From assembly GCA_021741245.1 (NCBI GenBank), contig JAIOYF010000002.1, positions 1 to 64,000 of the forward strand: DNA of 64,000 bases. The letters are read 5' to 3'. The position numbers were made by a program, and so were the translations under genes. Source of the DNA: Paracoccaceae bacterium (GTDB taxonomy: Bacteria > Pseudomonadota > Alphaproteobacteria > Rhodobacterales > Rhodobacteraceae). The notes beneath the pieces are model-generated. The model was given only the letters and a program-made list of their open reading frames with translations, did not search any database and had not been told where the DNA came from. Every line of letters begins with the position of its first letter. The stretch's first letter is position 1. Positions 1 through 64,000 of this stretch are shown here, piece by piece.

Positions 1-78
1 GCGCACCGGGTAGCCCCGATCCTCGACCTGTGCGACCGCATCGCGTTTGAACTCATCTGTGAATTTGTTCGTGGACAT
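1..78 (-). CDS. IS3-family transposase OrfA, N-terminal fragment (runs off window)
   Basis: The minus strand from an ATG at 78 encodes 26 residues starting MSTNKFTDEFKRDAV and ending ...GYPVR at the edge. This matches the start of the helix-turn-helix OrfA of IS3-family elements, which binds the terminal repeats and is normally fused by frameshift to the OrfB integrase. AGGAGG lies 6 bases upstream of the ATG. Only the first part of the HTH region is visible, so whether the full gene is intact is unknown. Confidence 0.65.
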   Translation of the reverse strand, partial: MSTNKFTDEFKRDAVAQVEDRGYPVR

Positions 79-138
79 ATCGTCCTCCTTGCTTCCAAAA
101 TTACCAAGCAAGGCGCCTACAAATCTAGGGGCTATTCA
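1..138 (-). mobile_element. End of an IS3-family insertion sequence (truncated by window edge)
   Basis: The minus strand begins at about 138 with TGAATAGCCCC, the kind of TGAAT...CCCC terminus common at IS3-family ends. About 50 bases of leader, a strong AGGAGG Shine-Dalgarno and an orfA start follow. The rest of the element lies left of the window, so its partner inverted repeat and target duplication cannot be seen. The boundary at 138/139 is inferred from the terminus motif. Confidence 0.6.
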
Positions 139-621
139 CTCTTTCTCTTTCTGCTTCCCGGCCACTATCGTTCGGAACTCCTGGAAGCATTGTGTGCGAC
201 ACCTCGCCCGAATTCCAAACAGCTATTTGGTCCGCTCCAGACTGAGAGTGGTCATCGAAGTGAGTCCCACCAACCTCCGGTTCGGTGAAGGTATTCTGTT
301 GCGGGTCGCGGCAGAGCGTTGCGCACTGGCGCGACCACGGCCCGCGTTGGAAAACCTCCCAAGGTGGAAGCCGCAGGGGTCTTGGATCCGTCCATGGGAA
401 AAGTATGCAGTCGGTTGGGGCGACCGTGGCATAAGGGGTGTGGCTGAAGGTTCGCATAGTGCCCGATGCGTTCGTGCGGTCGGCTGGGGATGCCAAAAAC
501 GCTGTGTGTTTCGGCGTCATTTCCGCCTCATACGACGCAGGAAACGAGCAAGCACAGGCTGTTGGGACCAAGTCTGCAGATTGCAGTTGGTGGTCTTTCG
601 CGACGAATGACAGGCAATTTG
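139..621. other. 483-bp region without a convincing gene
   Basis: This lies between the IS3 end and the end of the broken IS91-type transposase. Frames are open on both strands, but none starts with a plausible ribosome-binding site or resembles a known family. It is most likely the non-coding end of the IS91-type element or old element debris. I could not identify an IS91 terminus (terIS) by eye. Confidence 0.4.
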
Positions 622-942
622 TCAAGCGGCCTGCTCCCTTGGTGGTGCGCGCGACATCGGTTTTTGCCCGCGGCGGAAGATCTCGATGATCCCCATCGCG
701 CCACCGCAGCAGGGGCATGGTTGGCGCAGGGTGAGTGGGATGATCTCGGCTTCGGAGCCCGACACGGTGGCCTGTTTCTGGGCTTGGAGGCAGAGCAAGG
801 CGCGGATCATCGTGATGTTGGCCTTGCGGGTCGGACTGGCCAGCAGGCCGTTGTGCCGGATGCGGTGGAATCTGTCGGGGAGGACATGGATCAGAAAGCG
901 ACGGATGAACTCGGGCGTGGCCAGGCGCATGACCTTTTGGCG

Positions 943-984
943 CCCTCTCGTGGTTTTGCGGCGCAAACCGCTGCCGGGCAGTGG
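943..984 (-). repeat. Palindromic unit, copy A (42 bp, in frame in the IS91 transposase)
   Basis: On the plus strand it begins CCCTCTC, then has a near-palindrome GGTTTTGC/GCAAACC around GGC, then the small hairpin CTGCCGGGCAG. It adds 14 codons to the transposase between a TKSGA-like and an RQKVM-like segment that are adjacent in the family. It shares order and both hairpins with the copies at 1387 and 2245. Confidence 0.6.
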
Positions 985-1386
985 TGCGCCGGATTTGGTG
1001 CGGTAATCCTTCCATCTGAAGGCGACAGTTTGGACATCGGCGCTGACCAGGCAGGCGTTGGAGATCGCGACGCGGTGGGTGTCTCGGCTCAGATAGGCCA
1101 GAACTGCCTCAGGCCTCTCCAAAGGCCGGCTTGGCATAGACCACCCCCTCGGCCTTCCGGAACTTGGCGAGCCAGGCCTTAAAGGCATCAGCTGCGGCCA
1201 ACCCTTCGAGATCACCGAAGAAGGCCAGTTGCCCGGTCCGGTGCAGTTCCATGAGCCCGTCCAGAAACAGGCGCCTGAACAACCGCGACAGCGCCCGCAC
1301 CTGGAGGAAGAAACCCGTTTTGCAGGCGACCCACTTCGTAGCGTCGGGCGACAGGCCGCCGCCCGGGACAATCATGTGGATGTGCG

Positions 1387-1426
1387 CCCTCTCATGGTTT
1401 GCGATGCAAACCACTGCCGGGTAATA
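1387..1426 (-). repeat. Palindromic unit, copy B (40 bp, frameshifting)
   Basis: On the plus strand it starts CCCTCTCAT, followed by the perfect stem GGTTTGC-GAT-GCAAACC, then ACTGCCGGG and TAATA. It interrupts the transposase between the LTHH and HIHMIVPGGG blocks, which are contiguous in intact relatives. Its length (1 mod 3) accounts for the observed frame change. Confidence 0.65.
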
Positions 1427-2114
1427 GATGATGCGTCAGCGCTGATCCTCAGGTGTGCAGCACACTGGTCATACCGACCCGAGCGCCCATACGCTTGGGA
1501 TCGACGGCGATGGTCGTCACTGTTTCCGCAGACGCCTTGAACAGCAGACCATAGGCGGCCTTCTTGTTCCAAAAGGCGATCTGCGCAATCTCGGCTGGCA
1601 TCGTGAAGACGACGTGGACGTATTCCACCGGCAGCAGGTCCTCGGCACGGGTCTCCATCCAGTCGAGTGCAGCCGGGCCCTGACACTTCGGGCAATGCCG
1701 GTTCTTGCAAGAGTTGTAGGCGATGTGATGGTGGCCGCACTTGGTGCAACCGGCCACGTGCCCGCCGAGCGCCTCGGTTCGGCAGGCTTCAGTCGCTGAC
1801 ATCGCCTTTAGTTGGAACAAGCTGACATGCCCGGCATTGGCCCGCCGCCACGCAGGACCACGGGCGCGGAAGATGTCAGCGATCTCCAGCTTTGGCCAGG
1901 ACAATGACCCCGGGCGTTATTGCATCCCTCGTCGCAGGGTCTCGTCCTGCAACAGCTTCATCTGCTCGAAAGGGCTGACAGTGCTGCGGATGGTCTTTGT
2001 TGCCAAATGGGTGTAGCGCGCGGTGGTGGTCAGCTTGGCGTGGCCAAGCAACACCTGGATCACCCGCACGTCCGTGTTGGCTTCCAGAAGGTGTGTTGCA
2101 AAGCTGTGCCGCAT

Positions 2115-2141
2115 CGCGCCAGAGGCGCGTCTCCAACACGA
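2115..2141 (-). repeat. 27-bp in-frame two-hairpin insertion in the integrase
   Basis: The insertion lies between TPHT and [10 protein letters not shown], which are separated by a single residue in most XerC/D-like proteins. It carries GCGCC-TCT-GGCGC, and ACACG-T-CGTGT spans its edge. It adds nine residues (SCWRRASGA or equivalent) next to the catalytic HxxR. The sequence is unrelated to copies A-C but has the same two-hairpin design. Confidence 0.45.
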
Positions 2142-2244
2142 CGTGTGCGGCGTGGCGGCCTTCTGGATTCCTGCCATGTGCTCGGCTGAGGTGAATGCAT
2201 GGTTCAGTTGTCCGGGCGACAGCGGGCTGATCTTTGGCTTGCCC

Positions 2245-2285
2245 CCCTCTCGGTCCATTGCTGCGCAATGCCCTGCCGGGCAATG
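2245..2285 (-). repeat. Palindromic unit, copy C (41 bp, frameshifting)
   Basis: On the plus strand it starts CCCTCTCGGT, then the stem CATTGC-TGC-GCAATG, then CCTGCCGGGCAATG. The stem sequence differs from copies A and B but stays complementary (compensatory change). It splits the integrase at WLFP|GKPKIS; its length (2 mod 3) explains the frame shift, and deleting it rejoins the reading frame. Confidence 0.65.
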
Positions 2286-3075
2286 GGGAACAACCACCCC
2301 TCGGGGCGCGACTCGCGCCAATAGTCGCGCAACAGATCCAGCAGGCTCGGCGACAACATGGCCTTTCGATCACGCCCGCCCTTGCCGTCATCGACATGGA
2401 TTAGCATCCGATTGCTGTCGATATCTTTGACCCTGAGGTTGCAGACTTCGGATGCACGCAGCCCGGCACCGTAACTGATGCCAAGAGCCGCCCGATATTT
2501 GAGCCCAGGGCCGGGCACGGCGGCCATCAAATCAGCCACCTCCTCGACACTCAGGCTAATCGACAATTTGCGGGGCTTGCGATGAAACTGCATGAAGCGC
2601 TTCATCTCATCACGCCCGCACGTGATCCCGAAGAAGAACCGCAGGGAAATGATGCGCACGTTGAAGGTGCTGGCCGACACGCCGTCCTGTGTCATCTTGA
2701 GGTGATAGGCGCGCAGATCTTCAGGGGTGGCTGTATCAGGCGGCCGCCCGAGGAATGACGCGAAATGCTTCACATTCCGGATGTGCGCTTTTTGCGTCTT
2801 CTCGCACAACCACCGAATATCCATGTCTTCGATCATCCGCTGACGCAGCGGAGTGGTCTTCTCCTCCTTCATGGGAACCTCCTGTCTGACGATGGGAAAG
2901 ACCCCGATCGTCAGCCCAGACCGGGATGCCACAAGGAAAAACTATGAAAGATGTGCCGACCTTGCGATCAGGCTCCAATGCCGTGGAGCGGCTTCGTCCA
3001 TGTCCTCATCGCGGCCCTTCAAGACCATGCCGAAGCGGGGGATGTATGCTTGGGCGATTTGGTGGTGGGCCAAGG

Positions 3076-4134
3076 CTAGCGCAAGGCGGCAAAGCCAAAG
3101 CCGGGAGGGATGGTTTCCACCCCGTCCAGCACCAGATCTGCCATGACCTGCGCCACCTTGGGGGCCATGCCAAAACCGATCTTGAACCCGCCATTCGCCA
3201 CGAAATGCCCAGCCCGCCCGGGCCATGCACCCAGCAATGGCGCGCGGCTTTTCGCCCTTGGCCGCAAGCCTGCCCAGCGGTCGAGCACCGGGGCCCCGGC
3301 CAGCACCGGGCAGGCGGCAATTGCGCGGGCATGCAGGGCGTCAAGCTGGGTGTCCACTGCGGTGGGGCTGTCCCACGCGGCCTCAGACGTTGATCCAATG
3401 GCGACGGTGCCATCCGCATGGCCGATGATATGCAGCCCATCCGCGAACAACTGCGGGGCCGTGGCCGCATCATGGGCCAGCAAGATCGCCTGCCCCTTGA
3501 CGCCCGCCCCAACAGTTCGCGCAAACGCGGCATTCAGCGCTTCAAGCCCCGGCACACCTGTGGCCCAAAGTACGGGACCATGGGTCTGATCATCTGGCGT
3601 GGTGTAGCCGGCATGATCAATCACCTCACCCCCCTTGGCGCGGATCGCAGCGGCAAGCGCTGCCACCGCCATGCGCGGATGCAAGCGGGCGGAAAGCGTA
3701 TCTTCGATCAGCAGGCCCGTGGGGCTGTGGGGTTCCCAAGCATCGCCTGTGGTTGCCCGCACCCGCCACGTGGCACGACCTTGCCACAAGTCAGCCGCCT
3801 GTGCCGCGCGGGCATGCGCCAGATCAACCGCGCGCGCGTCGGCAAGCGGCTCCAGCCGCCCCACTCGGCCATAACCGGTGGACAGGCTGCCCGCCGCTTG
3901 AACGCCGCCCCAAAACCCCTCGGCCATCAACAGACTGTCGAGTTGAAAGGCCTTTTTGTCGTTCCAACTCTCGGGCACATGCGGTGACAGCGCCCCCACG
4001 ATCCCGCCAGACGCGCCCGCGCCCAGATGTGCAGCCTCGATCACGCGGACCTTGGCACCACGGCGCGCAGCCTCCCATGCGCAAGACAGGCCAAAGATGC
4101 CGCCGCCCATTATGGTCAGATCAGGTCTTGTCAT
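3076..4134 (-). CDS. FAD-dependent oxidoreductase, MnmC C-terminal-domain type
   Basis: A 352-residue DAO-fold flavoprotein with an N-terminal dinucleotide-binding motif GGGIFGLSCAWEAARRG and a C-terminal FAD-contact segment (NGGFKIGFGMAPK). In enteric bacteria this domain is fused to a methyltransferase as MnmC and oxidatively removes the carboxymethyl group of cmnm5(s2)U34 in tRNA. Here the methyltransferase is the divergent neighbour starting 65 bp away, so the two MnmC activities probably reside in separate proteins. The ATG at 4134 fits the family start; the open frame upstream of it is antisense to mnmD. Family assignment is firm; the tRNA role is inferred from context. Confidence 0.8.
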   Translation of the reverse strand: MTRPDLTIMGGGIFGLSCAWEAARRGAKVRVIEAAHLGAGASGGIVGALSPHVPESWNDKKAFQLDSLLMAEGFWGGVQAAGSLSTGYGRVGRLEPLADARAVDLAHARAAQAADLWQGRATWRVRATTGDAWEPHSPTGLLIEDTLSARLHPRMAVAALAAAIRAKGGEVIDHAGYTTPDDQTHGPVLWATGVPGLEALNAAFARTVGAGVKGQAILLAHDAATAPQLFADGLHIIGHADGTVAIGSTSEAAWDSPTAVDTQLDALHARAIAACPVLAGAPVLDRWAGLRPRAKSRAPLLGAWPGRAGHFVANGGFKIGFGMAPKVAQVMADLVLDGVETIPPGFGFAALR

Positions 4135-4199
4135 TGCGCGCGCCCTGTGGCCAAGGAGGTTCCAGACCGGGGCATAGGGCAAACCGGGGTGCAGGGCAA

Positions 4200-4913
4200 A
4201 TGGTCGGCGACGTTCCGCAAGATCAACTCTTGGACTGGCGTGAAGGGGACATCCCCGTATCGCGCCGCTTTGACGACCCCTATTTCTCGCTTGGCAATGG
4301 GCTGGCCGAAACACGCCACGTGTTCTTGACCGGAAACGATTTGCCCCAGCGGTTGCGAGACGGCTTCCACATCGCCGAACTTGGCTTTGGCACCGGGCTG
4401 AACATGCTGGCCACCCTGATCGCATGGGGGCGGACGGGGCGCAAAGGCACCGTTCGCTTCACCAGTTTCGAGGCCTATCCCCTGCCCGCCGACGATATTG
4501 CCCGCGCTCTGCATGCCTTTCCCGAGGCTGATGCGGTTGCCGGACCGTTCCTGGACCAATGGGCGCAAGGCGCGCGCCGGATCAGCCTTGCCGGGCTGGA
4601 GGTTGAGGTGATCGTCGGCGATGCCCGCGAGACCTTGCCCGCTTGGGTCGGGCGGGCGGATGCGTGGTTTCTGGACGGCTTTTCCCCGGCCAAGAACCCC
4701 GAGCTTTGGTCGGCAGATCTGATGGCGATGGTCGCGGAAAAGACGGCGGCAGGCGGGACATTCGCCACCTACACGGCGGCGGGCCATGTGCGGCGCAGCC
4801 TGTCGGCGGCCGGCTTTGCCGTCAGCCGACAGGCCGGCCATGGCACCAAACGACATATGACGGTGGGACAGTTGACCCCAAAGGACCAAACCATGATGAG
4901 CCACCAGCCATGA
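4200..4913 (+). CDS. mnmD: tRNA (5-methylaminomethyl-2-thiouridine)(34)-methyltransferase, stand-alone
   Basis: A 237-residue Rossmann-fold methyltransferase equivalent to the N-terminal half of enteric MnmC (DUF752 type). It has the SAM motif ELGFGTGLNMLAT, the acidic block FTSFEAYPLP and the catalytic-region motif WFLDGFSPAKNPELWS. It methylates nm5(s2)U34 of tRNA using S-adenosylmethionine. ATG at 4200 begins MVGDVPQDQLLDWREGDIP. Its stop overlaps the start of the next gene (ATGA), implying translational coupling. The oxidoreductase partner is divergently transcribed. Confidence 0.88.
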   Translation: MVGDVPQDQLLDWREGDIPVSRRFDDPYFSLGNGLAETRHVFLTGNDLPQRLRDGFHIAELGFGTGLNMLATLIAWGRTGRKGTVRFTSFEAYPLPADDIARALHAFPEADAVAGPFLDQWAQGARRISLAGLEVEVIVGDARETLPAWVGRADAWFLDGFSPAKNPELWSADLMAMVAEKTAAGGTFATYTAAGHVRRSLSAAGFAVSRQAGHGTKRHMTVGQLTPKDQTMMSHQP

Positions 4914-5791
4914 GTGTTGTCCAGAACACCCGCCTTGGCATCTATCTGATGATCGCCACCGCGATGGTCTTTGCGGTGCAAGATGGCCTTTCGCGCCACC
5001 TTGCGGGCACCTACAATGTCTGGATGGTTGTGATGCTGCGCTATTGGTTCTTTGCGCTGTTCGTCATTGCCATGGCCGCCCGCAGCCCCGGCGGCCTGCG
5101 CGCCGCCGTGCGCACGCAGCATCCGGTCTTGCAGGTTTCGCGCGGGTTGCTGCTGGCGCTGGAAATCTGCGTGATGGTCACCGGGTTTGTGGCACTTGGC
5201 CTTGTGGAAAGCCATGCGATCTTTGCCAGCTACCCCCTGCTGGTGGCCGCCCTGTCCGGCCCGGTCTTGGGCGAAAAGGTCGGCTGGCGGCGCTGGACGG
5301 CCATCGGCATTGGCTTTGTCGGGGTTATGGTCATTCTGGAACCGGGGATGAAAGTCTTTTCCCCCGCCGCCGCGATCCCGCTTTTGGCGGCGTTCATGTT
5401 CGCAGTTTACGGCCTGCTGACCCGCTTTGTGTCGCGCAAGGATGCGTCCTTGGTCTCGTTCTTCTGGACGGGCACGGTCGGCGCTGTGGTGATGACAGCC
5501 ATTGGCATCTGGCATTGGGAACCGATGATCCCCAGCGATTGGGCATGGATGGGGATGCTGTGCTGCACGGCGGCACTTTCCCATTACCTGCTGATCCGCG
5601 CCTATGAGGTGGCCGAAGCCTCTGCCATCCAGCCCTTTGCCTATCTGCAACTGGTCTTTGCCTCGGCCATCGGGATCACCATCTTTGGCGAAGTGCTGGA
5701 AACGAACGTAGCCATTGGCGCAGGCATCGTGGTCTGCGCGGGCTTGTTCACCCTGTGGCGGCAAAGGGTAAAGGCAAAGTCGGCGGGGTGA
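4910..5791 (+). CDS. EamA/DMT-family transporter
   Basis: A 293-residue inner-membrane protein with about ten hydrophobic helices arranged as two EamA repeats (about residues 8-140 and 150-285). It contains the family turn GEKVGWRRWTAIGIGFVGV and a second copy ending FGEVLETNVAIGAGIV. Relatives export small metabolites; no substrate can be read from the sequence. It overlaps mnmD by four bases, so it is probably cotranscribed with it. It converges on slt with only 15 bp between stops. Confidence 0.82.
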   Translation: MSVVQNTRLGIYLMIATAMVFAVQDGLSRHLAGTYNVWMVVMLRYWFFALFVIAMAARSPGGLRAAVRTQHPVLQVSRGLLLALEICVMVTGFVALGLVESHAIFASYPLLVAALSGPVLGEKVGWRRWTAIGIGFVGVMVILEPGMKVFSPAAAIPLLAAFMFAVYGLLTRFVSRKDASLVSFFWTGTVGAVVMTAIGIWHWEPMIPSDWAWMGMLCCTAALSHYLLIRAYEVAEASAIQPFAYLQLVFASAIGITIFGEVLETNVAIGAGIVVCAGLFTLWRQRVKAKSAG

Positions 5792-5806
5792 CGGCCAAGC
5801 GGGCAA

Positions 5807-7759
5807 TCACCCCTTCAGTTCCGCTGTTACCCTGACAGGGCCGGGCGCGCCGCGCAGCTTGGCGCGGTAGATGACAATGCCCTCGACCACCCGCATCACA
5901 TAGGTGCGGGTTTCGGTAAAGGGGATCGCCTCGACCCAATCCACCACATCCACATCCGGGCGGCGTGGATCGCCAAAGTCGTTGATCCAGCGGCGCGGAC
6001 GGCCCGGCCCGGCGTTATACCCCGAGGCGACAAGCGCGACCGAGGGGCCAAATTCCTCGACCATCTGCGCCAGATAGGCCGAACCGAGCTGCGCGTTATA
6101 GGCCGGGTCCGAAGTAAGACGCCCCGCCTCGAACGGCAACGACAGCTTGCCCGCCATCTGCTTGGCCGTGCCGGGCAGCAGTTGCATCAAGCCACGGGCA
6201 TCGGCATGGCTGCGCGCAGCCGGATCAAATTCACTTTCGCGCCGGGCAATCGACAGCGCAAAGGCGCGGCTGACCGCCAGACCATCCGGCACAATCTCGG
6301 CCACCGGGAAATAGGGGCGCGTCAGGATAATGCCGCGCTCGGCCGCTGCCTTGCCCACCAGAACCGCGATATGCGGCTGGTTCAACGACAGTGCCATATC
6401 CCCTAGCTGATCCAAGCCTTGCGCATCGAGGCTTTCGCCCAGATGCAGCCAGAACCGCTTTGCCAATTGCAGATCGCCCGCTTGCAACAAAAGCAATGCC
6501 GCTTGATGCACGGAAGACTTGGTGAACCCAGCCGTCCGCCAATCCGAGGGGCGAGCATTGGACAAAAGCCCCGCGTCAAGCGATTTTCCCAGACGTTCTG
6601 CCGCAAGCAGCCCGTAATACGCGGTCTGATGGCGCGCGGCCTTTTGGTAGCTGGCCGTTGATGCGGCCTTATCCCCTGCAGCCTCCGACGCGCGGCCCTG
6701 CCAATACAGGGCGCGTGACATGGAGATCGGCGTGGCGACCCCGGCCTCCAGATGTTTGAAATGGGCCAGTGCCGTCTTGGGATCATTCAGTTTGCGCAGG
6801 GCGATGAAGCCCGACAAAAACTCCAGATCCGCATAGTCGCTGCCCCCGGTTGTGTGGTGGCGTGAGGCAACGCGATAGGCCTCTTTCGCCCGGTTCTGGC
6901 GGATCAACCATCTGGTCAGGATGGCGCGCCTGTCAGCCCATGCCGTCGGGTCGCCCAGTGATGTTGCACTCTCACTACGCTCAAGGATCAGGGCAAGCGC
7001 ATCGTCATAGCGATCCCGCTTCATCCGCCAGACAAAGCGGGCATAGGCCAAGCCGGGATCATTCTGCAACGCGGTCGGAACCGCCGCAATCAGCGCATTG
7101 ACGCCATCGCTGCCGGCATCCAGAGCAAGCCGCGCGCGGGCCAGTTTTTGCCAGCCATCGGGCACACGGGACAGCATCCGCTGCGCCTCGGTCGTGCGGT
7201 TTTGCCATAGCAGCCGATCCAGCCGCACCTCATGCACCAATGCAAGCGATCCGGGGGAAAGGGCCAGAAGGGCTGCCTCTTCCTCGGCAGTAAAGCGCAG
7301 GTCGGCCCAGGCTTTCATGGCGACCTCTTCGGCCTCGGCCACACGACCCACGGCTTGCAGGGCCCCAACCAAGGCAACAGCCCCCACGCCTGTGGCGGGC
7401 GCTTGCCCCGCGAAATAGGCGATAACGCGGGCGGGCGTGGTTGAGCGTGCGACCGCAGCCTCACCCTTTTCTTTCAGCAATGGCATACCGGGCCAATCGG
7501 CGCGACGGGCCAAAAACGCCTCATACTCGCCCAATGTGCCATCACCGGCCCGCAAGCGGTGCCATTCGACGATGTCGCGCCCCACCCCCTGCGGGGCCGC
7601 AGCAAGCGCCCCGTCCCAATCGCGCCCAGCGACGCGTTCAATCGCGGTTTTCATGGCCTGCGCCTGCTCTGCCCAAACCGGCACAGAAAAGGTAACGCCC
7701 AATGCAAGGGCAATCAGGGCCCAGACCCTAAAGCGAGCTTTGTTCAAAACAGGTTCCAT
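5807..7759 (-). CDS. slt: Soluble lytic murein transglycosylase (Slt70-like)
   Basis: A 650-residue periplasmic enzyme: signal peptide (residues ~1-30, ending VWA), a long alpha-helical superhelical U/L domain, and a C-terminal GH23 domain. The latter has the catalytic Glu in ALSIARRESEFDPAARS, then GLMQLLPGTAKQMA and VASGYNAGPGRPRRW. It cleaves the MurNAc-GlcNAc bond to give 1,6-anhydro ends during wall turnover. The ATG at 7759 (MEPVLNKARF) gives a proper signal peptide; the upstream in-frame ATG would put 41 extra residues before it. Divergent from dapA, an arrangement known in Rhodobacter relatives. Confidence 0.9.
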   Translation of the reverse strand: MEPVLNKARFRVWALIALALGVTFSVPVWAEQAQAMKTAIERVAGRDWDGALAAAPQGVGRDIVEWHRLRAGDGTLGEYEAFLARRADWPGMPLLKEKGEAAVARSTTPARVIAYFAGQAPATGVGAVALVGALQAVGRVAEAEEVAMKAWADLRFTAEEEAALLALSPGSLALVHEVRLDRLLWQNRTTEAQRMLSRVPDGWQKLARARLALDAGSDGVNALIAAVPTALQNDPGLAYARFVWRMKRDRYDDALALILERSESATSLGDPTAWADRRAILTRWLIRQNRAKEAYRVASRHHTTGGSDYADLEFLSGFIALRKLNDPKTALAHFKHLEAGVATPISMSRALYWQGRASEAAGDKAASTASYQKAARHQTAYYGLLAAERLGKSLDAGLLSNARPSDWRTAGFTKSSVHQAALLLLQAGDLQLAKRFWLHLGESLDAQGLDQLGDMALSLNQPHIAVLVGKAAAERGIILTRPYFPVAEIVPDGLAVSRAFALSIARRESEFDPAARSHADARGLMQLLPGTAKQMAGKLSLPFEAGRLTSDPAYNAQLGSAYLAQMVEEFGPSVALVASGYNAGPGRPRRWINDFGDPRRPDVDVVDWVEAIPFTETRTYVMRVVEGIVIYRAKLRGAPGPVRVTAELKG

Positions 7760-7934
7760 GGTTCCAGAATTTGCCGGATAAGGGCATGACCTACAAGCCA
7801 CGATCCTGTCATCTTGGTCCGCCAGAGCAAGGCCCCGCTTGGCAAGCCGACACGCCGCGTTTAAGGAAGGCCTCGTTTGCAACGGGGCGACTCAAGGCCA
7901 AGCCATGAGGCCCAAAACACAGGAGAAGCGTGCC

Positions 7935-8810
7935 ATGATCAAAGGGTCCATTCCAGCCCTGGTAACGCCGTTCAAGAACGGCGCAGTCGATCTGGACACG
8001 CTCAAGAAACTTGTCGACTGGCATGTGGCCGAAGGTTCGTCCGGCCTTGTCCCCGTTGGCACCACGGGCGAAAGCCCGACGCTGAGCCATGAAGAGCATG
8101 AGACGGTGGTTGAGGCGACGGTGAAATTCGCCGCAGGCCGGGTTCCCGTGATTGCCGGGGCCGGGTCGAACAACACGGTTGAGGGCATCCGCCTGATCCA
8201 GCACGCCGAGCGTGTGGGGGCCAATGCGGCCCTTGTGGTGACCCCCTATTACAACAAGCCCACCCAAGCGGGCCTGATCGCGCATTTTGCCGCGCTGCAT
8301 GACTGCTGCAGCCTGCCGATCATCATCTATAACATCCCCGGCCGGTCGGTCGTGGATATGTCGCCCGAAACCATGGGCGAATTGGCCAAGCTGCCCCGGA
8401 TCATCGGCGTCAAGGATGCGACGGGCAAGATTGAACGCGTGTCGATGCAGCGCGCGTCTTGCGGGCCAGACTTCATCCAGTTGTCGGGCGAGGATGCAAC
8501 CGCCCTTGGGTTCAACGCCCATGGCGGCACGGGCTGCATTTCGGTCACGGCCAACGTCGCCCCAAAGCTTTGCGCAGAGTTTCAGGCGGCGACCTTGGCA
8601 GGCGACTATCGGCTTGCCCTTGAGTTGCAAGACCGTATGATGCCGCTGCACGAGGCGATCTTTATCGAGCCGGGCCTTGCGGGGGCAAAATATGGCCTGT
8701 CGCTACTGAACCGCTGCTCGGAAGAGGTGCGCCTGCCTTTGGTTGGTCTGACGGATGGCACCAAGGACCGGATCAAGGCTGCGATGCGCTTTGCCGGGCT
8801 GATCAACTGA
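7935..8810 (+). CDS. dapA: 4-hydroxy-tetrahydrodipicolinate synthase
   Basis: A 291-residue TIM-barrel enzyme condensing pyruvate with aspartate semialdehyde, the first step of the lysine/diaminopimelate branch that also feeds peptidoglycan. It shows [10 protein letters not shown] (phosphate/pyruvate contact), catalytic Tyr in IIYNIPGRS and the Schiff-base Lys in [19 protein letters not shown] lies upstream of the ATG at 7935. Length is normal for the family. Its divergent neighbour slt acts on the wall polymer that uses the product. Confidence 0.95.
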
Positions 8811-8877
8811 TCTGCCAAGCACCACACGTAAATCGGATCGGCGCGCAAAGCGCCGACCCTGATCGTGGCGCGCGGGC

Positions 8878-9477
8878 ATGAGCTTTTGCCTGATGCTGGA
8901 TGTTGACGGTGTGCTGATCAGTGGCCGCCCGGATGATGGGCAGGCCTGGAGCACTAGCCTTGCCACCGATCTGGGGATTGATCCCACGCGGCTTCAAACC
9001 GCTTTCTTCCGTCCCTATTGGGCGCAGATCGTGACGGGAAAGCTGGATCTGGCCGAAACCCTTGCCACCTGCCTGCCCCGCGTTGGCGCGCGCATCAGCG
9101 CCCGCGACTTCATCGACTATTGGTTCACCCGCGACTCCCGTATCAATCGGGAGGTGGTCGAGGATGTCGGGCTTTTGCGGGCCAAGGGGATCAGGGTGAT
9201 CCTTGCGACCAATCAAGAGCATCTACGGGCCGCGCATCTGATGGATGGCTTGGGCCTGCGCAAGCATGTCGATGGCATGGTCTATTCCGCACAACTGGGG
9301 GCGCGCAAACCCGAGCGCGCCTTTTTCACCGCAGCGGCCGCACAGGTGGTCATGCCGCCCTCCTCGCTGCTGCTGGTCGATGACACCCGCGCCAATATCA
9401 CCGCCGCCCGCGCCGCGGGCTGGCGGGCGTGGCTCTGGTCGGGGAACCGGCGGCTGCGCGATCTGACAGACCTTTAG
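8878..9477 (+). CDS. HAD-superfamily hydrolase (HAD-IA like)
   Basis: 199 residues with HAD motif I MLDVDGVLISG, motif II ILATNQ, motif III Lys in GARKPERAFF and motif IV LLLVDDTRANI. Probably a phosphatase acting on a small phosphorylated metabolite; the substrate cannot be inferred. It starts 67 bp after dapA on the same strand. Only a weak purine-rich stretch precedes the ATG. Confidence 0.8.
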   Translation: MSFCLMLDVDGVLISGRPDDGQAWSTSLATDLGIDPTRLQTAFFRPYWAQIVTGKLDLAETLATCLPRVGARISARDFIDYWFTRDSRINREVVEDVGLLRAKGIRVILATNQEHLRAAHLMDGLGLRKHVDGMVYSAQLGARKPERAFFTAAAAQVVMPPSSLLLVDDTRANITAARAAGWRAWLWSGNRRLRDLTDL

Positions 9478-9568
9478 GCGCGGTGGGATGGCCACGCCCC
9501 GGCCGGACGGCTTGACGCTGGCACCGCCCTCGCCCACAACGGCGCAAGCCTGACAGAAAGCGCGCCAA

Positions 9569-10462
9569 ATGCCGATGAACGACAATCTACGCGGTGCGGC
9601 CTTTATGGTGGCGTCCATGGCGGGATTTGCGGTGGAGGATGTCTTTCTGAAATCCGCCGCGCGGGTGATGCCCTTGGGTCAAGTAATCTTGATCGTCGGG
9701 CTTTGCGGAATGCTGGTCTTTGCCCTGATGGCGCGCAGTCGGGGCGAGGCGATCTTGCACCCCGTGATGTTGACCAAGCCGCTGTTGATCCGATCCGGGT
9801 TCGAGGTGTCGGGACGGCTGTTTTATTCGCTGGCCATTGCGCTGACGCCGCTTTCGACCACATCGGCGATCTTGCAAGCAACGCCCCTGTTCGTTGTGGC
9901 GGCGGCGGCGCTTTTGTTTAAGGAACAGGTTGGTTGGCGGCGATGGTCTGCGGTTTGTGTCGGCTTTGTCGGCGTGCTGATCATCTTGCGGCCGGGGCTT
10001 TCGGGATTTTCACTGCTGTCTTTGTTGGCGGTTGCAGGCATGATCGGCTTTGCCGGACGCGATCTGGCCACCCGCGCCGCGCCAAAGGTGTTGTCCAACC
10101 GTCAACTGGGCATCGCGGGGTTTGCGATGCTGGCCTTGGCCGGGGCGATCCTTCTTGGCTATAGCGGCGGGGCGAAACTGCCGGATGGTGCGGGCTTTGC
10201 CCTTTTGGCGGGCAATGCGGTCTTTGCCATCCTTGGCTATCATGCGCTGACCTCGGCCATGCGGACGGGCGAAGTCGGCTTTGTTACACCCTTTCGCTAC
10301 ACCAGACTGGTCTTTGCCATGATCCTTGCCGTCCTTGTCTTTGGCGAGCGGCCAGATCTTTTCACCCTGATCGGGTCGGCACTGATTGTTTCCTCGGGCA
10401 TCTACACATTGATCCGAGGGAATCGACGCAAAGCAGAAGGCGAATCAACGGCATCCCGTTGA
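9569..10462 (+). CDS. EamA/DMT-family transporter
   Basis: 297 residues with about ten membrane helices in two EamA repeats. The first repeat ends LLFKEQVGWRRWSAVCVGFVG and the second VFGERPDLFTLIGSALIVSSG. It resembles the transporter at 4910 but is clearly a separate paralogue. Predicted inner-membrane exporter of an unknown small molecule. It is alone on its strand, with 206 bp before the next gene. Confidence 0.82.
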   Translation: MPMNDNLRGAAFMVASMAGFAVEDVFLKSAARVMPLGQVILIVGLCGMLVFALMARSRGEAILHPVMLTKPLLIRSGFEVSGRLFYSLAIALTPLSTTSAILQATPLFVVAAAALLFKEQVGWRRWSAVCVGFVGVLIILRPGLSGFSLLSLLAVAGMIGFAGRDLATRAAPKVLSNRQLGIAGFAMLALAGAILLGYSGGAKLPDGAGFALLAGNAVFAILGYHALTSAMRTGEVGFVTPFRYTRLVFAMILAVLVFGERPDLFTLIGSALIVSSGIYTLIRGNRRKAEGESTASR

Positions 10463-10669
10463 AACATCAAAGATAACGAAGGGTTAACGCGACCCTGCCG
10501 TAGAAACCCGAGCCGGCAGGTCTGCGGCATCGTCGTGCCATCAGAAACAATGCCGTCACATAGTCTCAGCTAAGTCGAAAATTTGGCAAAATCCGGGTGC
10601 TTCTTGGGCGCATGGCCGTATTGGCCGCCACAAGTGTGAACCAAAACCCAACAACCGGAGGATAAGCCT
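10463..10669. other. 207-bp intergenic region ahead of the Hint-domain gene
   Basis: No gene or clear hairpin terminator is visible. A palindromic run TGGCCGTATTGGCCGCC lies near 10613-10629, and the Hint-domain gene has a strong ACCGGAGGATA ribosome-binding site just before its ATG at 10670. The promoter of that gene presumably lies here. Confidence 0.35.
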
Positions 10670-11254
10670 ATGTTCTTGAAAGATTTCACCCGCACTGCCG
10701 CCCCTGCATCCATTACAACAATCATTCCAGCCCCCGCGATGACGGGCCTTAGCAGTGGCTGCTTGGTCGACACGCCAAAGGGTTGGGTTGCAGCGGCAGA
10801 TTTGCGTATCGGGATGCGGGTGCACAGCCTTGATGGTGGCGAGGTCATGATCCTGGGCCTTGATCGCACCCCTGTTGTCCGGCAGCCCGCCGTTGTGATT
10901 GGTGGGGGCGTGGCCGGGAACTGCGCCGATCTGTTGATGCCCCTGGGCCAGCATCTGCTTGTGGATACATTGGACGACCCCAATTTTCCCGACGCCGAAG
11001 TTGTCCTTGTGCCTGCCGAGGCATGGCTTGGCCAACCCGGAACGTGTGAAATGACCATGACGGATGAGCTGACCACGCCCCTTTTTGCGGATGAAGAGAT
11101 TCTGTGGGTCAACTCTGGCACCTTGATCCATTGCCCGTCAGTTGCGTTCGGGGCGGGGCTTGTTCCAGACAGCCCCTTCTTTGACCGGCTTTCCCTTGAC
11201 GCGGCCCGTGCCTTTTTGACGCGCCGTGCCGCGCGTCTGGCCGCCTGTGCCTAA
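10670..11254 (+). CDS. Hint (hedgehog/intein) domain protein, small
   Basis: 194 residues with a single recognisable Hint module. It starts at Cys in SSGCLVDTPKGWVAAADLRIGMRV, the pattern seen in the Hint_2-type proteins abundant in Rhodobacterales. Later blocks LMPLGQHLLVDT and DEEILWVNSGTLIH correspond to the usual HRLL/GEVLV strands, but the His of the canonical HR motif is part of GQH here. In inteins and hedgehog proteins this fold performs N-S acyl shift and self-cleavage. What the bacterial stand-alone forms do is not established. No signal peptide and no large partner domain are visible. Confidence 0.7.
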   Translation: MFLKDFTRTAAPASITTIIPAPAMTGLSSGCLVDTPKGWVAAADLRIGMRVHSLDGGEVMILGLDRTPVVRQPAVVIGGGVAGNCADLLMPLGQHLLVDTLDDPNFPDAEVVLVPAEAWLGQPGTCEMTMTDELTTPLFADEEILWVNSGTLIHCPSVAFGAGLVPDSPFFDRLSLDAARAFLTRRAARLAACA

Positions 11255-11314
11255 GGCCGGGCGTTACCATGTGATCTGGACTTGTGCGCGAACTGCGCTT
11301 ATCTGACGACGACC

Positions 11315-11794
11315 ATGGTTCAGAAATCCGATCCAAATTCCAAGCTGATTGCCGAAAACCGCCGCGCCCGGTTTGATTTCCATATCGAATCCGATCTGGA
11401 GGCTGGAATCATCCTTCTGGGGTCCGAAGTCAAAAGTCTGCGCAAGGGCGGGTCGAACATCGGCGAAAGCTATGCCTCGGTCGAGGGGGGCGAACTTTGG
11501 CTGATCAACGGCTATATCGCGCCCTATGTTCAGGCAAAGACATGGGGACATGACGAGCGCAGACGCCGCAAGCTGTTGGTATCAAAGCGCGAGTTGAGCC
11601 GGTTGTGGAATGCCACTGCGCGCGAGGGCATGACCATCGTGCCCATGAAAATGTATTTCAACGACCGTGGGATCGTGAAGATCAAACTGGGCGTCGCCAA
11701 AGGCAAAAAGCTGGCGGACAAGCGGGAAACCAGCGCAAAGCGTGACTGGGAACGCCAGAAAGCCCGGATCTTGAAGCAAAACAACCGCGACTAG
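11315..11794 (+). CDS. smpB: SsrA-binding protein
   Basis: 159 residues, standard length. It has the core beta-barrel motifs [26 protein letters not shown] and the lysine-rich C-terminal tail ([13 protein letters not shown]...AKRDWERQK) that enters the decoding centre. It carries tmRNA to stalled ribosomes for trans-translation. ATG at 11315 was chosen over an in-frame upstream start because the family begins a few residues before [11 protein letters not shown]. The ssrA gene is not in this window. Confidence 0.95.
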
Positions 11795-12082
11795 GGCGGG
11801 CTTGCCACCCCTAGCCTACATGGCAATCCCGGTCAGGGATGTGATTGCTACCCCTGCTCTTGGCCAAAAGAGCCGAAACCGGATGTCTTTGGAATGATTT
11901 GGATGCCTGCCCCCTGTGTTCCTGTTGGGCATCGTCCGCGGTGCGGAAAACCGCATCACCAAGGGCCAATCTTGGTAAAATGCTTTTGATCCACGCCAAG
12001 AACCGCCGGAAAAGCCGCTCTGGCCTTGCCCTTGCACCCTGCGCCGATATATGCCGGAGGCAACCTGTGCGGAGCGTGCCCC
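11795..12082. other. 288-bp intergenic region between smpB and sseA
   Basis: No supported ORF. There are several short inverted repeats (for example TCTTGGCCAAAAGA at about 11859 and GCGGTGCGGAAAACCGC at about 11938), but none has a T-run characteristic of an intrinsic terminator. No tmRNA or SRP RNA signature was found. Probably the sseA leader plus the end of the smpB transcript. Confidence 0.35.
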
Positions 12083-12955
12083 ATGACATCCTTGGCGACC
12101 CCCTCTCCCCTTGACGACCCAAGAACCCTCGTCTCGACCGAGTGGTTGGCCGCGCATTTGAAAGACCCTGACTTGCGGGTTCTGGATGGGTCTTGGTTCA
12201 TGCCCGACTCGGGCCGCAACGCGCGCGCAGAATATGACGAAGGTCATATTCCCGGCTCTCGCTTTTTCGACATCGACGAAATCAGCGACCAGCGGTCCAA
12301 CCTGCCGCACATGGCCCCCCCGACCGAGAAATTCATAAGCCGGATGCGGGCCATGGGTGTGGGCGACGGGCATCAGGTTGTGGTCTATGACCGTTCGGGC
12401 CTGTTTTCGGCGGCGCGGGTCTGGTGGACCTTTCGTCTGATGGGCAAGATGGATGTGGCCGTTCTGGACGGTGGCTATCCCAAGTGGCTGGCCGAGGGAC
12501 GCGAGGTGGAAGACCTGCCCCCCGTCGTCAAGGATCGCCACATGACCGTCAGCCGACAGAACCAGATGGTCAAGGATGTGACGCAGGTGGCCCATGCCGC
12601 CAAATTGCTGCAAGCCGAGATCATCGACGCCCGCGCCGCCCCCCGCTTTAAGGGCGAGGTCGCAGAACCCCGTCCCGGCCTGCGTTCGGGGCATATTCCG
12701 GGGTCAAAGAACCTGCCTTTTGGCCGACTTTTGCGCCCTGATGGCACAATGAAATCCCCGGCAGAGCTGCGGCAGATTTTTGCCCAAGCGGATGTTGATC
12801 TTGCAAAACCGGCGATCACAACCTGCGGGTCAGGGGTCACCGCTGCCATCTTGTCGCTGGCGCTGGAACGCGTCGGCCACAGAAACCATGCGCTCTATGA
12901 CGGATCATGGTCCGAATGGGGCATGTACGAAGACCTCGCGGTCGCCAAAGGATAA
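12083..12955 (+). CDS. sseA: 3-mercaptopyruvate/thiosulfate sulfurtransferase
   Basis: 290 residues with two rhodanese domains: the first non-catalytic (LVSTEWLAAHL...DEGHIPGSRFFD), the second with the active-site loop TCGSGVTAA whose Cys carries the persulfide. The CGSGVT loop is typical of mercaptopyruvate sulfurtransferases rather than thiosulfate-specific rhodaneses. It transfers sulfane sulfur to a thiol acceptor. The gene stops seven bases before the aminotransferase start and is probably cotranscribed with it, giving a transamination/sulfur-transfer pair that could act on cysteine (inference). Confidence 0.88.
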   Translation: MTSLATPSPLDDPRTLVSTEWLAAHLKDPDLRVLDGSWFMPDSGRNARAEYDEGHIPGSRFFDIDEISDQRSNLPHMAPPTEKFISRMRAMGVGDGHQVVVYDRSGLFSAARVWWTFRLMGKMDVAVLDGGYPKWLAEGREVEDLPPVVKDRHMTVSRQNQMVKDVTQVAHAAKLLQAEIIDARAAPRFKGEVAEPRPGLRSGHIPGSKNLPFGRLLRPDGTMKSPAELRQIFAQADVDLAKPAITTCGSGVTAAILSLALERVGHRNHALYDGSWSEWGMYEDLAVAKG

Positions 12956-12962
12956 ACGCGAA

Positions 12963-14141
12963 ATGCTCGAAGCCCTGAACCCACAGCCGCAAGACAAGAT
13001 CTTGCAACTCATGGCCCTGTACCGTGAGGACCCGCGCACCGACAAGATCGACCTTGGCGTTGGCGTCTACAAGGACGCAACGGGCCTGACCCCGGTGATG
13101 CGTGCTGTCAAAGCCGCCGAGAAAAAGCTGTGGGAGGAAGAGAAAACCAAAACCTACACCGGCCTTGCCGGCGAGCCTGCCTTCAACGCCGCGATGGTCG
13201 GACTGATCTTGGGGGATGGCTTTGCCGACCGTGCAGCCTCGATCGCCACGCCGGGCGGCACCGGGGCCATTCGGCAGGCGCTGGAACTGATCCGCATGGC
13301 AAATCCAAAGGCGCGGGTCTGGATGAGCGCGCCCACTTGGCCCAACCACCCGTCCATCGTGAAATACCTTGGCATGACGGGCGTCGAATACCGCTATTTC
13401 GACTTGGCGACCTCGGGGATCGATTTTGACGGCCTGATGGCCGATCTTGAGGGCGTGGCCGAGGGCGATGCGATCCTGTTGCACGGTTGCTGTCACAACC
13501 CGACCGGGGCCAATCTGTCGACTGACCAATGGACAGACGTGATCGCCCTGTTGCAGCGCAAGGGTGCCATTCCTTTCGTCGACTTGGCCTATCAGGGCTT
13601 TGGCGATGGTCTTGACGAAGACGCCGTCGCCACACGGATGGTTGCGGCGGCCTTCCCCGAGGTTCTGATCGCGGCCTCTTGTTCAAAGAACTTTGGCATC
13701 TACCGCGAACGGACGGGCATTCTGATTGCGCTGACCTCACCCGACCGCAAGGCGGTGGTGCAGGGGAACCTCAATTTCCTAAACCGCCAGAACTACAGCT
13801 TTCCGCCCGACCACGGCGCGCGGGTGGTGACGATGATCCTGCAAGATCAGGCCCTTGCCGCCGACTGGTGCACGGAACTGGAAGAGGTGCGCCGGAACAT
13901 GCTGGGCCTGCGGCAATCGCTTGCCGATGAACTGCGGCGCGCCACGAATTCCGACCGCTTTGATTTCGTCGCCCACCACCGGGGCATGTTCAGCCGCCTT
14001 GGCCTGACCGAAGAACAGGTCAACGTTTTGCGCCAAGAGCACGGCATCTATATGGTGGGTGACAGCCGCATCAACATTGCCGGTCTAAATGCCCAGACGG
14101 TGCCGGTTCTTGCGGCCGCCATCGCCTCGGTCTGTGGCTAA
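12963..14141 (+). CDS. tyrB: Aromatic/aspartate aminotransferase, class I
   Basis: 392 residues of the AspC/TyrB fold-type I family. It has LGVGVYKD near the N terminus, GCCHNPTGANLS, the Asp/Tyr contact FVDLAYQGFGDG, the PLP-binding Lys in ASCSKNFGIYRERTG and the C-terminal substrate-carboxylate Arg in DSRINIAGLN. It uses 2-oxoglutarate/glutamate and interconverts aspartate or aromatic amino acids with their keto acids; tyrB versus aspC cannot be separated by eye. Tightly downstream of sseA. The protease gene starts within its last codons. Confidence 0.88.
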   Translation: MLEALNPQPQDKILQLMALYREDPRTDKIDLGVGVYKDATGLTPVMRAVKAAEKKLWEEEKTKTYTGLAGEPAFNAAMVGLILGDGFADRAASIATPGGTGAIRQALELIRMANPKARVWMSAPTWPNHPSIVKYLGMTGVEYRYFDLATSGIDFDGLMADLEGVAEGDAILLHGCCHNPTGANLSTDQWTDVIALLQRKGAIPFVDLAYQGFGDGLDEDAVATRMVAAAFPEVLIAASCSKNFGIYRERTGILIALTSPDRKAVVQGNLNFLNRQNYSFPPDHGARVVTMILQDQALAADWCTELEEVRRNMLGLRQSLADELRRATNSDRFDFVAHHRGMFSRLGLTEEQVNVLRQEHGIYMVGDSRINIAGLNAQTVPVLAAAIASVCG

Positions 14142-14829
14142 CCGCCAAAATGCACGCGCCGCTGCCGCCATTGTGGCGGCGCTTGCCCTTGGGCCTCAGG
14201 CAAGCTGGGCTGAAGATCAGCCCTCCGCGATTGGGCGCCTGTCGACGCAAAAGGGTGACTCCCTTGGCGGATTTTGCACCGGAGTGCTGGTCGCACCTGA
14301 TCTTGTCATGACAGCCGGGCATTGTTTGCCCAGCCCGTTTAAATCCGGCATGCAGACCTATCGGTTCGATCCCGGCTATGGACATGGGCCTACGGCCACC
14401 GGATATGTCGGGCAAGTCTTCATCAACATGCCCTATCGGCCCGAGGGGCCGCTGAAACTTGAAAATGACATTGCTTTCCTAAAGCTTGATCAACCCGTGC
14501 CGGAAGAAGTTGCAACGCCGCTGCAGATTCTTGGCGATAAGGTCCCCAAGACCACTGTATTTTGGGGCTATGACGGCAGGCGGCCCGAGCGGGGGCCGGT
14601 TCCCAGAACATGCAGGCTGCAGGCGGAGTTCCCAATGGGTGTGCCGACCATCGTGGGCCTGTCATGCAAGGCTGTGGGTGGCAACTCGGGCGCCCCCTTG
14701 CTTGTGCGGGTTGGAACGCAATGGCAGGTGGCGGCCGTCCTTGTCGCCCGGACCGAAGGGAAGATGGGCTCCCTTGCCGTTATTCCACCGCCAGACTTGC
14801 CCGAGATCTTGCTCCCCTCTGACAAATAG
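14134..14829 (+). CDS. Secreted trypsin-like serine protease
   Basis: 231 residues with a signal peptide (hydrophobic stretch AAAAIVAALALGPQASWA). The chymotrypsin-fold triad is visible: His in MTAGHC, Asp in ENDIAFLKL and Ser in CKAVGGNSGAPLL. Conserved CTGVLVAPDLV precedes the His. Likely periplasmic or exported. I favour the GTG at 14134, which overlaps the aminotransferase stop and gives a good signal peptide. Four cysteines could form two disulfides. Substrate unknown. Confidence 0.75.
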   Translation: MANRQNARAAAAIVAALALGPQASWAEDQPSAIGRLSTQKGDSLGGFCTGVLVAPDLVMTAGHCLPSPFKSGMQTYRFDPGYGHGPTATGYVGQVFINMPYRPEGPLKLENDIAFLKLDQPVPEEVATPLQILGDKVPKTTVFWGYDGRRPERGPVPRTCRLQAEFPMGVPTIVGLSCKAVGGNSGAPLLVRVGTQWQVAAVLVARTEGKMGSLAVIPPPDLPEILLPSDK

Positions 14830-14943
14830 CCACAGGGGGCGCGGTACATCGTTCCGACCCCGATATGGAAGACTGGCCAGTCCCAGAGCACTCCCAAACA
14901 CCCCACAGCTTATTGCACGAAACCTTGGGCAGTTCGTCAGCCC

Positions 14944-15372
14944 CTAAACCTTTAGGGCCACCAATATTGCGCCGACACCGATCAGCCCAACCCCGGCCCA
15001 GTTGATCGCCGACAGCTTTTCGCCCAGAAACATTGCCCCCAAAACAGCCACGAAAACCACACTCAGCTTGTCCAATGGTGCCACGCGGGCGGCATCGCCA
15101 ATCTTTAACGCGCGAAAATAGCACAGCCACGACGCCCCCGTGGCGAGGCCTGACAGAGTCAGGAAAATCGCGGTTCGGGGAGACAGGTCAAAGGGGCTTT
15201 CCCATTGCCCCGTTGCGGTCAGAAGTGCCGCCAAAACGATCACCACGACGCAGGTGCGCACAAAGGTTGCAAAGTCTGACCCAACCTGCGCGACCCCAAT
15301 TTTCGCGAAAAGTGCGGTCAGAGCCGCAAAGACCGCAGCAGAAAGCGCCCAGAATTGCCAACTCGTCGTCAT
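14944..15372 (-). CDS. Small EamA-family membrane protein (single repeat)
   Basis: 142 residues with about five hydrophobic helices, equal to one EamA repeat rather than the usual two. It contains CYFRALKIGDAARVAPLDKLSV and ends FLGEKLSAINWAGVGLIGVGAILVAL, the canonical EamA tail. Such half-size proteins probably work as dimers. ATG at 15372 (MTTSWQFWAL). Convergent with the protease gene and divergent from the DoxX gene. Substrate not predictable. Confidence 0.75.
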   Translation of the reverse strand: MTTSWQFWALSAAVFAALTALFAKIGVAQVGSDFATFVRTCVVVIVLAALLTATGQWESPFDLSPRTAIFLTLSGLATGASWLCYFRALKIGDAARVAPLDKLSVVFVAVLGAMFLGEKLSAINWAGVGLIGVGAILVALKV

Positions 15373-15497
15373 TGCCAAGTATCCTTCCCATAGTCTTCCG
15401 GCAGGGTGTCTCATTTTCGGGCGATAGCACAGGGCCTTTGAAACTTTCTGGCGTTTGGCCCCGTAACTTCCCTGCCATCACCGGGAAGGGGGGCACC

Positions 15498-15839
15498 ATG
15501 TATCTTGCAAGTCGACTGTTGCTTGGCCTGCTGTTCTTGGGCGGAGCCGCCCAAAAGGCCATTGATCCTGCCCCGGTTCAAATGCTGCTTGGCCTCGCCG
15601 GGTTGCCAAGCGCATTGGTCTGGCCTGCCCTTGCCTTCAATCTGATTGCAGGGGTCTGCCTGTTGACGGGGCCACATGTCAGACTCTGGGCCGTGCTTCT
15701 GGCCCTTTATTGCATCGCGACGAGCTTTTTCCACCTGCTGCTACCAGACGCGTGGCGGGTTACGATTTTTGTCAAGAACTGGGCCATTGCAGGTGGCTTG
15801 CTGGCGGTGGCCGAGGTGGAAAGGCTGCGCCAAGCCTAG
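15498..15839 (+). CDS. DoxX-family membrane protein
   Basis: 113 residues with four predicted membrane helices and the DoxX-like opening LASRLLLGLLFLGGAAQKAIDP. A GGGAAGGGGGG ribosome-binding site precedes ATG 15498. DoxX proteins are membrane proteins linked to redox processes in some bacteria, but no function can be assigned here. Monocistronic between an EamA gene and the amtB terminator. Confidence 0.7.
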   Translation: MYLASRLLLGLLFLGGAAQKAIDPAPVQMLLGLAGLPSALVWPALAFNLIAGVCLLTGPHVRLWAVLLALYCIATSFFHLLLPDAWRVTIFVKNWAIAGGLLAVAEVERLRQA

Positions 15840-15896
15840 CAGAGGCGAAAGGCGAGCCGCGCCAGCCCCATCATCCTTTTGGAAAGCAATGAAAAA

Positions 15897-15920
15897 GGCC
15901 CCAACCTTGCGGTTGGGGCC
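15897..15920 (-). terminator. Intrinsic terminator of glnK-amtB
   Basis: A perfect 10-bp stem, GGCCCCAACC-TTGC-GGTTGGGGCC, is followed on the minus strand by TTTTT. It lies 51 bp beyond the amtB stop. Confidence 0.85.
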
Positions 15921-15970
15921 AGACTCAGGCCGACAGGGAGGAGGAGGGTCGAACCTTATATCCCGTGGGA

Positions 15971-17338
15971 TCAGTTGTGATAGGCCTGCTCGCCATGCGA
16001 GGTCAGGTCAAGGCCCTGACGCTCGGTGTCTGCATCAACACGCAGGCCGATGGTCATGTCGATCAGCTTGAACAAGACGATCGAGACTACACCCGACCAT
16101 GCGATCGTGATCAGCACGCCTTCGATCTGGATCCAAAGCTGCGTCATCATCTCGTAGTCGTCGCCCTTTACCCCACCGAAAGCTGCGGCCGAGAAGACAC
16201 CGGTCAGAACAGCACCGATGATGCCGCCCACGCCATGGATGCCGAACACGTCAAGGCTGTCGTCATACTTCAGCTTTTGCTTCACCACGGTGACGAAGAA
16301 GTAGCAGCAGATGCTGGCGATCACACCCAGGGCGATTGCGCCCATCGGACCGATGGTGCCACACGCCGGGGTGACGGCAACAAGACCAGCCACCATACCC
16401 GAGGCCGCGCCCAGCATGGATGCCTTGCCGCGCTGCATTCCTTCGATCCCAGCCCAAGCCAGCGTTGCCGCTGCTGTGGCGATAAAGGTGTTGATCATCG
16501 CAAGCGTCGCGCCGCCATTGGCCTCAAGGTTGGAGCCGACGTTAAAGCCGAACCAGCCAACCCACAGCATCGACGCGCCAACCATGGTCAGCACCATCGA
16601 GTGCGGTGCCATGTTGTCTTTGCCAAAGCCCACGCGCTGTCCGATCATGATGCAGCCAACCAAAGCCGCGATCCCGGCGTTGATGTGCACCACGGTGCCG
16701 CCAGCAAAGTCGATTGCGCCTTTTACAAACAAATATCCGTTTGCATCCCAAACCATGTGGGCGATCGGGAAGTAGGAGAAGGTTCCCCACAGGACCGAGA
16801 ACACCAACACGGCCTTGAACTTCACCCGCTCGGCGAAGGCGCCGATGATCAGGGCGGGCGTGATCGCCGCAAAGGTCATCTGGAAGGCGATGAACAGGTG
16901 CTCAGGGATGACATATCCCGCGCTGAAGGTGGCCGCCATGCTGTCTGCCGTCACGCCTGCCAAGAACATCTTGGCCGTACCGCCCCACCATGCGCTGGTC
17001 GATCCGCCAAAGGCGAAAGAATAGCCATAGACGACCCATACGATCATCATCACACAGGCAATGACCGTGGTCTGCATCAGGACCGAAAGCATGTTCTTTG
17101 ACCGCACAAGGCCGCCGTAAAACAGCGCAAGGCCCGGAATTGTCATGAAAAGGACCAGGACGGTCGAGGTCATCATCCATGAGACGTCGCCCTTGTCCAT
17201 CACCGGGACAACTTCGGCTGCAACTTCAGCAACGGCATCGGTTGCTGTTGCCGCGGCTTCCTGCGCCCAGACGGGAAGGCTTGCAAAAAGTGACGCACCA
17301 AGCGCCGCCAAGCCAAAAATTTTAGAAGGATTGTTCAT
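15971..17338 (-). CDS. amtB: Ammonium transporter
   Basis: 455 residues: a cleavable signal-like N terminus (to about residue 25, PVWAQEA), then eleven membrane helices. The ammonia-conducting twin histidines lie in HSMVLTMVGASMLWVGWFGF and DVFGIHGVGGIIGAVLTG. It moves ammonium across the inner membrane as a trimer and is blocked by GlnK. It lies 28 bp after glnK on the same strand, the classic glnK-amtB pair, and ends at a strong terminator. Confidence 0.95.
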   Translation of the reverse strand: MNNPSKIFGLAALGASLFASLPVWAQEAAATATDAVAEVAAEVVPVMDKGDVSWMMTSTVLVLFMTIPGLALFYGGLVRSKNMLSVLMQTTVIACVMMIVWVVYGYSFAFGGSTSAWWGGTAKMFLAGVTADSMAATFSAGYVIPEHLFIAFQMTFAAITPALIIGAFAERVKFKAVLVFSVLWGTFSYFPIAHMVWDANGYLFVKGAIDFAGGTVVHINAGIAALVGCIMIGQRVGFGKDNMAPHSMVLTMVGASMLWVGWFGFNVGSNLEANGGATLAMINTFIATAAATLAWAGIEGMQRGKASMLGAASGMVAGLVAVTPACGTIGPMGAIALGVIASICCYFFVTVVKQKLKYDDSLDVFGIHGVGGIIGAVLTGVFSAAAFGGVKGDDYEMMTQLWIQIEGVLITIAWSGVVSIVLFKLIDMTIGLRVDADTERQGLDLTSHGEQAYHN

Positions 17339-17366
17339 TGTTTCGTTTCCCCTTGCATCCGGCCGC

Positions 17367-17705
17367 TTACAGCGCGTCATCATTGGTTTCGCCGGTGCGC
17401 ACACGCACGGCATGCTGCACATCCAGCACAAATATTTTTCCGTCACCGATCTTGTCGGTCTTGGCGGTCGTACGGATTGTCTCGACAACGGAGTCTGCGA
17501 GGCTGTCGCTGACCACGATTTCAAGTCTGACCTTTGGCACGAAGTTCACGGCATATTCTGCGCCGCGATAGATCTCGGTGTGGCCCGATTGGCTGCCAAA
17601 ACCCTTTATCTCGGTCACCATCATGCCGCGCACGCCGATAATGGTCAGCGCTTCGCGGACCTCCTCGAGCTTGAACGGTTTGATTGCTGCAATGATGAGT
17701 TTCAC
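17367..17705 (-). CDS. glnK: Nitrogen regulatory protein PII
   Basis: 112 residues, exact family length. It has MKLIIAAIKPFKLEEVREAL, the T-loop with the uridylylated Tyr in GAEYAVNFVPK and GKIFVLDVQHAVRVRTGE. It senses 2-oxoglutarate and ATP/ADP, and gates AmtB. The start is GTG at 17705, since no ATG fits, with GGAAGGGGAAA upstream. Being first in an operon with amtB argues for GlnK rather than GlnB. The upstream region is AT-rich and carries a TTGCAC direct repeat. Confidence 0.93.
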   Translation of the reverse strand: MKLIIAAIKPFKLEEVREALTIIGVRGMMVTEIKGFGSQSGHTEIYRGAEYAVNFVPKVRLEIVVSDSLADSVVETIRTTAKTDKIGDGKIFVLDVQHAVRVRTGETNDDAL

Positions 17706-17810
17706 GTCTTTCCCCTTCCTTCTGGTGGGACCCGGGGGCGGGTCCTTGCGATCAGAAGCAGGGAATTGACGGGGCAGAACAAGGTAACACCGGCATAACT
17801 TCGCCCATCA

Positions 17811-17905
17811 AATCGCATAATTGCACAATTTTTGCACTTATTATCATTTTTGATTAAATTATAGGCATAATGTGGACTCGAATCGATCACCTCGACTCTC
17901 CACAT
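17811..17905. promoter_or_regulatory. AT-rich divergent control region of glnK-amtB and the penicillin-binding protein
   Basis: The stretch is strikingly AT-rich for this genome. It has a direct repeat TTGCAC (17821-17826 and 17833-17838) on the glnK side. On the other side a 7-bp inverted repeat ATGTGGA/TCCACAT (17870-17876, 17899-17905) encloses three GANTC sequences at 17875, 17880 and 17894. GANTC is the CcrM methylation target in alphaproteobacteria. Regulator identities are inference. Confidence 0.5.
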
Positions 17906-17976
17906 CGCCCATCAATCAGGCTAAACTGTACATTAATAAGAATAGGCCAGAGCGGTCGATTGAGCGGGTAGCAAGC

Positions 17977-20187
17977 ATGGCGTCATCGGGGAAAGGGGGC
18001 CGTCCGCTGGTTGCGGACCGTCGCTATGGGGCGCAGAAGCCTGCGCCGCAAAAGCCATCCAAGGGTGGCGGACCATCATCGCGCAAAGCACAGCCACGCA
18101 AACCCCGTCGGCAGCACGGGCTTGTCGTGGGCCTGTTCGTGGGGCTGTGGCGGCTGATCTGGCGCATCGTTTGGGGCGTGACTTGGCGCGCAACGGCCGT
18201 GGTGTCCCTCGTTTTGGCTTTGGCCACATTTTTCTTCTTCAGCCAATTGCCGCCGGTTCAGGATCTGCTGGATGGGCGGGCCCGCGGGTCTGTGACCTTG
18301 CTTGACCGGGACGGAGAGGTCTTTGCTTGGCGGGGCGAAACCTTTGGCGGTCAAGTGTCGGCAGAGCATGTGTCGACCTATCTGCACGACGCCGTGGTCG
18401 CGGCAGAGGACAAGCGGTTCTATCAGCATTTCGGCATTTCTCCACGCGGGGTGGCCAGTGCCATCCGCATCAACCTGCGCGAGGGGCGCGGTCCCTTGCA
18501 GGGCAATGGCGGCTCCACCATCACCCAACAGGTCGCCAAACTGCTGTGCCTTGGCGTGCCCTATGACCCTACACAATGGAAGTCCGAGGCGGCTTATGAG
18601 CAGGACTGCCGCAGCGGTGGCGTCTGGCGCAAGGTAAAGGAAATCCCTTTTGCCTTGGCTATGGAGGTTAAATACTCCAAGGAAGAAATTCTCACGATCT
18701 ACCTAAACCGCGCCTATCTTGGGGCCGGGGCCCGTGGGTTTGAGGCCGCCGCTCAACGCTATTTCGGGAAATCCGCCAATGAGGTGTCGCCAGCCGAGGC
18801 GGCAATGCTGGCAGGCTTGCTGACAGCCCCGTCGCGCTTTGCCCCGACCAACAACCTGCAACGCGCGCAAGACCGGGCGAGTATCGTGATCGGCCTGATG
18901 GCAGAACAGGGTTACATCACCCCACAGCAAGCCGATGAGGCCCGCAAGAACCCCGCCCGCCTGTCCGCCGCCGCCGAGGCGAAATCGGGTGGGGCCTTTG
19001 CGGATTGGGTCATGGAATCCACCCCCAGCTTTTTGGCCAATGACACGACAGAGGATGTGATCATCCGCTCCACCCTTGATCAGCATCTTCAAAAAGCCGC
19101 CGAAGACGCCCTTGCTTATGTTTTTGAGACAAAGGTGAAAGATGGGTCAACAGCGCAGGCCGCCATCATCGTGATGTCCGCTGACGGTGCGGTGCGGGCC
19201 ATGGTGGGCGGGCGCGGGAACCCAGACGCGGGCAGCTTCAATCGCGCAACGCAGGCCAAGCGGCAAACGGGCTCCAGCTTCAAGCCCTTTGCCTATGCAG
19301 CGGCCATGGACCTTGGCTTTTCGCCAGCGGATTACGTGGAGGACACGCCGCTGACGATCAACATTCCGGGCTCTGGCCCGTGGTCCCCCCAGAACTATGA
19401 CAAGAAATACAAGGGCATGATCACCCTGACTGAAGCCCTTGCTGAAAGCCGCAATATCCCGGCGGTGCGCATATCCGAGGCCGTTGGCCGCGATGTGGTG
19501 CGCAAGGTGGCAAAGGACTTTGGCATCGATTCAGATTTGGCCCAAGGGCCGGCGCTTGTTCTGGGTGCCTCGGAATCAACATTGATCGAGATGACAGGAG
19601 CCTATGCAGGGATCTTGAATGGTGGGTCTGCCGTGACGCCCTATGGGATCGTTGACCTGCGGCTAAAGGATGATCAAGAGCCGCTTATGGGCGCCACCGG
19701 CGGCTTGGGCGAGCGTGTCATTTCGGAACAGGCAGCGCGCTACCTGACCTATATGATGTCGCAGGTCATAGAACAGGGCACAGGCACACGCGCCCGTTTG
19801 CCCGGCTGGGAAGCCGCGGGCAAGACCGGCACCACGCAGGCTGCCCGTGATGCGTGGTTTATCGGCTTTACCGCCGACTATGTGGCGGGCGTCTGGATGG
19901 GCTATGACGACAACACCCCGCTCAAGGGTGTGACGGGCGGCGGCCTTCCGGCCGACATCTGGCACGAGGTCATGGTCCGGGTTCACGAGGGTCTGCAACC
20001 GACACCGCTGCCGATGGATATCCCAACGCCAAAACTTCCCCCGCTGGGCGCAGATGGACGCTCGCCCAATACCTTGCAAGATGGCCAATCCCCCCGCGCC
20101 ACGCCACAGGCCCTCCAGCCAGCCCCCCCAGAGCCTGACCTTGCCGAACAGATACTGCGTGAGGTTCTGGGCACCTTGGGCAATTGA
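17977..20187 (+). CDS. Bifunctional penicillin-binding protein, class A (PBP1-type)
   Basis: 736 residues: basic cytoplasmic head, one membrane anchor near residues 55-85, then GT51 glycosyltransferase (catalytic Glu in AAEDKRFYQHFG; GGSTITQQVAKLL). A transpeptidase domain follows with SSFKP (Ser nucleophile), SRN (ESRNIPAV) and KTGT (AGKTGTTQAARDAWF), and a Pro-rich tail. It polymerises and cross-links peptidoglycan in the periplasm. ATG at 17977 (MASSGKGGRP). The insertion around CLGVPYDPTQWKSEAAYEQDC inside the GT domain, with two cysteines, is notable. Followed by a bidirectional hairpin. Confidence 0.93.
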   Translation: MASSGKGGRPLVADRRYGAQKPAPQKPSKGGGPSSRKAQPRKPRRQHGLVVGLFVGLWRLIWRIVWGVTWRATAVVSLVLALATFFFFSQLPPVQDLLDGRARGSVTLLDRDGEVFAWRGETFGGQVSAEHVSTYLHDAVVAAEDKRFYQHFGISPRGVASAIRINLREGRGPLQGNGGSTITQQVAKLLCLGVPYDPTQWKSEAAYEQDCRSGGVWRKVKEIPFALAMEVKYSKEEILTIYLNRAYLGAGARGFEAAAQRYFGKSANEVSPAEAAMLAGLLTAPSRFAPTNNLQRAQDRASIVIGLMAEQGYITPQQADEARKNPARLSAAAEAKSGGAFADWVMESTPSFLANDTTEDVIIRSTLDQHLQKAAEDALAYVFETKVKDGSTAQAAIIVMSADGAVRAMVGGRGNPDAGSFNRATQAKRQTGSSFKPFAYAAAMDLGFSPADYVEDTPLTINIPGSGPWSPQNYDKKYKGMITLTEALAESRNIPAVRISEAVGRDVVRKVAKDFGIDSDLAQGPALVLGASESTLIEMTGAYAGILNGGSAVTPYGIVDLRLKDDQEPLMGATGGLGERVISEQAARYLTYMMSQVIEQGTGTRARLPGWEAAGKTGTTQAARDAWFIGFTADYVAGVWMGYDDNTPLKGVTGGGLPADIWHEVMVRVHEGLQPTPLPMDIPTPKLPPLGADGRSPNTLQDGQSPRATPQALQPAPPEPDLAEQILREVLGTLGN

Positions 20188-20199
20188 TCGCAGCAAAAA

Positions 20200-20222
20200 G
20201 CCCCCGCAATAACGGCGGGGGC
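20200..20222. terminator. Bidirectional terminator between the PBP gene and mlaC
   Basis: The stem GCCCCCGC/GCGGGGGC has a 7-base loop. A5 precedes it on the plus strand, giving a T-run for transcripts from the right (mlaA-mlaC). It lies between two convergent genes. Confidence 0.75.
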
Positions 20223-20242
20223 TTGCGCGACGGAAAGGTCCG

Positions 20243-20854
20243 TCAGAGTTTGCCCATGTCCTCGATCAAAGCGTCGATATTGCCCCTGCGCTTGTCAAGC
20301 AAAGCACCGATTTCAGCACGCTCACTGGCCAGCATATTCACGCCTTCGATGATGATGTTGAAAAACAGGTTCTTTCCGGATTTGTCTGATACATGCCAGC
20401 GCACATCAAACGGGGACTCACCGCGCAGTTTGGCCATTGAGATGACTTCGAAATAGCTTTTGACGGCGCGGGCATCGGTGACCGAAATCTCGCCCCCGAT
20501 GAATTCGCGAAAACGCCTGCCGTATTTGCGGGCGATGTAGCCTTGGTAGGCTTTGGTAAAGGCCGAAAGCTGGGCCGCACTCGCCGACCGTGCGGCGGTG
20601 CCAAGAGCGGATCGGGCAATCACCGGAACGTCGGCATAGTTGCGGAAGATGCGTTCGAAATCGCCAAACATCGCCTTTTCGGATTTCCCCGAATTGATGG
20701 TCGCGTTCACGTCACCAACGGCCTTGCCGACCAGCGACTTAGCTTGATCAACGGTCAGCGCAACAGCAGGCAACGGCAGGGCAAGAGCAGCGGCACCGCC
20801 AACCAGACCAATGCCAAAACCACGACGGGTGATGATAAGCTTGTCAGTTGCCAT
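20243..20854 (-). CDS. mlaC: MlaC/Ttg2D-family phospholipid-binding protein
   Basis: 203 residues. The N terminus ITRRGFGIGLVGGAAALALPLPAVA looks like a twin-arginine (Tat) or Sec signal with an RRGFG motif. The mature part has the MlaC/toluene-tolerance signature (DFERIFRNYADVPVIARSALG, YGRRFREFIGGEI). MlaC shuttles phospholipids through the periplasm between outer-membrane MlaA and the inner-membrane MlaFEDB transporter. The start overlaps mlaA by 11 bp, so the two are coupled. The ABC subunits are not in this window. Confidence 0.85.
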   Translation of the reverse strand: MATDKLIITRRGFGIGLVGGAAALALPLPAVALTVDQAKSLVGKAVGDVNATINSGKSEKAMFGDFERIFRNYADVPVIARSALGTAARSASAAQLSAFTKAYQGYIARKYGRRFREFIGGEISVTDARAVKSYFEVISMAKLRGESPFDVRWHVSDKSGKNLFFNIIIEGVNMLASERAEIGALLDKRRGNIDALIEDMGKL

Positions 20855-21626
20855 AGGGGTCCTCATAGGGATCTAGAAATCCGTCATCTGCGGCCGCACC
20901 ACTGGTTTGACCCAGCTCATACCTGCGGTTTTGCAGGTACAAAAGCCGCGCCTGCGCATAGCCATCTGCACTATCATATAGGACGGAATCGACCGTATCG
21001 GAATAGCGGGCCCGATCACCAAGTCTTGAGGCAAAGCCCGCAACCGTCGCAACTTCGCTTGCCGGACTGGTCAGAACCAGTCGTGTCGGGTTCAACGCAA
21101 TGTCAACAAGCGTGCCCGCAAGATCCCGGCTGGTCGATGGGCCCACGAATGGCACAACGGTATATTCGCCCTCAGGCGCACCCCAGACGTGCATGGTTTC
21201 CCCAAAATCGGTCTGTTTGCCTTCGATCCCCAAGGCCGAAGCCGGATCGAACAGCCCCCCAAGGCCAACAGTTGTGTTGATCACAAAACGAAAGGTGTTT
21301 TCAACTGCATTGGCTGGCCGCCCTTGCAGCAGGTTGTTCACCACGTCACCGGGCACATCCAGATTTTCGGCAAAGTTGGTGACACCCTTGCGAACCGGGC
21401 CGGGAGGACCCTCCCCCATCGTGCGCGACAGGGGACGCACGATGGCGCTGTCGACCGCCAGATTGAAGGCGTGCACTTCACGGTTATGGACTTCGTTAGG
21501 GTCAGCAAATCCCTGAGGCGCTGGTTGTTGCGCACATGCCGCAAGCAGACACACGGCCAATACGGCAGCAATCTTGGACCCGGAGTTCAAGAGTCCGCTA
21601 TAAATTGATGGTTTAGCAAGAGTCAT
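20844..21626 (-). CDS. mlaA: MlaA/VacJ outer-membrane lipoprotein
   Basis: 260 residues with a lipoprotein signal ending in the lipobox LLAACAQQ. The VacJ core follows: DPNEVHNREVHAFNLAVDSAIVRP, VTNFAENLDVPGDVVNNLLQG and the donut-helix segment TVGLGGLFDPAS. With MlaC it removes phospholipids from the outer leaflet of the outer membrane. ATG at 21626. It is first in the mlaA-mlaC pair; about 170 bp separate it from the divergent secretion gene. Confidence 0.92.
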   Translation of the reverse strand: MTLAKPSIYSGLLNSGSKIAAVLAVCLLAACAQQPAPQGFADPNEVHNREVHAFNLAVDSAIVRPLSRTMGEGPPGPVRKGVTNFAENLDVPGDVVNNLLQGRPANAVENTFRFVINTTVGLGGLFDPASALGIEGKQTDFGETMHVWGAPEGEYTVVPFVGPSTSRDLAGTLVDIALNPTRLVLTSPASEVATVAGFASRLGDRARYSDTVDSVLYDSADGYAQARLLYLQNRRYELGQTSGAAADDGFLDPYEDPYGN

Positions 21627-21726
21627 GTTCCTATTCTCCCACAGCAAAGCGAGAGCAATCCTTTGTGTCCTCTAAACTGTTGTTATAGGCCGTGGGGGTA
21701 GATTACAACTTGGCTCACAGCCTGAT

Positions 21727-21757
21727 GTCACAAATGCGCGGTATTTGCCTATGTGAC
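21727..21757. promoter_or_regulatory. Inverted repeat GTCACA/TGTGAC in the mlaA-prtD gap
   Basis: GTCACA at 21727-21732 and TGTGAC at 21752-21757 form a perfect 6-bp inverted repeat 19 bases apart, 40 bp before the ABC transporter start. The half-site order is opposite to the CRP consensus (TGTGA-N6-TCACA), so a CRP site is not claimed. It could be a dyad for an unknown regulator, or chance. Confidence 0.3.
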
Positions 21758-21796
21758 CATACATTTTTCATTTGGACGATAGAGGGACGAAATTGA

Positions 21797-23542
21797 ATGA
21801 TATCGTCAACGCGCCAGCAAGTCAGTCGCGGTCAAGCTGAACTGAACGGCGCAAAGGCCGGAACCCGTGGTCTGTTCGTCATGGTGTGCCTTTTCAGCGT
21901 TTTCGTGAATTTTCTGATGCTGACAGGCCCTTTGTACATGCTGCAGGTTTACGATCGGGTTTTGGGCAGCCGGTCTGAACCGACGCTTGTCGCGCTTTCG
22001 GTTCTTGTGATTTTCCTGTTTTTGGCGATGGGTCTGTTGGAACACGCCCGATCACGCGTTCTGGCCAGGATCGGCGCGAATTTTCAAGATCGTCTGGACC
22101 GCCGTGTTTTCGAGGCAAGCCTTGCCCGCGCGGCCGTGGTGCCAAATGATCCAATCGCCTTGTCGGCCCAAAAGGATCTTGAATCCATTCAACGCTTCTG
22201 GTCGTCGTCCATCGCGACCGCGCTGATGGACATGCCTTGGACGCCGCTGTTTCTGGCCGCGATCTTTGTGTTCCATCCGATGCTTGGATGGCTGGCCGTC
22301 TTGGGCGGCACGGTCTTGGTCGTGATAACCCTGACCAATCAGGTGGTGTCAAAGGGACCTATCTTGCGATCCAGTGCCGCCACGGTTGAGGCTGAGCGGA
22401 TGTCAGACAAGATGAAGGGCGAGGCAGAGCTGCTGCGCGCCCTTGGCATGGCAGATGCTGCGTTTCGCCGCTGGCAATATGCGCGCGGCAGGGCCTTGAT
22501 CGCCGCCTTGTCCAGTGCCGACCTCAGCGCGGGGTTCAGTTCCGCCACCCGAACACTTCGGATGTTCCTGCAATCTGCCATTCTTGGCCTTGGCGCGTGG
22601 TTGGTTCTGCGCGGCGAAATGACAGCCGGCGCCATGATCGCGGGCTCAATTCTGATGGGCCGGGCCCTTGCCCCGATTGAGCAGGCCATTGGCCAATGGC
22701 CCATCCTGACCCGCGCGCGTGAGGCGCAGCGCAATTTGGCGCAGCTTTTGGGACAGCAACCGGCAGAGCGCGCGCGCACCGCCCTGCCCAGACCCAAAGC
22801 CTTGTTCGAGGTGGAGGGGCTGACCATTATCCCCCCCGGCGGCGCGGTTCCCATCTTGCGGGGCGTTTCCTTTCGTCTGGAACCCGGTCAGGCGTTGGGA
22901 ATCATCGGGCCATCGGGCGCGGGGAAATCGACCCTTGGCCGGGCCCTGATCGGCGCATTGACGCCAACGGCGGGAAAGGTGCGACTGGATGGGGTGGTGC
23001 TGGAACAATATGACCCCGATGTTCTTGGCCAATACTTCGGCTATCTGCCACAAACCGTTTCCTTGTTCGACGCCACGGTCACCGACAATATTGCCCGGCT
23101 TTCAACCGAACCCGATGCGCAAAAGGTCATCGCCGCCGCAAAGGCCGCCGCGGCCCATGACATGATCTTGCGCCTGCCTCTTGGATACGACACCCCGGTT
23201 TCCACATCTGGTGGGCGGCTGTCAGGCGGCCAGATACAGCGGGTTGGCCTTGCCCGTGCGCTCTATGGCGATCCCGTGGTATTGGTGCTGGATGAGCCCA
23301 ATTCGAACCTCGACAACGAAGGCTCTTCGGCCCTGAACGCGGCCATCCGGCAGTTAAAGGCCGATGGCAACAGTGTGATCATCATTGCCCACCGTCCGGC
23401 GGCCATACAGGAATGCGACTTGCTCTTGATGTTGGACGAAGGCCAGCGTCGTGCCTTTGGCCCAAGGGACGAGGTGTTGCGCGGCATGGTGAAGAACCAC
23501 ACGGAAATCGTCAGGTCCAAAGGCCCCGGAGGCACGGCATGA
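21797..23542 (+). CDS. prtD: Type I secretion system ABC transporter/permease (PrtD/AprD-like)
   Basis: 581 residues: six-helix ABC exporter domain (residues ~30-320) starting with the family block GPLYMLQVYDRVLGSRSEPTL. The nucleotide-binding domain follows with Walker A GPSGAGKST, Q-loop LPQTVSLFD, signature LSGGQIQRVGLARAL and Walker B VVLVLDEPNSNLD. There is no N-terminal C39 peptidase domain. It energises one-step export of C-terminally signalled (RTX-type) proteins. The stop overlaps the adaptor start (ATGA). No RTX substrate or TolC-like partner is adjacent. Confidence 0.9.
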   Translation: MISSTRQQVSRGQAELNGAKAGTRGLFVMVCLFSVFVNFLMLTGPLYMLQVYDRVLGSRSEPTLVALSVLVIFLFLAMGLLEHARSRVLARIGANFQDRLDRRVFEASLARAAVVPNDPIALSAQKDLESIQRFWSSSIATALMDMPWTPLFLAAIFVFHPMLGWLAVLGGTVLVVITLTNQVVSKGPILRSSAATVEAERMSDKMKGEAELLRALGMADAAFRRWQYARGRALIAALSSADLSAGFSSATRTLRMFLQSAILGLGAWLVLRGEMTAGAMIAGSILMGRALAPIEQAIGQWPILTRAREAQRNLAQLLGQQPAERARTALPRPKALFEVEGLTIIPPGGAVPILRGVSFRLEPGQALGIIGPSGAGKSTLGRALIGALTPTAGKVRLDGVVLEQYDPDVLGQYFGYLPQTVSLFDATVTDNIARLSTEPDAQKVIAAAKAAAAHDMILRLPLGYDTPVSTSGGRLSGGQIQRVGLARALYGDPVVLVLDEPNSNLDNEGSSALNAAIRQLKADGNSVIIIAHRPAAIQECDLLLMLDEGQRRAFGPRDEVLRGMVKNHTEIVRSKGPGGTA

Positions 23543-24837
23543 CACGCAACAGTGCCTTATCTGCGCGCGCGCCGCTGCTTTTGGGGGTCTTGACGCTGAT
23601 CGGATTGGTAGGTGGTTTTGGCCTTTGGTCCGTCACCAGCGAGATTTCCGGGGCCATCGTCGCCTCGGGCCGTGTCGAGGTTGAATTGAACCGCCAGATT
23701 GTTCAGCACCCGGATGGCGGCGTTGTGGCCAGTATCGAGGTGGTCGAAGGGGCCAGCGTCTTGGCCGGGGATATATTGATCCGGCTGGACGGCACCTTGC
23801 TGAAATCCGAACTGGCCATTGTCGAGGGCCAGTTGTTTGAAACCCAAGCGCGCCGGGCGCGGCTTGAGGCCGAGCGTGATGGTTTGCCGGAGCTTGCGAT
23901 TCCCCCCGATTTGGCGGCGCTGGCCGCCAGCCGCCCCGAAGTCGCCGAACAGATCGAGGGGCAGAAGCGCCTTTTCCTTGCGCGGGCCGATACGCTGTCG
24001 CGGACCTTGGAACAGCTGGACAAACGCCGGGGACAAACCCTTTCGCAGATCATCGGCATTCAGGCACAGGAAGCCGCCCTTTCCCGTCAACTCGAGCTGA
24101 TCGGCCGTGAACTTACCGATCAGCAGTCGCTGTTGGACAAAGGTCTGGCACAGGCCCCGCGCATCCTTGCCATTCAACGCGAAGAGGCCCGCCTGTCGGG
24201 GCAGGTTGGCGAATTGGCGGCAGCACGCGCGCAGGCCGAAAGCCGCGTCACCGAAACGGAGATTGAGGTGCTGCGCCTGTCCGCCGCCCGCCGCGAAGAT
24301 GCGTCAGAGCGTTTGCGCGATATCGGATCGGCAGAATTGGAACTGGCTGAGCGGCGCAGTGCCCTGTCGGAACGCGTGGCGCGGCTTGACATTCGGGCCC
24401 CGGTTTCTGGCACTGTTCTGGGGCTTCAGGTGACGACCCCCCGCGCGGTCTTGCGTGCGGCCGAGCCAGTGGCCTATCTTATTCCGCAAGATCGCCCCTT
24501 GGTGATCACAGTGCAAATTCCGCCGATTCATATCGATGAGGTTACGGCCGGTCAGGCCGTGAAACTGGTTTTTCCCGCCTTCTCCTCGCGCAGCACGCCG
24601 GAGCTTATTGGCACTATCGCCGTGGTGTCAGCCGATGCGCTGACTGACAGCGCCAACAACCTGTCCTTCTATCGCGCCGAAATCACGCTATCGGCGACGG
24701 AGGTGGAGCGTCTGGGTCACACGCTATTGCCCGGCATGCCGGTGGAGGCATTTATCCAAACCACACCGCGCACCCCCATGGCCTATCTGGTCAAGCCATT
24801 TACGGATTACTTCACCCGGGCCTTCCGCGAAAGCTGA
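23539..24837 (+). CDS. prtE: Type I secretion membrane-fusion protein (HlyD/PrtE-like)
   Basis: 432 residues: one N-terminal membrane helix (LLLGVLTLIGLVGGFGLW), lipoyl half-motif GRVEVELNRQIVQHPDGGVV, and a long alpha-helical hairpin from about 95 to 290. The second lipoyl/beta-barrel part has APVSGTVLGLQV and the HlyD-family tail PGMPVEAFIQTTPRTPMAYLVKPFTD. It bridges the ABC exporter to an outer-membrane channel. It is translationally coupled to the upstream ABC gene. Confidence 0.9.
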   Translation: MTRNSALSARAPLLLGVLTLIGLVGGFGLWSVTSEISGAIVASGRVEVELNRQIVQHPDGGVVASIEVVEGASVLAGDILIRLDGTLLKSELAIVEGQLFETQARRARLEAERDGLPELAIPPDLAALAASRPEVAEQIEGQKRLFLARADTLSRTLEQLDKRRGQTLSQIIGIQAQEAALSRQLELIGRELTDQQSLLDKGLAQAPRILAIQREEARLSGQVGELAAARAQAESRVTETEIEVLRLSAARREDASERLRDIGSAELELAERRSALSERVARLDIRAPVSGTVLGLQVTTPRAVLRAAEPVAYLIPQDRPLVITVQIPPIHIDEVTAGQAVKLVFPAFSSRSTPELIGTIAVVSADALTDSANNLSFYRAEITLSATEVERLGHTLLPGMPVEAFIQTTPRTPMAYLVKPFTDYFTRAFRES

Positions 24838-24919
24838 GCTTGCCCCTTGGCCGGTGCGGGGCTAGCTTGCCGCAAAATCCACAGGCCCCTTCAGATCGGC
24901 CCATCAGACGGAGCACAGA

Positions 24920-25381
24920 ATGTCCAAGATCGAAACACGCCTTGCAGAGCTTGGTGTTACCCTTCCCAACGCCCCGGCCCCGGCTGCCAATTATGTGCCC
25001 TTCGTGGTCAGCGGCAACACGGTCTATATCTCGGGCCAGATCAGCCAGAACGCAGGTGGCATGATCAAGGGCCGGATCGGCGCTGATTTCAGCATCGAAC
25101 AGGGGGCCGAGGCCGCCAAATGCTGTGCGATTTCGCTGTTGGCCCAACTCAAGGCGGCAACGGGCGGCGATATTGATCGCATGGTTCGGCTTGTAAAACT
25201 GGTGGGCTTTGTCAACTCCACCCCCGATTTCACCGACCAGCCAAAGGTGATCAACGGGGCGTCCGACTTCTTTGTTGCCGCCTTGGGCGACGCGGGCCGC
25301 CACGCGCGTTCTGCTGTCTCGGCCGCCTCGTTGCCCTTTGGCGTTGCCGTTGAAATCGAAGCAATTTTTGAGATTGCCTAG
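24920..25381 (+). CDS. RidA/YjgF-family protein
   Basis: 153 residues of the longer RidA subgroup (YjgH/TdcF-like lineage). It has GNTVYISGQISQNAGG, a mid-region RMVRLVKLVGFVNSTPDF and the tail RSAVSAASLPFGVAVEIEAIFEIA. The Arg of RSAV corresponds to the iminium-binding Arg of RidA deaminases, so enamine/imine deaminase activity is plausible. It lies five bases before the GDPD start, suggesting an operon. Confidence 0.85.
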   Translation: MSKIETRLAELGVTLPNAPAPAANYVPFVVSGNTVYISGQISQNAGGMIKGRIGADFSIEQGAEAAKCCAISLLAQLKAATGGDIDRMVRLVKLVGFVNSTPDFTDQPKVINGASDFFVAALGDAGRHARSAVSAASLPFGVAVEIEAIFEIA

Positions 25382-25385
25382 TCCG

Positions 25386-26156
25386 ATGACCGCAAAACTG
25401 CATCCCGATTTTCTGCGGCTGCCCATTGCGCATCGCGGCTTGCATGACCGGTCAAATGGCATCGTCGAAAACAGCCCTTCGGCCTTTGGCGCGGCCATGG
25501 ACGCGGGCTATGGCATCGAGTTGGATCTGCAACTCTCCGGCGACGGGCAGGCTATGGTGTTTCACGACGAAACCCTTGACCGCCTGACGGCCCTCAAGGG
25601 CGCGGTCAATGACCACAGCGCGGATGACCTGTCGCGCATTGCCTTGTCGGGAACAACGGACACGATCCCCACCCTGCGCGACGTTCTGGCACAAGTGGCA
25701 GGCCGCGTGCCGCTGCTGATCGAGCTGAAAGACCAAACCTTGACGCTGGGCGAAAGCGACGGGCGACTTGAGGCCGCAACCGCAACCGCGCTTTTGGGGT
25801 ATGGGGGGCCAGTGGCCGTGATGTCCTTCAATCCCAGCATGATCGCGCATATGGCGAGCCTTGCGCCTCAGATCGCGCGCGGGATCACCACTTCATCCTT
25901 TGATCCGCAGGACTGGGCCCCGATTGATGCCGCCACCTGTGACCGGCTGCGTGATATCCCGGATTATGACGCCGTTGGTGCAAGTTTCATCAGCCATCAG
26001 GGCGATGATCTGGACCGCCCACGCGTGACGGAGCTGCGTGCGCAGGGTGCCGCGATCTTGTGCTGGACGATAAAGTCGCCCGCCCAAGAGGCACTCGCCC
26101 GCCAATCCGCCGACAATATCACGTTTGAGCAGTATCTGGCCCCTGTCCCCGCTTGA
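25386..26156 (+). CDS. Glycerophosphodiester phosphodiesterase
   Basis: 256 residues of the GDPD TIM-barrel family. Catalytic blocks: AHRGLHDRSNGIVENSPSAF (His and Glu) and ELDLQLSGDGQAMVFHDETLDRLT (metal ligands and second His). A later ELKDQ segment supplies another acidic ligand. It hydrolyses glycerophosphodiesters to glycerol-3-phosphate and an alcohol. No signal peptide is visible, so it is probably cytoplasmic. Immediately follows the RidA gene. Confidence 0.88.
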   Translation: MTAKLHPDFLRLPIAHRGLHDRSNGIVENSPSAFGAAMDAGYGIELDLQLSGDGQAMVFHDETLDRLTALKGAVNDHSADDLSRIALSGTTDTIPTLRDVLAQVAGRVPLLIELKDQTLTLGESDGRLEAATATALLGYGGPVAVMSFNPSMIAHMASLAPQIARGITTSSFDPQDWAPIDAATCDRLRDIPDYDAVGASFISHQGDDLDRPRVTELRAQGAAILCWTIKSPAQEALARQSADNITFEQYLAPVPA

Positions 26157-26269
26157 CCTTGGCCATTCAGGCCCCAGCTTGCTGGATTGAACAGACTCAG
26201 GGGCGCCACTTGGGGCAGTGCGCCTCGAAGGGGCATTCCCCTCAAAGGCAGGATCATTGAGCGTATACG

Positions 26270-27439
26270 ATGGCTGAAATCATCCTCCACGAAAGCCTGA
26301 CCGCGATTTCTGCTGCAGAATGGGACGCGGTGGCGGCCCCCGAACAGGGCACAGATGGTCACGCGGGCCGCCCCATCGACCCCTTTACCACCTACCGCTT
26401 TTTGGCGGCGCTGGAACAATCCGGCTCCACTGGCACGGGCACCGGCTGGACGGCCCGCCCCTTGGGTCTGCACGACAAGGGCCACCTTCTGGCGGTTGTG
26501 CCGCTTTACGTCAAATCCCATAGCCAAGGTGAGTATATTTTCGATCATGGCTGGGCCCAAGGGTATGAACGGGCCGGGGGACGTTATTACCCAAAGCTCC
26601 AGATCGCCTCGCCCTTTACCCCGGCCACGGGTCGGCGCTTTCTTGGCCCGCCGGAATACCGCGCGCCCCTTTTGGAAGCGGCCATTGCCATCACGGCGCA
26701 GAACCGCCTGTCATCCTTGCATGCCACCTTTTGCACCGAAGACGAGGCGATGGCCCTGTCAGGTCTGGACGGCACCTTGCACCGCGTCACCCAGCAGTTT
26801 CACTGGTCCAACGCAGATTACACCAGCTTTGACGACTTTCTGGGCCAGCTTTCCAGCCGCAAGCGCAAGATGATCCGCAAAGAGCGCGAGACGGCCCGCG
26901 CCTCTGGCCTTGCGATCCGCGCGTTGACGGGGGAGGCCATTGAGCCTGCCCATTGGGATGCGTTTTGGCAGTTCTACCAAGATACCGGCGCGCGCAAATG
27001 GGGCACGCCTTACCTGACCCGCGCGGCCTTTGACCGCTTTCACGACACGATGCGCAATGACATGCTTTTGGTCATAGCCTTTGATGGGGATCGTCCCGTT
27101 GCTGGGGCCTTGAACTTCATCGGGCGTGACACGCTTTTTGGCCGCTATTGGGGCTGCGTCGAGGATCACCCCTGCCTGCATTTTGAACTTTGCTACTATC
27201 AGGCCATGGATTGGGCCATCGAACACCGCATGGCGCGGATCGAGGCCGGCGCGCAGGGCGAACACAAGCTTGCGCGCGGCTATCTGCCGACCCCTGTGCA
27301 TTCCCTGCACTGGATTGCCGACGCCGGCTTTCGCACCGCGATTGAGCAATATCTGCAAGAAGAGCGCAGGGCCGTGGATGAAGAGATTGAGGTGCTGACG
27401 CAATATGGCCCCTTCCGCCGTGTGCAGTCAGAGGACTGA
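26270..27439 (+). CDS. FemAB-like/GNAT peptidoglycan-biosynthesis-type protein (DUF482 family)
   Basis: 389 residues matching the COG3146/DUF482 family of FemAB-related acyltransferase-fold proteins. It has AVVPLYVKSHSQGEYIFDHGWA near residue 75, a basic patch SSRKRKMIRKERETA, the family block FWQFYQDTGARKWGTPYLTRAAF and a C-terminal EAGAQGEHKLARGYLPTPVHS. The family is widespread in Proteobacteria but its reaction is not established; aminoacyl or acyl transfer is inferred from the fold. Monocistronic. Confidence 0.8.
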   Translation: MAEIILHESLTAISAAEWDAVAAPEQGTDGHAGRPIDPFTTYRFLAALEQSGSTGTGTGWTARPLGLHDKGHLLAVVPLYVKSHSQGEYIFDHGWAQGYERAGGRYYPKLQIASPFTPATGRRFLGPPEYRAPLLEAAIAITAQNRLSSLHATFCTEDEAMALSGLDGTLHRVTQQFHWSNADYTSFDDFLGQLSSRKRKMIRKERETARASGLAIRALTGEAIEPAHWDAFWQFYQDTGARKWGTPYLTRAAFDRFHDTMRNDMLLVIAFDGDRPVAGALNFIGRDTLFGRYWGCVEDHPCLHFELCYYQAMDWAIEHRMARIEAGAQGEHKLARGYLPTPVHSLHWIADAGFRTAIEQYLQEERRAVDEEIEVLTQYGPFRRVQSED

Positions 27440-27502
27440 CAAACACCCAAAAGACTGTCACAGTCGGCCCATATGATGGGCTTTCCACGCATGGGGGATA
27501 TC

Positions 27503-28117
27503 ATGGATACGCTTACCCTTTACACAAACCCGATGTCACGCGGCCGCATTGCGCGCTGGATGATGGAGGAATTGGGCCAACCTTACGACACTGTCATTCT
27601 GGACTATGGCACCACGATGAAGGCACCCGAGTATCTGGCGATCAATCCGATGGGCAAGGTGCCCGCCGTGACGCATGGCAACCGCGTGATCACCGAAGGG
27701 GCCGCGATTTGCACTTATCTGGCCGAGGCTTTTCCGCAAGCAGGACTTATGCCCGAAGACCGGGCGGGTTTTTACCGCTGGATGTTTTTTGGCGCGGGTC
27801 CCTTGGAACAGGCGGTCGTCAACACCTCCTTTGGCTGGAAACCAAACACGCCACAAGAGGCTGGGCGGGTCGGATACGGCGGGCTGGAGCAGACCGTGGC
27901 CGTGCTGACCGCGCATCTGGTGGGCCGCCGCTTTATTGTGGGCGAACAGTTCTCTGCCGCTGATGTCTATGTGGGCAGCCAGATCGGCTGGGGTCTGCAA
28001 TTCAAGACCATCCCCGCCAATGAAACGCTGACGGCCTATTGGGACGGGATCAAAACCCGCCCGGCCCTTGCCCGTGCCAACGCGCTCGATGATGCGCTTT
28101 TGAAAAAGGACGCCTGA
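27503..28117 (+). CDS. Glutathione S-transferase
   Basis: 204 residues: N-terminal thioredoxin fold ([20 protein letters not shown], with the Ser/Arg active-site turn, and [22 protein letters not shown] for glutathione binding) and an all-helical C-terminal domain ([18 protein letters not shown]). I start at 27503 rather than the in-frame ATG at 27473, because the family begins directly at the first strand and a GGGGG run sits nine bases upstream. The stop overlaps the start of phhB. Confidence 0.87.
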
Positions 28118-28410
28118 TGCCAAGCGTAAAACTCACCGACCGCTCCGCCCTGTTGCCGCTGTTTGCCACGGGTTGGGAGCAAGACAAGGCCCGCGACAGC
28201 ATCACCAAAACCTTTCTGTTCAAAAACTTTGTCGAGGCCTTTGGCTTCATGACCCGCGCCGCGATCTGGGCCGAAAAGTTGAACCACCACCCGGAGTGGT
28301 CAAATGTCTATCGAACGGTGACCGTGACGTTGACCACCCATGACTGCGATGGCCTATCCGAGCTTGATGTCAAACTTGCCACCAAGATGGACGAACTCGC
28401 GGGCTATTGA
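28117..28410 (+). CDS. phhB: Pterin-4a-carbinolamine dehydratase
   Basis: 97 residues with the DCoH/PCD signature: [23 protein letters not shown], containing the catalytic His pair and Trp, then [14 protein letters not shown]. It dehydrates 4a-hydroxytetrahydrobiopterin to recycle the pterin cofactor of aromatic amino acid hydroxylases. It overlaps the GST stop by one base. No phenylalanine hydroxylase is nearby. Confidence 0.9.
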
Positions 28411-28578
28411 AGGGGGCAGCTTCGGCCGTGCCGACGCCTGTTTGTGCGCTTGACATTCGGCAATCGGAGCATGCCCATGACAGTCGCCATCTCTGGTTTG
28501 ATGGGATGCAAAGTGAGGCTGCCAGCCGGGTGGAAAATGCGTCCAACCAGCGCGCACCGTATCGCTATTCGGAAAAAC

Positions 28579-28600
28579 GGCGGGCCAATCACGGCCCGCC
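28579..28600 (-). terminator. Intrinsic terminator of the peroxiredoxin gene
   Basis: The stem GGCGGGCC-AATCAC-GGCCCGCC is followed on the minus strand by TTTTTCC. It lies 22 bp beyond the peroxiredoxin stop. Confidence 0.75.
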
Positions 28601-28621
28601 AAAATGCAGGGGCCTGCCCGA

Positions 28622-29110
28622 TCAGATCGCCGCCAGCAATGCCTCTCCGCCCGAGATGTCACAGACGCCGGGGCTTTCTTCCAAGTGCAACTGCTTGACC
28701 ACACCATCCTCGGCATACAGCGCATAGCGCTTTGACCGGGCCAGCAGGCCTGCGGGGGGGGCGGTAAAGTCCAACCCCATTGCCTTTGTGAACGTGCTTT
28801 CGGCATCCGCCAGCATCGAGATGCCTGCGCCCGTGGCACCGGTCGCCTCACCCCATGCCTTCATCACAAAGGGGTCATTGACGCTGACGCAGATGATCTC
28901 ATCCACGCCCTTGCCATCAAAACCGGCCTTCGTGCGGATAAAGCTGGGCACATGGGCAGAACTGCATGTGGGCGTAAAGGCACCCGGCACGGCAAAAACC
29001 ACGACCTTGCGGCCTTTGGCCAGCGCATGCATCGATACAGCCTCTGGCCCATCGGCGCCAAGCCGGATCAGGTTGGCATCCGGCAGCATATCGCCAACAG
29101 AAATCGTCAT
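28622..29110 (-). CDS. Peroxiredoxin, Prx5-like
   Basis: 162 residues with the peroxidatic cysteine motif PGAFTPTCSSAHVPSFI, the Prx5-type block ICVSVNDPFVMKAWG and a C-terminal SPGVCDISGGEALL whose Cys could be the resolving residue. It reduces hydrogen peroxide and organic hydroperoxides with thiol donors (glutathione/glutaredoxin in relatives). Cytosolic. Followed by a clear terminator; divergent from a ferredoxin-reductase gene 80 bp away. Confidence 0.9.
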   Translation of the reverse strand: MTISVGDMLPDANLIRLGADGPEAVSMHALAKGRKVVVFAVPGAFTPTCSSAHVPSFIRTKAGFDGKGVDEIICVSVNDPFVMKAWGEATGATGAGISMLADAESTFTKAMGLDFTAPPAGLLARSKRYALYAEDGVVKQLHLEESPGVCDISGGEALLAAI

Positions 29111-29190
29111 GGGCTTATCCCTCTCGCGTTGCGTTTCCTTGTGGTCAAGATATAGGGTCCGACCGGTTGGGCGACCAGAGGAATTTGATC

Positions 29191-30393
29191 ATGCATGTGG
29201 TGATTGTTGGGGCGGGTCAGGCAGGGGCCGCCTTGGCGGCAAAGCTGCGCAGTGCCGGGCATACCGGCACCATCACCATGATCGGGGAGGAGCCGCACCC
29301 CCCTTATCAGCGACCGCCACTGTCAAAAGCCTATCTTCTGGGCGAAATGGAGGCCGAGCGCCTGTGGCTGCGGAGCGCCGATTTCTGGGCCGAGCAGAAC
29401 ATCACCCTGATGCTGGGTCAGCCTGTCACCGCCCTTGATACGGTCGCCAAGACCCTGATGGTCGGCGGCCACACCGTGGCCTATGATGCGCTTGCCCTGA
29501 CCACCGGCAGCAGCCCCCGCCGCCTGCCTGCGGCGATCGGTGGCGATTTGCCCGGCGTCTATACTGTGCGCAGCTTGGCCGATGTGGATCAGATGCGCGC
29601 CGAATTTGCGCCCGGTCGTCGGGTGGTCATTGTGGGCGGCGGCTACATCGGGCTGGAGGCCGCAGCTGTGGCCGCAAAACTGGGGCTGGACGTCACGGTT
29701 CTGGAAATGGCCCCACGGATTTTGCAGCGCGTCGCCAGCGCCGAGACATCGGATTATTTCCGCAGCCTGCACACTGGCCACGGTGTCAAGATTCTGGAAT
29801 CCACCGGCCTTGACCGGCTGGTGGGCGAGGGCCGGGTCACAGCCGCCCGCCTGACCGATGGGCGGGAGATTCCGGCCGATTTCGTGATCGTTGGCGTTGG
29901 CATCACCCCCGGCACCGCCTTGGCCGAGGACGCGGGGCTGACCATCGACAATGGCATCGCCACGGATGCACAGGGCCGCACCTCTGCCCCCGATGTCTGG
30001 GCCGCAGGCGATTGCGCGTCCTTTCCGTGGAAGGGCGGGCGGTTGCGGCTGGAGTCTGTCGGCAATGCGATCGATCAGGCAGAGGTGGTCGCCGAAAACA
30101 TTCTTGGTGCGGGGCATGAGTATTCTGCCGCACCATGGTTCTGGTCGGATCAGTTCGACTGCAAATTGCAGATTGCGGGTCTGAACGCGGGCTATGACCA
30201 TATCGTGACCCGCAAGGGCGAAGGGGCCTCCGTTTCGTTCTGGTATTTCAAGGGCGACATGCTGTTGGCCCTTGATGCGATGAATGATCCCCGCGCCTAT
30301 ATGGTCGGCAAGCGGCTGATCGAGATGGGTAAATCCGCCGATCCTGCGGCCATTGCCGATCCGCAAACCAACCTGAAGGCTTTGCTGAAGTGA
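29191..30393 (+). CDS. NAD(P)/FAD-dependent ferredoxin (rubredoxin/rhodocoxin-type) reductase
   Basis: 400 residues with the FAD motif VIVGAGQAGAALAAKL, the PPYQRPPLSKAYL signature of dioxygenase/P450-type ferredoxin reductases, the NAD motif VVIVGGGYIGLEAAAVA and the second FAD contact TSAPDVWAAGDCAS. It passes electrons from NAD(P)H to a [2Fe-2S] ferredoxin. The ferredoxin partner is not adjacent. ATG at 29191. The end overlaps the GTG start of rsmD. Confidence 0.87.
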   Translation: MHVVIVGAGQAGAALAAKLRSAGHTGTITMIGEEPHPPYQRPPLSKAYLLGEMEAERLWLRSADFWAEQNITLMLGQPVTALDTVAKTLMVGGHTVAYDALALTTGSSPRRLPAAIGGDLPGVYTVRSLADVDQMRAEFAPGRRVVIVGGGYIGLEAAAVAAKLGLDVTVLEMAPRILQRVASAETSDYFRSLHTGHGVKILESTGLDRLVGEGRVTAARLTDGREIPADFVIVGVGITPGTALAEDAGLTIDNGIATDAQGRTSAPDVWAAGDCASFPWKGGRLRLESVGNAIDQAEVVAENILGAGHEYSAAPWFWSDQFDCKLQIAGLNAGYDHIVTRKGEGASVSFWYFKGDMLLALDAMNDPRAYMVGKRLIEMGKSADPAAIADPQTNLKALLK

Positions 30394-30953
30394 GGATCAT
30401 CGGCGGAAAATCCCGTGGCCTGCATCTTGCGCCCGTGGGCGAGGGCGATGCCGCTGCCCACTTGCGCCCCACGTCTGACCGAGTGCGCGAAGCCATCTTT
30501 AACCTGCTGATCAACGGGGGCTACGGCAACCCGGTGCAAGATGCCTGCGTGCTTGATCTTTTTGCTGGCACCGGGGCCTTGGGGCTTGAGGCGCTGTCAC
30601 GTGGGGCGACGCGCGTGGCCTTTGTGGATGACGGTATCACGGCACGTGGCCTCTTGCGCCGCAATATCGAGTTGATGCGCGCCATGGGCACGACGGATGT
30701 CTGGCGGCGGGATGCGACGGCGATGGGTCTGAACCGTGGGCCGGGCTTTGACCTGATCTTTCTTGACCCCCCCTATGGCAAGGGTCTGGGGGAGCGGGCC
30801 ATCGCCTCTTGCCGGACCGGGGGGTGGTTTGCCCCCAATGCGCTGATCGTGTGGGAAGAAGGTGCTACCCCCCTGCCGCCAAGCGGCTTTCAAATGCTGG
30901 ATCAGCGCAAATATGGCGACACCGTCGTCACCATTCTGAGGGCCCCTGAATGA
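30390..30953 (+). CDS. rsmD: 16S rRNA (guanine(966)-N2)-methyltransferase
   Basis: 187 residues with the RsmD opening MRIIGGKSRGLHL, RPTSDRVREAIFNLL, SAM motif VLDLFAGTGALGLEALSRG and the catalytic LDPPYGKGL. It methylates G966 in the 30S head. The start is GTG at 30390, overlapping the previous stop (GTGA), and its own stop overlaps the next gene, giving a tightly packed three-gene unit. Confidence 0.93.
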   Translation: MRIIGGKSRGLHLAPVGEGDAAAHLRPTSDRVREAIFNLLINGGYGNPVQDACVLDLFAGTGALGLEALSRGATRVAFVDDGITARGLLRRNIELMRAMGTTDVWRRDATAMGLNRGPGFDLIFLDPPYGKGLGERAIASCRTGGWFAPNALIVWEEGATPLPPSGFQMLDQRKYGDTVVTILRAPE

Positions 30954-31618
30954 GCCAGCCTGACCACAACATGCCCCCCAAGGCCGTGATCTTTGATTGC
31001 GATGGTGTTGTCGTTGACAGCGAGGAAATGACGTTTGACCTTTTGGTGGAGGAATTCGCCAGCCATGGCCTGCCCCTGACCCGCGACGTGATCGCGCGCG
31101 ACTATATCGGCGGCACCATGGTCGATGTCGCCACGCGCGCCCGCGCGGCGGGGGCCAGTTTGCCCGATGATTGGGTTGATCGCTTTTATCACCGCCTCTA
31201 TGCCCATCTGGCCAAAGGAACGCCCTTGGTTCCCGGCATTCTGACGGTGCTGGATGGGTTGGATGCAGCAGGCATTCCCTATGCCATCGGTTCCAACGGC
31301 TCGGACGAAAAGATGCAGGTCACGTTGGGCCAGCACCCCGGCTTGATGGCGCGGTTCAGGGGCCATCTCTACTCGGGCCAAACCCTAGGTCGCCCAAAAC
31401 CTGCGCCCGATCTTTACCTGCATGCTGCCCGGCAGTTGGGGGCGACGCCCGACACCTGTGTGGTGATCGAGGACAGCCCGACAGGCGCGCGCGCCGCCCG
31501 TGCCGCTGGCATCCGTTGCCTTGGCTATGCGGCCCATACCCCGGCAGAGCGGCTGGTGGCCGAAGGGGCAGAGACGTTTTTTGCCATGCCTGACCTTTTG
31601 GCACGGCTGGACCTCTGA
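30950..31618 (+). CDS. HAD-IA family phosphatase (phosphoglycolate phosphatase-like)
   Basis: 222 residues. Motif I is IFDCDGVVVDSEE, motif II GSNGS, motif III Lys in GRPKPAPDLYL and motif IV VVIEDSPTGARAARAAG. The family includes beta-phosphoglucomutase and sugar/phosphoglycolate phosphatases; the substrate is undetermined. It overlaps rsmD by four bases. Confidence 0.85.
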   Translation: MSQPDHNMPPKAVIFDCDGVVVDSEEMTFDLLVEEFASHGLPLTRDVIARDYIGGTMVDVATRARAAGASLPDDWVDRFYHRLYAHLAKGTPLVPGILTVLDGLDAAGIPYAIGSNGSDEKMQVTLGQHPGLMARFRGHLYSGQTLGRPKPAPDLYLHAARQLGATPDTCVVIEDSPTGARAARAAGIRCLGYAAHTPAERLVAEGAETFFAMPDLLARLDL

Positions 31619-31636
31619 CCACGTACCCAAATTGTG

Positions 31637-31664
31637 CCCAAGAACGCCTGTTGACGTTCTTGGG
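31637..31664. terminator. Inverted repeat between convergent genes (probable terminator)
   Basis: A perfect 10-bp stem, CCCAAGAACG-8 nt-CGTTCTTGGG, sits between the HAD gene and the end of the ABC permease gene. There is no T-run on the plus strand; A6 lies on its right. Position and perfection support a transcription end, but it is not a canonical intrinsic terminator. Confidence 0.5.
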
Positions 31665-31676
31665 CCAAAAAACGGC

Positions 31677-34244
31677 TTAGTCCTGCGCGCGCAACACCTG
31701 TGCCGGGCGCGCGGCAAGCGGGCGCAGCGCGAACAGCAATCCCGCGCTCAGGGTCGCGAAAACGCCCCCCGCAACGATAGCTATGGCCGAAACCGGCTCA
31801 AAGGCGAAATCGCTTTCCATCACAAAGGTCATCACGGCCCATCCGGCCAATCCGCCCGCGATGATGGCAACACCGCCCGCCGCCGCCCCCATCAAGGCCG
31901 AACGCAGCGCAAAGCTCAGCAAGATGCGCGCGCGCGTGGCCCCAAGGGTCTTGAGGATTGCCGCCTCATACACCCGGGCGCGTTCACCCGCCGCGGCCGC
32001 CCCGATCAGCACCACAAAGCCAGTGAGCAGCGTCGCCGCCGCCGCCCATGCCGTGGCCGTGGCGATGGCCCCCAGTGCCTCGGTCACCCGATCAATCGCA
32101 TCCTTGACCCGGATTGCGGTGATATTTGGATAGGCCTTGGACAGATCGCGCAAGATTGCCGCCTCGGCCTCGGGTTCGGCATAAACGGTCGCGATGAATG
32201 TATGCGGCGCGCCCTGCAACGCGCTGGGGTTCAGCGTCATCACAAAACCCATTCCGGCGCTGGAGAAATCAACCTCTCGAAAGCTGGTGATGGTCGCGGT
32301 AATATCGCGGCCAAGGATGTTGACCGTAACCGTGTCGTTCAGCTTTAGCCCCATCTCCTGCGCCTCTTCCGCCGCAAAGCTGACCTGTGGGGCCCCGGTA
32401 TAGTCCGCAGGCCACCATGTACCTGCAGTCACGGTGGTGCGGGCATCGGGTTGGGCTGCATAGGTCACCCCGCGATCGCCACGCACCACCCAATGCTCGC
32501 CCGCCACCTCACGCGCGGGGCGACCGTTGATCTGGGTCACAACACCGCGCAGCATCGGGGCCGCATCCACCCGGCTTACGGCCTTGTCGCCATTCACACG
32601 GGCCAGAAAGCCATCAATCTGATCGGGCTGGATGTCGATAAAGAAATAGGATGGCGCGCGCTCTGGCAAGTCTTGGGAAATTGCGGCGCGCAGGTTGCTG
32701 TCGATCTGACCAACGGCGGCCAGCACCGAAAGGCCAAGGCCAAGAGACAACACGACCGAGGTCGCCTCGGCCCTTGGGCCACCCACCGCAGACAGCGCCA
32801 GCCGCAGGGCAACCCGCCCGCGTGACAGCCGCGACCGCGCCAGCCGACCCGCCGCCAAGCGCAGCAGCCATGCCGCACCCGCAAGCACCATCAGCGCCCC
32901 GGCAATCCCGGCAGCAGAGCCAAGCGCCAGTTCCGGCACGCCGGAAAACCACACCGCCCCGCCGACCAAAAGGGCCAGCAACCCCAGCACGGCAAAGGCC
33001 GCAGGCCAACCCGCCCAGCCCGTCCGCCCCGCCCCGCGATACAGCGCTGCTGCCCGGACCGAATGCGTCCGCGCCAAAGGCCAGAGCGTGAACAAAAGCG
33101 CCGTCACCAAGCCGTAGAACGCCGCCTCGGCCAAGGGCAGGGGATAGGGCGCAAACACCACCGGCAACGGCAACGATGCCGCAATCACGGGCGCAAGCAG
33201 CATGGGCACCGCCACCCCAAGGATCAGGCCAAGCGCCACCCCAATGCCCGCCAGAACCCCGATCTGCAGCAGATAGATGCGAAAGATCATCTGCCCCTCA
33301 GCCCCAAGGGTTTTCAACGTCGCAATGGTCGACACCTTGCCATCCAGATAGGCCCGCACCGCTGCCGAAACGCCGACACCCCCCACGGCCAGACCAGCCA
33401 GCCCCACAAGGATCAGGAACGACCCCATACGGTCCACGAACCGCTCGACCCCCGGTGTCGCGCGGCGGCTGTCGGACCAGCGCACGCCCTTGTCGCGATA
33501 GGCGGCCTCGGTCGTATCCTCCAATGCCTGAAGGTCGCTGCCCGGCGGCAAGAGCATCCGGTATTTCGTCTCAAACAAAGCGCCCGGCCCGATCAGGCCC
33601 GAGGTGGCAAGATCGGCCGTCAAAACCATCGTGCGCGGACCAAGGGTAAAGCCCTGCGTGGCGCTGTCAGGTTCGCGCAGCAACACCGCGCCAAGACGGA
33701 ACTCCTGCACCCCCAGCGAAAAACGGTCACCCACCGTCAGCCCCAGCCGATCCACGATCACCCGGTCCATCACCGCACCCGGCACCCCGTCACTTGGCGC
33801 AAATGCCTCGGCCAAGGTCATTGCAGGGTCCAGCCCGACAGAGCCGACAAGTGGATAGGCGCTGTCCACCGCCTTGACCTGTGTCAGCGCGCTTTCATCG
33901 CCCACCACGGCCATGGAGCGGAAATCGACCATCTCGGACAGGCCCGTGGAAATCCGGGCCATATAGGCGCGCTCCCCCTCATCGGCAAAGCGATAGGTGA
34001 ACTCCATCTCGGCGTCCCCGCCCAGCAGAACCGAACCTTGATCGCGCAGGCCGGTCTCGATCGCGGTGCGCACCATGCCAACGGCGGCAATCGCCATGAC
34101 CCCAAGGGCAAGGCAGGCCATGAAAATGCGAAAGCCCTTCAATCCGCCACGCAATTCACGCCGCGCAATCCGCCACGCCAGCGCCCAGCCGCTTGGCGCG
34201 GTCGGGCGTGCCGCCAATGTGCCGCTGGCAGCAAGGTCGCTCAT
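31677..34244 (-). CDS. FtsX-like ABC transporter permease (YbbP-type)
   Basis: 855 residues: an N-terminal membrane helix, then two large extracytoplasmic MacB_PCD-like domains and two FtsX helix sets. One set is near residues 270-400 (VGLAGLAVGGVGVSAAVRAYL...IATLKTLGA); the last carries RVYEAAILKTLGATRARIL. Ten helices are predicted overall, as in YbbP. With the ATPase encoded just upstream (overlap of four bases) it forms a MacB-superfamily machine probably moving lipid or hydrophobic substrates. The esterase across the divergent start fits the ybbAP-tesA cluster of many Proteobacteria. Confidence 0.88.
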   Translation of the reverse strand: MSDLAASGTLAARPTAPSGWALAWRIARRELRGGLKGFRIFMACLALGVMAIAAVGMVRTAIETGLRDQGSVLLGGDAEMEFTYRFADEGERAYMARISTGLSEMVDFRSMAVVGDESALTQVKAVDSAYPLVGSVGLDPAMTLAEAFAPSDGVPGAVMDRVIVDRLGLTVGDRFSLGVQEFRLGAVLLREPDSATQGFTLGPRTMVLTADLATSGLIGPGALFETKYRMLLPPGSDLQALEDTTEAAYRDKGVRWSDSRRATPGVERFVDRMGSFLILVGLAGLAVGGVGVSAAVRAYLDGKVSTIATLKTLGAEGQMIFRIYLLQIGVLAGIGVALGLILGVAVPMLLAPVIAASLPLPVVFAPYPLPLAEAAFYGLVTALLFTLWPLARTHSVRAAALYRGAGRTGWAGWPAAFAVLGLLALLVGGAVWFSGVPELALGSAAGIAGALMVLAGAAWLLRLAAGRLARSRLSRGRVALRLALSAVGGPRAEATSVVLSLGLGLSVLAAVGQIDSNLRAAISQDLPERAPSYFFIDIQPDQIDGFLARVNGDKAVSRVDAAPMLRGVVTQINGRPAREVAGEHWVVRGDRGVTYAAQPDARTTVTAGTWWPADYTGAPQVSFAAEEAQEMGLKLNDTVTVNILGRDITATITSFREVDFSSAGMGFVMTLNPSALQGAPHTFIATVYAEPEAEAAILRDLSKAYPNITAIRVKDAIDRVTEALGAIATATAWAAAATLLTGFVVLIGAAAAGERARVYEAAILKTLGATRARILLSFALRSALMGAAAGGVAIIAGGLAGWAVMTFVMESDFAFEPVSAIAIVAGGVFATLSAGLLFALRPLAARPAQVLRAQD

Positions 34245-34936
34245 GCCGCCACCCCGGCGCGGTCTTCGCCGACGATCTTGCCATCGGCCAAGCGGACCAC
34301 CCGGTCACAGCGCGCCGCCAGTTCCGGCGCGTGGGTAACCAAGATCAGCGTCGCGCCATACCGGTCGCGCAGGCCAAACAGCAATTCCATGATGGCCTCG
34401 CCATTTGCCCCGTCCAGATTGCCGGTCGGTTCATCCGCCAACAAAATCGCCGGACGTGGGGCCGCTGCGCGGGCCAAGGCCACACGTTGCTGCTCGCCCC
34501 CAGACATCTGGCTGGGGTAATGATCCAGCCTCGACCCCAGACCCACGCTGCGCAATTCAGCTTCGGCCCGGTCAAAGGCATCCGCCTGCCCCGCCAGTTC
34601 CAGCGGGATTGCAACGTTCTCCAAGGCGGTCATTGTCGGAATAAGGTGGAAGGATTGAAAGACCACCCCCATATTAGCCCTACGAAAGCGTGCAAGCTGG
34701 TCTTCGTCCATGGCGGTAAGATCGGCATCCAGCGCGCGCACTGATCCCGATGTGGCCCGCTCCAGCCCGCCCATCAGCATAAGGAGAGATGACTTGCCAG
34801 AGCCCGAAGGTCCGATCAACCCCAACGTCTCGCCTGCCGCGACATCCAGATCGATCCCTTTGAGGATTTCAACCGGCCCTGCATTGCCTGCAAGGGTCAA
34901 CGTCGCCGCTTTCAGTGCCAGAACGGCTTGCCCCAT
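34241..34936 (-). CDS. ABC transporter ATP-binding protein (YbbA-type)
   Basis: 231 residues with Walker A GPSGSGKSS, the LolD/MacB-type Q-loop region NMGVVFQSFHLIPTMTALENV, signature MSGGEQQRVALARA and Walker B AILLADEPTGNLD. ATPase partner of the adjacent FtsX-like permease. ATG at 34936 shares the palindrome CATG with the ATG of the divergent esterase, so the two reading frames overlap by two bases. Confidence 0.9.
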   Translation of the reverse strand: MGQAVLALKAATLTLAGNAGPVEILKGIDLDVAAGETLGLIGPSGSGKSSLLMLMGGLERATSGSVRALDADLTAMDEDQLARFRRANMGVVFQSFHLIPTMTALENVAIPLELAGQADAFDRAEAELRSVGLGSRLDHYPSQMSGGEQQRVALARAAAPRPAILLADEPTGNLDGANGEAIMELLFGLRDRYGATLILVTHAPELAARCDRVVRLADGKIVGEDRAGVAA

Positions 34937-35627
34937 GAGAATGACCTTCTTTTTCTTGCCAAGTCTTGCATATGGCGCAAAATCCGTCCTGCGCAACCTG
35001 TGGCTCACGCTGGCGTTATCGCTGAGCCTGTTGTCAGGGGCCGCTTACGCCAATCAAGTGACTATTTTGGCCTTGGGCGACAGCCTGACCGCAGGCTATG
35101 GCCTGCCCGAAGGTGACGGGCTGGTGCCGCAACTGAACGCGTGGCTGGCCACAAACGGGGTCGAAGCGAAGCTGCTGAACGCAGGCGTTTCGGGCGACAC
35201 AACGGCGGGCGGGTTGTCGCGGCTGGAATGGAGCCTGACACCGGAAGTCGACGCCATGATCGTGCTTTTGGGTGGCAATGATGTGCTGCGCGCCCTGCCC
35301 CCTGCCAGCAGCCGCGCCAATCTGGAAGGTATCTTGCAAGGTGCTGCCCGCCATGATTTGCCGGTCTTGTTGATCGGGATGAAGGCCCCGCTAAATTATG
35401 GTGCCGCGTATCAAACCGCCTTTGACGGGATGTATCCCGACCTTGCCACGCAATATGGCGCGCAGTTGGTGCCGTATTACTTCGCACCCTTGGGCGATCC
35501 GACGGATAGCGCAAATATGGCGCAATACATGCAAACCGATGGCATCCACCCAAACAAGGCCGGTGTGGCGAAAATCGTTGAAAGCCTTGGCCCACAGGTT
35601 CAATCGTTTATCACCACGCTTCCCTAA
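34935..35627 (+). CDS. tesA: Arylesterase/lysophospholipase L1-like (GDSL, TesA family)
   Basis: 230 residues. An N-terminal signal peptide (WLTLALSLSLLSGAAYA) leads into the SGNH blocks: LALGDSLTAGYG (nucleophile Ser), Gly in NAGVSGDT, Asn in LLGGNDVLRALP and the Asp-His dyad in DGIHPNKAG. Periplasmic esterase/thioesterase. I give ATG 34935; ATG 34941 in frame is an alternative. The stop overlaps the stop of convergent yceI. The divergent ybbA-ybbP pair is its usual neighbour. Confidence 0.9.
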   Translation: MRMTFFFLPSLAYGAKSVLRNLWLTLALSLSLLSGAAYANQVTILALGDSLTAGYGLPEGDGLVPQLNAWLATNGVEAKLLNAGVSGDTTAGGLSRLEWSLTPEVDAMIVLLGGNDVLRALPPASSRANLEGILQGAARHDLPVLLIGMKAPLNYGAAYQTAFDGMYPDLATQYGAQLVPYYFAPLGDPTDSANMAQYMQTDGIHPNKAGVAKIVESLGPQVQSFITTLP

Positions 35628-36250
35628 CGTGGCTTGATGAACTCGGCCTCCAAAATCACCTCAACCCGGTCCGACACACCCATCGTCGTGCCGGGGGCAG
35701 GCGTGCCAAAACCCACGCCAAACTCTGAGCGGTTGAATTCTGCCGTCGCCGAAAACCCGATCCGGGCACCGGCATCCATTGGCATATCGCCCCAACCACC
35801 ATTGTATTGCACGTGCAGGGTGACCGGTTTTGTCACCCCGTGCAGCGTGAAATCGCCTGTCACCTCCGCCTTTTGGTCCCCCACCACTTTGACATCTGTT
35901 GAGACAAAGGTGATCTGGGGAAATTGTGCAGCGTCCAGAAACTCCGCCCCCGTCAGCACCGCGTTGAAATCGAGTGCCGGATCTGGGTAATGCGTTTCAA
36001 GTGAGGCCACGTTGATCTTGGCGCTGACCTGCATCGCCTCGGGTGCGGCGGGATCAAAGGCAAGGTCGGCCGATACATCGGTGAACATCGCTGTGTAATT
36101 CGAAAACCCAAGGTGATTTACCCGAAACAAAAGCCGCGTGTGGCCCATATCAAGGGTATAGGCCCCAGCCGGGGGCTGCCCAAAATCCTGTGCGGCACCC
36201 GCAATCGGCAGGGCCAACAGCACAGCAGAAAAGATCACAGCGCGCAGCAT
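35624..36250 (-). CDS. YceI-family periplasmic protein
   Basis: 208 residues: signal peptide (VIFSAVLLALPIAGAAQ), then a lipocalin-like beta-barrel with YTLDMGHTRLLFRVNHLGFSNYTAMF, ITFVSTDVKVVGDQKAEVTGDFTLHGVTKPV in strands, and GFSATAEFNRSEFGV near the end. YceI proteins bind polyprenoid or quinone-like lipids. GGAG six bases before 36250 favours that ATG over the one at 36262. An imperfect palindrome GTTAG/CTAAC lies just upstream. Confidence 0.88.
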   Translation of the reverse strand: MLRAVIFSAVLLALPIAGAAQDFGQPPAGAYTLDMGHTRLLFRVNHLGFSNYTAMFTDVSADLAFDPAAPEAMQVSAKINVASLETHYPDPALDFNAVLTGAEFLDAAQFPQITFVSTDVKVVGDQKAEVTGDFTLHGVTKPVTLHVQYNGGWGDMPMDAGARIGFSATAEFNRSEFGVGFGTPAPGTTMGVSDRVEVILEAEFIKPR

Positions 36251-36264
36251 TTGCGACTCCATTG

Positions 36265-36282
36265 GTTAGACGATCAGCTAAC
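36265..36282. promoter_or_regulatory. Palindrome upstream of yceI
   Basis: GTTAG (36265-36269) and CTAAC (36278-36282) form an inverted repeat around GATC, 15-32 bases before the preferred yceI start codon. The location is suitable for a repressor operator. The regulator is unknown. Confidence 0.3.
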
Positions 36283-36461
36283 TATTGCCGATCTCTCAAA
36301 CCAGATCAAGACCACACCGCCTGTTTTGCCCCCAAAGGGACTGCTCAGCGGCGGTGGCTATCCTTAAATTACTGCGGCGTTTATGATTCCAGAACGGCAA
36401 GCGGCGCAGCGCATTGCGGCAAAGACACCCAAGGCTTTGATGTAGAAAGACGTGACCTCAA

Positions 36462-36986
36462 GTGTGCAGCGCGATTCCAAACCTTGGCTTTCGGCCCGAA
36501 ACCCCGGGCGATATCGACGCGATCCATGACCTGACCGCCCGCGCCTTTGCCCAGATGTCGTTTTCTGATGGCACCGAACCTCAGGTGATCAGGCGGCTCC
36601 GCGCGCGAGGGGAGTTGATCTTGTCATTACTGGCACTGGATGGCGACGGCAAAATACTGGCCCATGTCGCCTTTTCGCCCGTCACCATACCGGGCCAAAG
36701 CGACTGGCTGGGCCTTGGCCCGATCTCGGTAGAGCCTGCTTGTCAGCGACAGGGCATTGGTCGTGCCCTTGTGCACGAGGCAATCGCCCGCCTGCGGGAA
36801 AAAGGGGTCAAGGGCATCGCTTTGATTGGCAATCCCTTTGTTTATGGCCCGATGGGTTTTGCCAGCGGGGGGCGGCTCTCCTATGCTGGGCTTCGTCCAG
36901 CCTTGGTCCAGCACATGACGCTTGAGGGCGCAGAGCCGCAGGGGGAATTGCGGTTTTCTCCCGCCTTTGATGAAGATGGCGCTTGA
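36462..36986 (+). CDS. GNAT-family N-acetyltransferase
   Basis: 174 residues: GFRPETPGDIDAIHDLTARAF (start of the GNAT fold), LGLGPISVEPACQRQGIGRALVHEAI (acetyl-CoA pyrophosphate loop Q/RxxGxG/A) and NPFVYGPMGFAS (C-terminal strand typical of the YhbS-type subgroup). Cytosolic acyltransferase of unknown substrate. The only reasonable start is GTG at 36462, with no obvious Shine-Dalgarno, so the N terminus is uncertain. Confidence 0.78.
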   Translation: MCSAIPNLGFRPETPGDIDAIHDLTARAFAQMSFSDGTEPQVIRRLRARGELILSLLALDGDGKILAHVAFSPVTIPGQSDWLGLGPISVEPACQRQGIGRALVHEAIARLREKGVKGIALIGNPFVYGPMGFASGGRLSYAGLRPALVQHMTLEGAEPQGELRFSPAFDEDGA

Positions 36987-37075
36987 TCAATCACCAACCA
37001 CTCCAGCCCACGTGCAAAGGCTTGCAAGCCAATGGCAAACCCGGCATCCATTGCACATCACACAGGATCGCCCGC

Positions 37076-38485
37076 ATGCCCCTTATTTCCGACCTGACAG
37101 CCCTGCTTGGTCCCGCCAATGTTGCCACAGGCGCAGACATGGCGCGCTTTGCCCATGACTGGACCGGGAAATACAGCGCAACCCCGCTTGCCGTGGCCCG
37201 CCCGGCCAATACGCAAGAGGTGTCTGACACGCTGAAAATCGCGGCACGCCACGGCGTTCCCGTGGTGCCCGTCTCGGGCAACACGGGTCTTGTCGGCGGC
37301 ACGATGACCAAAGATGGTCTGATGATCAGCCTTGACCGGATGAACCGCATCCGCGCCCTGAACCCCAATGCCCGGACCGCTATCGTTGAGGCGGGGGTGA
37401 TCCTGACCACGCTGCACGAGGCGGCGGCGGAACAGGGGCTGTATTTCCCGCTGTGGTTTGGTGCCCGCGGCTCTGCGATGATCGGTGGCGTCCTTTCCAC
37501 CAATGCGGGGGGCTCGAACGTTCTGCGCTATGGCTCCACCCGCGCGCTTTGCCTTGGGCTTGAGGTGGTCTTGGCCGATGGCCGTATCCTCAACCTGCTG
37601 TCGGAACTGCACAAAGACAATTCCGGCTATGATCTGAAAGACCTGTTCATCGGGGCCGAGGGCACGCTTGGCATCATCACCGCTGCCGTAATGAAACTGG
37701 TGCCAGCCCCCCGCGCCTATGCCACGGCCACACTGTCGGCACGCTCCCTGCCCGATGCGCTGACGCTGCTGAACCGGCTGCAACAGGCCAGCGGCGGGCT
37801 GGTCGAGGCGTTTGAGTTCATGCCCGCCACCTATACCCGGCGGTTGCAACAGGTGCGCCCTGACCTTGGCCTGCCGTTCGACCATATCCCCGAGGTTACG
37901 ATCCTGACCGAACTTGGGGCCACATCCCCTGCCCTGACCGACACCAGCCCCGAGGGATCGGTGCCGCTGACCGATCTGTTGGAAACCACATTGGCCGCGC
38001 TGATGGAGGAGGGGTTGGTTCTGGATGCCGTGCTGGCACGTTCGGAAACTCAACGCCGCGACATGTGGGCCCGGCGCGAGATTGCGGCCGAGATCACCTT
38101 TGCCAAGCGCCCCTTCATTGATACCGACATTTCGGTTCCACTGGACCGTGCCGCCGATTTTCTGACCGCGATCCATGCCCGCTTGCCTGCCATCGCGCCG
38201 GGGGCCGAGACGGTGACTGTGGCGCATCTGGGCGATGGCAACTTGCATTTCACTGTCTTTCCCGCCGACCCAAATTTTGCAGCCTCGGACAGCGTGGTCG
38301 AGGCCATTGAAGATGTCGTGGCAGACCTGCGCGGTTCTTTCTCGGCCGAGCATGGTGTGGGCTTGTCCAAGAAAAACTCCATGGCCCGCCGCAAAGACCC
38401 TGTCGCCCTTGATGTGATGCGGGCGATCAAGGCGGCACTGGATCCCGACAACCGCATGAATCCCGGCAAGGTCATTCCAAAGTGA
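37076..38485 (+). CDS. FAD-binding oxidase, GlcD/D-2-hydroxyacid dehydrogenase type
   Basis: 469 residues of the VAO/FAD_binding_4 family. The FAD-pyrophosphate loop is VVPVSGNTGLVGGTM, the covalent/isoalloxazine region GARGSAMIGGVLSTNAGGSNVL, and the C-terminal substrate domain has VAHLGDGNLHFTVFP and the GSFSAEHGVGLSKK signature. It oxidises a D-2-hydroxyacid (glycolate, D-lactate or D-2-hydroxyglutarate). The start at 37076 (MPLISDLTALLG) matches relatives. It overlaps the following MFS gene by four bases. Confidence 0.87.
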   Translation: MPLISDLTALLGPANVATGADMARFAHDWTGKYSATPLAVARPANTQEVSDTLKIAARHGVPVVPVSGNTGLVGGTMTKDGLMISLDRMNRIRALNPNARTAIVEAGVILTTLHEAAAEQGLYFPLWFGARGSAMIGGVLSTNAGGSNVLRYGSTRALCLGLEVVLADGRILNLLSELHKDNSGYDLKDLFIGAEGTLGIITAAVMKLVPAPRAYATATLSARSLPDALTLLNRLQQASGGLVEAFEFMPATYTRRLQQVRPDLGLPFDHIPEVTILTELGATSPALTDTSPEGSVPLTDLLETTLAALMEEGLVLDAVLARSETQRRDMWARREIAAEITFAKRPFIDTDISVPLDRAADFLTAIHARLPAIAPGAETVTVAHLGDGNLHFTVFPADPNFAASDSVVEAIEDVVADLRGSFSAEHGVGLSKKNSMARRKDPVALDVMRAIKAALDPDNRMNPGKVIPK

Positions 38486-39684
38486 CAGCAATTCGGACCG
38501 TCTTTGCGACGCCCGTTTTCAGAATGCTGGCCGCAATCATCGGGTTGATCGGCTGTGTCAACGCGTCGATCATGCCCTATCAGTCGCTGATCGGGATCGA
38601 GAATATCGGTCTGTCACATGCTGCCTTTGCCGCCGTCATGGTGCTGGCTTCGGCGGTGGCGGTGACCGCATCGGTCTATGTGGGCATTTTGTCGGACCAA
38701 AAGGCCAATCGGCGCCGCGTTGCGCTGATCACCGCCGCAATAGGTCTGATCGGCTCTGTCATGATGTTGGGCGCGCCGCATCCGCTGACGTTTATCTTGG
38801 CGCATGGCGTGCTGATCCCGATTGCCACATCGCTTTTCGGCCAGACCTTTGCCCTGAACCGCCTTGCGTCACAGGCATTTCCGACCCAGCGAGAGGGGAT
38901 TCAGGCCACCGTCCGTGCCGCCATGTCGGTGACCTTTTTGCTGATGCTGCTATTCTGGACCTATGCTTTTGCGCAGGGCTTCGGGGTGATGAGCATTTAT
39001 GTCACGGGTGCAGTGGCCAGCCTTTGCCTTGTCACCCTGATCATGGCCCGCTGGCCAAAGGATGGCAGCACCGCATGGCAGGACCGCCCTTCGGGATTGC
39101 GGCTGTCACAGGCCTTGGCACAACTGGCGCGGCCGACCGTGTCTTTGCGGCTGCTATGCCTTGGTGCTGTCGCGTCCTCCGGGATCCTTTACATGGTCCT
39201 TGTGTCGCTGATCTTTGAGCAAGCGCCGGGGCGGTCAACATCCGATGTCGCGCTTTACGTCGGCCTTGTTGCGGGATGGGAGGTGCCGTTCATGCTGCTG
39301 TTGCCACGCTATCTGGGGCATTTGCCACGCGCGCGTTTGATCCTGCTCGGCACAGCGCTTTACATCTGCCACCTTGTTCTGATGCCAGTTCTGGCCCCCA
39401 CTTCGGCCATCTGGGCCATGACTTTTGTGGCGGGCCTTGGTGGCACGGCCATGCTGATCCTGCCGCTGTCGTATTACCAAGACCTCTTGGCCAGCCAACC
39501 GGGCACGGCTGCGGCCTTGATGGCCCTGCAAAAACTCGTCGGCGACATCCTTGCCGCCTTGGCCTTCACGATTGGGACCAGTCTGGGCGGCTATGGCCTG
39601 ACCGCCCTTATGGGGGGCGCGATTGCCCTGACGGGTGCCGCCGGACTTTGGCTTTTGGACCACTATCGCCCGGCAAGGACCTAG
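38482..39684 (+). CDS. Major facilitator superfamily transporter (sugar-efflux SetA-like)
   Basis: 400 residues, twelve hydrophobic helices with the A-like loop VGILSDQKANRRRVAL between helices 2 and 3. The overall pattern resembles SetA/YcaD-type efflux MFS proteins. The start is GTG at 38482, overlapping the upstream stop (GTGA), so it is coupled to the oxidase. It might export or import the related hydroxyacid, which is inference from linkage only. Confidence 0.75.
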   Translation: MTAIRTVFATPVFRMLAAIIGLIGCVNASIMPYQSLIGIENIGLSHAAFAAVMVLASAVAVTASVYVGILSDQKANRRRVALITAAIGLIGSVMMLGAPHPLTFILAHGVLIPIATSLFGQTFALNRLASQAFPTQREGIQATVRAAMSVTFLLMLLFWTYAFAQGFGVMSIYVTGAVASLCLVTLIMARWPKDGSTAWQDRPSGLRLSQALAQLARPTVSLRLLCLGAVASSGILYMVLVSLIFEQAPGRSTSDVALYVGLVAGWEVPFMLLLPRYLGHLPRARLILLGTALYICHLVLMPVLAPTSAIWAMTFVAGLGGTAMLILPLSYYQDLLASQPGTAAALMALQKLVGDILAALAFTIGTSLGGYGLTALMGGAIALTGAAGLWLLDHYRPART

Positions 39685-39693
39685 GGGCCTGTC

Positions 39694-40647
39694 TCAGCCT
39701 TTCCAGCTAAAGAAATCGGCAGGGGCCTGACCAAGCAATTCTTCGGCCAGACTGATTCCAAGGGCCTTGGCATCCGCAACGGACCCCTGCCTGTCGCCCG
39801 AAATGGCCTCCGATCCATCGGGGCGCAGAATCTCGCCCCTCAGGTGCAATGTGGCCCCCTCAATCACGGCAAGGCCAGCAATCGGCGTCTCGCAGGACCC
39901 ATCCAGCCGCGCCAAGAAGCCACGTTCTGCCGCCAGCCGCACCCCGGTGGGACCATCGTGAATGGCATCCAGCATCGCGTGAACCCGGCTATCGTCCAAA
40001 CGACGCTCAACCCCGATCGCGCCCTGCGCCACGGCGGGCAGCATCTCATCCGTGCCGATGGCCGAACGGGCCACATGCGCCATGCCCAAACGGTTCAACC
40101 CAGCCATGGCCAGAAACGTCGCCTCGGCCACGCCGTCTTCCAGCTTTTTCATCCGCGTCTGCACATTGCCCCGGAACTCCACCAGTTTCAGGTCCGGGCG
40201 TTTCAGCGCCAGTTGCGCGCGGCGGCGCAAGGAGGATGAGCCCACGACCGCCCCTTGTGGCAAATCCGACAGGCCTTTGAAATGCGGGCTGACAAAGGCA
40301 TCGCGCACATCTTCGCGCGGCAGATAGCACTCAAGGATCAACCCCTCGGGCTGCACCGTCGGCATATCCTTCATGGAATGCACGGCTATGTCGATGCTCC
40401 CATCCAGCAGCGCCTCTTCGATCTCACGCGTGAACAGGCCCTTGCCGCCGATTTCTTTCAGCGCCTTGTCAAGAATCTGGTCCCCCAGCACCTTGATCAC
40501 GCAAATCTCAAACGCCGCTTCGGGCAGCTCAAACGCCCCCATAAGACATCGACGCACCTCATGTGCCTGCCAAAGGGCAAGCGGCGAGCCACGGGTTCCG
40601 ATCTTGAGGGGTTCGGCGGGGGAGGGAAGGTTTTGAATCATGCGCAT
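39694..40647 (-). CDS. hemC: Hydroxymethylbilane synthase (porphobilinogen deaminase)
   Basis: 317 residues: KIGTRGSPLALWQAHEV, KEIGGKGLFTREIEEALL, HSMKDMPT, GSSSLRRRAQL and the dipyrromethane-cofactor Cys in LDGSCETPIAG. It polymerises four porphobilinogens to hydroxymethylbilane in haem and bacteriochlorophyll synthesis. ATG 40647; a second ATG at 40641 is possible. Divergent from hemE across 81 bp containing a PpsR-type palindrome. Confidence 0.95.
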   Translation of the reverse strand: MRMIQNLPSPAEPLKIGTRGSPLALWQAHEVRRCLMGAFELPEAAFEICVIKVLGDQILDKALKEIGGKGLFTREIEEALLDGSIDIAVHSMKDMPTVQPEGLILECYLPREDVRDAFVSPHFKGLSDLPQGAVVGSSSLRRRAQLALKRPDLKLVEFRGNVQTRMKKLEDGVAEATFLAMAGLNRLGMAHVARSAIGTDEMLPAVAQGAIGVERRLDDSRVHAMLDAIHDGPTGVRLAAERGFLARLDGSCETPIAGLAVIEGATLHLRGEILRPDGSEAISGDRQGSVADAKALGISLAEELLGQAPADFFSWKG

Positions 40648-40658
40648 AGCATTACATC

Positions 40659-40676
40659 TGTCATCTTTGCCTGACA
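40659..40676. promoter_or_regulatory. PpsR/CrtJ-type site between hemC and hemE
   Basis: TGTC-N10-GACA, a perfect match to the TGT-N12-ACA PpsR/CrtJ consensus including the inner C/G. It sits 12 bp from the hemC start and 52 bp from the hemE start. In Rhodobacter sphaeroides the hemC-hemE pair is a known PpsR target. Confidence 0.75.
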
Positions 40677-40728
40677 ACTATTGACAACAGGTTGCAAGCA
40701 GTTGACCCATTGGGGAAAGGAGCCTGCC

Positions 40729-41760
40729 ATGACCGACAAGACTATCCTGCGCGCGCTTAAGGGCGAAACGCTTCCCACGCCCCCAATCTGGATGATGCGT
40801 CAGGCGGGGCGCTATTTGCCCGAATACCGGGCCACACGGGCCAAGGCTGGGGATTTCCTGTCGCTGTGCTATACGCCAGATCTGGCGGCAGAGGTGACCT
40901 TGCAGCCCATACGGCGCTATGGCTTTGACGCGGCAATCCTGTTTGCCGACATCTTGCTGTTGCCTCAGGCGCTTGGGCCAAAACTGTGGTTTGCCGAGGG
41001 CGAAGGCCCGCGCATGGAGACCACGACGTCGATGGATCAGGTCCGCGCCCTGCGTCCGATTGATGAGATCCATGAAACCCTCTCGCCCGTTTATGAAACG
41101 GTCAAGATCCTGTCACGTGCATTGCCAAAGGAAACCACGCTGATCGGATTTGCCGGCGCGCCGTGGACCGTGGCCACCTATATGATCGCGGGCCGTGGGT
41201 CCAAGGACCAAGGTGCAGCCCATGCCCTCAAGGCCTCTGACCGCGCCACATTCAGTGCCATCATCGACATTCTGACCGACGCGACGGTCGAATATCTGTC
41301 GGCTCAGGTCAACGCCGGGGCCGAAGTGGTCAAGCTGTTCGATTCGTGGGCGGGATCGCTCAAGGGCCAAGATTTTACCGACTTTGCAGTAAAGCCCACC
41401 GCGCGAATCATCGCGGCGATGAAATCACGCTATCCCGGCCTGCCCATCATCGCGTTTCCACGTGAAGCAGGCGATGGCTACATCGGCTTTGGCGCGGCAA
41501 CCGGGGCTGATTGCGTCGCGGTGGACGATTCCGTGACGGCGGAATGGGCGGCAGAACATGTGCAAAAAGACGGCTGTGTTCAGGGCAACCTTGCGTCACG
41601 GCATATGGTGACTGGCGGGGACGACTTGATCCGTGAAACGCGGCAGGTGGTCGAGGCCTTCAGCCATGGCCCGCACATCTTTAACCTTGGTCATGGGATC
41701 ACGCCTGATGCCAACCCTGACAATGTGCAACTGATGATCGACACCGTTCGCAAGGGCTAA
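40729..41760 (+). CDS. hemE: Uroporphyrinogen decarboxylase
   Basis: 343 residues with the UroD signatures [17 protein letters not shown] and [19 protein letters not shown], plus DSVTAEWA and the C-terminal [15 protein letters not shown]. It removes four acetate carboxyls of uroporphyrinogen III to give coproporphyrinogen III, the branch point before hemF/hemN. An AAAGGAG ribosome-binding site lies before ATG 40729. It ends at a strong palindromic terminator. Confidence 0.95.
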
Positions 41761-41790
41761 GAAGCCAACCGCACTATTGGAGCGAACGGA

Positions 41791-41814
41791 AAAGGGGGCA
41801 ATATTGCCCCCTTT
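41791..41814. terminator. Bidirectional terminator after hemE
   Basis: A perfect 24-bp palindrome centred on GGGGGCAAT/ATTGCCCCC, with flanking AAA/TTT and a T-rich tail on the plus strand. It serves hemE and, in the other direction, the end of the puc-linked gene (stop at 41839). Confidence 0.85.
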
Positions 41815-41838
41815 CTTGTTGTTTCTGTACCTTCGGCC

Positions 41839-42465
41839 CTATTTCAAGATCGACGGCACAGGTGTCTCGACACGCCCGATCAGGGTCGGAATGCCAAAGC
41901 TTTTCGAAATAAGCCAGCCGCCGTTGATGGCCGAGGTGCCCTTTTTGGCATTTGCCGAAACGAGGCGCATCGGCCAGAACTTGGTCGACATAAAGGCCCC
42001 CCCGCGGATGGCCGAGGTGCGCGGGCGGCTAGGCTTGATCGGGTTGCTGCCCAAAATATGTCCGTGGCCAAGGCGACGGAACTTGTTCGACATCAGAAGC
42101 GGGTGATCTGCCAAGATGCTGCCACGGGCCGCAATACTGGCTGCTTCACGAACGTATTCATCTTCGTTCTCGACGCCCACCTTGATCGACGCAAAGCGGT
42201 CAACAACCTTCATGGCATTGCGCGCCGTGCCCATCGGCGCAAAAGGCGCACGCACAACAAGCAGGGCTTTGCCCCCTGCGACCGCAGGTGCGTAAGCAGA
42301 AGCCGAGTCGGCATTGACCCGCGCGGCCTTCATGCGACTTTCGGTATCTTCTGCACCGGCAATGATGTCGATCGTGTCGGCATCATGGCCATTGTTAAGC
42401 AAGGCGTCAGCCGCCGCACGTGCCGTCGCCGCATCTTCGTATAGTCGTGTGATGATTGTGGTCAT
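41839..42465 (-). CDS. Uncharacterised protein at the end of the puc operon (possible PucD/E-like role)
   Basis: 208 residues, not recognised with confidence. The N-terminal ~50 residues (ITRLYEDAATARAAADALL, then NGHDADTIDIIAGAE) resemble the general-stress 17M-like alpha/beta module. The C-terminal ~95 residues are basic and show three degenerate copies of a motif ending M/I-S-x-x-F: GSILADHPLLMSNKF, TSAIRGGAFMSTKF and TSAINGGWLISKSF. No membrane helix or signal is evident. It follows pucC at 98 bp on the same strand, where Rhodobacter capsulatus has pucDE for LH2 stability, so an LH2 accessory role is inferred, not shown. Confidence 0.6.
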   Translation of the reverse strand: MTTIITRLYEDAATARAAADALLNNGHDADTIDIIAGAEDTESRMKAARVNADSASAYAPAVAGGKALLVVRAPFAPMGTARNAMKVVDRFASIKVGVENEDEYVREAASIAARGSILADHPLLMSNKFRRLGHGHILGSNPIKPSRPRTSAIRGGAFMSTKFWPMRLVSANAKKGTSAINGGWLISKSFGIPTLIGRVETPVPSILK

Positions 42466-42563
42466 GTCTCGCCCTGTCTTGCTTGGCCGGACAGCCGGCC
42501 GTGGAGTTATACTTCAGCCAGTTCAAAGTCACGTTGCGGCCCCAAAGAAACCACCTCGTCAGA

Positions 42564-44003
42564 TTAGATAGAAAGATCGATCTTCCTGTCCAGTCCGGTT
42601 TCCGTCTCGCGCTTGCCAAGCACGATTTTGCGCAGCGGCAGCGCCACCAGCAGCGCCAAGGCCAGCAAAGCCGCCTGTAGGCCAAAGACCGGCACATAAG
42701 CCGCCGCCGGGCCAAGAACGCCGCCGAAAGTTCCCCCGCTCATGTCTTGCGCGATCATATCACGAATGACGCCGCCCATGGCAATTGCAACGCCAGCCGA
42801 GGTGGTCTGCACCGCACCCCACGCCCCCAGAGCCAAGCCGATCTGCGCCCGTGGCGCTGCACGCATGGTCGCGGTCAAGGTGCCGTGGCTGAACAACCCT
42901 GCGCCAAGCCCGGTGCCAAACGTCGCCACCATCAGCAGTAGAGTTGAGACGTGAATTGCAGAAAAGATAATCAGACCGAACGCAGGAATGCCGATCAGCG
43001 CCCCGATCGAGGCCACGTCCATAGGCCGCGCACCCTGTGCCAACCAGCCGGACGCATAGCCAAACCCCAGCAAACTCCCCCCGGCAAGCACCACCGTAAG
43101 GCGGGTCGTCTCGGCCACTGTCATGCCCAAGACCTGCCCGCCAAACGGCTCCAGCAACACATCGGCCATCCCAAATCCGGCGGTTCCAAGGGCAATAACC
43201 GCCAAAAGTGTGATCATACCCCGCGACTCGGTCAGTTTTTGCCACGCTTCACCGAACGCGATCTGCTTTGGTGGGGCCATGGCGCGCATGCGATTGCGGG
43301 CCTCTTGTTTCCACAAAGCAAAGCCATTCAACACAACCGTCACCACGGCGGACCCTTGAATCACCTGTATCAGACGGCCGGGCGAATAATTCTCCAGCAA
43401 GGCACCATAGGCAAAGGCGCTGACAATCATGCCAAGAAGCAGCATGACATACATCAGACCAACCACCTTTGGGTGGTCGCGTTCGGGCACCAGATCCGTC
43501 GCCAAGGCAAGGCCCACCGTTTGAACGGTATGCACCCCCGCCCCCACCAGCAAGAAGGCCAAGGCGGCAGACGTCAGGCCAATCCAGCGGGGGGCATCAA
43601 TCGCCTCGCCAAAGCCAGACAGAACCAGCAAAGCGAATGGCATGATAGCAAAGCCGCCAAACTGCAGCATGGTTCCCTTGTAGATAAAGGGCACACGTCG
43701 CCATCCAAGGGCAGACACGAAGTTATCGGATCTGTGCCCGATGATGGCCCGCAACGGCGCAAAGACCAAGGGCAGCGCCAGCATTCCCGCGACCAATGTC
43801 GCCGGAACGTTCAGTTCCACAATCATCACGCGGTTCAGCGTGCCGACCATAAGGACGAGGGCCATCCCAACCGTCACCTGAAACAACGACAGCCGCAGAA
43901 GGCGTGACAGGGGAACATCATCACTTGCCACATCAGCGAAAGGCAAGAAGCGCGTTCCGATTCCGGCCAACTTGTTCAAGGCGAATTTGCGGTATTCGAA
44001 CAT
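42564..44003 (-). CDS. pucC: LH2 assembly protein PucC (BCD-type MFS)
   Basis: 479 residues, twelve hydrophobic helices of the bacteriochlorophyll-delivery (PucC/LhaA) family. It has RLSLFQVTVGMALVLMVGTLNR, PLRAIIGHRSDN, GWRRVPFIYKGTMLQFGGF and PERDHPKVVGLMYVMLLLGM. It is required for LH2 assembly, probably handing pigment to antenna peptides. Position after pucBA distinguishes it from LhaA of LH1. ATG 44003. Separated from pucA by 148 bp with a strong hairpin, which typically sets a high pucBA:pucC ratio. Confidence 0.92.
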   Translation of the reverse strand: MFEYRKFALNKLAGIGTRFLPFADVASDDVPLSRLLRLSLFQVTVGMALVLMVGTLNRVMIVELNVPATLVAGMLALPLVFAPLRAIIGHRSDNFVSALGWRRVPFIYKGTMLQFGGFAIMPFALLVLSGFGEAIDAPRWIGLTSAALAFLLVGAGVHTVQTVGLALATDLVPERDHPKVVGLMYVMLLLGMIVSAFAYGALLENYSPGRLIQVIQGSAVVTVVLNGFALWKQEARNRMRAMAPPKQIAFGEAWQKLTESRGMITLLAVIALGTAGFGMADVLLEPFGGQVLGMTVAETTRLTVVLAGGSLLGFGYASGWLAQGARPMDVASIGALIGIPAFGLIIFSAIHVSTLLLMVATFGTGLGAGLFSHGTLTATMRAAPRAQIGLALGAWGAVQTTSAGVAIAMGGVIRDMIAQDMSGGTFGGVLGPAAAYVPVFGLQAALLALALLVALPLRKIVLGKRETETGLDRKIDLSI

Positions 44004-44065
44004 TTTCGGACACGACCAAATCAAAGTGTTCTGACCAATGCGACAACATTCGCACGGTCAGGGCA

Positions 44066-44096
44066 GGGACCTGTCTGCCGGAGGATGACAGGTCCC
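44066..44096 (-). terminator. Stem-loop between pucA and pucC
   Basis: A perfect 10-bp stem, GGGACCTGTC-11 nt-GACAGGTCCC, without a T-run. In Rhodobacter the equivalent pucA-pucC hairpin attenuates read-through and protects the abundant pucBA message. That role is assumed by position. Confidence 0.65.
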
Positions 44097-44151
44097 CTTA
44101 TACCTGTTCCCACGTCGCTTCAGACGTGGACAAGCGACGAAGAAGGCCGCG

Positions 44152-44457
44152 CTATTTAAGCGCAGCCATCGTTGCGGGCATTTGCAGAATTGCGCGGGCG
44201 GTCGTGCCATCTGGCAACGTCACCAACACTTCTTGCGAACCCTCCGGCAAATAGGAAGCCACTTTTGGAAGCACTGCATCGGATGTGGCCGATGCCATGC
44301 CGCTGCCAAGCTCTTTGCCCACCAGATAGTCGTTGTACCAATTCGTTTTGCTCAGCACGGCGACGTGCACTGCAAACGAGCTGACGGCCACGGCTGTAAG
44401 GAACAGCGGAACCCCGACGGTTGGCTTGACGACAAGCCACATTTTTGCGTTGTTCAT
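44152..44457 (-). CDS. pucA: LH2 light-harvesting protein alpha chain, C-terminally extended
   Basis: 101 residues. Residues 1-50 align gap-free with LH2 alpha: MNNAKMWLVVKPTVGVPLFL, ligand His31 in VHVAVL, then W40 and Tyr44-Leu45. The alpha chain spans the membrane once and binds B850 bacteriochlorophyll with beta. Two oddities: position 45 is Leu rather than the usual Tyr or Trp, and about 45 extra residues follow (to ...TLPDGTTARAILQM), on the periplasmic side. Typical LH2 alpha is 54-60 residues, though extended Puc2A forms are known. ATG 44457; 10 bp after pucB. Confidence 0.93.
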   Translation of the reverse strand: MNNAKMWLVVKPTVGVPLFLTAVAVSSFAVHVAVLSKTNWYNDYLVGKELGSGMASATSDAVLPKVASYLPEGSQEVLVTLPDGTTARAILQMPATMAALK

Positions 44458-44467
44458 GGATGCCCCC

Positions 44468-44623
44468 TTAGCCAAGCCACGGTGTGGAAACAGCAACCAG
44501 CAAGTGTGCGATCAGGGCGATCACCCCGAAAACACGCGTGCCGTCGATGAGGTAGCTATGAACTTCCTCAGCTTCTTTAAGGGTCAGACCAGTCGGCCAG
44601 ACCTTGTTTGGATCGTCAGACAT
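44468..44623 (-). CDS. pucB: LH2 light-harvesting protein beta chain
   Basis: 51 residues, exact family length: MSDDPNKVWPTGLTLKEAEE, His in EEVHSYL (B800-side contact) and B850-ligand His in LIAHLLVAVSTPWLG. Single membrane span. An AGGAACATTC leader precedes ATG 44623. First gene of the puc operon, under two PpsR-type sites. Confidence 0.95.
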   Translation of the reverse strand: MSDDPNKVWPTGLTLKEAEEVHSYLIDGTRVFGVIALIAHLLVAVSTPWLG

Positions 44624-44742
44624 GAATGTTCCTCCGTGCTTGCGTCGTCGCATGTTTTTTCTGGCGGGGTGACGACACTTGCCCCGTCCTGAACCACGTC
44701 AAAGCCAAGCACCTTGGCCGCTCCGGCGTCGTTGCGACAATC

Positions 44743-44760
44743 TGTCACTCTTCTCTGACA
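44743..44760. promoter_or_regulatory. PpsR/CrtJ-type site 1 upstream of pucB
   Basis: TGTC-N10-GACA, a perfect consensus palindrome with the inner C/G, 120 bp from the pucB ATG. Confidence 0.75.
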
Positions 44761-44768
44761 GTTTCAAC

Positions 44769-44786
44769 TGTAACAAATAGCTTACA
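44769..44786. promoter_or_regulatory. PpsR/CrtJ-type site 2 upstream of pucB
   Basis: TGT-N12-ACA lacking the inner C/G, eight bases after site 1. Paired sites at this spacing are typical of PpsR/CrtJ-repressed photosynthesis promoters, where two tetramer-bound boxes cooperate. Confidence 0.7.
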
Positions 44787-45024
44787 CATTTCTGCAGCCG
44801 CCAAGTTTCAGGCCGGCATTTCCGGCATATTATTTATCATTTTCAATACATTAATATGACTTTTCGCACCACCATGGGGCAGTGCGTCATAGGTCAATCA
44901 AAGGCGAATTTGTTGATTTTCTGCAGCATCCATCCACATAAATGGATGTTTTCAGGGTTGAGTCGCCATTTTTGGTGTCATTTGGTGTTGTGTCCCGCCC
45001 GTTTTTGCAGACTGGATCACCGAT

Positions 45025-45405
45025 TCATAACGGGAAATGGACACCCAGCATGTCGTGAAGTGCTGCAAGCGCATCGTCGACAGACTCACACTCGGCACCG
45101 ATCCGCACGCGGACATGGGTGGCCCAACCGATCTGCGCGACCATCTCGGGGCGGATGGCAATGCTCAGGCCACGGGCGTCTTGGGTGACCTGCTCTACCG
45201 CGTCTTCGGCACCAAAGCTCTCGTCGTTGACCTCGAACCAGACAGGGCCACCAGCCAAGGCTTGCCGAAAGAGGCAATAGGGTTCGTCTTCTTCTTCGCC
45301 TTCGGCAAAGCCGATGAACAACATTCCGTCTTCGTCATCCTCAACAACCGAGGCATAGGCCGCGCGGATCACGATTTCGGCCAAGGGTTGGGTTGCGTCG
45401 GTCAT
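45025..45405 (-). CDS. Conserved-looking acidic protein of unknown function
   Basis: 126 residues, not recognised. It is rich in Asp/Glu (EDDEDGMLFIGFAEGEEEDE), with FRQALAGGPVWFEVNDESFGAEDAVEQV in the middle and a C-terminal ALAALHDMLGVHFPL. The layout suggests a small single-domain alpha/beta cytosolic protein. ATG 45405 gives MTDATQPLAEIVIRAAY with AGGAAG upstream. It sits between hemF and the puc promoter on the same strand as both. No motif indicates function. Confidence 0.65.
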   Translation of the reverse strand: MTDATQPLAEIVIRAAYASVVEDDEDGMLFIGFAEGEEEDEPYCLFRQALAGGPVWFEVNDESFGAEDAVEQVTQDARGLSIAIRPEMVAQIGWATHVRVRIGAECESVDDALAALHDMLGVHFPL

Positions 45406-45579
45406 TGGGCTTCCTTTGAAATAGCCACAGCGCAAAGACACTCGGCGCCATCAGCATGGCGGATATCCTGACAAGGCCCCATTGCACAAGCCAAGCTGTG
45501 CCAGATCCAGACACGTATGGGGCACATGGCCCGATGCGCGCATGACAACCCCAGAAGCAGTCTTCAGATTGCGATCAGG

Positions 45580-46440
45580 TCAGGTCCATTTGGCAATGGG
45601 CGGCAGGCTCATCAAGACGGCGTTTGCATCATGACCCGTCTCAAGCCCAAACTTGGTGCCCCGGTCATAGACCAGATTGTATTCCGCATAGAGGCCGCGA
45701 TGGATCAGTTGCGCCTCACGGTCGCTGTCGGTCCATGCGGTGTTCACGCGGGCTTCGGTCAGCGGCACAAAGGCAGGCAAAAAGGCCGATCCAACCGCTT
45801 GGGTAAAGGCAAAGTCCGCCTCCCAATCGCCCGTATTCAGATCGTCATAAAAGATCCCGCCAACGCCACGCGCCCGACCCCGGTGAGGCACGAAAAAGTA
45901 TTCATCGGCCCAAGCCTTGAATTTATCATAGTAAGCCGCGCTATGCGCATCACAGGCCTTTTTCATCTCGCCATGAAAGTGCGCCGTATCCTCGGCATAT
46001 TCCAAAGCCGGATTAAGGTCAGAACCACCCCCGAACCACCACGCGTGGGGCGTCCAGAACATCCGGGTATTCATATGCACTGCGGGGCAATGCGGGTTCA
46101 CCATATGGGCAACAAGGCTGATGCCACTGGCCCAAAAGCGCGGGTCCTTGTCCATGCCCGGCACACCGCGTGCGGCCATCGCCTTTTGCGCCCGCTCGCC
46201 CAAGGTGCCGTGCACCTCCGAGACATTGACGCCCACTTTCTCAAAAACGCGGCCACCGCGCATGACGCTCATCAGGCCGCCACCGCCATCGGCCCGACTG
46301 GTCGGCGTCACCTCAAACCGTCCCGGCGTCCCTGTGCCATATTGATCTTCCAGCGATTCAAACGACTCGACGATCTGATCCCGAAGGTGACGGAACCATG
46401 CAGAAGCGCGGGTTTTCTGGGGATCAAGCTGGTCGGTCAT
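45580..46440 (-). CDS. hemF: Oxygen-dependent coproporphyrinogen III oxidase
   Basis: 286 residues with the HemF signatures GGVMSVM-like GGLMSVMRGGRVFEKVGVN, HMNTRMF, AWWFGGGSDLNP and EYFFVPHRGRARGVGGIFYDDL. It decarboxylates two propionates of coproporphyrinogen III using O2. Together with the oxygen-independent enzyme at 61485 it lets the cell make haem and bacteriochlorophyll at any oxygen level. ATG 46440 (MTDQLDPQ). Confidence 0.95.
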   Translation of the reverse strand: MTDQLDPQKTRASAWFRHLRDQIVESFESLEDQYGTGTPGRFEVTPTSRADGGGGLMSVMRGGRVFEKVGVNVSEVHGTLGERAQKAMAARGVPGMDKDPRFWASGISLVAHMVNPHCPAVHMNTRMFWTPHAWWFGGGSDLNPALEYAEDTAHFHGEMKKACDAHSAAYYDKFKAWADEYFFVPHRGRARGVGGIFYDDLNTGDWEADFAFTQAVGSAFLPAFVPLTEARVNTAWTDSDREAQLIHRGLYAEYNLVYDRGTKFGLETGHDANAVLMSLPPIAKWT

Positions 46441-46517
46441 AACTGTCTCCGAAATCTGACACTGCAATGCCTAGCATCGCAAAACGCGCAGGCCAACAGC
46501 GGAAATCACTCAACAGA

Positions 46518-47324
46518 TCAGAAGGCGGGAACCGTCACCCGATCCAGCAAGCTGCGCCCGCCATCGACCGTCACAATCTGACCTGTCATAAAACCCGAGG
46601 CATCCGATGCCAGAAACTGTGCCAACTCGGCCAGTTCATCCGCGCCACCGATCCGGCCCATGGGCGTGCCTTCCAGAATTCCGGGGCGCCAGCTTGGCTC
46701 TTCCTTCAGTGCCGATTGAAGGCTGGCGGTCATGACAGATCCGAAAGAAATCGCATTCATGCGGATCCCCTTTGGGGCAAGTGCCAGCGCCATGGAGCGT
46801 GTCATCTGATCAACGGCGGCCGAGGCGATGGAATATCCCAAAAGCTCTGGCTGGCTGCGATTGGCTGCGATTGAAGAGATATTGATGATGGACCCAATCG
46901 CCCCCTCTGAACCAGATTTCTCGGCCTGTGCAATCATGCGCTTTGCCGTCATTTGCGATAGACGCAGGCCGGTCAGGACGTTCTCACGCCAAAGCGTTTC
47001 CACGGCGTCATCCTCGGCACTGAACGGATCAGAGGGCAACATGCGGCGGCTTGCATTGACCAAGATATCAACACGATCAAAAGCATCCATCGTGGCCGAC
47101 AGCAGGTTGGCAATCGTCAGCTTTTCGCACAGGTTGCCGGCAAACATCCGCACGGACCCTTCGCTGCGGGCCTCATCCCCCAACTGTTGCTCCAGCGTTG
47201 TCTCGTCAATATCGGCGAACATCACATTCGCGCCCTTGGCCTGAAAATGGCGGGCGATGGCAAGGCCAACCCCCTTTGCAGCACCCGTGACGATAGCGGT
47301 CTTGCCGGCGATAGAAAACGACAT
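46518..47324 (-). CDS. Short-chain dehydrogenase/reductase family protein with a degenerate active site
   Basis: 268 residues with the cofactor motif TGAAKGVGLAIA, acidic selector FADID, the catalytic-type Ser in INISSIAANRSQ and the C-terminal FMTGQIVTVDGGRS. The usual NNAG is VNASRR, and the YxxxK motif reads YSIAS: the catalytic Lys is Ser (TCG at about 46829-46831). The fold is clear, but normal SDR chemistry would be impaired; it may be regulatory, or use another mechanism. It lies upstream of hemF on the same strand and 14 bp after the methyltransferase gene ends. Confidence 0.82.
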   Translation of the reverse strand: MSFSIAGKTAIVTGAAKGVGLAIARHFQAKGANVMFADIDETTLEQQLGDEARSEGSVRMFAGNLCEKLTIANLLSATMDAFDRVDILVNASRRMLPSDPFSAEDDAVETLWRENVLTGLRLSQMTAKRMIAQAEKSGSEGAIGSIINISSIAANRSQPELLGYSIASAAVDQMTRSMALALAPKGIRMNAISFGSVMTASLQSALKEEPSWRPGILEGTPMGRIGGADELAELAQFLASDASGFMTGQIVTVDGGRSLLDRVTVPAF

Positions 47325-47340
47325 GTGGAGGATCCTCTGA

Positions 47341-48327
47341 TCAGCGCGCCCGGATTGGGTGACTTGCGCGGGTCAATCTGAAAGCGGCATCGCCACCAAT
47401 CTCTTCCACCTGACGAAACAGAGTGGCCAGGGGACGATCATAAGGCAAATGGCGGTTCGCCACCAGCCAGAGGGTTCCATCAGGAACCAGCATACCGGCG
47501 GCAGCTTTGATAAAGGCCGTTCCAAGCGACGGATCGGCGTCGCGTCCGGTGTGAAAAGGCGGGTTCATCACAACTGCATGCGCAGGGCGCGTGGGTCGGA
47601 ATGTTCTGGCATCCGCCCAATGGAACCGGGCACGTGGATCGTTGACGTTGGCCTCGGCGCAATCCAGGGCGTCATTCTCGGCCTCGACCACATCCAGTTC
47701 CATAACACCATCACGGGCGAGAATTGCGCGGGACAAATACCCCCACCCTGCCCCAAGGTCCACAATACGCGCTGGCATCTTTGCAGGAAGGGCTGCGGCC
47801 AAGAGGACTGACCCACGATCCGGCCCATCCGCAGAAAACACCCCTGGAACGGTTTGAAAGCCACCTTCGATCAGGCGCGGCTGAACCTCCCATCCTGTCA
47901 GATCGGGACCAGCACGGACGACAAAAAGTTTGCCATGCGCCTTGGCAAGGGCAGGTGTAAGGTCAAGTCCCATCGCCCGGCAATCGCGCAAGATTGCGTC
48001 GATGCCATCCGTCTTTTGCCCATCAATGGCCACAGGACCGCCCGGCGAAACCTCGACCAGCGCGCGCGAGATCAGGGCGCGTGCAGCCTCTTTCGCACGT
48101 GGCAGGCAGACGATGGCCCCGGCATAGGGGGGACCGCCGCCAATCTTGTAACCCCGCGCAGAAAACCATTCTACATCGGGACGAAATCCGCTGATCACCT
48201 CTAGCCTGCCGATTGACAGGATCGAAAGATCGTCGCCCTCGCGTGGGCGATAAACGGCTATGGGGCCTGTTTCCGGCAGAACGAACGCACCGGTTTCTAC
48301 CGCAAGGTCAAGTCTGGATGAGCGCAT
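47341..48327 (-). CDS. Class I SAM methyltransferase, RsmC/RlmG-like
   Basis: 328 residues in two domains: an N-terminal degenerate MTase-like half, and a C-terminal catalytic half with SAM motif ARIVDLGAGWGYLSRAIL and the N2-guanine motif VVMNPPFHTG. The family methylates 16S rRNA G1207 (RsmC) or 23S G1835 (RlmG). Starting ATG 48327 (MRSSRLDLA). The same-strand neighbour upstream is clpS. RsmC is the likelier identity, but I cannot separate the two by eye. Confidence 0.82.
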   Translation of the reverse strand: MRSSRLDLAVETGAFVLPETGPIAVYRPREGDDLSILSIGRLEVISGFRPDVEWFSARGYKIGGGPPYAGAIVCLPRAKEAARALISRALVEVSPGGPVAIDGQKTDGIDAILRDCRAMGLDLTPALAKAHGKLFVVRAGPDLTGWEVQPRLIEGGFQTVPGVFSADGPDRGSVLLAAALPAKMPARIVDLGAGWGYLSRAILARDGVMELDVVEAENDALDCAEANVNDPRARFHWADARTFRPTRPAHAVVMNPPFHTGRDADPSLGTAFIKAAAGMLVPDGTLWLVANRHLPYDRPLATLFRQVEEIGGDAAFRLTRASHPIRAR

Positions 48328-48353
48328 ATGTACGGCGGACCGGGCGCGCGCGC

Positions 48354-48674
48354 CTAATCCTTCTCCATCGTGCACTGAAGGGGGTGCTGATGACGGCGGG
48401 CGAAATCCATCACTTGCGCGACCTTTGTTTCGGCCACCTCAAAGGAAAACACGCCAACAACAGCAAGGCCCTTTTTGTGCACGGTCAACATGATGTCAAA
48501 AGCCTGCGCATGGTTCAGACCAAAGAAGCGCTCCAGCACATGCACCACGAATTCCATCGGGGTATAGTCGTCATTCAGCAGCATCACCTTGTACATCGGC
48601 GGCCGCTGCGTTTTCGACTTTGTCTTGGTCAGAATATCCGCGTCATTTCCCGGCCCATCGGTTTTGTCCGACAT
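48354..48674 (-). CDS. clpS: ATP-dependent Clp protease adaptor ClpS
   Basis: 106 residues with the N-degron pocket: [25 protein letters not shown], then [24 protein letters not shown]. It delivers N-end-rule substrates to ClpAP. ATG 48674; an in-frame GTG at 48695 would add seven residues, and neither start has a good Shine-Dalgarno. clpA is not adjacent, unlike in enteric bacteria. Confidence 0.92.
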
Positions 48675-48851
48675 GGTGAAAGGGGATTGATTCACGGGGG
48701 GATGCCTCGGCTAAATGGATTCGCACTTCTGCGTCTGCGCGTAGTATAGCGGTTTTTCCTTTGCGGAAAAGGGGCGCAGGTCCAAGGATTGCAACGGATT
48801 GGTAACTAAGGTGTAAACACACCTGACCCATACCTGAAAAAGGGGCAGATC

Positions 48852-49562
48852 GTGACACTTACCACCATCGGTTTCGATGCCGACGATACCCTATGGCAAA
48901 ATGAGGCGTTCTTTCGCCTGACGCAAGATCGATTCACCGACCTATTGTCTGATCACGCCGAAGCCGAGCATCTGCATGCGCGCCTTTTGGCGGCTGAACG
49001 GCGCAATCTTGGTCACTATGGCTTTGGGATCAAAGGCTTTGTCCTGTCGATGATCGAAACGGCGATCGAGGTGACAGACCATCGCGTGTCCGCCCATGTG
49101 ATCGCCGAGATCATGGCCGCCGGGCGCGAGATGCTGGCCCATCCCATTGAGCTTTTGCCACATGCGCGCGAAACCGTCATGGCCCTGTCAGGGGCGTTTC
49201 GGGTCTTGCTGATCACCAAGGGCGATCTTTTGGATCAGGAACGCAAACTGGCCCAATCGGGCCTTGGGGACCTGTTTGATGGGGTCGAGATCGTGTCTGA
49301 CAAGACGCCCACGATCTATGCCACGATTTTTGCGCGGCACGGGACCGGCGCAGATCAGGCGATGATGGTGGGCAATTCGATGAAGTCAGATGTTCTGCCC
49401 GCGCTTGTGGCCGGCAGTTGGGGCGTGCACGTGCCGCATGGGCTGACGTGGGAACTGGAGCGGGCCGATGCGCCGCATGGACAGACCCGGTTTCACGCCC
49501 TGCCTGACCTTGGCGGACTGCCTGATCTTGTGGAACGTCTGACCCAAAACTACCATAAGTAG
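48852..49562 (+). CDS. HAD-superfamily hydrolase
   Basis: 236 residues: motif I GFDADDTLWQNE (DxDxT), motif II LLITKGD, motif III Lys in IVSDKTPTIYATIF and motif IV MMVGNSMKSDVLPAL. The DADDTLW variant marks a large HAD-IA subgroup of YjjG/FMN-phosphatase-like enzymes; the substrate is unknown. The start is GTG 48852 after AAGGGGCAG. Confidence 0.83.
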   Translation: MTLTTIGFDADDTLWQNEAFFRLTQDRFTDLLSDHAEAEHLHARLLAAERRNLGHYGFGIKGFVLSMIETAIEVTDHRVSAHVIAEIMAAGREMLAHPIELLPHARETVMALSGAFRVLLITKGDLLDQERKLAQSGLGDLFDGVEIVSDKTPTIYATIFARHGTGADQAMMVGNSMKSDVLPALVAGSWGVHVPHGLTWELERADAPHGQTRFHALPDLGGLPDLVERLTQNYHK

Positions 49563-49724
49563 CTATGGGGTCCAGACCTTTGCCAGATTTGCCACAGCTT
49601 TAGGATAAAGGTGAAAGTCCTTGATATACGGGGGTTTTGTGAAAGCCGCCGTTGTGTTAGCCTTGTCCCTAATTAAGTTCCACAAAAAATCGGGACTGAC
49701 GAGGCAGAGCAAGGGATTAGCATC

Positions 49725-51458
49725 ATGACAACGCTTTTTGGGCGATTTGCCCGCCATTTCGCTTGTCTGGTGGGATTTGTGGTCGTGGCGGCCTGTTCTT
49801 CCCCCACGCCGTCGGGTGCAGCGCCCTATGCGGCCATCGTGCAAGATGCCCGGACGGGGGAAGTTCTCTACACCGAAAACGCCAATACCCGCCTGCATCC
49901 TGCCTCCCTGACCAAAATGATGACGCTCTACATCGCCTTTGAAGACATCGAGCGTGGCAAGCTTAGCCTTGATACGATGGTCACCGTATCAAAGAATGCG
50001 GCAAGCCAACCCCCGTCACGCCTTGGGCTGAAAGCCGGACAAAAGATTGCCATGCGCTATCTGATCCGTGCAGCTGCGATCAAATCGGCGAATGACGCGG
50101 CAGCGGCTATTGGGGATCACATCGGCGGCAACGAAGCGGCCTTCGCCGCGCGCATGACGCGGACGGCCAAAGCCCTTGGGATGCGGAACTCAACCTTCAA
50201 AAATGCCAATGGTCTGACAGCTTCGGGCCATTTGTCCACGGCGCAGGACATGAATCTTTTGGGGCGGCGGCTGTTTTATGATTTCCCACAATATTACAAC
50301 ATCTTCTCGCGCCGGACCACCGATGCAGGACTTGCCCAGGTGCGCAACACCAACACCCGCTTTCTGGATGCCTACAAGGGCGCCGATGGTATCAAGACAG
50401 GTTATACCGTCGCGGCAGGCTTTAACCTGACCGGATCGGCAGAGCGCGGCGGGGTGCGAATCATCGCGACAGTTTTTGGTGGCAAATCGACTGCGGCACG
50501 GAATGCAAAGATGGCTGAACTGCTTGACCTTGGCTTTCGCAAGGCCCCGGCAAATGCGCCAACGAACGCCCCTCCTGCACCACAATACCAAGGTGATGTG
50601 GAAGCGCCGCTTTTGTCGCAAGCCGATGATCTGCCCGAGGTTCCCGGAGGTGCCGGAAAAACCATTCGTCTGACCATGACCATGTCCAAATCCCCCCGCC
50701 CCATGGCCCGCCCCACGGCAGCCGACGTTGCCGCGACCAGCGTGGCCGTGGCCGCAATCGAAGACAGCATTGCAGCCGCCTTGGCCGAGGCCGTGGCAGA
50801 ACCGGCCCCAACCGGCACCTTGGACGCGCAAGTTGAAGCCTTGGCTGACGCCGAACCCGCGGCCCCCCTGAACGATGCCGCCCTTACAAAGCTGGCAGCC
50901 GCGGCGCCCCCTGCACGTCCTGTCGAACTGGCCCAAACCGAGGATGAGCCCGCCTCTGACGCCGTTGAGGTGCCTGCGGACCTTGCCTTGGCACAAACAC
51001 CCACCGATCCGGCCCCCGAGACGGGCACGCTTGATGCGCAAGCCATGGCCTTGGCCGACTTGGGCGATGATCTGACCATCTCGGATCCGGTCGCATTGGT
51101 TGGCGTTGCAGCGGCCACCGTGAAACCCATGACACGCAAAGCCCCGATCTTTGACCGCGTTGCCGAAAACCAAGCGACGACCGAAGAGGCAGACCCCGTC
51201 GTGATCCGCTTGTCCACATCAAATGCCCGGCACTGGGGCGTGCATCTGGGCAAGTTCAACACGCGTGGCGAGGCAGAGCGCGTGCTTCTCAAAACCCAGC
51301 TCACCGAAAGTGCGACGCTGAACGAAGGCCTGCGCAAGGTGGTGCAAAACGGCGGGGCCTATCAGGCGAACTTCATGGGCCTTACGCGCGAGCAAGCGGA
51401 CATGGCCTGCCGCCGACTGCAAGCACGGGCTGTGCAATGCTTTACGATGGGGCCCTGA
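49725..51458 (+). CDS. D-alanyl-D-alanine carboxypeptidase with C-terminal SPOR domain
   Basis: 577 residues. The leader ends VVAACSSP, a lipobox-like site. The S11 peptidase domain (about 30-275) has the SxxK Ser in HPASLTKMMTLY, SxN in KSANDAAAA and KTG in DGIKTGYTVAAG. A 220-residue Ala/Pro/Glu-rich linker follows, carrying two copies of a GTLDAQ-x2-ALAD motif (50811 and 51021). The last 80 residues form a SPOR repeat (WGVHLGKFNTRGEAERVLL) that binds denuded septal glycan. It trims pentapeptide stems, probably at the division site. Confidence 0.9.
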   Translation: MTTLFGRFARHFACLVGFVVVAACSSPTPSGAAPYAAIVQDARTGEVLYTENANTRLHPASLTKMMTLYIAFEDIERGKLSLDTMVTVSKNAASQPPSRLGLKAGQKIAMRYLIRAAAIKSANDAAAAIGDHIGGNEAAFAARMTRTAKALGMRNSTFKNANGLTASGHLSTAQDMNLLGRRLFYDFPQYYNIFSRRTTDAGLAQVRNTNTRFLDAYKGADGIKTGYTVAAGFNLTGSAERGGVRIIATVFGGKSTAARNAKMAELLDLGFRKAPANAPTNAPPAPQYQGDVEAPLLSQADDLPEVPGGAGKTIRLTMTMSKSPRPMARPTAADVAATSVAVAAIEDSIAAALAEAVAEPAPTGTLDAQVEALADAEPAAPLNDAALTKLAAAAPPARPVELAQTEDEPASDAVEVPADLALAQTPTDPAPETGTLDAQAMALADLGDDLTISDPVALVGVAAATVKPMTRKAPIFDRVAENQATTEEADPVVIRLSTSNARHWGVHLGKFNTRGEAERVLLKTQLTESATLNEGLRKVVQNGGAYQANFMGLTREQADMACRRLQARAVQCFTMGP

Positions 51459-51537
51459 TCAGAGCCGCCTACCCCAGCGGGTGCGTGAACACTGTCTGCT
51501 TCGTCATGGGCAGTTTGGCGCCGGTTGAGGGCGCAGG

Positions 51538-51696
51538 TCAGGGACGCGGCTTTTCATCCCATTCCTTGGTCAGGATCCGGTTGGCGTCCCCCTCTGGATC
51601 GTCAAACTGACGCGCCCGCAGGGCCCAGAAGAAAGCTGCAAGTCCTATTGCCCCCAAAAACAGCGAAACTGGTATCAGGATGCCCAGGATTTCCAT
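51538..51696 (-). CDS. ccoS: cbb3 oxidase maturation protein CcoS
   Basis: 52 residues with one membrane helix (LGILIPVSLFLGAIGLAAFF) and the family tail WALRARQFDDPEGDANRIL. CcoS is needed to insert cofactors into CcoN. It begins two bases after the ccoI stop and closes ccoGHIS. Confidence 0.93.
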   Translation of the reverse strand: MEILGILIPVSLFLGAIGLAAFFWALRARQFDDPEGDANRILTKEWDEKPRP

Positions 51697-51698
51697 TC

Positions 51699-53915
51699 TT
51701 ACCTCAATCGCAATGCGTTAAGTGACACGGTGATAGACGACAAAGACATTGCAATGGCCGCCGCCAGCGGTGTTGCGAACCCCATCAGCGCAATGGGCAC
51801 AGCGACGACGTTGTAAAGCGCCGATATCGCAAAATTCTCGCGGATCCGTTGTGTCGATTGCCGCGAAATCCGCAGCGCATCTGACAATGGTAACAGATCG
51901 CTGCCCAAAAGCACAATGTCCGAGGCCACGCGCGCGGCGTCCAGCGCCGTTGCGGGCGAGATCGAGACATGCGCTGCCACCAGTGCCGCCGTGTCATTCA
52001 GCCCGTCGCCCACCATCAGCACCCGGTGCCCAGCGTCGCGCAAGGCTGTGACGGCCGCCGCTTTTTCAGCGGGCAGCGCATTTGCCGTCCACTCGGCAAT
52101 CCCCAGCCGTTCGGCCAGATCGCGCACCGCACCCTCGGCATCGCCCGACAGAAGTTGCACGCGCATGCCTTGCGACTTCAACTGCCCGATCAACTGACCC
52201 GCGCCGGGACGCAACCGGTCGGCAAAGCGGATCGCGTGGGTTGCCCCGCCGATCTGCACATAGGTCGCTGTCACATCTTCGGAAGCGGCCCCGCACCACG
52301 CGGCACGGCCCAAGCGGACTGTTTGGCCATTCCACATGCCCTCCACGCCATAGCCGGGCCTCTCGGCCAATGCGGTCAGCGCGGTGGCGCGAATACCCAT
52401 GGCAGACGCCCCCGCCACCAACGAGACTGCCAGCGGATGCGATGATGCCTCGGCCAAGGCCTTGGCGACCGAAAGGGCGTTGCGGGGGATTTCCTCCAGA
52501 TTGGTGGGCTTTGGTGTGCCCATGGTCAAGGTGCCGGTCTTGTCAAACACCACCAAATCCACCTCGGCCAACCGCTCCAGCGCCGTGCCGCTCTTGATCA
52601 GCAGGCCCTTGCGAAACAACCGCCCACTTGCCGATGTGACCACGGCAGGCACCGCAAGCCCAAGCGCGCAGGGGCAGGTGATGATCAGCACAGCCGCCGA
52701 AATGTTCAGCGCAAAGCGCAAGTCGCCGCCCGTTTGCCACATCCAAAAGCCAAAGGCGGAAAAGGACAGCAGATGCACCAGAGGCGAATACCACGCCGCC
52801 GCCCGTTCGGCCAAACTGGTATAGGTCGTGCGGGCAGACTCGGCCACCGCCACCAGATCGGCCATCCGGTGCAAACTCGACTCTCGCCCCGCCGCCAGAA
52901 CGCGCACCAACAAGGGCCCGGTCAGATTGACCTCGCCCGCGCTGACCGTCGTGCCCGGCCCCGCAAACACGGGAAGCGACTCGCCTGTCAGTACGGACCG
53001 ATCCACTTCGGACTGGCCGTCCTCGACAATCCCATCCACCGGCATCCGCCCGCCGGGGCGGACGCGCACCAGATCGCCCAAGGCAACCTCGGCTATGGGA
53101 AGCGTCACCTCAACCCCATCGCGCAGCACGATGGCGCGGGGCACCTCCAACGCGGCCAATGACTGCGCTGCCGACCGTGCAATGGCCCGGGTGCGGTGGT
53201 CAAGATACCGCCCCGCCAGCAAGAAAAACGTCAGCATGACCGCCGCGTCGAAATAGGCATGCTCGCCTGAATGGATCGTCTCGAACAGGCTGATGGATGA
53301 GGCGAGGATCAGCGCCAAAGAAATCGGCACATCCATTCCCAAACGCCCCACCCGCAACGCGCGATAGGCCGAGCGAAAGAAGGGCTGGCCGGAAAAGGCG
53401 ACTGTCGGCAGCGCAATGGCTGCCGAAATCCAGTGAAACAGATCGCGCGTCACGCCCTCGGCCCCGGCCCAGACCGCCACCGACAAAAGCATGACGTTCA
53501 TCATGGAAAAGAAGGCAACGCCCAACCGCATCAACAGATCACGCCCCTGACGCTCGGTCTCGGTGGTGTTCAGAAGGCCCGGGTCCATCTCATGCGCGTC
53601 ATAGCCCACTCCGGCCGCCGCTGTGATCAGGTCTTGGGCGGTGACGTCCGGCCCGGCCTCGACGCTGACACGCTTCATCGTCAGGTTCACACGGGCCGAG
53701 GCCACGCCCGGCACAGCCATCATGGCCTGTTCCAGCGCGCTGATACAGACCGCGCAATGGGCCTGCGGAACCGAAAGCATCAACCGCGCAGAATGGGCTT
53801 CGGCGGCTTTGGCCTGTTGTTCGGCCAAAGGGGCCGCAGAACAGGCAGGACAGGCCGAAATGCCCCCAGATCCCATGGATCCAAAGTCCAGATGTGCCTC
53901 AGCTGCGGTTGCCAC
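51699..53915 (-). CDS. ccoI: Copper-translocating P-type ATPase for cbb3 oxidase assembly
   Basis: 738 residues of the P1B-ATPase family: N-terminal CPACSAAP, HMA domain with HCAVC, eight predicted helices, the copper-passage TCPCALG, phosphorylation site DKTGTLTMG, HP motif in SSHPLAVS and hinge GDGLNDTAAL. It exports Cu(I) to the periplasmic side for the CcoN CuB site (FixI/CopA2 type). The start is GTG 53915 after AAGGGG, four bases past the ccoH stop. Confidence 0.94.
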   Translation of the reverse strand: MATAAEAHLDFGSMGSGGISACPACSAAPLAEQQAKAAEAHSARLMLSVPQAHCAVCISALEQAMMAVPGVASARVNLTMKRVSVEAGPDVTAQDLITAAAGVGYDAHEMDPGLLNTTETERQGRDLLMRLGVAFFSMMNVMLLSVAVWAGAEGVTRDLFHWISAAIALPTVAFSGQPFFRSAYRALRVGRLGMDVPISLALILASSISLFETIHSGEHAYFDAAVMLTFFLLAGRYLDHRTRAIARSAAQSLAALEVPRAIVLRDGVEVTLPIAEVALGDLVRVRPGGRMPVDGIVEDGQSEVDRSVLTGESLPVFAGPGTTVSAGEVNLTGPLLVRVLAAGRESSLHRMADLVAVAESARTTYTSLAERAAAWYSPLVHLLSFSAFGFWMWQTGGDLRFALNISAAVLIITCPCALGLAVPAVVTSASGRLFRKGLLIKSGTALERLAEVDLVVFDKTGTLTMGTPKPTNLEEIPRNALSVAKALAEASSHPLAVSLVAGASAMGIRATALTALAERPGYGVEGMWNGQTVRLGRAAWCGAASEDVTATYVQIGGATHAIRFADRLRPGAGQLIGQLKSQGMRVQLLSGDAEGAVRDLAERLGIAEWTANALPAEKAAAVTALRDAGHRVLMVGDGLNDTAALVAAHVSISPATALDAARVASDIVLLGSDLLPLSDALRISRQSTQRIRENFAISALYNVVAVPIALMGFATPLAAAIAMSLSSITVSLNALRLR

Positions 53916-53919
53916 GGGT

Positions 53920-54378
53920 TCACCCCTTTACAAAAAGACCAATGCGCTGCGAAAAGGCGGTTCCGTCTGCTGCCTTGGCGTCAACCCGCAGCAACCACTT
54001 GCCTTCGGTCAAATCCAAGGGCGCGGTCCAAAGCCCTGATGCATTGATCATTTCAGGTGTCTGATCATCCCGCGCCTCGGTTGTGCGCCCGACCAGAACC
54101 GACAGTGCAGCAAGGGGTGCTGGCCGCCCGTTCGCATCAACAAAGCTCAGGTAAAGTCGCTTTTCCGCTGTTTCATACGAGGCGGTCAGGGTCCAACCCA
54201 AGGCCTCTTGTGCAAGGCGACTGCGGTCAAAGTCCTGACTGGCCACGTAGGAATTGGAAACCTCAAGGCCGGGAAAGGTTGTTACCGCCTTATAGGCCAG
54301 CAAAAGATTGACTGCGATGATGATGCCAAAGGCCCCTGCGGTAAAGCCAAAGACCTGCCGCCCGGTAATCTCGCCCAT
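53920..54378 (-). CDS. ccoH: cbb3 oxidase assembly protein CcoH (FixH)
   Basis: 152 residues: one N-terminal membrane helix (VFGFTAGAFGIIIAVNLLLAY), then a periplasmic beta-rich FixH domain with VSNSYVASQDFDRSRLAQEALGW. It stabilises the CcoNOP subcomplex during assembly. ATG 54378 lies one base after the ccoG stop. Confidence 0.92.
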   Translation of the reverse strand: MGEITGRQVFGFTAGAFGIIIAVNLLLAYKAVTTFPGLEVSNSYVASQDFDRSRLAQEALGWTLTASYETAEKRLYLSFVDANGRPAPLAALSVLVGRTTEARDDQTPEMINASGLWTAPLDLTEGKWLLRVDAKAADGTAFSQRIGLFVKG

Positions 54379-54379
54379 C

Positions 54380-55813
54380 TTAATCGTCCTTTCCGTTGAA
54401 AATCGTGTCTTTCGACACACGCTCATTGCCCAACAGATCTTCGATCCACAGCCGCAGTTGGGTTCTGTCTTCGGTTGCGGCCTCGCTGCCATTTGGCGCG
54501 ATGACGTGCACCCGCTGTTCAAGGGTTTGGTTTGCAGGCACCAGAACCCGCAACTCATCCGTGCCCTCCAACGCGATGCGCAGCACCTCGTCCGAGGTCA
54601 GCGAGATGTGGAAATACCGATCCTCTCCATGCGTGTTGCGCAGCCGCAAATCATAGCTGTTGCGAATGGACCCATCCGACAAGGTCACAAAGGTCGGATT
54701 GCGCAGCGGGGTGACGCTGACATCGATCTGCGGCCGCAAGAACAGCGCGACGATCAAGGCAATCCCCACGCCCGCCCAAAGAACCGTGTAAAGGATCGTG
54801 CGCAGCCGCAAGACATGCTTCCAGACAGATTTCGGGGTTTTGCCTGCGCGCTCTGCCGTTTCATCCGTCAGGGCCAGATAGCCGATCAGGTCACGGGGGC
54901 GGCCAATCTTGTCCATGGTGTCATTGCACGCATCGATGCACAGGCCACAGGTGATACAGGCCAGTTGTTGACCATCGCGGATATCGATGCCCATGGGGCA
55001 GACGTTGACGCAGGCCATGCAGTCGATGCAATCGCCCTGCCCTTCGGCAATGGCGCCCTTGTGCAGCTTGCCACGCGGCTCACCGCGCCAATCGCGATAA
55101 CCGATGGTCAGGGTGTCTTCGTCCATCATCGCGGCTTGAATGCGCGGCCATGGGCAAGCGTAGATACAGATCTGCTCACGTGCGAAACCGCCAAAGAAAA
55201 AGGTGGTCGCCGTCAGAATGGCTATGGTGATATAAGCCATGAAATGCGCCTGCCCGATCATCAGATTGGCCGCAAGCGTCGGCGCATCGGTGAAATAGAA
55301 CACCCAAGCGCCCCCGGTCGCCACAGCGATCAGCAGCCAGACCAACCACTTGACGCCGCGTTTGCGGATCTTTTCACCTGTCCACGCCTGACGGTGCAGG
55401 CGAAGGCGCGCGTTGCGGTCGCCTTCGATCCAGCGTTCCACCAGAATGAACAAATCCGTCCAGACGGTTTGCGGGCAGGCATAGCCGCACCAGACCCGCC
55501 CTGCCGCCGAGGTGAACAAGAACAGACCCAAGCCCGCCATGATCAGCAGGCCCGCCACAAAGTAAAACTCATGCGGCCAGATTTCGATCATGAAAAAGAA
55601 AAAGCGCCGCCCCGCCATATCAACAAGCACCGCTTGATCGGGCAGGTTTGGCCCGCGATCCCAGCGCAACCATGGCGTGATGTAGTAAATCCCCAGCGTA
55701 AAGGCCATCAGCCACCATTTCAGGGTGCGGAATTTGCCATAGACCCTGCGCGGAAAGATCGGCTCACGCGCGGCATACAGGCTTTGGGGGGTATCCGAAT
55801 CGGGGAGTGTCAC
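54380..55813 (-). CDS. ccoG: Cytochrome c oxidase accessory protein CcoG (RdxB/FixG)
   Basis: 477 residues: five membrane helices, a CGYACPQTVW motif, two [4Fe-4S] ferredoxin clusters (CIDCMACVNVCPMGID and CITCGLCIDACN) and a C-terminal Ig-like domain. In Rhodobacter it reduces Cu(II) for delivery to cbb3 oxidase. The start is GTG 55813. First gene of ccoGHIS, with an FNR-like box 57 bp upstream. Confidence 0.94.
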   Translation of the reverse strand: MTLPDSDTPQSLYAAREPIFPRRVYGKFRTLKWWLMAFTLGIYYITPWLRWDRGPNLPDQAVLVDMAGRRFFFFMIEIWPHEFYFVAGLLIMAGLGLFLFTSAAGRVWCGYACPQTVWTDLFILVERWIEGDRNARLRLHRQAWTGEKIRKRGVKWLVWLLIAVATGGAWVFYFTDAPTLAANLMIGQAHFMAYITIAILTATTFFFGGFAREQICIYACPWPRIQAAMMDEDTLTIGYRDWRGEPRGKLHKGAIAEGQGDCIDCMACVNVCPMGIDIRDGQQLACITCGLCIDACNDTMDKIGRPRDLIGYLALTDETAERAGKTPKSVWKHVLRLRTILYTVLWAGVGIALIVALFLRPQIDVSVTPLRNPTFVTLSDGSIRNSYDLRLRNTHGEDRYFHISLTSDEVLRIALEGTDELRVLVPANQTLEQRVHVIAPNGSEAATEDRTQLRLWIEDLLGNERVSKDTIFNGKDD

Positions 55814-55869
55814 GGCGGCCTCGTGCTTATTCTGTGCACCCCTTGTGACCCAATGGCGCGAGGCCGACC

Positions 55870-55883
55870 TTGACCTGCATCAA
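55870..55883. promoter_or_regulatory. FNR-like box upstream of ccoG
   Basis: TTGAC-N4-ATCAA, one mismatch from TTGAT-N4-ATCAA, centred about 63 bases before the ccoG GTG. Suitable for FnrL activation of ccoGHIS independently of ccoNOQP. Confidence 0.65.
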
Positions 55884-55970
55884 ATGGCGCATCAATGAGT
55901 CAGCTTTGCCCCTTTAACGCGAAGGCTGAGCGGGGATGTCTTTGTTTCGCGAATATGTCGGTCCGATGCA

Positions 55971-56002
55971 AAAGGCCCGGCAGCGATGCTGTCGGGCCTT
56001 TT
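55971..56002 (-). terminator. Intrinsic terminator of ccoNOQP
   Basis: A 14-bp stem (AAAGGCCCG-GCAGC / GCTGTCGGGCCTTT, one G-T mismatch) with a 3-base loop and TTTT on the minus strand, 18 bp past the ccoP stop. It separates ccoNOQP from ccoGHIS. Confidence 0.85.
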
Positions 56003-56020
56003 ATGGTTTGATCTCAGCGT

Positions 56021-56899
56021 TTATTCGCCGCCACCACGGCTGTGGACATACAAGGCCACGGCCCGGATTTCATCCTCGGTCAAACGCGTGTTCCAATTGG
56101 GCATGACACCAAACCGGGCATAGGTCACCGTTTGTGTGATCGCCTCACGCGATCCACCGTAAAGCCAGATTGCGTCTGACAGGTTGGGCGCCCCTTGGGT
56201 CGGATCGCCCTGCGCGGCCTCACCGTGGCAGGCCACACAGTTTTCGGCAAAGACGACCTCGCCCTGGGTTGCCAATGCGGCATCAAAGGGTTGGCCAGAC
56301 AGCTGCAGCACATGCTCGACCACCTGTGCGATCTGGTCGCGGTCCAGCAATTCATCCGCGCCAAAACGGGGCATGGCGGAATAGCGGGCGTCAGGGTCCG
56401 TGGTGTTGCGGATACCATGGGTGATGGTGGTGTGGATTGCCTCCATATCGCCGCCCCACAGCCAATCGTCGTCGATCAGGCTGGGGTATCCCTTGCCCGC
56501 AAAGCCGTTGGCCCCCGAGCCATGGCACTGCACGCAATTGGTGCGAAACACCGCAGCACCTGCATTCTGGGCAAAGCTGCTGAGCTCGGGATCGTTGGGA
56601 ATCGCGGCCAGATCGGCCTCGACCAACCGGGCCTTGATCGCACTGTTGGCCTCATCAAAGGACGCGATTTCCTTGGCCACATCCGCGCGTGTCGAAGCCC
56701 CCAGAAGCCCAGGCGTCGCCCGCGAGATCATCGGCCATGCCGGATAGGCAATCGTGTAACCGATGGCCCAGACGATGCAGGCATAAAGCGTCCACAGCCA
56801 CCAGCGTGGCATTGGATTGTCATATTCCTCGATCCCATCCCAGACGTGGCCCGTCGTTGGCACATCTCCGGGTTTTTGGGTCACTTTCTTGGCGCACAT
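56021..56899 (-). CDS. ccoP: cbb3 oxidase dihaem cytochrome c subunit
   Basis: 292 residues: a cytoplasmic start, one membrane helix ([21 protein letters not shown]) and two periplasmic c-type haem domains ([16 protein letters not shown]) with Met ligands in their C-terminal parts. It passes electrons from soluble cytochrome c to CcoO. ATG 56899; three bases after ccoQ. Confidence 0.95.
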
Positions 56900-56902
56900 G
56901 AG

Positions 56903-57106
56903 TTACGCCCCCTTTTCTGGGCCATCGGCGCGCACGGGCCCCGAGGCTGGTTTCGTTTCATACTGAAAGATCGACCGTGCTGCGGCGTCATGTGCGGCCC
57001 TGCTGCCCGGACGCCAGGCCCAAAGCGCGATGCCGACAAAGATCGCGAACAGCGATATCAACGCCCAGGAATCTGCAAACTCGCGCAAGAATGAGTACAT
57101 ATGCAT
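56903..57106 (-). CDS. ccoQ: cbb3 oxidase small subunit CcoQ
   Basis: 67 residues: MHMYSFLREFADSW, one membrane helix (ALISLFAIFVGIALWAW) and RPGSRAAHDAAA, the standard CcoQ pattern. It protects cbb3 from oxygen damage in Rhodobacter. The AGGGGG ribosome-binding site sits eight bases before 57106 but only two before the in-frame ATG at 57112, so 57106 is preferred. Confidence 0.9.
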   Translation of the reverse strand: MHMYSFLREFADSWALISLFAIFVGIALWAWRPGSRAAHDAAARSIFQYETKPASGPVRADGPEKGA

Positions 57107-57118
57107 GTTCATTTCCCC

Positions 57119-57847
57119 CTAGCGGCTTGCGTCTGGGATAAAGGTCGTGAAATCGACCATCGTTCCCAGCACCTGAACATAGGCGATCAGAGCATCCATC
57201 TCGGTCAGCTCTGGCCGCCCATCGAAATTGCGGACGTTGACCGCATCGCCATAGCGGGCAAGCAACCCATCGGTATCTGCATCCGGGTTTGCCTGTGCCA
57301 TGAAGTCAGCCTGCGCGTTTTCAACCATCGCGTCATCATAGGGCACGCCGACCATGCGATGCGTGGCCACCACATCCGCGATGTAACGCCCATCCAGAAC
57401 GTTGTTCGCCAAGAAACCATAGGGCGGCATCACCGATTCCGGCACAACCGATTTGGCATTGGTGAAGTGGTCTTGGTGCCATTCATCCGAATAGCGCCCG
57501 CCCACTCGTGCCAGATCCGGCCCCGTCCGCTTTGAGCCCCATTGGAACGGATGGTCATACATCGATTCCGCAGCGAGGCTGTAGTGACCATAGCGCTCCA
57601 CCTCATCGCGCATCGGGCGGATCATCTGGCTGTGGCAGCCATAGCAACCCTCGCGGATGTAGATATCGCGCCCTGCCAGTTCCAGCGGCGTATAGGGGCG
57701 CACGCCTTCTACCTTTTCGATCGTGTTGTCGAGGTAGTAAAGCGGTACGATCTGCACCAAACCACCGATGGAAACGACCAGAAGGCTTAGCACCATCAAG
57801 AGCGTGGCGTGGGTCTCAATCTTCTTGTGTTTGTCAAGAAAAGCCAT
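57119..57847 (-). CDS. ccoO: cbb3 oxidase monohaem cytochrome c subunit
   Basis: 242 residues: one N-terminal membrane helix ([21 protein letters not shown]), haem c site [15 protein letters not shown] and a Met axial ligand probably in VMPPYGFL. Electron relay between CcoP and CcoN. ATG 57847, 13 bp after ccoN. Confidence 0.95.
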
Positions 57848-57860
57848 TTGTCCCGCCCCC

Positions 57861-59459
57861 TTATTGTGCAGGAACAGCCGCGTGTGACGAAGCCATCGCT
57901 GGCTGCGCACGCACGGTCATCCACAGGTTATATGCCATGATCAATGCACCCATAAGGTACATGCCCCCGCCCAGCGCCCGAACCACATACATCGGGAATT
58001 TCGCGGCAACGGTGTCAGCAAAGGCATTCACAAGGAAGCCATTGGCATCGACTTCGCGCCACATCAGGCCCTCCATGATCCCAGACACCCACATCGCCGA
58101 GGCGTAAAGAACGATCCCGATCGTGGCGAGCCAGAAGTGCCAGGACACAAGGCTCAGGCTATACAACCGCTCACGGCTCCACAGACGGGGCACAAGGAAG
58201 TACAGCGCGCCGAAAGTGATCATCCCGTTCCAGCCCAGCGCACCGGAATGCACGTGGCCAATGGTCCAGTCGGTGTAGTGTGACAGGCTGTTGACGGCCT
58301 TGATGCTCATCATCGGGCCTTCAAAGGTCGACATGCCATAAAAGCCGATGGAAACGACCATCATCCGCAGCACCGGGTCGGTGCGCAACTTGTCCCAAGC
58401 GCCAGACAGCGTCATCAGACCGTTGATCATGCCACCCCAGCTTGGCATCCACAGCACAATGGAAAACACCATACCAAGGGTCGAGGCCCAGTCAGGCAGC
58501 GCCGTATAGTGAAGGTGGTGCGGACCCGCCCAGATATACAAAAAGATCAGCGCCCAGAAGTGGATGATCGACAGCTTGTAGCTGTAGACGGGGCGTTCGG
58601 CCTGTTTGGGCACAAAGTAGTACATCATGCCAAGGAAGCCTGCGGTCAGGAAAAAGCCCACAGCGTTATGGCCGTACCACCATTGGATCATCGCATCTTG
58701 CACACCCGCCGTGACCTGCACGGACTGGCTGCCAAAGATCGAGACCGGAATGGCCATGTTGTTGATCAGATGCAGCATCGCGATGGTGATGATGAAGGCC
58801 AGGTAGAACCAGTTGGCCACATAGATATGCGGCTCTTTGCGGCGCATCAGCGTGCCTGCAAAAACCGCCAGAAAGGCCAGCCAGACCACCGTGATCAAGA
58901 TATCCACATACCAGACAGGCTCGGCGTATTCCTTGCCTTGCGTGCCACCCAGTACATAGCCCGAAGCAGCCAACACGATCACCAGCTGCCATCCCCAGAA
59001 CACGAACCACCCAAGGTTCCCACCCCAAAGCCGCGCCGCCGTCGTGCGCTGCACCACGTAAAAGGCCGACATGATCAGCGCATTGCCCCCAAAGGCAAAG
59101 ATCACCGCAGATGTGTGCAGCGGGCGCAGGCGACCAAAGTTGCCAAAGCCTTGCAAAAATTCAAAATTCAATTGCGGAAAGGCCAATTGCGAGGCGATGA
59201 CCACCCCGACCAGAAAGCCGACCACACCCCAAAAGACCGTGGCGATCACACCCGCGCGCACCACGTCATCCATATATTCCAACGGATTGACTGTCTTTGG
59301 TTCATCAATTCCGCGCAGCACCACCAAAAAGGTGATGGCTGCGGCAATCATGACCATAACTGCATTGACCATATAGGCCAGATCATGGGCATAATTTGCG
59401 GCAATCGCGGCTAGAACCGCAATCACGCCTAATATACCCAGCTTCAGATAATCCCACAT
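57861..59459 (-). CDS. ccoN: cbb3-type cytochrome c oxidase catalytic subunit I
   Basis: 532 residues, about twelve to fourteen membrane helices. Haem b/b3 and CuB ligands are recognisable: [38 protein letters not shown] (His-Tyr region of cbb3), [17 protein letters not shown] and [17 protein letters not shown]. It reduces O2 to water with proton pumping at low oxygen. First gene of ccoNOQP; two FNR boxes lie in the 208-bp gap to the divergent usp gene. Confidence 0.96.
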
Positions 59460-59563
59460 CTCGTGTCCCTTCGTCTGCTGGCCGAATTGCCCTTGGTTTC
59501 ACCGTCAGGCGCTTGGGCAGTTTTCGACTGGATTGCTTGTGGCGCATGCTGCCCGGTCTGACC

Positions 59564-59577
59564 TTGATCCATGTCAA
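59564..59577. promoter_or_regulatory. FNR-like box (proximal to ccoN)
   Basis: TTGAT-N4-GTCAA, one mismatch from consensus, about 105 bp upstream of the ccoN ATG. Confidence 0.6.
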
Positions 59578-59596
59578 CCAAATGCGGGCCTGTCCT

Positions 59597-59610
59597 TGAT
59601 CCGTATCAAT
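59597..59610. promoter_or_regulatory. FNR box between ccoN and the universal stress gene
   Basis: A perfect TTGAT-CCGT-ATCAA, 58 bp before the usp ATG and about 138 bp before ccoN. It could serve either or both divergent genes. Confidence 0.75.
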
Positions 59611-59667
59611 GCGCAGGCCCCAAAAGCGGCGCAGCATCGGAATGAAGCAAAGAAAGTGGAGGCACCA

Positions 59668-60513
59668 ATGGCCTATAACTCCATCCTGACCGCTGCATCC
59701 AGCACCGATAGCCTTTCGCAGACCATCGCCACCGCTGCAAAGATCTGCGCGGCCCATGACGCCCATCTTGATATCCTTGCCCTTGGCATTGACAGGATGC
59801 AGGCGGGCTATTCCTACATGGGGCTTGATATGGCCACTGTACAGGTTGCCTTGGAGCGCGCCGAGACAGACGCCCGCCTTGTCGAAGCCGCCGCCCTTGC
59901 GGCCATTCAGGCCGAAACACCCAGTTTGCGCGCATCGGTGGAAACCCTGTCGGTGCAACGACCTACCGTCGGTGAGGTGGTCGGCCGCAGGGCCCGGTTC
60001 GCTGATCTGGTGGTCTTGCCGCGCCCCTATGGCAGCGCCGATGAACCCGGAGCCGAGGCGATCATAGAGGCCGCGCTTTTCGAGGGCCGGGCCCCCGTTC
60101 TGGTCCTGCCCAAATCCGGGATCGCGTCCGCCGCACCCGAACACATCATCATCGCGTGGAATCAAAGCCCCGAGGCGATGGTTGCAGTGCGCCTTGCCCT
60201 GCCATTTCTGCGCCAAGCAAAGTCCGTGTCCATCTGCGTGATCGACCCGCCGACCCATGGGCCAGAGCGTTCTGATCCGGGCGGCCTGCTGTGCCAGATG
60301 TTGGTGCGTCACGGCGTCAAGGCCGAGGTCACCGTGCTTGCCCGCACGCTTCCCCGTGTGTCAGACGTTTTGCTGCGGCATGTGGTCGATCAGAACGCCG
60401 ATCTGTTGGTCATGGGGGCCTACGGCCATTCGCGCTTTCGCGAATCCATCCTTGGCGGGCCAACGCGCGACATTCTGGAACAGACCCTCGTTCCGGTCTT
60501 GATGGCACATTAA
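59668..60513 (+). CDS. Tandem universal stress protein (UspA family)
   Basis: 281 residues made of two Usp domains. The first (MAYNSILTAASSTDSLS...) is degenerate; the second (HIIIAWNQSPEAMVAVRLALP) ends in the ATP-binding-like block LVMGAYGHSRFRESILGGPTRDIL. Genes of this type sit between cco and fnrL in Rhodobacter. Probably induced at low oxygen through the adjacent FNR box. GGAGG lies 8-10 bases before ATG 59668. Confidence 0.88.
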   Translation: MAYNSILTAASSTDSLSQTIATAAKICAAHDAHLDILALGIDRMQAGYSYMGLDMATVQVALERAETDARLVEAAALAAIQAETPSLRASVETLSVQRPTVGEVVGRRARFADLVVLPRPYGSADEPGAEAIIEAALFEGRAPVLVLPKSGIASAAPEHIIIAWNQSPEAMVAVRLALPFLRQAKSVSICVIDPPTHGPERSDPGGLLCQMLVRHGVKAEVTVLARTLPRVSDVLLRHVVDQNADLLVMGAYGHSRFRESILGGPTRDILEQTLVPVLMAH

Positions 60514-60524
60514 ACTGATCGGGC

Positions 60525-60552
60525 GGCGCATCGGAATTGACTTCGGTGCGCC
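60525..60552. terminator. Hairpin (outer copy) between usp and fnrL
   Basis: GGCGCATCGGAA...TTCGGTGCGCC stem-loop, 12 bp after the usp stop. It is repeated exactly at 60613-60640 in the tandem duplication. There is no T-run. Plausible bidirectional transcription end. Confidence 0.5.
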
Positions 60553-60612
60553 GCAGCAGATGTCGACGGAAAAGTCCCTAAACCAGAAAACCGCCGTCGT
60601 TGTCGTCGCCCG

Positions 60613-60640
60613 GGCGCATCGGAATTGACTTCGGTGCGCC
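60613..60640. terminator. Hairpin (inner copy) downstream of fnrL
   Basis: Identical to the hairpin at 60525-60552. It lies 26 bp past the fnrL stop on the minus strand, making two terminators in series. Confidence 0.5.
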
Positions 60641-60665
60641 GCAGCAGATGTCGACGGAAAAGTCC

Positions 60666-61415
60666 CTAAACCAGAAAACCGCCGTCGTTGTCGTCGCCCG
60701 TTTGATCCAACAGGGCATCGAAATCAGGGATCGTCACATTGCGATTGCCCTCAAGTTCAATCAACCCGTCTTTCTTGAGGGCGGTGATCTGACGGCTGAC
60801 TGTCTCAAGCGTCAAACCCAAATAGTCCGCCATTTCTTCGCGGGTGAGGGGCAGATCAAAGACAAAGCGGCCAGAGACTTTGCGTTGCCTCAGGCTTGCA
60901 TCCCGGCGGGCGATGATGGCGATCAGGGATGAAATCTTTTCGCGCGCTGTCTTGCGACCCAAGAGCAACATCCACTCCCGTGCCGCGTCCAGTTCATCCA
61001 AGGTCATTTCCAAAAGCCGTTGGCCCACATGCGGAGTGCTGAGCATCAACTCTTCAAACGGCTTCTTGCGAAAACAGCACATCACCAGATCCGTAACAGC
61101 TGTCACGTCATAGGCGACAGAATCACGGCCCGGACGGCCCACGAAATCCGATGGCAGCAACAGCCCGACCATTTGGCGGCGACCATCCTCCATCGTTTGG
61201 GTCAGTGTCGCAATCCCGCTGACAACACTTGCCACATACTCCATCCGGTCCCCAGACCAGACAACCGGCTGCCCTGCCTGAAAACTGCGGTAGTATTTGA
61301 TCTGCTCCAACCGGGCCAATTCTTCGGTTTCGCAGCGTGCACAAACGGCGCGATGCCTGATCGGGCAATCTGCGCAATCGACATTGGTCGCACGTAGATC
61401 CTGATGGACTGCCAT
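60666..61415 (-). CDS. fnrL: FNR-type oxygen-sensing transcription regulator
   Basis: 249 residues. An N-terminal Cys cluster (C14, C17, C25, C28) plus Cys near 114 (VMCCFRKK) can ligate an oxygen-labile [4Fe-4S] cluster. A cyclic-nucleotide-binding-like domain, dimer helix and HTH with recognition helix LTLETVSRQITAL (E-x2-SR, as in FNR) follow. It activates cco, hemN and other low-oxygen genes through TTGAT-N4-ATCAA. Divergent from hemN across a perfect FNR box, 22 bp from its own ATG, so autoregulation is likely. Its C-terminal codons are duplicated downstream. Confidence 0.95.
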   Translation of the reverse strand: MAVHQDLRATNVDCADCPIRHRAVCARCETEELARLEQIKYYRSFQAGQPVVWSGDRMEYVASVVSGIATLTQTMEDGRRQMVGLLLPSDFVGRPGRDSVAYDVTAVTDLVMCCFRKKPFEELMLSTPHVGQRLLEMTLDELDAAREWMLLLGRKTAREKISSLIAIIARRDASLRQRKVSGRFVFDLPLTREEMADYLGLTLETVSRQITALKKDGLIELEGNRNVTIPDFDALLDQTGDDNDGGFLV

Positions 61416-61436
61416 TTTTCAGCCCTCTCTTTTCTT

Positions 61437-61450
61437 TTGATCTGCATCAA
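61437..61450. promoter_or_regulatory. FNR box between fnrL and hemN
   Basis: A perfect TTGAT-CTGC-ATCAA, 21 bp from the fnrL ATG and 34 bp from the hemN ATG. Such proximity could mean activation of one gene and repression of the other. Confidence 0.75.
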
Positions 61451-61484
61451 AGCAGACCCTGTTCCTATGCCTAAGACTAGGGGA

Positions 61485-62840
61485 ATGACACAGCATTCGC
61501 AACTCACCCGCCTTGGCCTTTTTGACGCGCGCGTTCCGCGCTACACCAGCTATCCGACGGCCCCACATTTCGCGGGCGGCGGAGGAGCGGGTGAATTCAC
61601 CCGTTGGGTCCGGGAAATCCCGGAAAACGCCACGATTTCGTTGTATTTGCATGTGCCTTTCTGTCGCAGGCTTTGCTGGTTCTGCGCCTGCCGCACCCAA
61701 GGGACGGCCACGCTTTCCCCGGTTCTGGCCTATGTGCAAACCCTTTTGGCCGAGATTGCCCTTCTGGGTCGCCACCTGCCCAAGGGGGTAACCCTGTCGC
61801 GGCTGCATTGGGGGGGTGGGACGCCCACCCTTTTGCCCCCCGATCAGATCACCACCCTTGCCGAGGCGATCTTTGCGATTCTTCCCTTGGCCGAAGGTGG
61901 CGAATTCTCGGTCGAGATTGACCCAAATGAGGTTGACGGCCCCCGGCTCGACGCCTTGAAAGCCGCTGGTATGAACCGTGCCTCAATCGGTGTTCAGGAT
62001 TTCGATCCGCTGATCCAAGAAACCATTGGCCGCACCCAAAGCTATGAGCTGACAAAACAGGTGGTCGACCAGATCCGTGAGCGTGGCATCTTGTCGTTGA
62101 ACGCCGATATTCTTTACGGACTTCCACACCAGACCACCGAACGGATTTCGGAATCGGTGCAAAAGCTGCTGACCCTAAGTCCAGACCGTGTGGCGCTCTA
62201 TGGCTATGCGCATGTGCCATGGATGAGCCGTCGTCAGCAGATGATCCCCTCGGATGTCATGCCAACCCCCGAAGAGCGTCTGGACTTGTTTGAGACGGCC
62301 GAAAAGCTTTTCGAATGGGATGGCTACCGCGCCATTGGCATCGACCATTTTGCCCGCCCCACAGACGGTCTGGCCATTGCACAGGCCACCGGCCATCTGC
62401 GCCGCAACTTTCAGGGCTACACAGACGATACGGCACCGATCCTGATTGGTCTTGGCGCCTCGTCCATCTCGCGCTTTCCGCAAGGCTATGCGCAAAACGC
62501 CAGCGGAACGTCAGATTACACCAAGGCCATTCGTGCCGGGCAGTTTTCAACCCATCGCGGCCATGCCTTTACCGCCGAAGACCGTTTGCGGGGCCGGTTG
62601 ATCGAGGCGGTGATGTGCGATTTCCACATCTCACGGGCTGAAATTCTGGCGTCCTTTGATGTCAGCCCAGAGCGGCTGCAAAGTCTGTTGGAAACAACCG
62701 CCCATGCCTTTCCCGGAATGGTCACGCTGGACGACCGGGGCCTGACGATCCTGACGCAGGGTCGGGCGTTGACCCGCATGATCGCACGGTCTTTTGACGC
62801 CTATGATCAGACAAAGGCCCAACATTCCGCCGCGATTTGA
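61485..62840 (+). CDS. hemN: Oxygen-independent coproporphyrinogen III dehydrogenase
   Basis: 451 residues: RVPRYTSYPTAPHF near the start, the radical-SAM cluster CRRLCWFC within YLHVPFCRRLCWFCACR, GGGTPTLLPPDQ, SIGVQDFDP and a HemN C-terminal domain. It does anaerobically what HemF does with O2. Rhodobacter literature calls the gene beside fnrL hemZ. I chose ATG 61485 (MTQHSQLTRLGLFDAR) as in relatives; ATG 61467 is possible. Confidence 0.94.
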   Translation: MTQHSQLTRLGLFDARVPRYTSYPTAPHFAGGGGAGEFTRWVREIPENATISLYLHVPFCRRLCWFCACRTQGTATLSPVLAYVQTLLAEIALLGRHLPKGVTLSRLHWGGGTPTLLPPDQITTLAEAIFAILPLAEGGEFSVEIDPNEVDGPRLDALKAAGMNRASIGVQDFDPLIQETIGRTQSYELTKQVVDQIRERGILSLNADILYGLPHQTTERISESVQKLLTLSPDRVALYGYAHVPWMSRRQQMIPSDVMPTPEERLDLFETAEKLFEWDGYRAIGIDHFARPTDGLAIAQATGHLRRNFQGYTDDTAPILIGLGASSISRFPQGYAQNASGTSDYTKAIRAGQFSTHRGHAFTAEDRLRGRLIEAVMCDFHISRAEILASFDVSPERLQSLLETTAHAFPGMVTLDDRGLTILTQGRALTRMIARSFDAYDQTKAQHSAAI

Positions 62841-62899
62841 TGCCAAGCCTTTTAACTGGCCCCATCTGCCCCTAATCTATGGGGGCAGGAGGCCGCATC

Positions 62900-63904
62900 A
62901 TGCACCACTACTCCATCCTTGACCTATGCCCGGTTCCCGAAGGCAGCACCGCGTCTGACGCTTTGCGCAATACCGTGGATCTTGCCCGTCTGGCCGAGGG
63001 CGTAGGCTATCACCGCTATTGGCTGGCCGAGCATCACAACATGCCCGGCATCGCAAGTGCTGCAACGGCCGTGGTCATCGGCCATGTCGCCGCAGCCACC
63101 AAGACCATCCGCGTCGGTGCCGGTGGCATCATGCTGCCCAATCACGCACCGTTGATCGTGGCCGAGCAGTTTGGCACGCTTGCCACCCTGTTTCCGGGCC
63201 GGATCGACCTTGGTCTTGGGCGGGCACCGGGCACTGACATGGCCACCGCACGCGCCTTGCGCCGCCATATGGCCCCCGAAGACAGTTTTCCAAGCGATGT
63301 GGTAGAGCTTTTGGGTTATTTCGGCGATCCTGCCGCTGAGACATCCGTCCGCGCCTTTCCGGGCGCAGGCACCCATGTGCCGGTCTGGATCCTTGGGTCG
63401 AGCCTTTATGGTGCGCAACTGGCGGCCTATCTGGGCCTGCCCTATGCCTTTGCCTCTCATTTCGCACCCACCCATCTGGAAGAGGCGTTCGAGATCTATC
63501 GCGCCAGCTTTCGCCCGTCGCAATGGCTTGCCCAACCCTATGCGATCATGGCCGTTGGTGTCTGTGCCGCAGATACGGATGATCAGGCCCGGTTCTTGCG
63601 CAGCTCGCAAATGCTGGCCTTTGCGCGGCTGCGCACGGGGCAACCCGGCAAGCTGCCCGCCCCTGTGGCCGATATCTCAACCGTGGTGCCCGCGTCCGTT
63701 CTGGCGGGCGTAGAGCAGGCTCTCGCTTGCTCGGCCACAGGCTCTGCCAGCACGATCCGCCGTCAACTTGGCAGTCTGATTGACAGCTTCAAACCAGATG
63801 AGGTGCTGGTCACGGGCATGATCCACGACCATGCCGCCCGCCTGCGGTCATTCCAGATCACGGCGGAGGTCTTGTCAGAACTGCGACAGCGCATCGCCGC
63901 CTGA
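62900..63904 (+). CDS. LLM-class flavin-dependent oxidoreductase
   Basis: 334 residues of the bacterial-luciferase-like TIM-barrel group 1 (YhbW/MsnO8 type): [70 protein letters not shown] and [15 protein letters not shown]. It uses reduced flavin; the substrate is unknown. The AGGAGG ribosome-binding site sits seven bases before ATG 62900. Confidence 0.88.
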
Positions 63905-63911
63905 CGCGCTG

Positions 63912-64000
63912 TCAGCTGCCCTGCATTGGGGCAAAGCTTTCAACGTACTCGACCATCCTTGGCAGACAGATCGTTTTCAGATCGTAATTTTGAACCGCAA
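63912..64000 (-). CDS. C-terminal fragment of an unidentified gene (runs off window)
   Basis: The minus strand stays open from the edge to a TGA at 63912 and encodes 28 residues ending RMVEYVESFAPMQGS. It is convergent with the LLM gene eight bases away, a normal arrangement here. Too short to identify, and a chance open frame cannot be excluded. Confidence 0.4.
   Translation of the reverse strand, partial: AVQNYDLKTICLPRMVEYVESFAPMQGS

Follow-up and report, generated by a model that had tools for sequence, protein, structure and literature searches.

The left end of the analysed window, a 64,000-nucleotide stretch of a Paracoccaceae bacterium contig, carries three similar palindromic segments within broken mobile-element genes, raising the question of whether these are ordinary parts of such genes or a very small mobile element that has spread among them. 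All three copies lie on the plus strand and have a common layout: CCCTCTC, a 21 to 22-nt stem-loop, TGCCGGG, and a 5-nt tail. Copy 1 (943-983, 41 bp) is composed of CCCTCTC at 943-949, the stem-loop at 950-971, TGCCGGG at 972-978, and the tail CAGTG at 979-983. The corresponding parts of copy 2 (1387-1426, 40 bp) are found at 1387-1393, 1394-1414, 1415-1421, and 1422-1426 (TAATA), followed by the target GATG at 1427-1430, while those of copy 3 (2245-2285, 41 bp) occupy 2245-2251, 2252-2273, 2274-2280, and 2281-2285 (CAATG). An initial sequence-only reading had located the three copies and assigned the stems GGTTTGC/GCAAACC to two of them and CATTGC/GCAATG to the third, all of which we recovered, but it had extended the first copy to position 984, which belongs to the flank, so that its lengths of 42, 40, and 41 bp become 41, 40, and 41 bp. 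Each copy was found by both a pattern search and a covariance model. The pattern CCCTCTC-N10-38-CTGCCGGG matched three times in the window versus 0.01 matches expected from shuffles, and the covariance model at E≤1 returned exactly the three copies and no others, the copy at 2245 being one of the 34 training rows of the model. The window had no Rfam match at the gathering threshold. The segments are thus confirmed as three members of a family with the layout CCCTCTC - variable stem-loop - TGCCGGG - YARYG. Copies 1 and 2 reside in a decayed IS91-type transposase gene (622..1904, minus strand; Pfam Zn_Tnp_IS91 on 1452-1904) that is homologous to a copy on contig C20 of the same genome, and copy 3 resides in the adjoining, interrupted tyrosine integrase gene (1917..2932, minus strand; Pfam Phage_integrase and SAM-like domains on 2288-2932). 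Further lesions of the window IS91 copy, as read from the sequence, are a frameshift near 1115-1130 and a separate insert at 2112-2141. Positions 1-75 (minus strand), at the contig edge, read as the beginning of a further orfA, this one IS3-type.

Comparison of occupied and empty sites set the ends of the element. It had been proposed that each window copy sits exactly where homologous proteins are contiguous. This is the case for the copies at 1387 and 2245, which have gapless empty homologues in the other IS91 copy of the source genome on C20; the 943 site is occupied in both the window and C20 IS91 copies, with related stems and an alignment shifted by one column. The 1387 site is also occupied in genome G383, again with the tail TAATA. 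Among the loci compared, a gapless empty homologue, defined as one matching at ≥32 of 50 bases across the junction after removal of the segment, was present for 56 of 103 distinct sites. The inserts measured 37 to 45 bp, most frequently 41 bp (22/56), and no target duplication was apparent, with flank matches of 2 to 6 bases at only a few of the 103 sites. The base preceding CCCTCTC was C in 49 of 75 cases, and the tail was followed by GAYG, or C[AG]TC on the other strand, at 41 of the 103 sites (27 CATC and 14 CGTC). GAY was found in 33 of the 56 empty homologues versus 36 of the 56 occupied sites, and the whole right 4-mer was common to the occupied and empty versions in 27 of 56. Since these bases are already there in many of the empty homologues, the C[AG]TC tag is part of the target. 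The tail TAATA occurred only with G at position -1 (5/5 copies, 4 distinct sites), most of its stems being unrelated. Overall, these comparisons show insertion to be precise, free of duplication, and in one orientation relative to a preferred tetranucleotide.

The large stem proved to be highly variable in sequence. Within 34 distinct 41-bp copies, 97.4% of the 306 cells of the 9-bp stem were paired, with 66 double changes versus 20.6 after shuffling and a covariation score of 0.608 versus ≤0.107 with the partners slid. This alignment, which also served for the covariance model, comprises 34 of the 37 distinct 41-bp copies, as window copy 943-983, L074, and L091 were omitted due to their differing layout. 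With those three restored, 93.4% of 333 cells were paired, with 71 double changes versus 23.8 shuffled and a score of 0.585 versus ≤0.101 slid; copies of other lengths are in neither alignment, and the covariation figures are somewhat inflated by kinship, as several copies come from the same locus or genome. A total of 68 distinct stems was found in 75 sites, with stem-loops of 16 to 29 nt, the shortest and longest of which include some likely chance matches. Stem sequence is thus shown to turn over while pairing persists. The segments had originally been described as two-hairpin units under structural selection. The large stem does covary, whereas the second hairpin (TGCCGGGCA) is merely conserved, having zero double changes and a score equal to that of shuffles, and the CCC/GGG pairing likewise had no double change; covariation supports the large stem only. 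Similarly, structural selection is evident from the family alignment, but not from the three window copies, of which only 1387-1426 has a folding energy surpassing its shuffles (plus strand; DNA z -3.1, RNA z -2.8), while 943 and 2245 were no better than theirs. The 92 distinct stem-loops contained 764 Watson-Crick pairs, 12 G.T, and 21 A.C; in 18 of the 21 A.C mismatches, the 5' arm contributed the A and the 3' arm the C. Because G.T is no commoner than A.C, nothing favors an RNA form. Strand-specific RNA selection was considered and rejected for lack of an excess of G.U over A.C (12 vs 21).

The strict pattern identified 13 copies in the source genome (reversed-pattern control, 1), and the covariance model, which scored 150 of 6073 candidates, returned the same 13 plus one weak match (E 0.69); a few degenerate copies were seen near the others, outside the 13, in loci on contigs C13 and C20. 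A looser pattern, CCCTCTC-N10-38-TGCCGGGC, matched 219 of 394 family genomes, a count that includes chance matches. Its maxima were 31 (G007) and 28 (G067), both with 0 matches in the reversed-pattern control; control matches do occur in other family genomes. At the class level, a strict pattern that overlooks most copies (it finds 3 of the 13 in the source genome) found a match in 3 of 5 genomes from the family but in none of 380 genomes from the rest of the class. Two representative copies matched 97 and 109 public plasmid records. Among the genera listed for these, two Shinella records were the only matches outside of Rhodobacterales, to which we take the other listed genera to belong, while 11 and 10 more genera are left unlisted by name. 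Phage records yielded no match to one representative copy. A scan with one genome per species found at least 119 stretches, and nearly all of the 80 matches listed carry Rhodobacteraceae names, the exceptions being one Vreelandella (a gammaproteobacterium), two Hyphomicrobiales bins, and one unplaced alphaproteobacterial bin. The Vreelandella neptunia copy (L191) lies in a transposase-like gene with an rve_3 domain and suggests either transfer beyond the family or contamination. The hairpin family is almost confined to Rhodobacteraceae. We found no description of this element in the open-licence literature, though one may exist in other papers.

The same element was also encountered at unrelated places. 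Two stems of G007, GTGCATGTAAACATGCAC and a variant differing from it by one base, each occur between unrelated flanks with an identity of 0.55-0.63, compared with a mean of 0.58 and a maximum of 0.64 for random sequence. Identical stems at unrelated flanks were found in two of six groups tested, the remaining four being copies of one host element or having one flank in common. In G134, three IS5 relatives that are 84-86% alike share an element, identical at 41/41 positions, in the same TGATC|GAC site. As their flanking bases differ close to the element on both sides, this site was probably entered repeatedly, the alternative being very short gene conversion. Other recurrent sites are istB before GAYGCCAA in three genera and IS3 TTCTTC in three genera, with a fourth case (G075) identified by eye. 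Judging from the identical stems at unrelated places and the G134 case, the element is mobile and site-choosing. Together with the empty sites and the many copies, this agrees with the original proposal that a very small palindrome is mobile and spreads within genes. The segments are missing from other homologues, and no single IS family has the motif as a regular component; its hosts span at least nine IS families in addition to integrases. A search for right ends gave 51 matches in 20 genomes; of the 30 distinct ones examined, 28 had a left box with ≤1 change and two had one that was further altered. As none was without a recognisable left box, no larger autonomous version was seen.

Among the matches listed from a collection scan, 58 of 82 sites are in or beside transposase or integrase genes. 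Forty of the 82 are within and 8 are ≤45 bp from reference matches, in a scan that was not gene-selected and whose match thresholds were loose (identity down to 25%), and ten of the other 34, chosen for their transposase-like look, all had transposase-type domains in Pfam. The host families and domains include IS3, IS5-type, IS21, IS66, IS91, mutator/IS256-type, IS1182, IS240-like, and DDE_3. All 13 copies in the source genome are in transposase or integrase genes, with hosts assigned by Pfam matches to gene pieces on C11, C20, C22, and for istA on C15, by a Pfam match short of the curated threshold (E 6e-4) for istB on C15, and by protein similarity to relatives on C3 and C13, whose pieces had no Pfam match. 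One copy lies within an RHS gene. Nine loci of a recurrent conserved repeat were seen (L203, L205, L225, L251, L255, L257, L264, L055, and L074), each with the element at CTGGCC[CA]T|GATG, although the repeat was found via the element and empty copies would be missed. In the plasmid table, which omits pseudogenes, almost no listed match has an annotated gene. No second copy was found within 700 bp at 60 of the 82 listed sites, some of which had shorter flanks. The chosen loci provided 95 sites, including some duplicates, of which 73 were in reading frames with a junction-spanning homologue; these homologues are matches among the loci themselves and name the frame, not the family. The single orientation noted among the window copies holds inside the window, but not at these 73 sites, where 32 elements run in the sense and 41 in the antisense direction of the host gene. 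Element length modulo 3 was 2, 1, and 0 at 35, 23, and 15 sites, respectively.

Genes of this type also harbour two or more other small hairpin inserts, visible as gaps between IS homologues, one starting GAGGAGGRTCAG and one with TCGTGT-GAA-like stems. The latter, a second family of ~30 bp, resembling TCGTGTYGRAGACGCGCCTSYGGCRCGATG and ending in GAYG-type sequence, was observed in the window integrase (2112-2141, minus strand), at L120 618 in the source genome's own IS91 transposase on C20, and at L059 2462 in a repeat of G377, seven mismatches away. A third family of ~44 bp, composed of GAGGAGGRTCAG, a variable stem with a GGGG-like loop, and CCCGACGAA, occurs among transposase genes at L120 915 (minus), L122 358 (plus), L147 504, L152 1412 (minus), L035 1858 (minus), and L036 1864 (minus), as well as in L138, L144, and L157, and one near-consensus of it matched 26 plasmid records at a total of 30 places, 16 of these records being Paracoccus. 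IS-homologue gaps of L120, L121, L073, L142, L091, and L101 point to a possible fourth family, ~33 bp long (GCCATTGGTCCGAG...CAATGGC), for which a pattern scan gave no clear copies. An initial loose pattern for an additional hairpin family returned mostly chance lines. In L185 of G250, a 61-bp insert with GAATTGATCCACAGGATCAATTC lies in an IS91-type (Y2_Tnp) gene.

Several interrupted ISs were found to have multiplied. In G013 (2 contigs), six IS3-type copies, 99.1-99.8% alike to one of them, each carry the same four elements (38, 40, 38, and 38 bp). When these were removed in silico, open frames of 308 and 100 codons appeared in all six copies, and the 308-codon frame of one copy exceeded the cut-off of an NCBIfam IS3 model. 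No element-free copy of this IS was found in the genome with a 261-bp probe. G302 (4 contigs) has two copies, 99.67% alike, of an istB gene with three elements (43, 41, and 40 bp) that is otherwise open, and the joined frame matched an NCBIfam IstB model above its cut-off, with no third copy found using a 203-bp probe. G035 has three identical IS5 copies with two elements each, and its element-free relatives are ~73-75% alike over the IS. The multiplication of the G013 and G302 lineages despite three to four frame-breaking elements stands against a simple dead-DNA view. Conversely, 21 of 34 host genes among the matches listed had another stop or frameshift within 700 bp, a count that may include other small inserts, and 13 of 34 had none. 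The codon phase of insertion was initially striking, with phase 0 at 42 of 62 sites (p 2e-8), falling to 37 of 57 versus 27.0 expected from a site matrix (p 0.004). With motif-matched expectations and merged sites, phase 0 was found at 15 of 27 versus 13.1 in the independent collection sample among the matches listed (p 0.29), at 16 of 25 versus 11.1 in the chosen loci (p 0.03), and at 28 of 48 versus 22.1 when pooled (p 0.05). Phase 2 was deficient in the pooled motif-matched set (8 of 48 versus 16.4, p 0.003) and stood at 6 of 27 versus 9.3 in the independent sample among the matches listed (p 0.11). The target motif explains most of the phase bias, and we dropped it as a sign of translation-level function. 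A frame-intactness test using reference proteins from the same loci was circular and was set aside, and ORF length after element removal with one-base offsets was uninformative in this GC-rich DNA.

Of the explanations considered, the one that we regard as probable is that the family consists of non-autonomous mobile DNA hairpins of 37-45 bp that are mobilised in folded, single-stranded form by a trans-acting enzyme. This enzyme would cut at C[AG]TC and after the GAGAGGG end, following by analogy the logic of REP and IS200/IS605 elements, the latter of which create no target duplication, as is the case for the new element. Pairing would be selected at every round of movement, and transposase genes would retain copies since such genes are for the most part dispensable, are often in decay, and may ferry hairpins between genomes. 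No mobilising gene was found: 9 of 12 copy-rich genomes lack Y1 (PF01797) and 6 of 12 lack Y2 (PF04986). With both distributed so patchily, neither is a general mover, and the single-strand route rests on analogy. Counted against this explanation are the non-strict tag (C[AG]TC at only 41 of 103 sites), a tail that covaries with the left flank when the stem does not, the 24 of 82 listed sites without a transposase assignment, seven of which are in the one recurrent repeat, and the pooled phase 2 deficit. Genome G377 adds a dispersed ~230-bp repeat (L034, L056-L059), pairs of which are 12-19% diverged, with a near-constant element mid-repeat, a constancy that the model does not predict. It is rather unlikely that the mover is simply a host Y1 (RAYT) or Y2 (IS91) transposase acting upon a REP-like element. 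IS91 genes are among the hosts, and HUH transposases would fit the lack of target duplication, the one-sided tetranucleotide, and the single hairpin. However, among 12 copy-rich genomes three have the Y1 domain and six have Y2, compared with one of 12 copy-free genomes for either domain, copy-free here meaning only 0 matches of the looser pattern, and the copy-rich G013, G075, and G302 (2-6 contigs) have neither.

The multiplied ISs bear upon an unlikely but consequential reading, namely that the hairpins are mobile bypass or splice-out elements, which ribosomes would pass over or which would be excised from the message, such that the host transposase would still be made. The six G013 copies with four elements, open frames after removal, and no clean copy found, the two G302 istB copies with three elements in an otherwise open gene, and the phase 2 deficit would all fit, and the ISs would then have stayed active through removal or skipping during expression. 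Bacteria would then have an equivalent of byps or of programmed internal eliminated sequences, one that occurs in either orientation and across many families of transposase. Against this are the other stops and frameshifts in 21 of 34 host genes among the matches listed, the occurrence of elements in both orientations, a phase 0 excess that is not significant in the independent sample and borderline when pooled, and G.U pairs no more frequent than A.C. The interrupted ISs could also have been moved by a helper copy that was lost or not sequenced, and as a lost helper or one on a missing plasmid would explain G013, G302, and G035, we continue to consider it doubtful that ISs with three or four hairpins remain active in this manner. 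It is still less plausible that the element is RNA-borne, with a small hairpin RNA being reverse-transcribed and inserted at C[AG]TC. The tiny uniform size, precise ends, absence of duplication, and spread of one element to related sites would be accommodated, but pairing is nearly strict Watson-Crick with no G.U excess, the window has no Rfam family, and there are many stems with no single master. Host defence, in which cells would seed frame-breaking hairpins into transposase genes to disarm transposons, would account for the strong bias to transposase and integrase genes, but we regard it as very improbable given that the recurrent repeat and one RHS gene also carry elements, the interrupted ISs multiplied nonetheless, and no enzyme is known. 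Lastly, some sites are occupied in several genomes, as they would be if the segment were a non-mobile, ordinary conserved part of certain ISs; this is refuted by the 56 of 103 sites with gapless empty homologues, and the hosts of at least nine IS families plus integrases speak against it as well.

The new element amounts to a layer of parasites within insertion sequences. For so small a hairpin, its ends are known exactly, occupied sites can be paired with clean empty ones, and a target tetranucleotide is in hand; with its signs of movement, lack of duplication, and in-target tag, the question of mobilisation is directly testable in culturable roseobacters. CCCTCTC at one end and YARYG at the other do not form inverted repeats, and there is no target duplication, both unlike a MITE. 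A likeness to Rickettsia palindromic elements had been suggested, and those also are palindromes inside ORFs of an alphaproteobacterial lineage; however, in the sections of the source considered here (PMC10969869) they are ~150 bp, often in frame, and encode peptide, whereas the new element is 37-45 bp and mostly frame-breaking, with only 15 of 73 lengths being a multiple of 3. Yeast mitochondrial GC clusters, fungal double-hairpin elements, and sponge hairpin elements, as portrayed in parts of another report (PMC2800124), are tiny repeated hairpins too, some of them genic and thought to be mobile, but they belong to organelle genomes and have no transposase-gene habitat there. The byps of Magnusiomyces mitochondria, in the portion of their description used here (PMC5009743), are likewise short blocks breaking coding frames at many places; they are bypassed in mitochondrial genes, whereas bypass is a conjecture for the new element, with mixed indirect signs, and many of its host genes are decayed. 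GTAG REPs/RAYT, as covered by sections of a 2013 survey (Di Nocera 2013, PMC3733652), and also IS200/IS605 elements have a hairpin and a tetranucleotide beside one end, as does the new element, which differs from GTAG REPs in having no GTAG and in the absence of Y1 transposase from most of the copy-rich genomes (9/12). The nearest known kind is the CGTC-tagged REPs, which, according to the same sections, are common in alphaproteobacteria, "apparently lack a dedicated transposase", and include the Rickettsia families RPE-4 and RPE-6; the mobilisation of these alphaproteobacterial repeats and the enzyme responsible were left open there. Both are small palindromes with a variable stem and no known transposase, and the CGTC (also TGTC or CCTC) at one end of these REPs may correspond to the CATC or CGTC often found next to the YARYG end of the new element, which lies in the target (CATC/CGTC at 41 of 103 sites, CGTC alone at 14, and 44 including TGTC/CCTC). 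As described in these sections, CGTC-tagged REPs have an 8-9 bp stem right after the tag, with complementary AT in the first two positions, and a CCA-like tail, whereas the new element has 12 conserved bases (CAYTGCCCGGCA-like) between tag and stem and ends with GAGAGGG rather than CCA. They are also mainly extragenic, at gene ends, and often head-to-head dimers, while the new element occupies transposase genes and dimers are not the rule. Because spacer, tail, and habitat all differ, we do not class the element as a CGTC-tagged REP.
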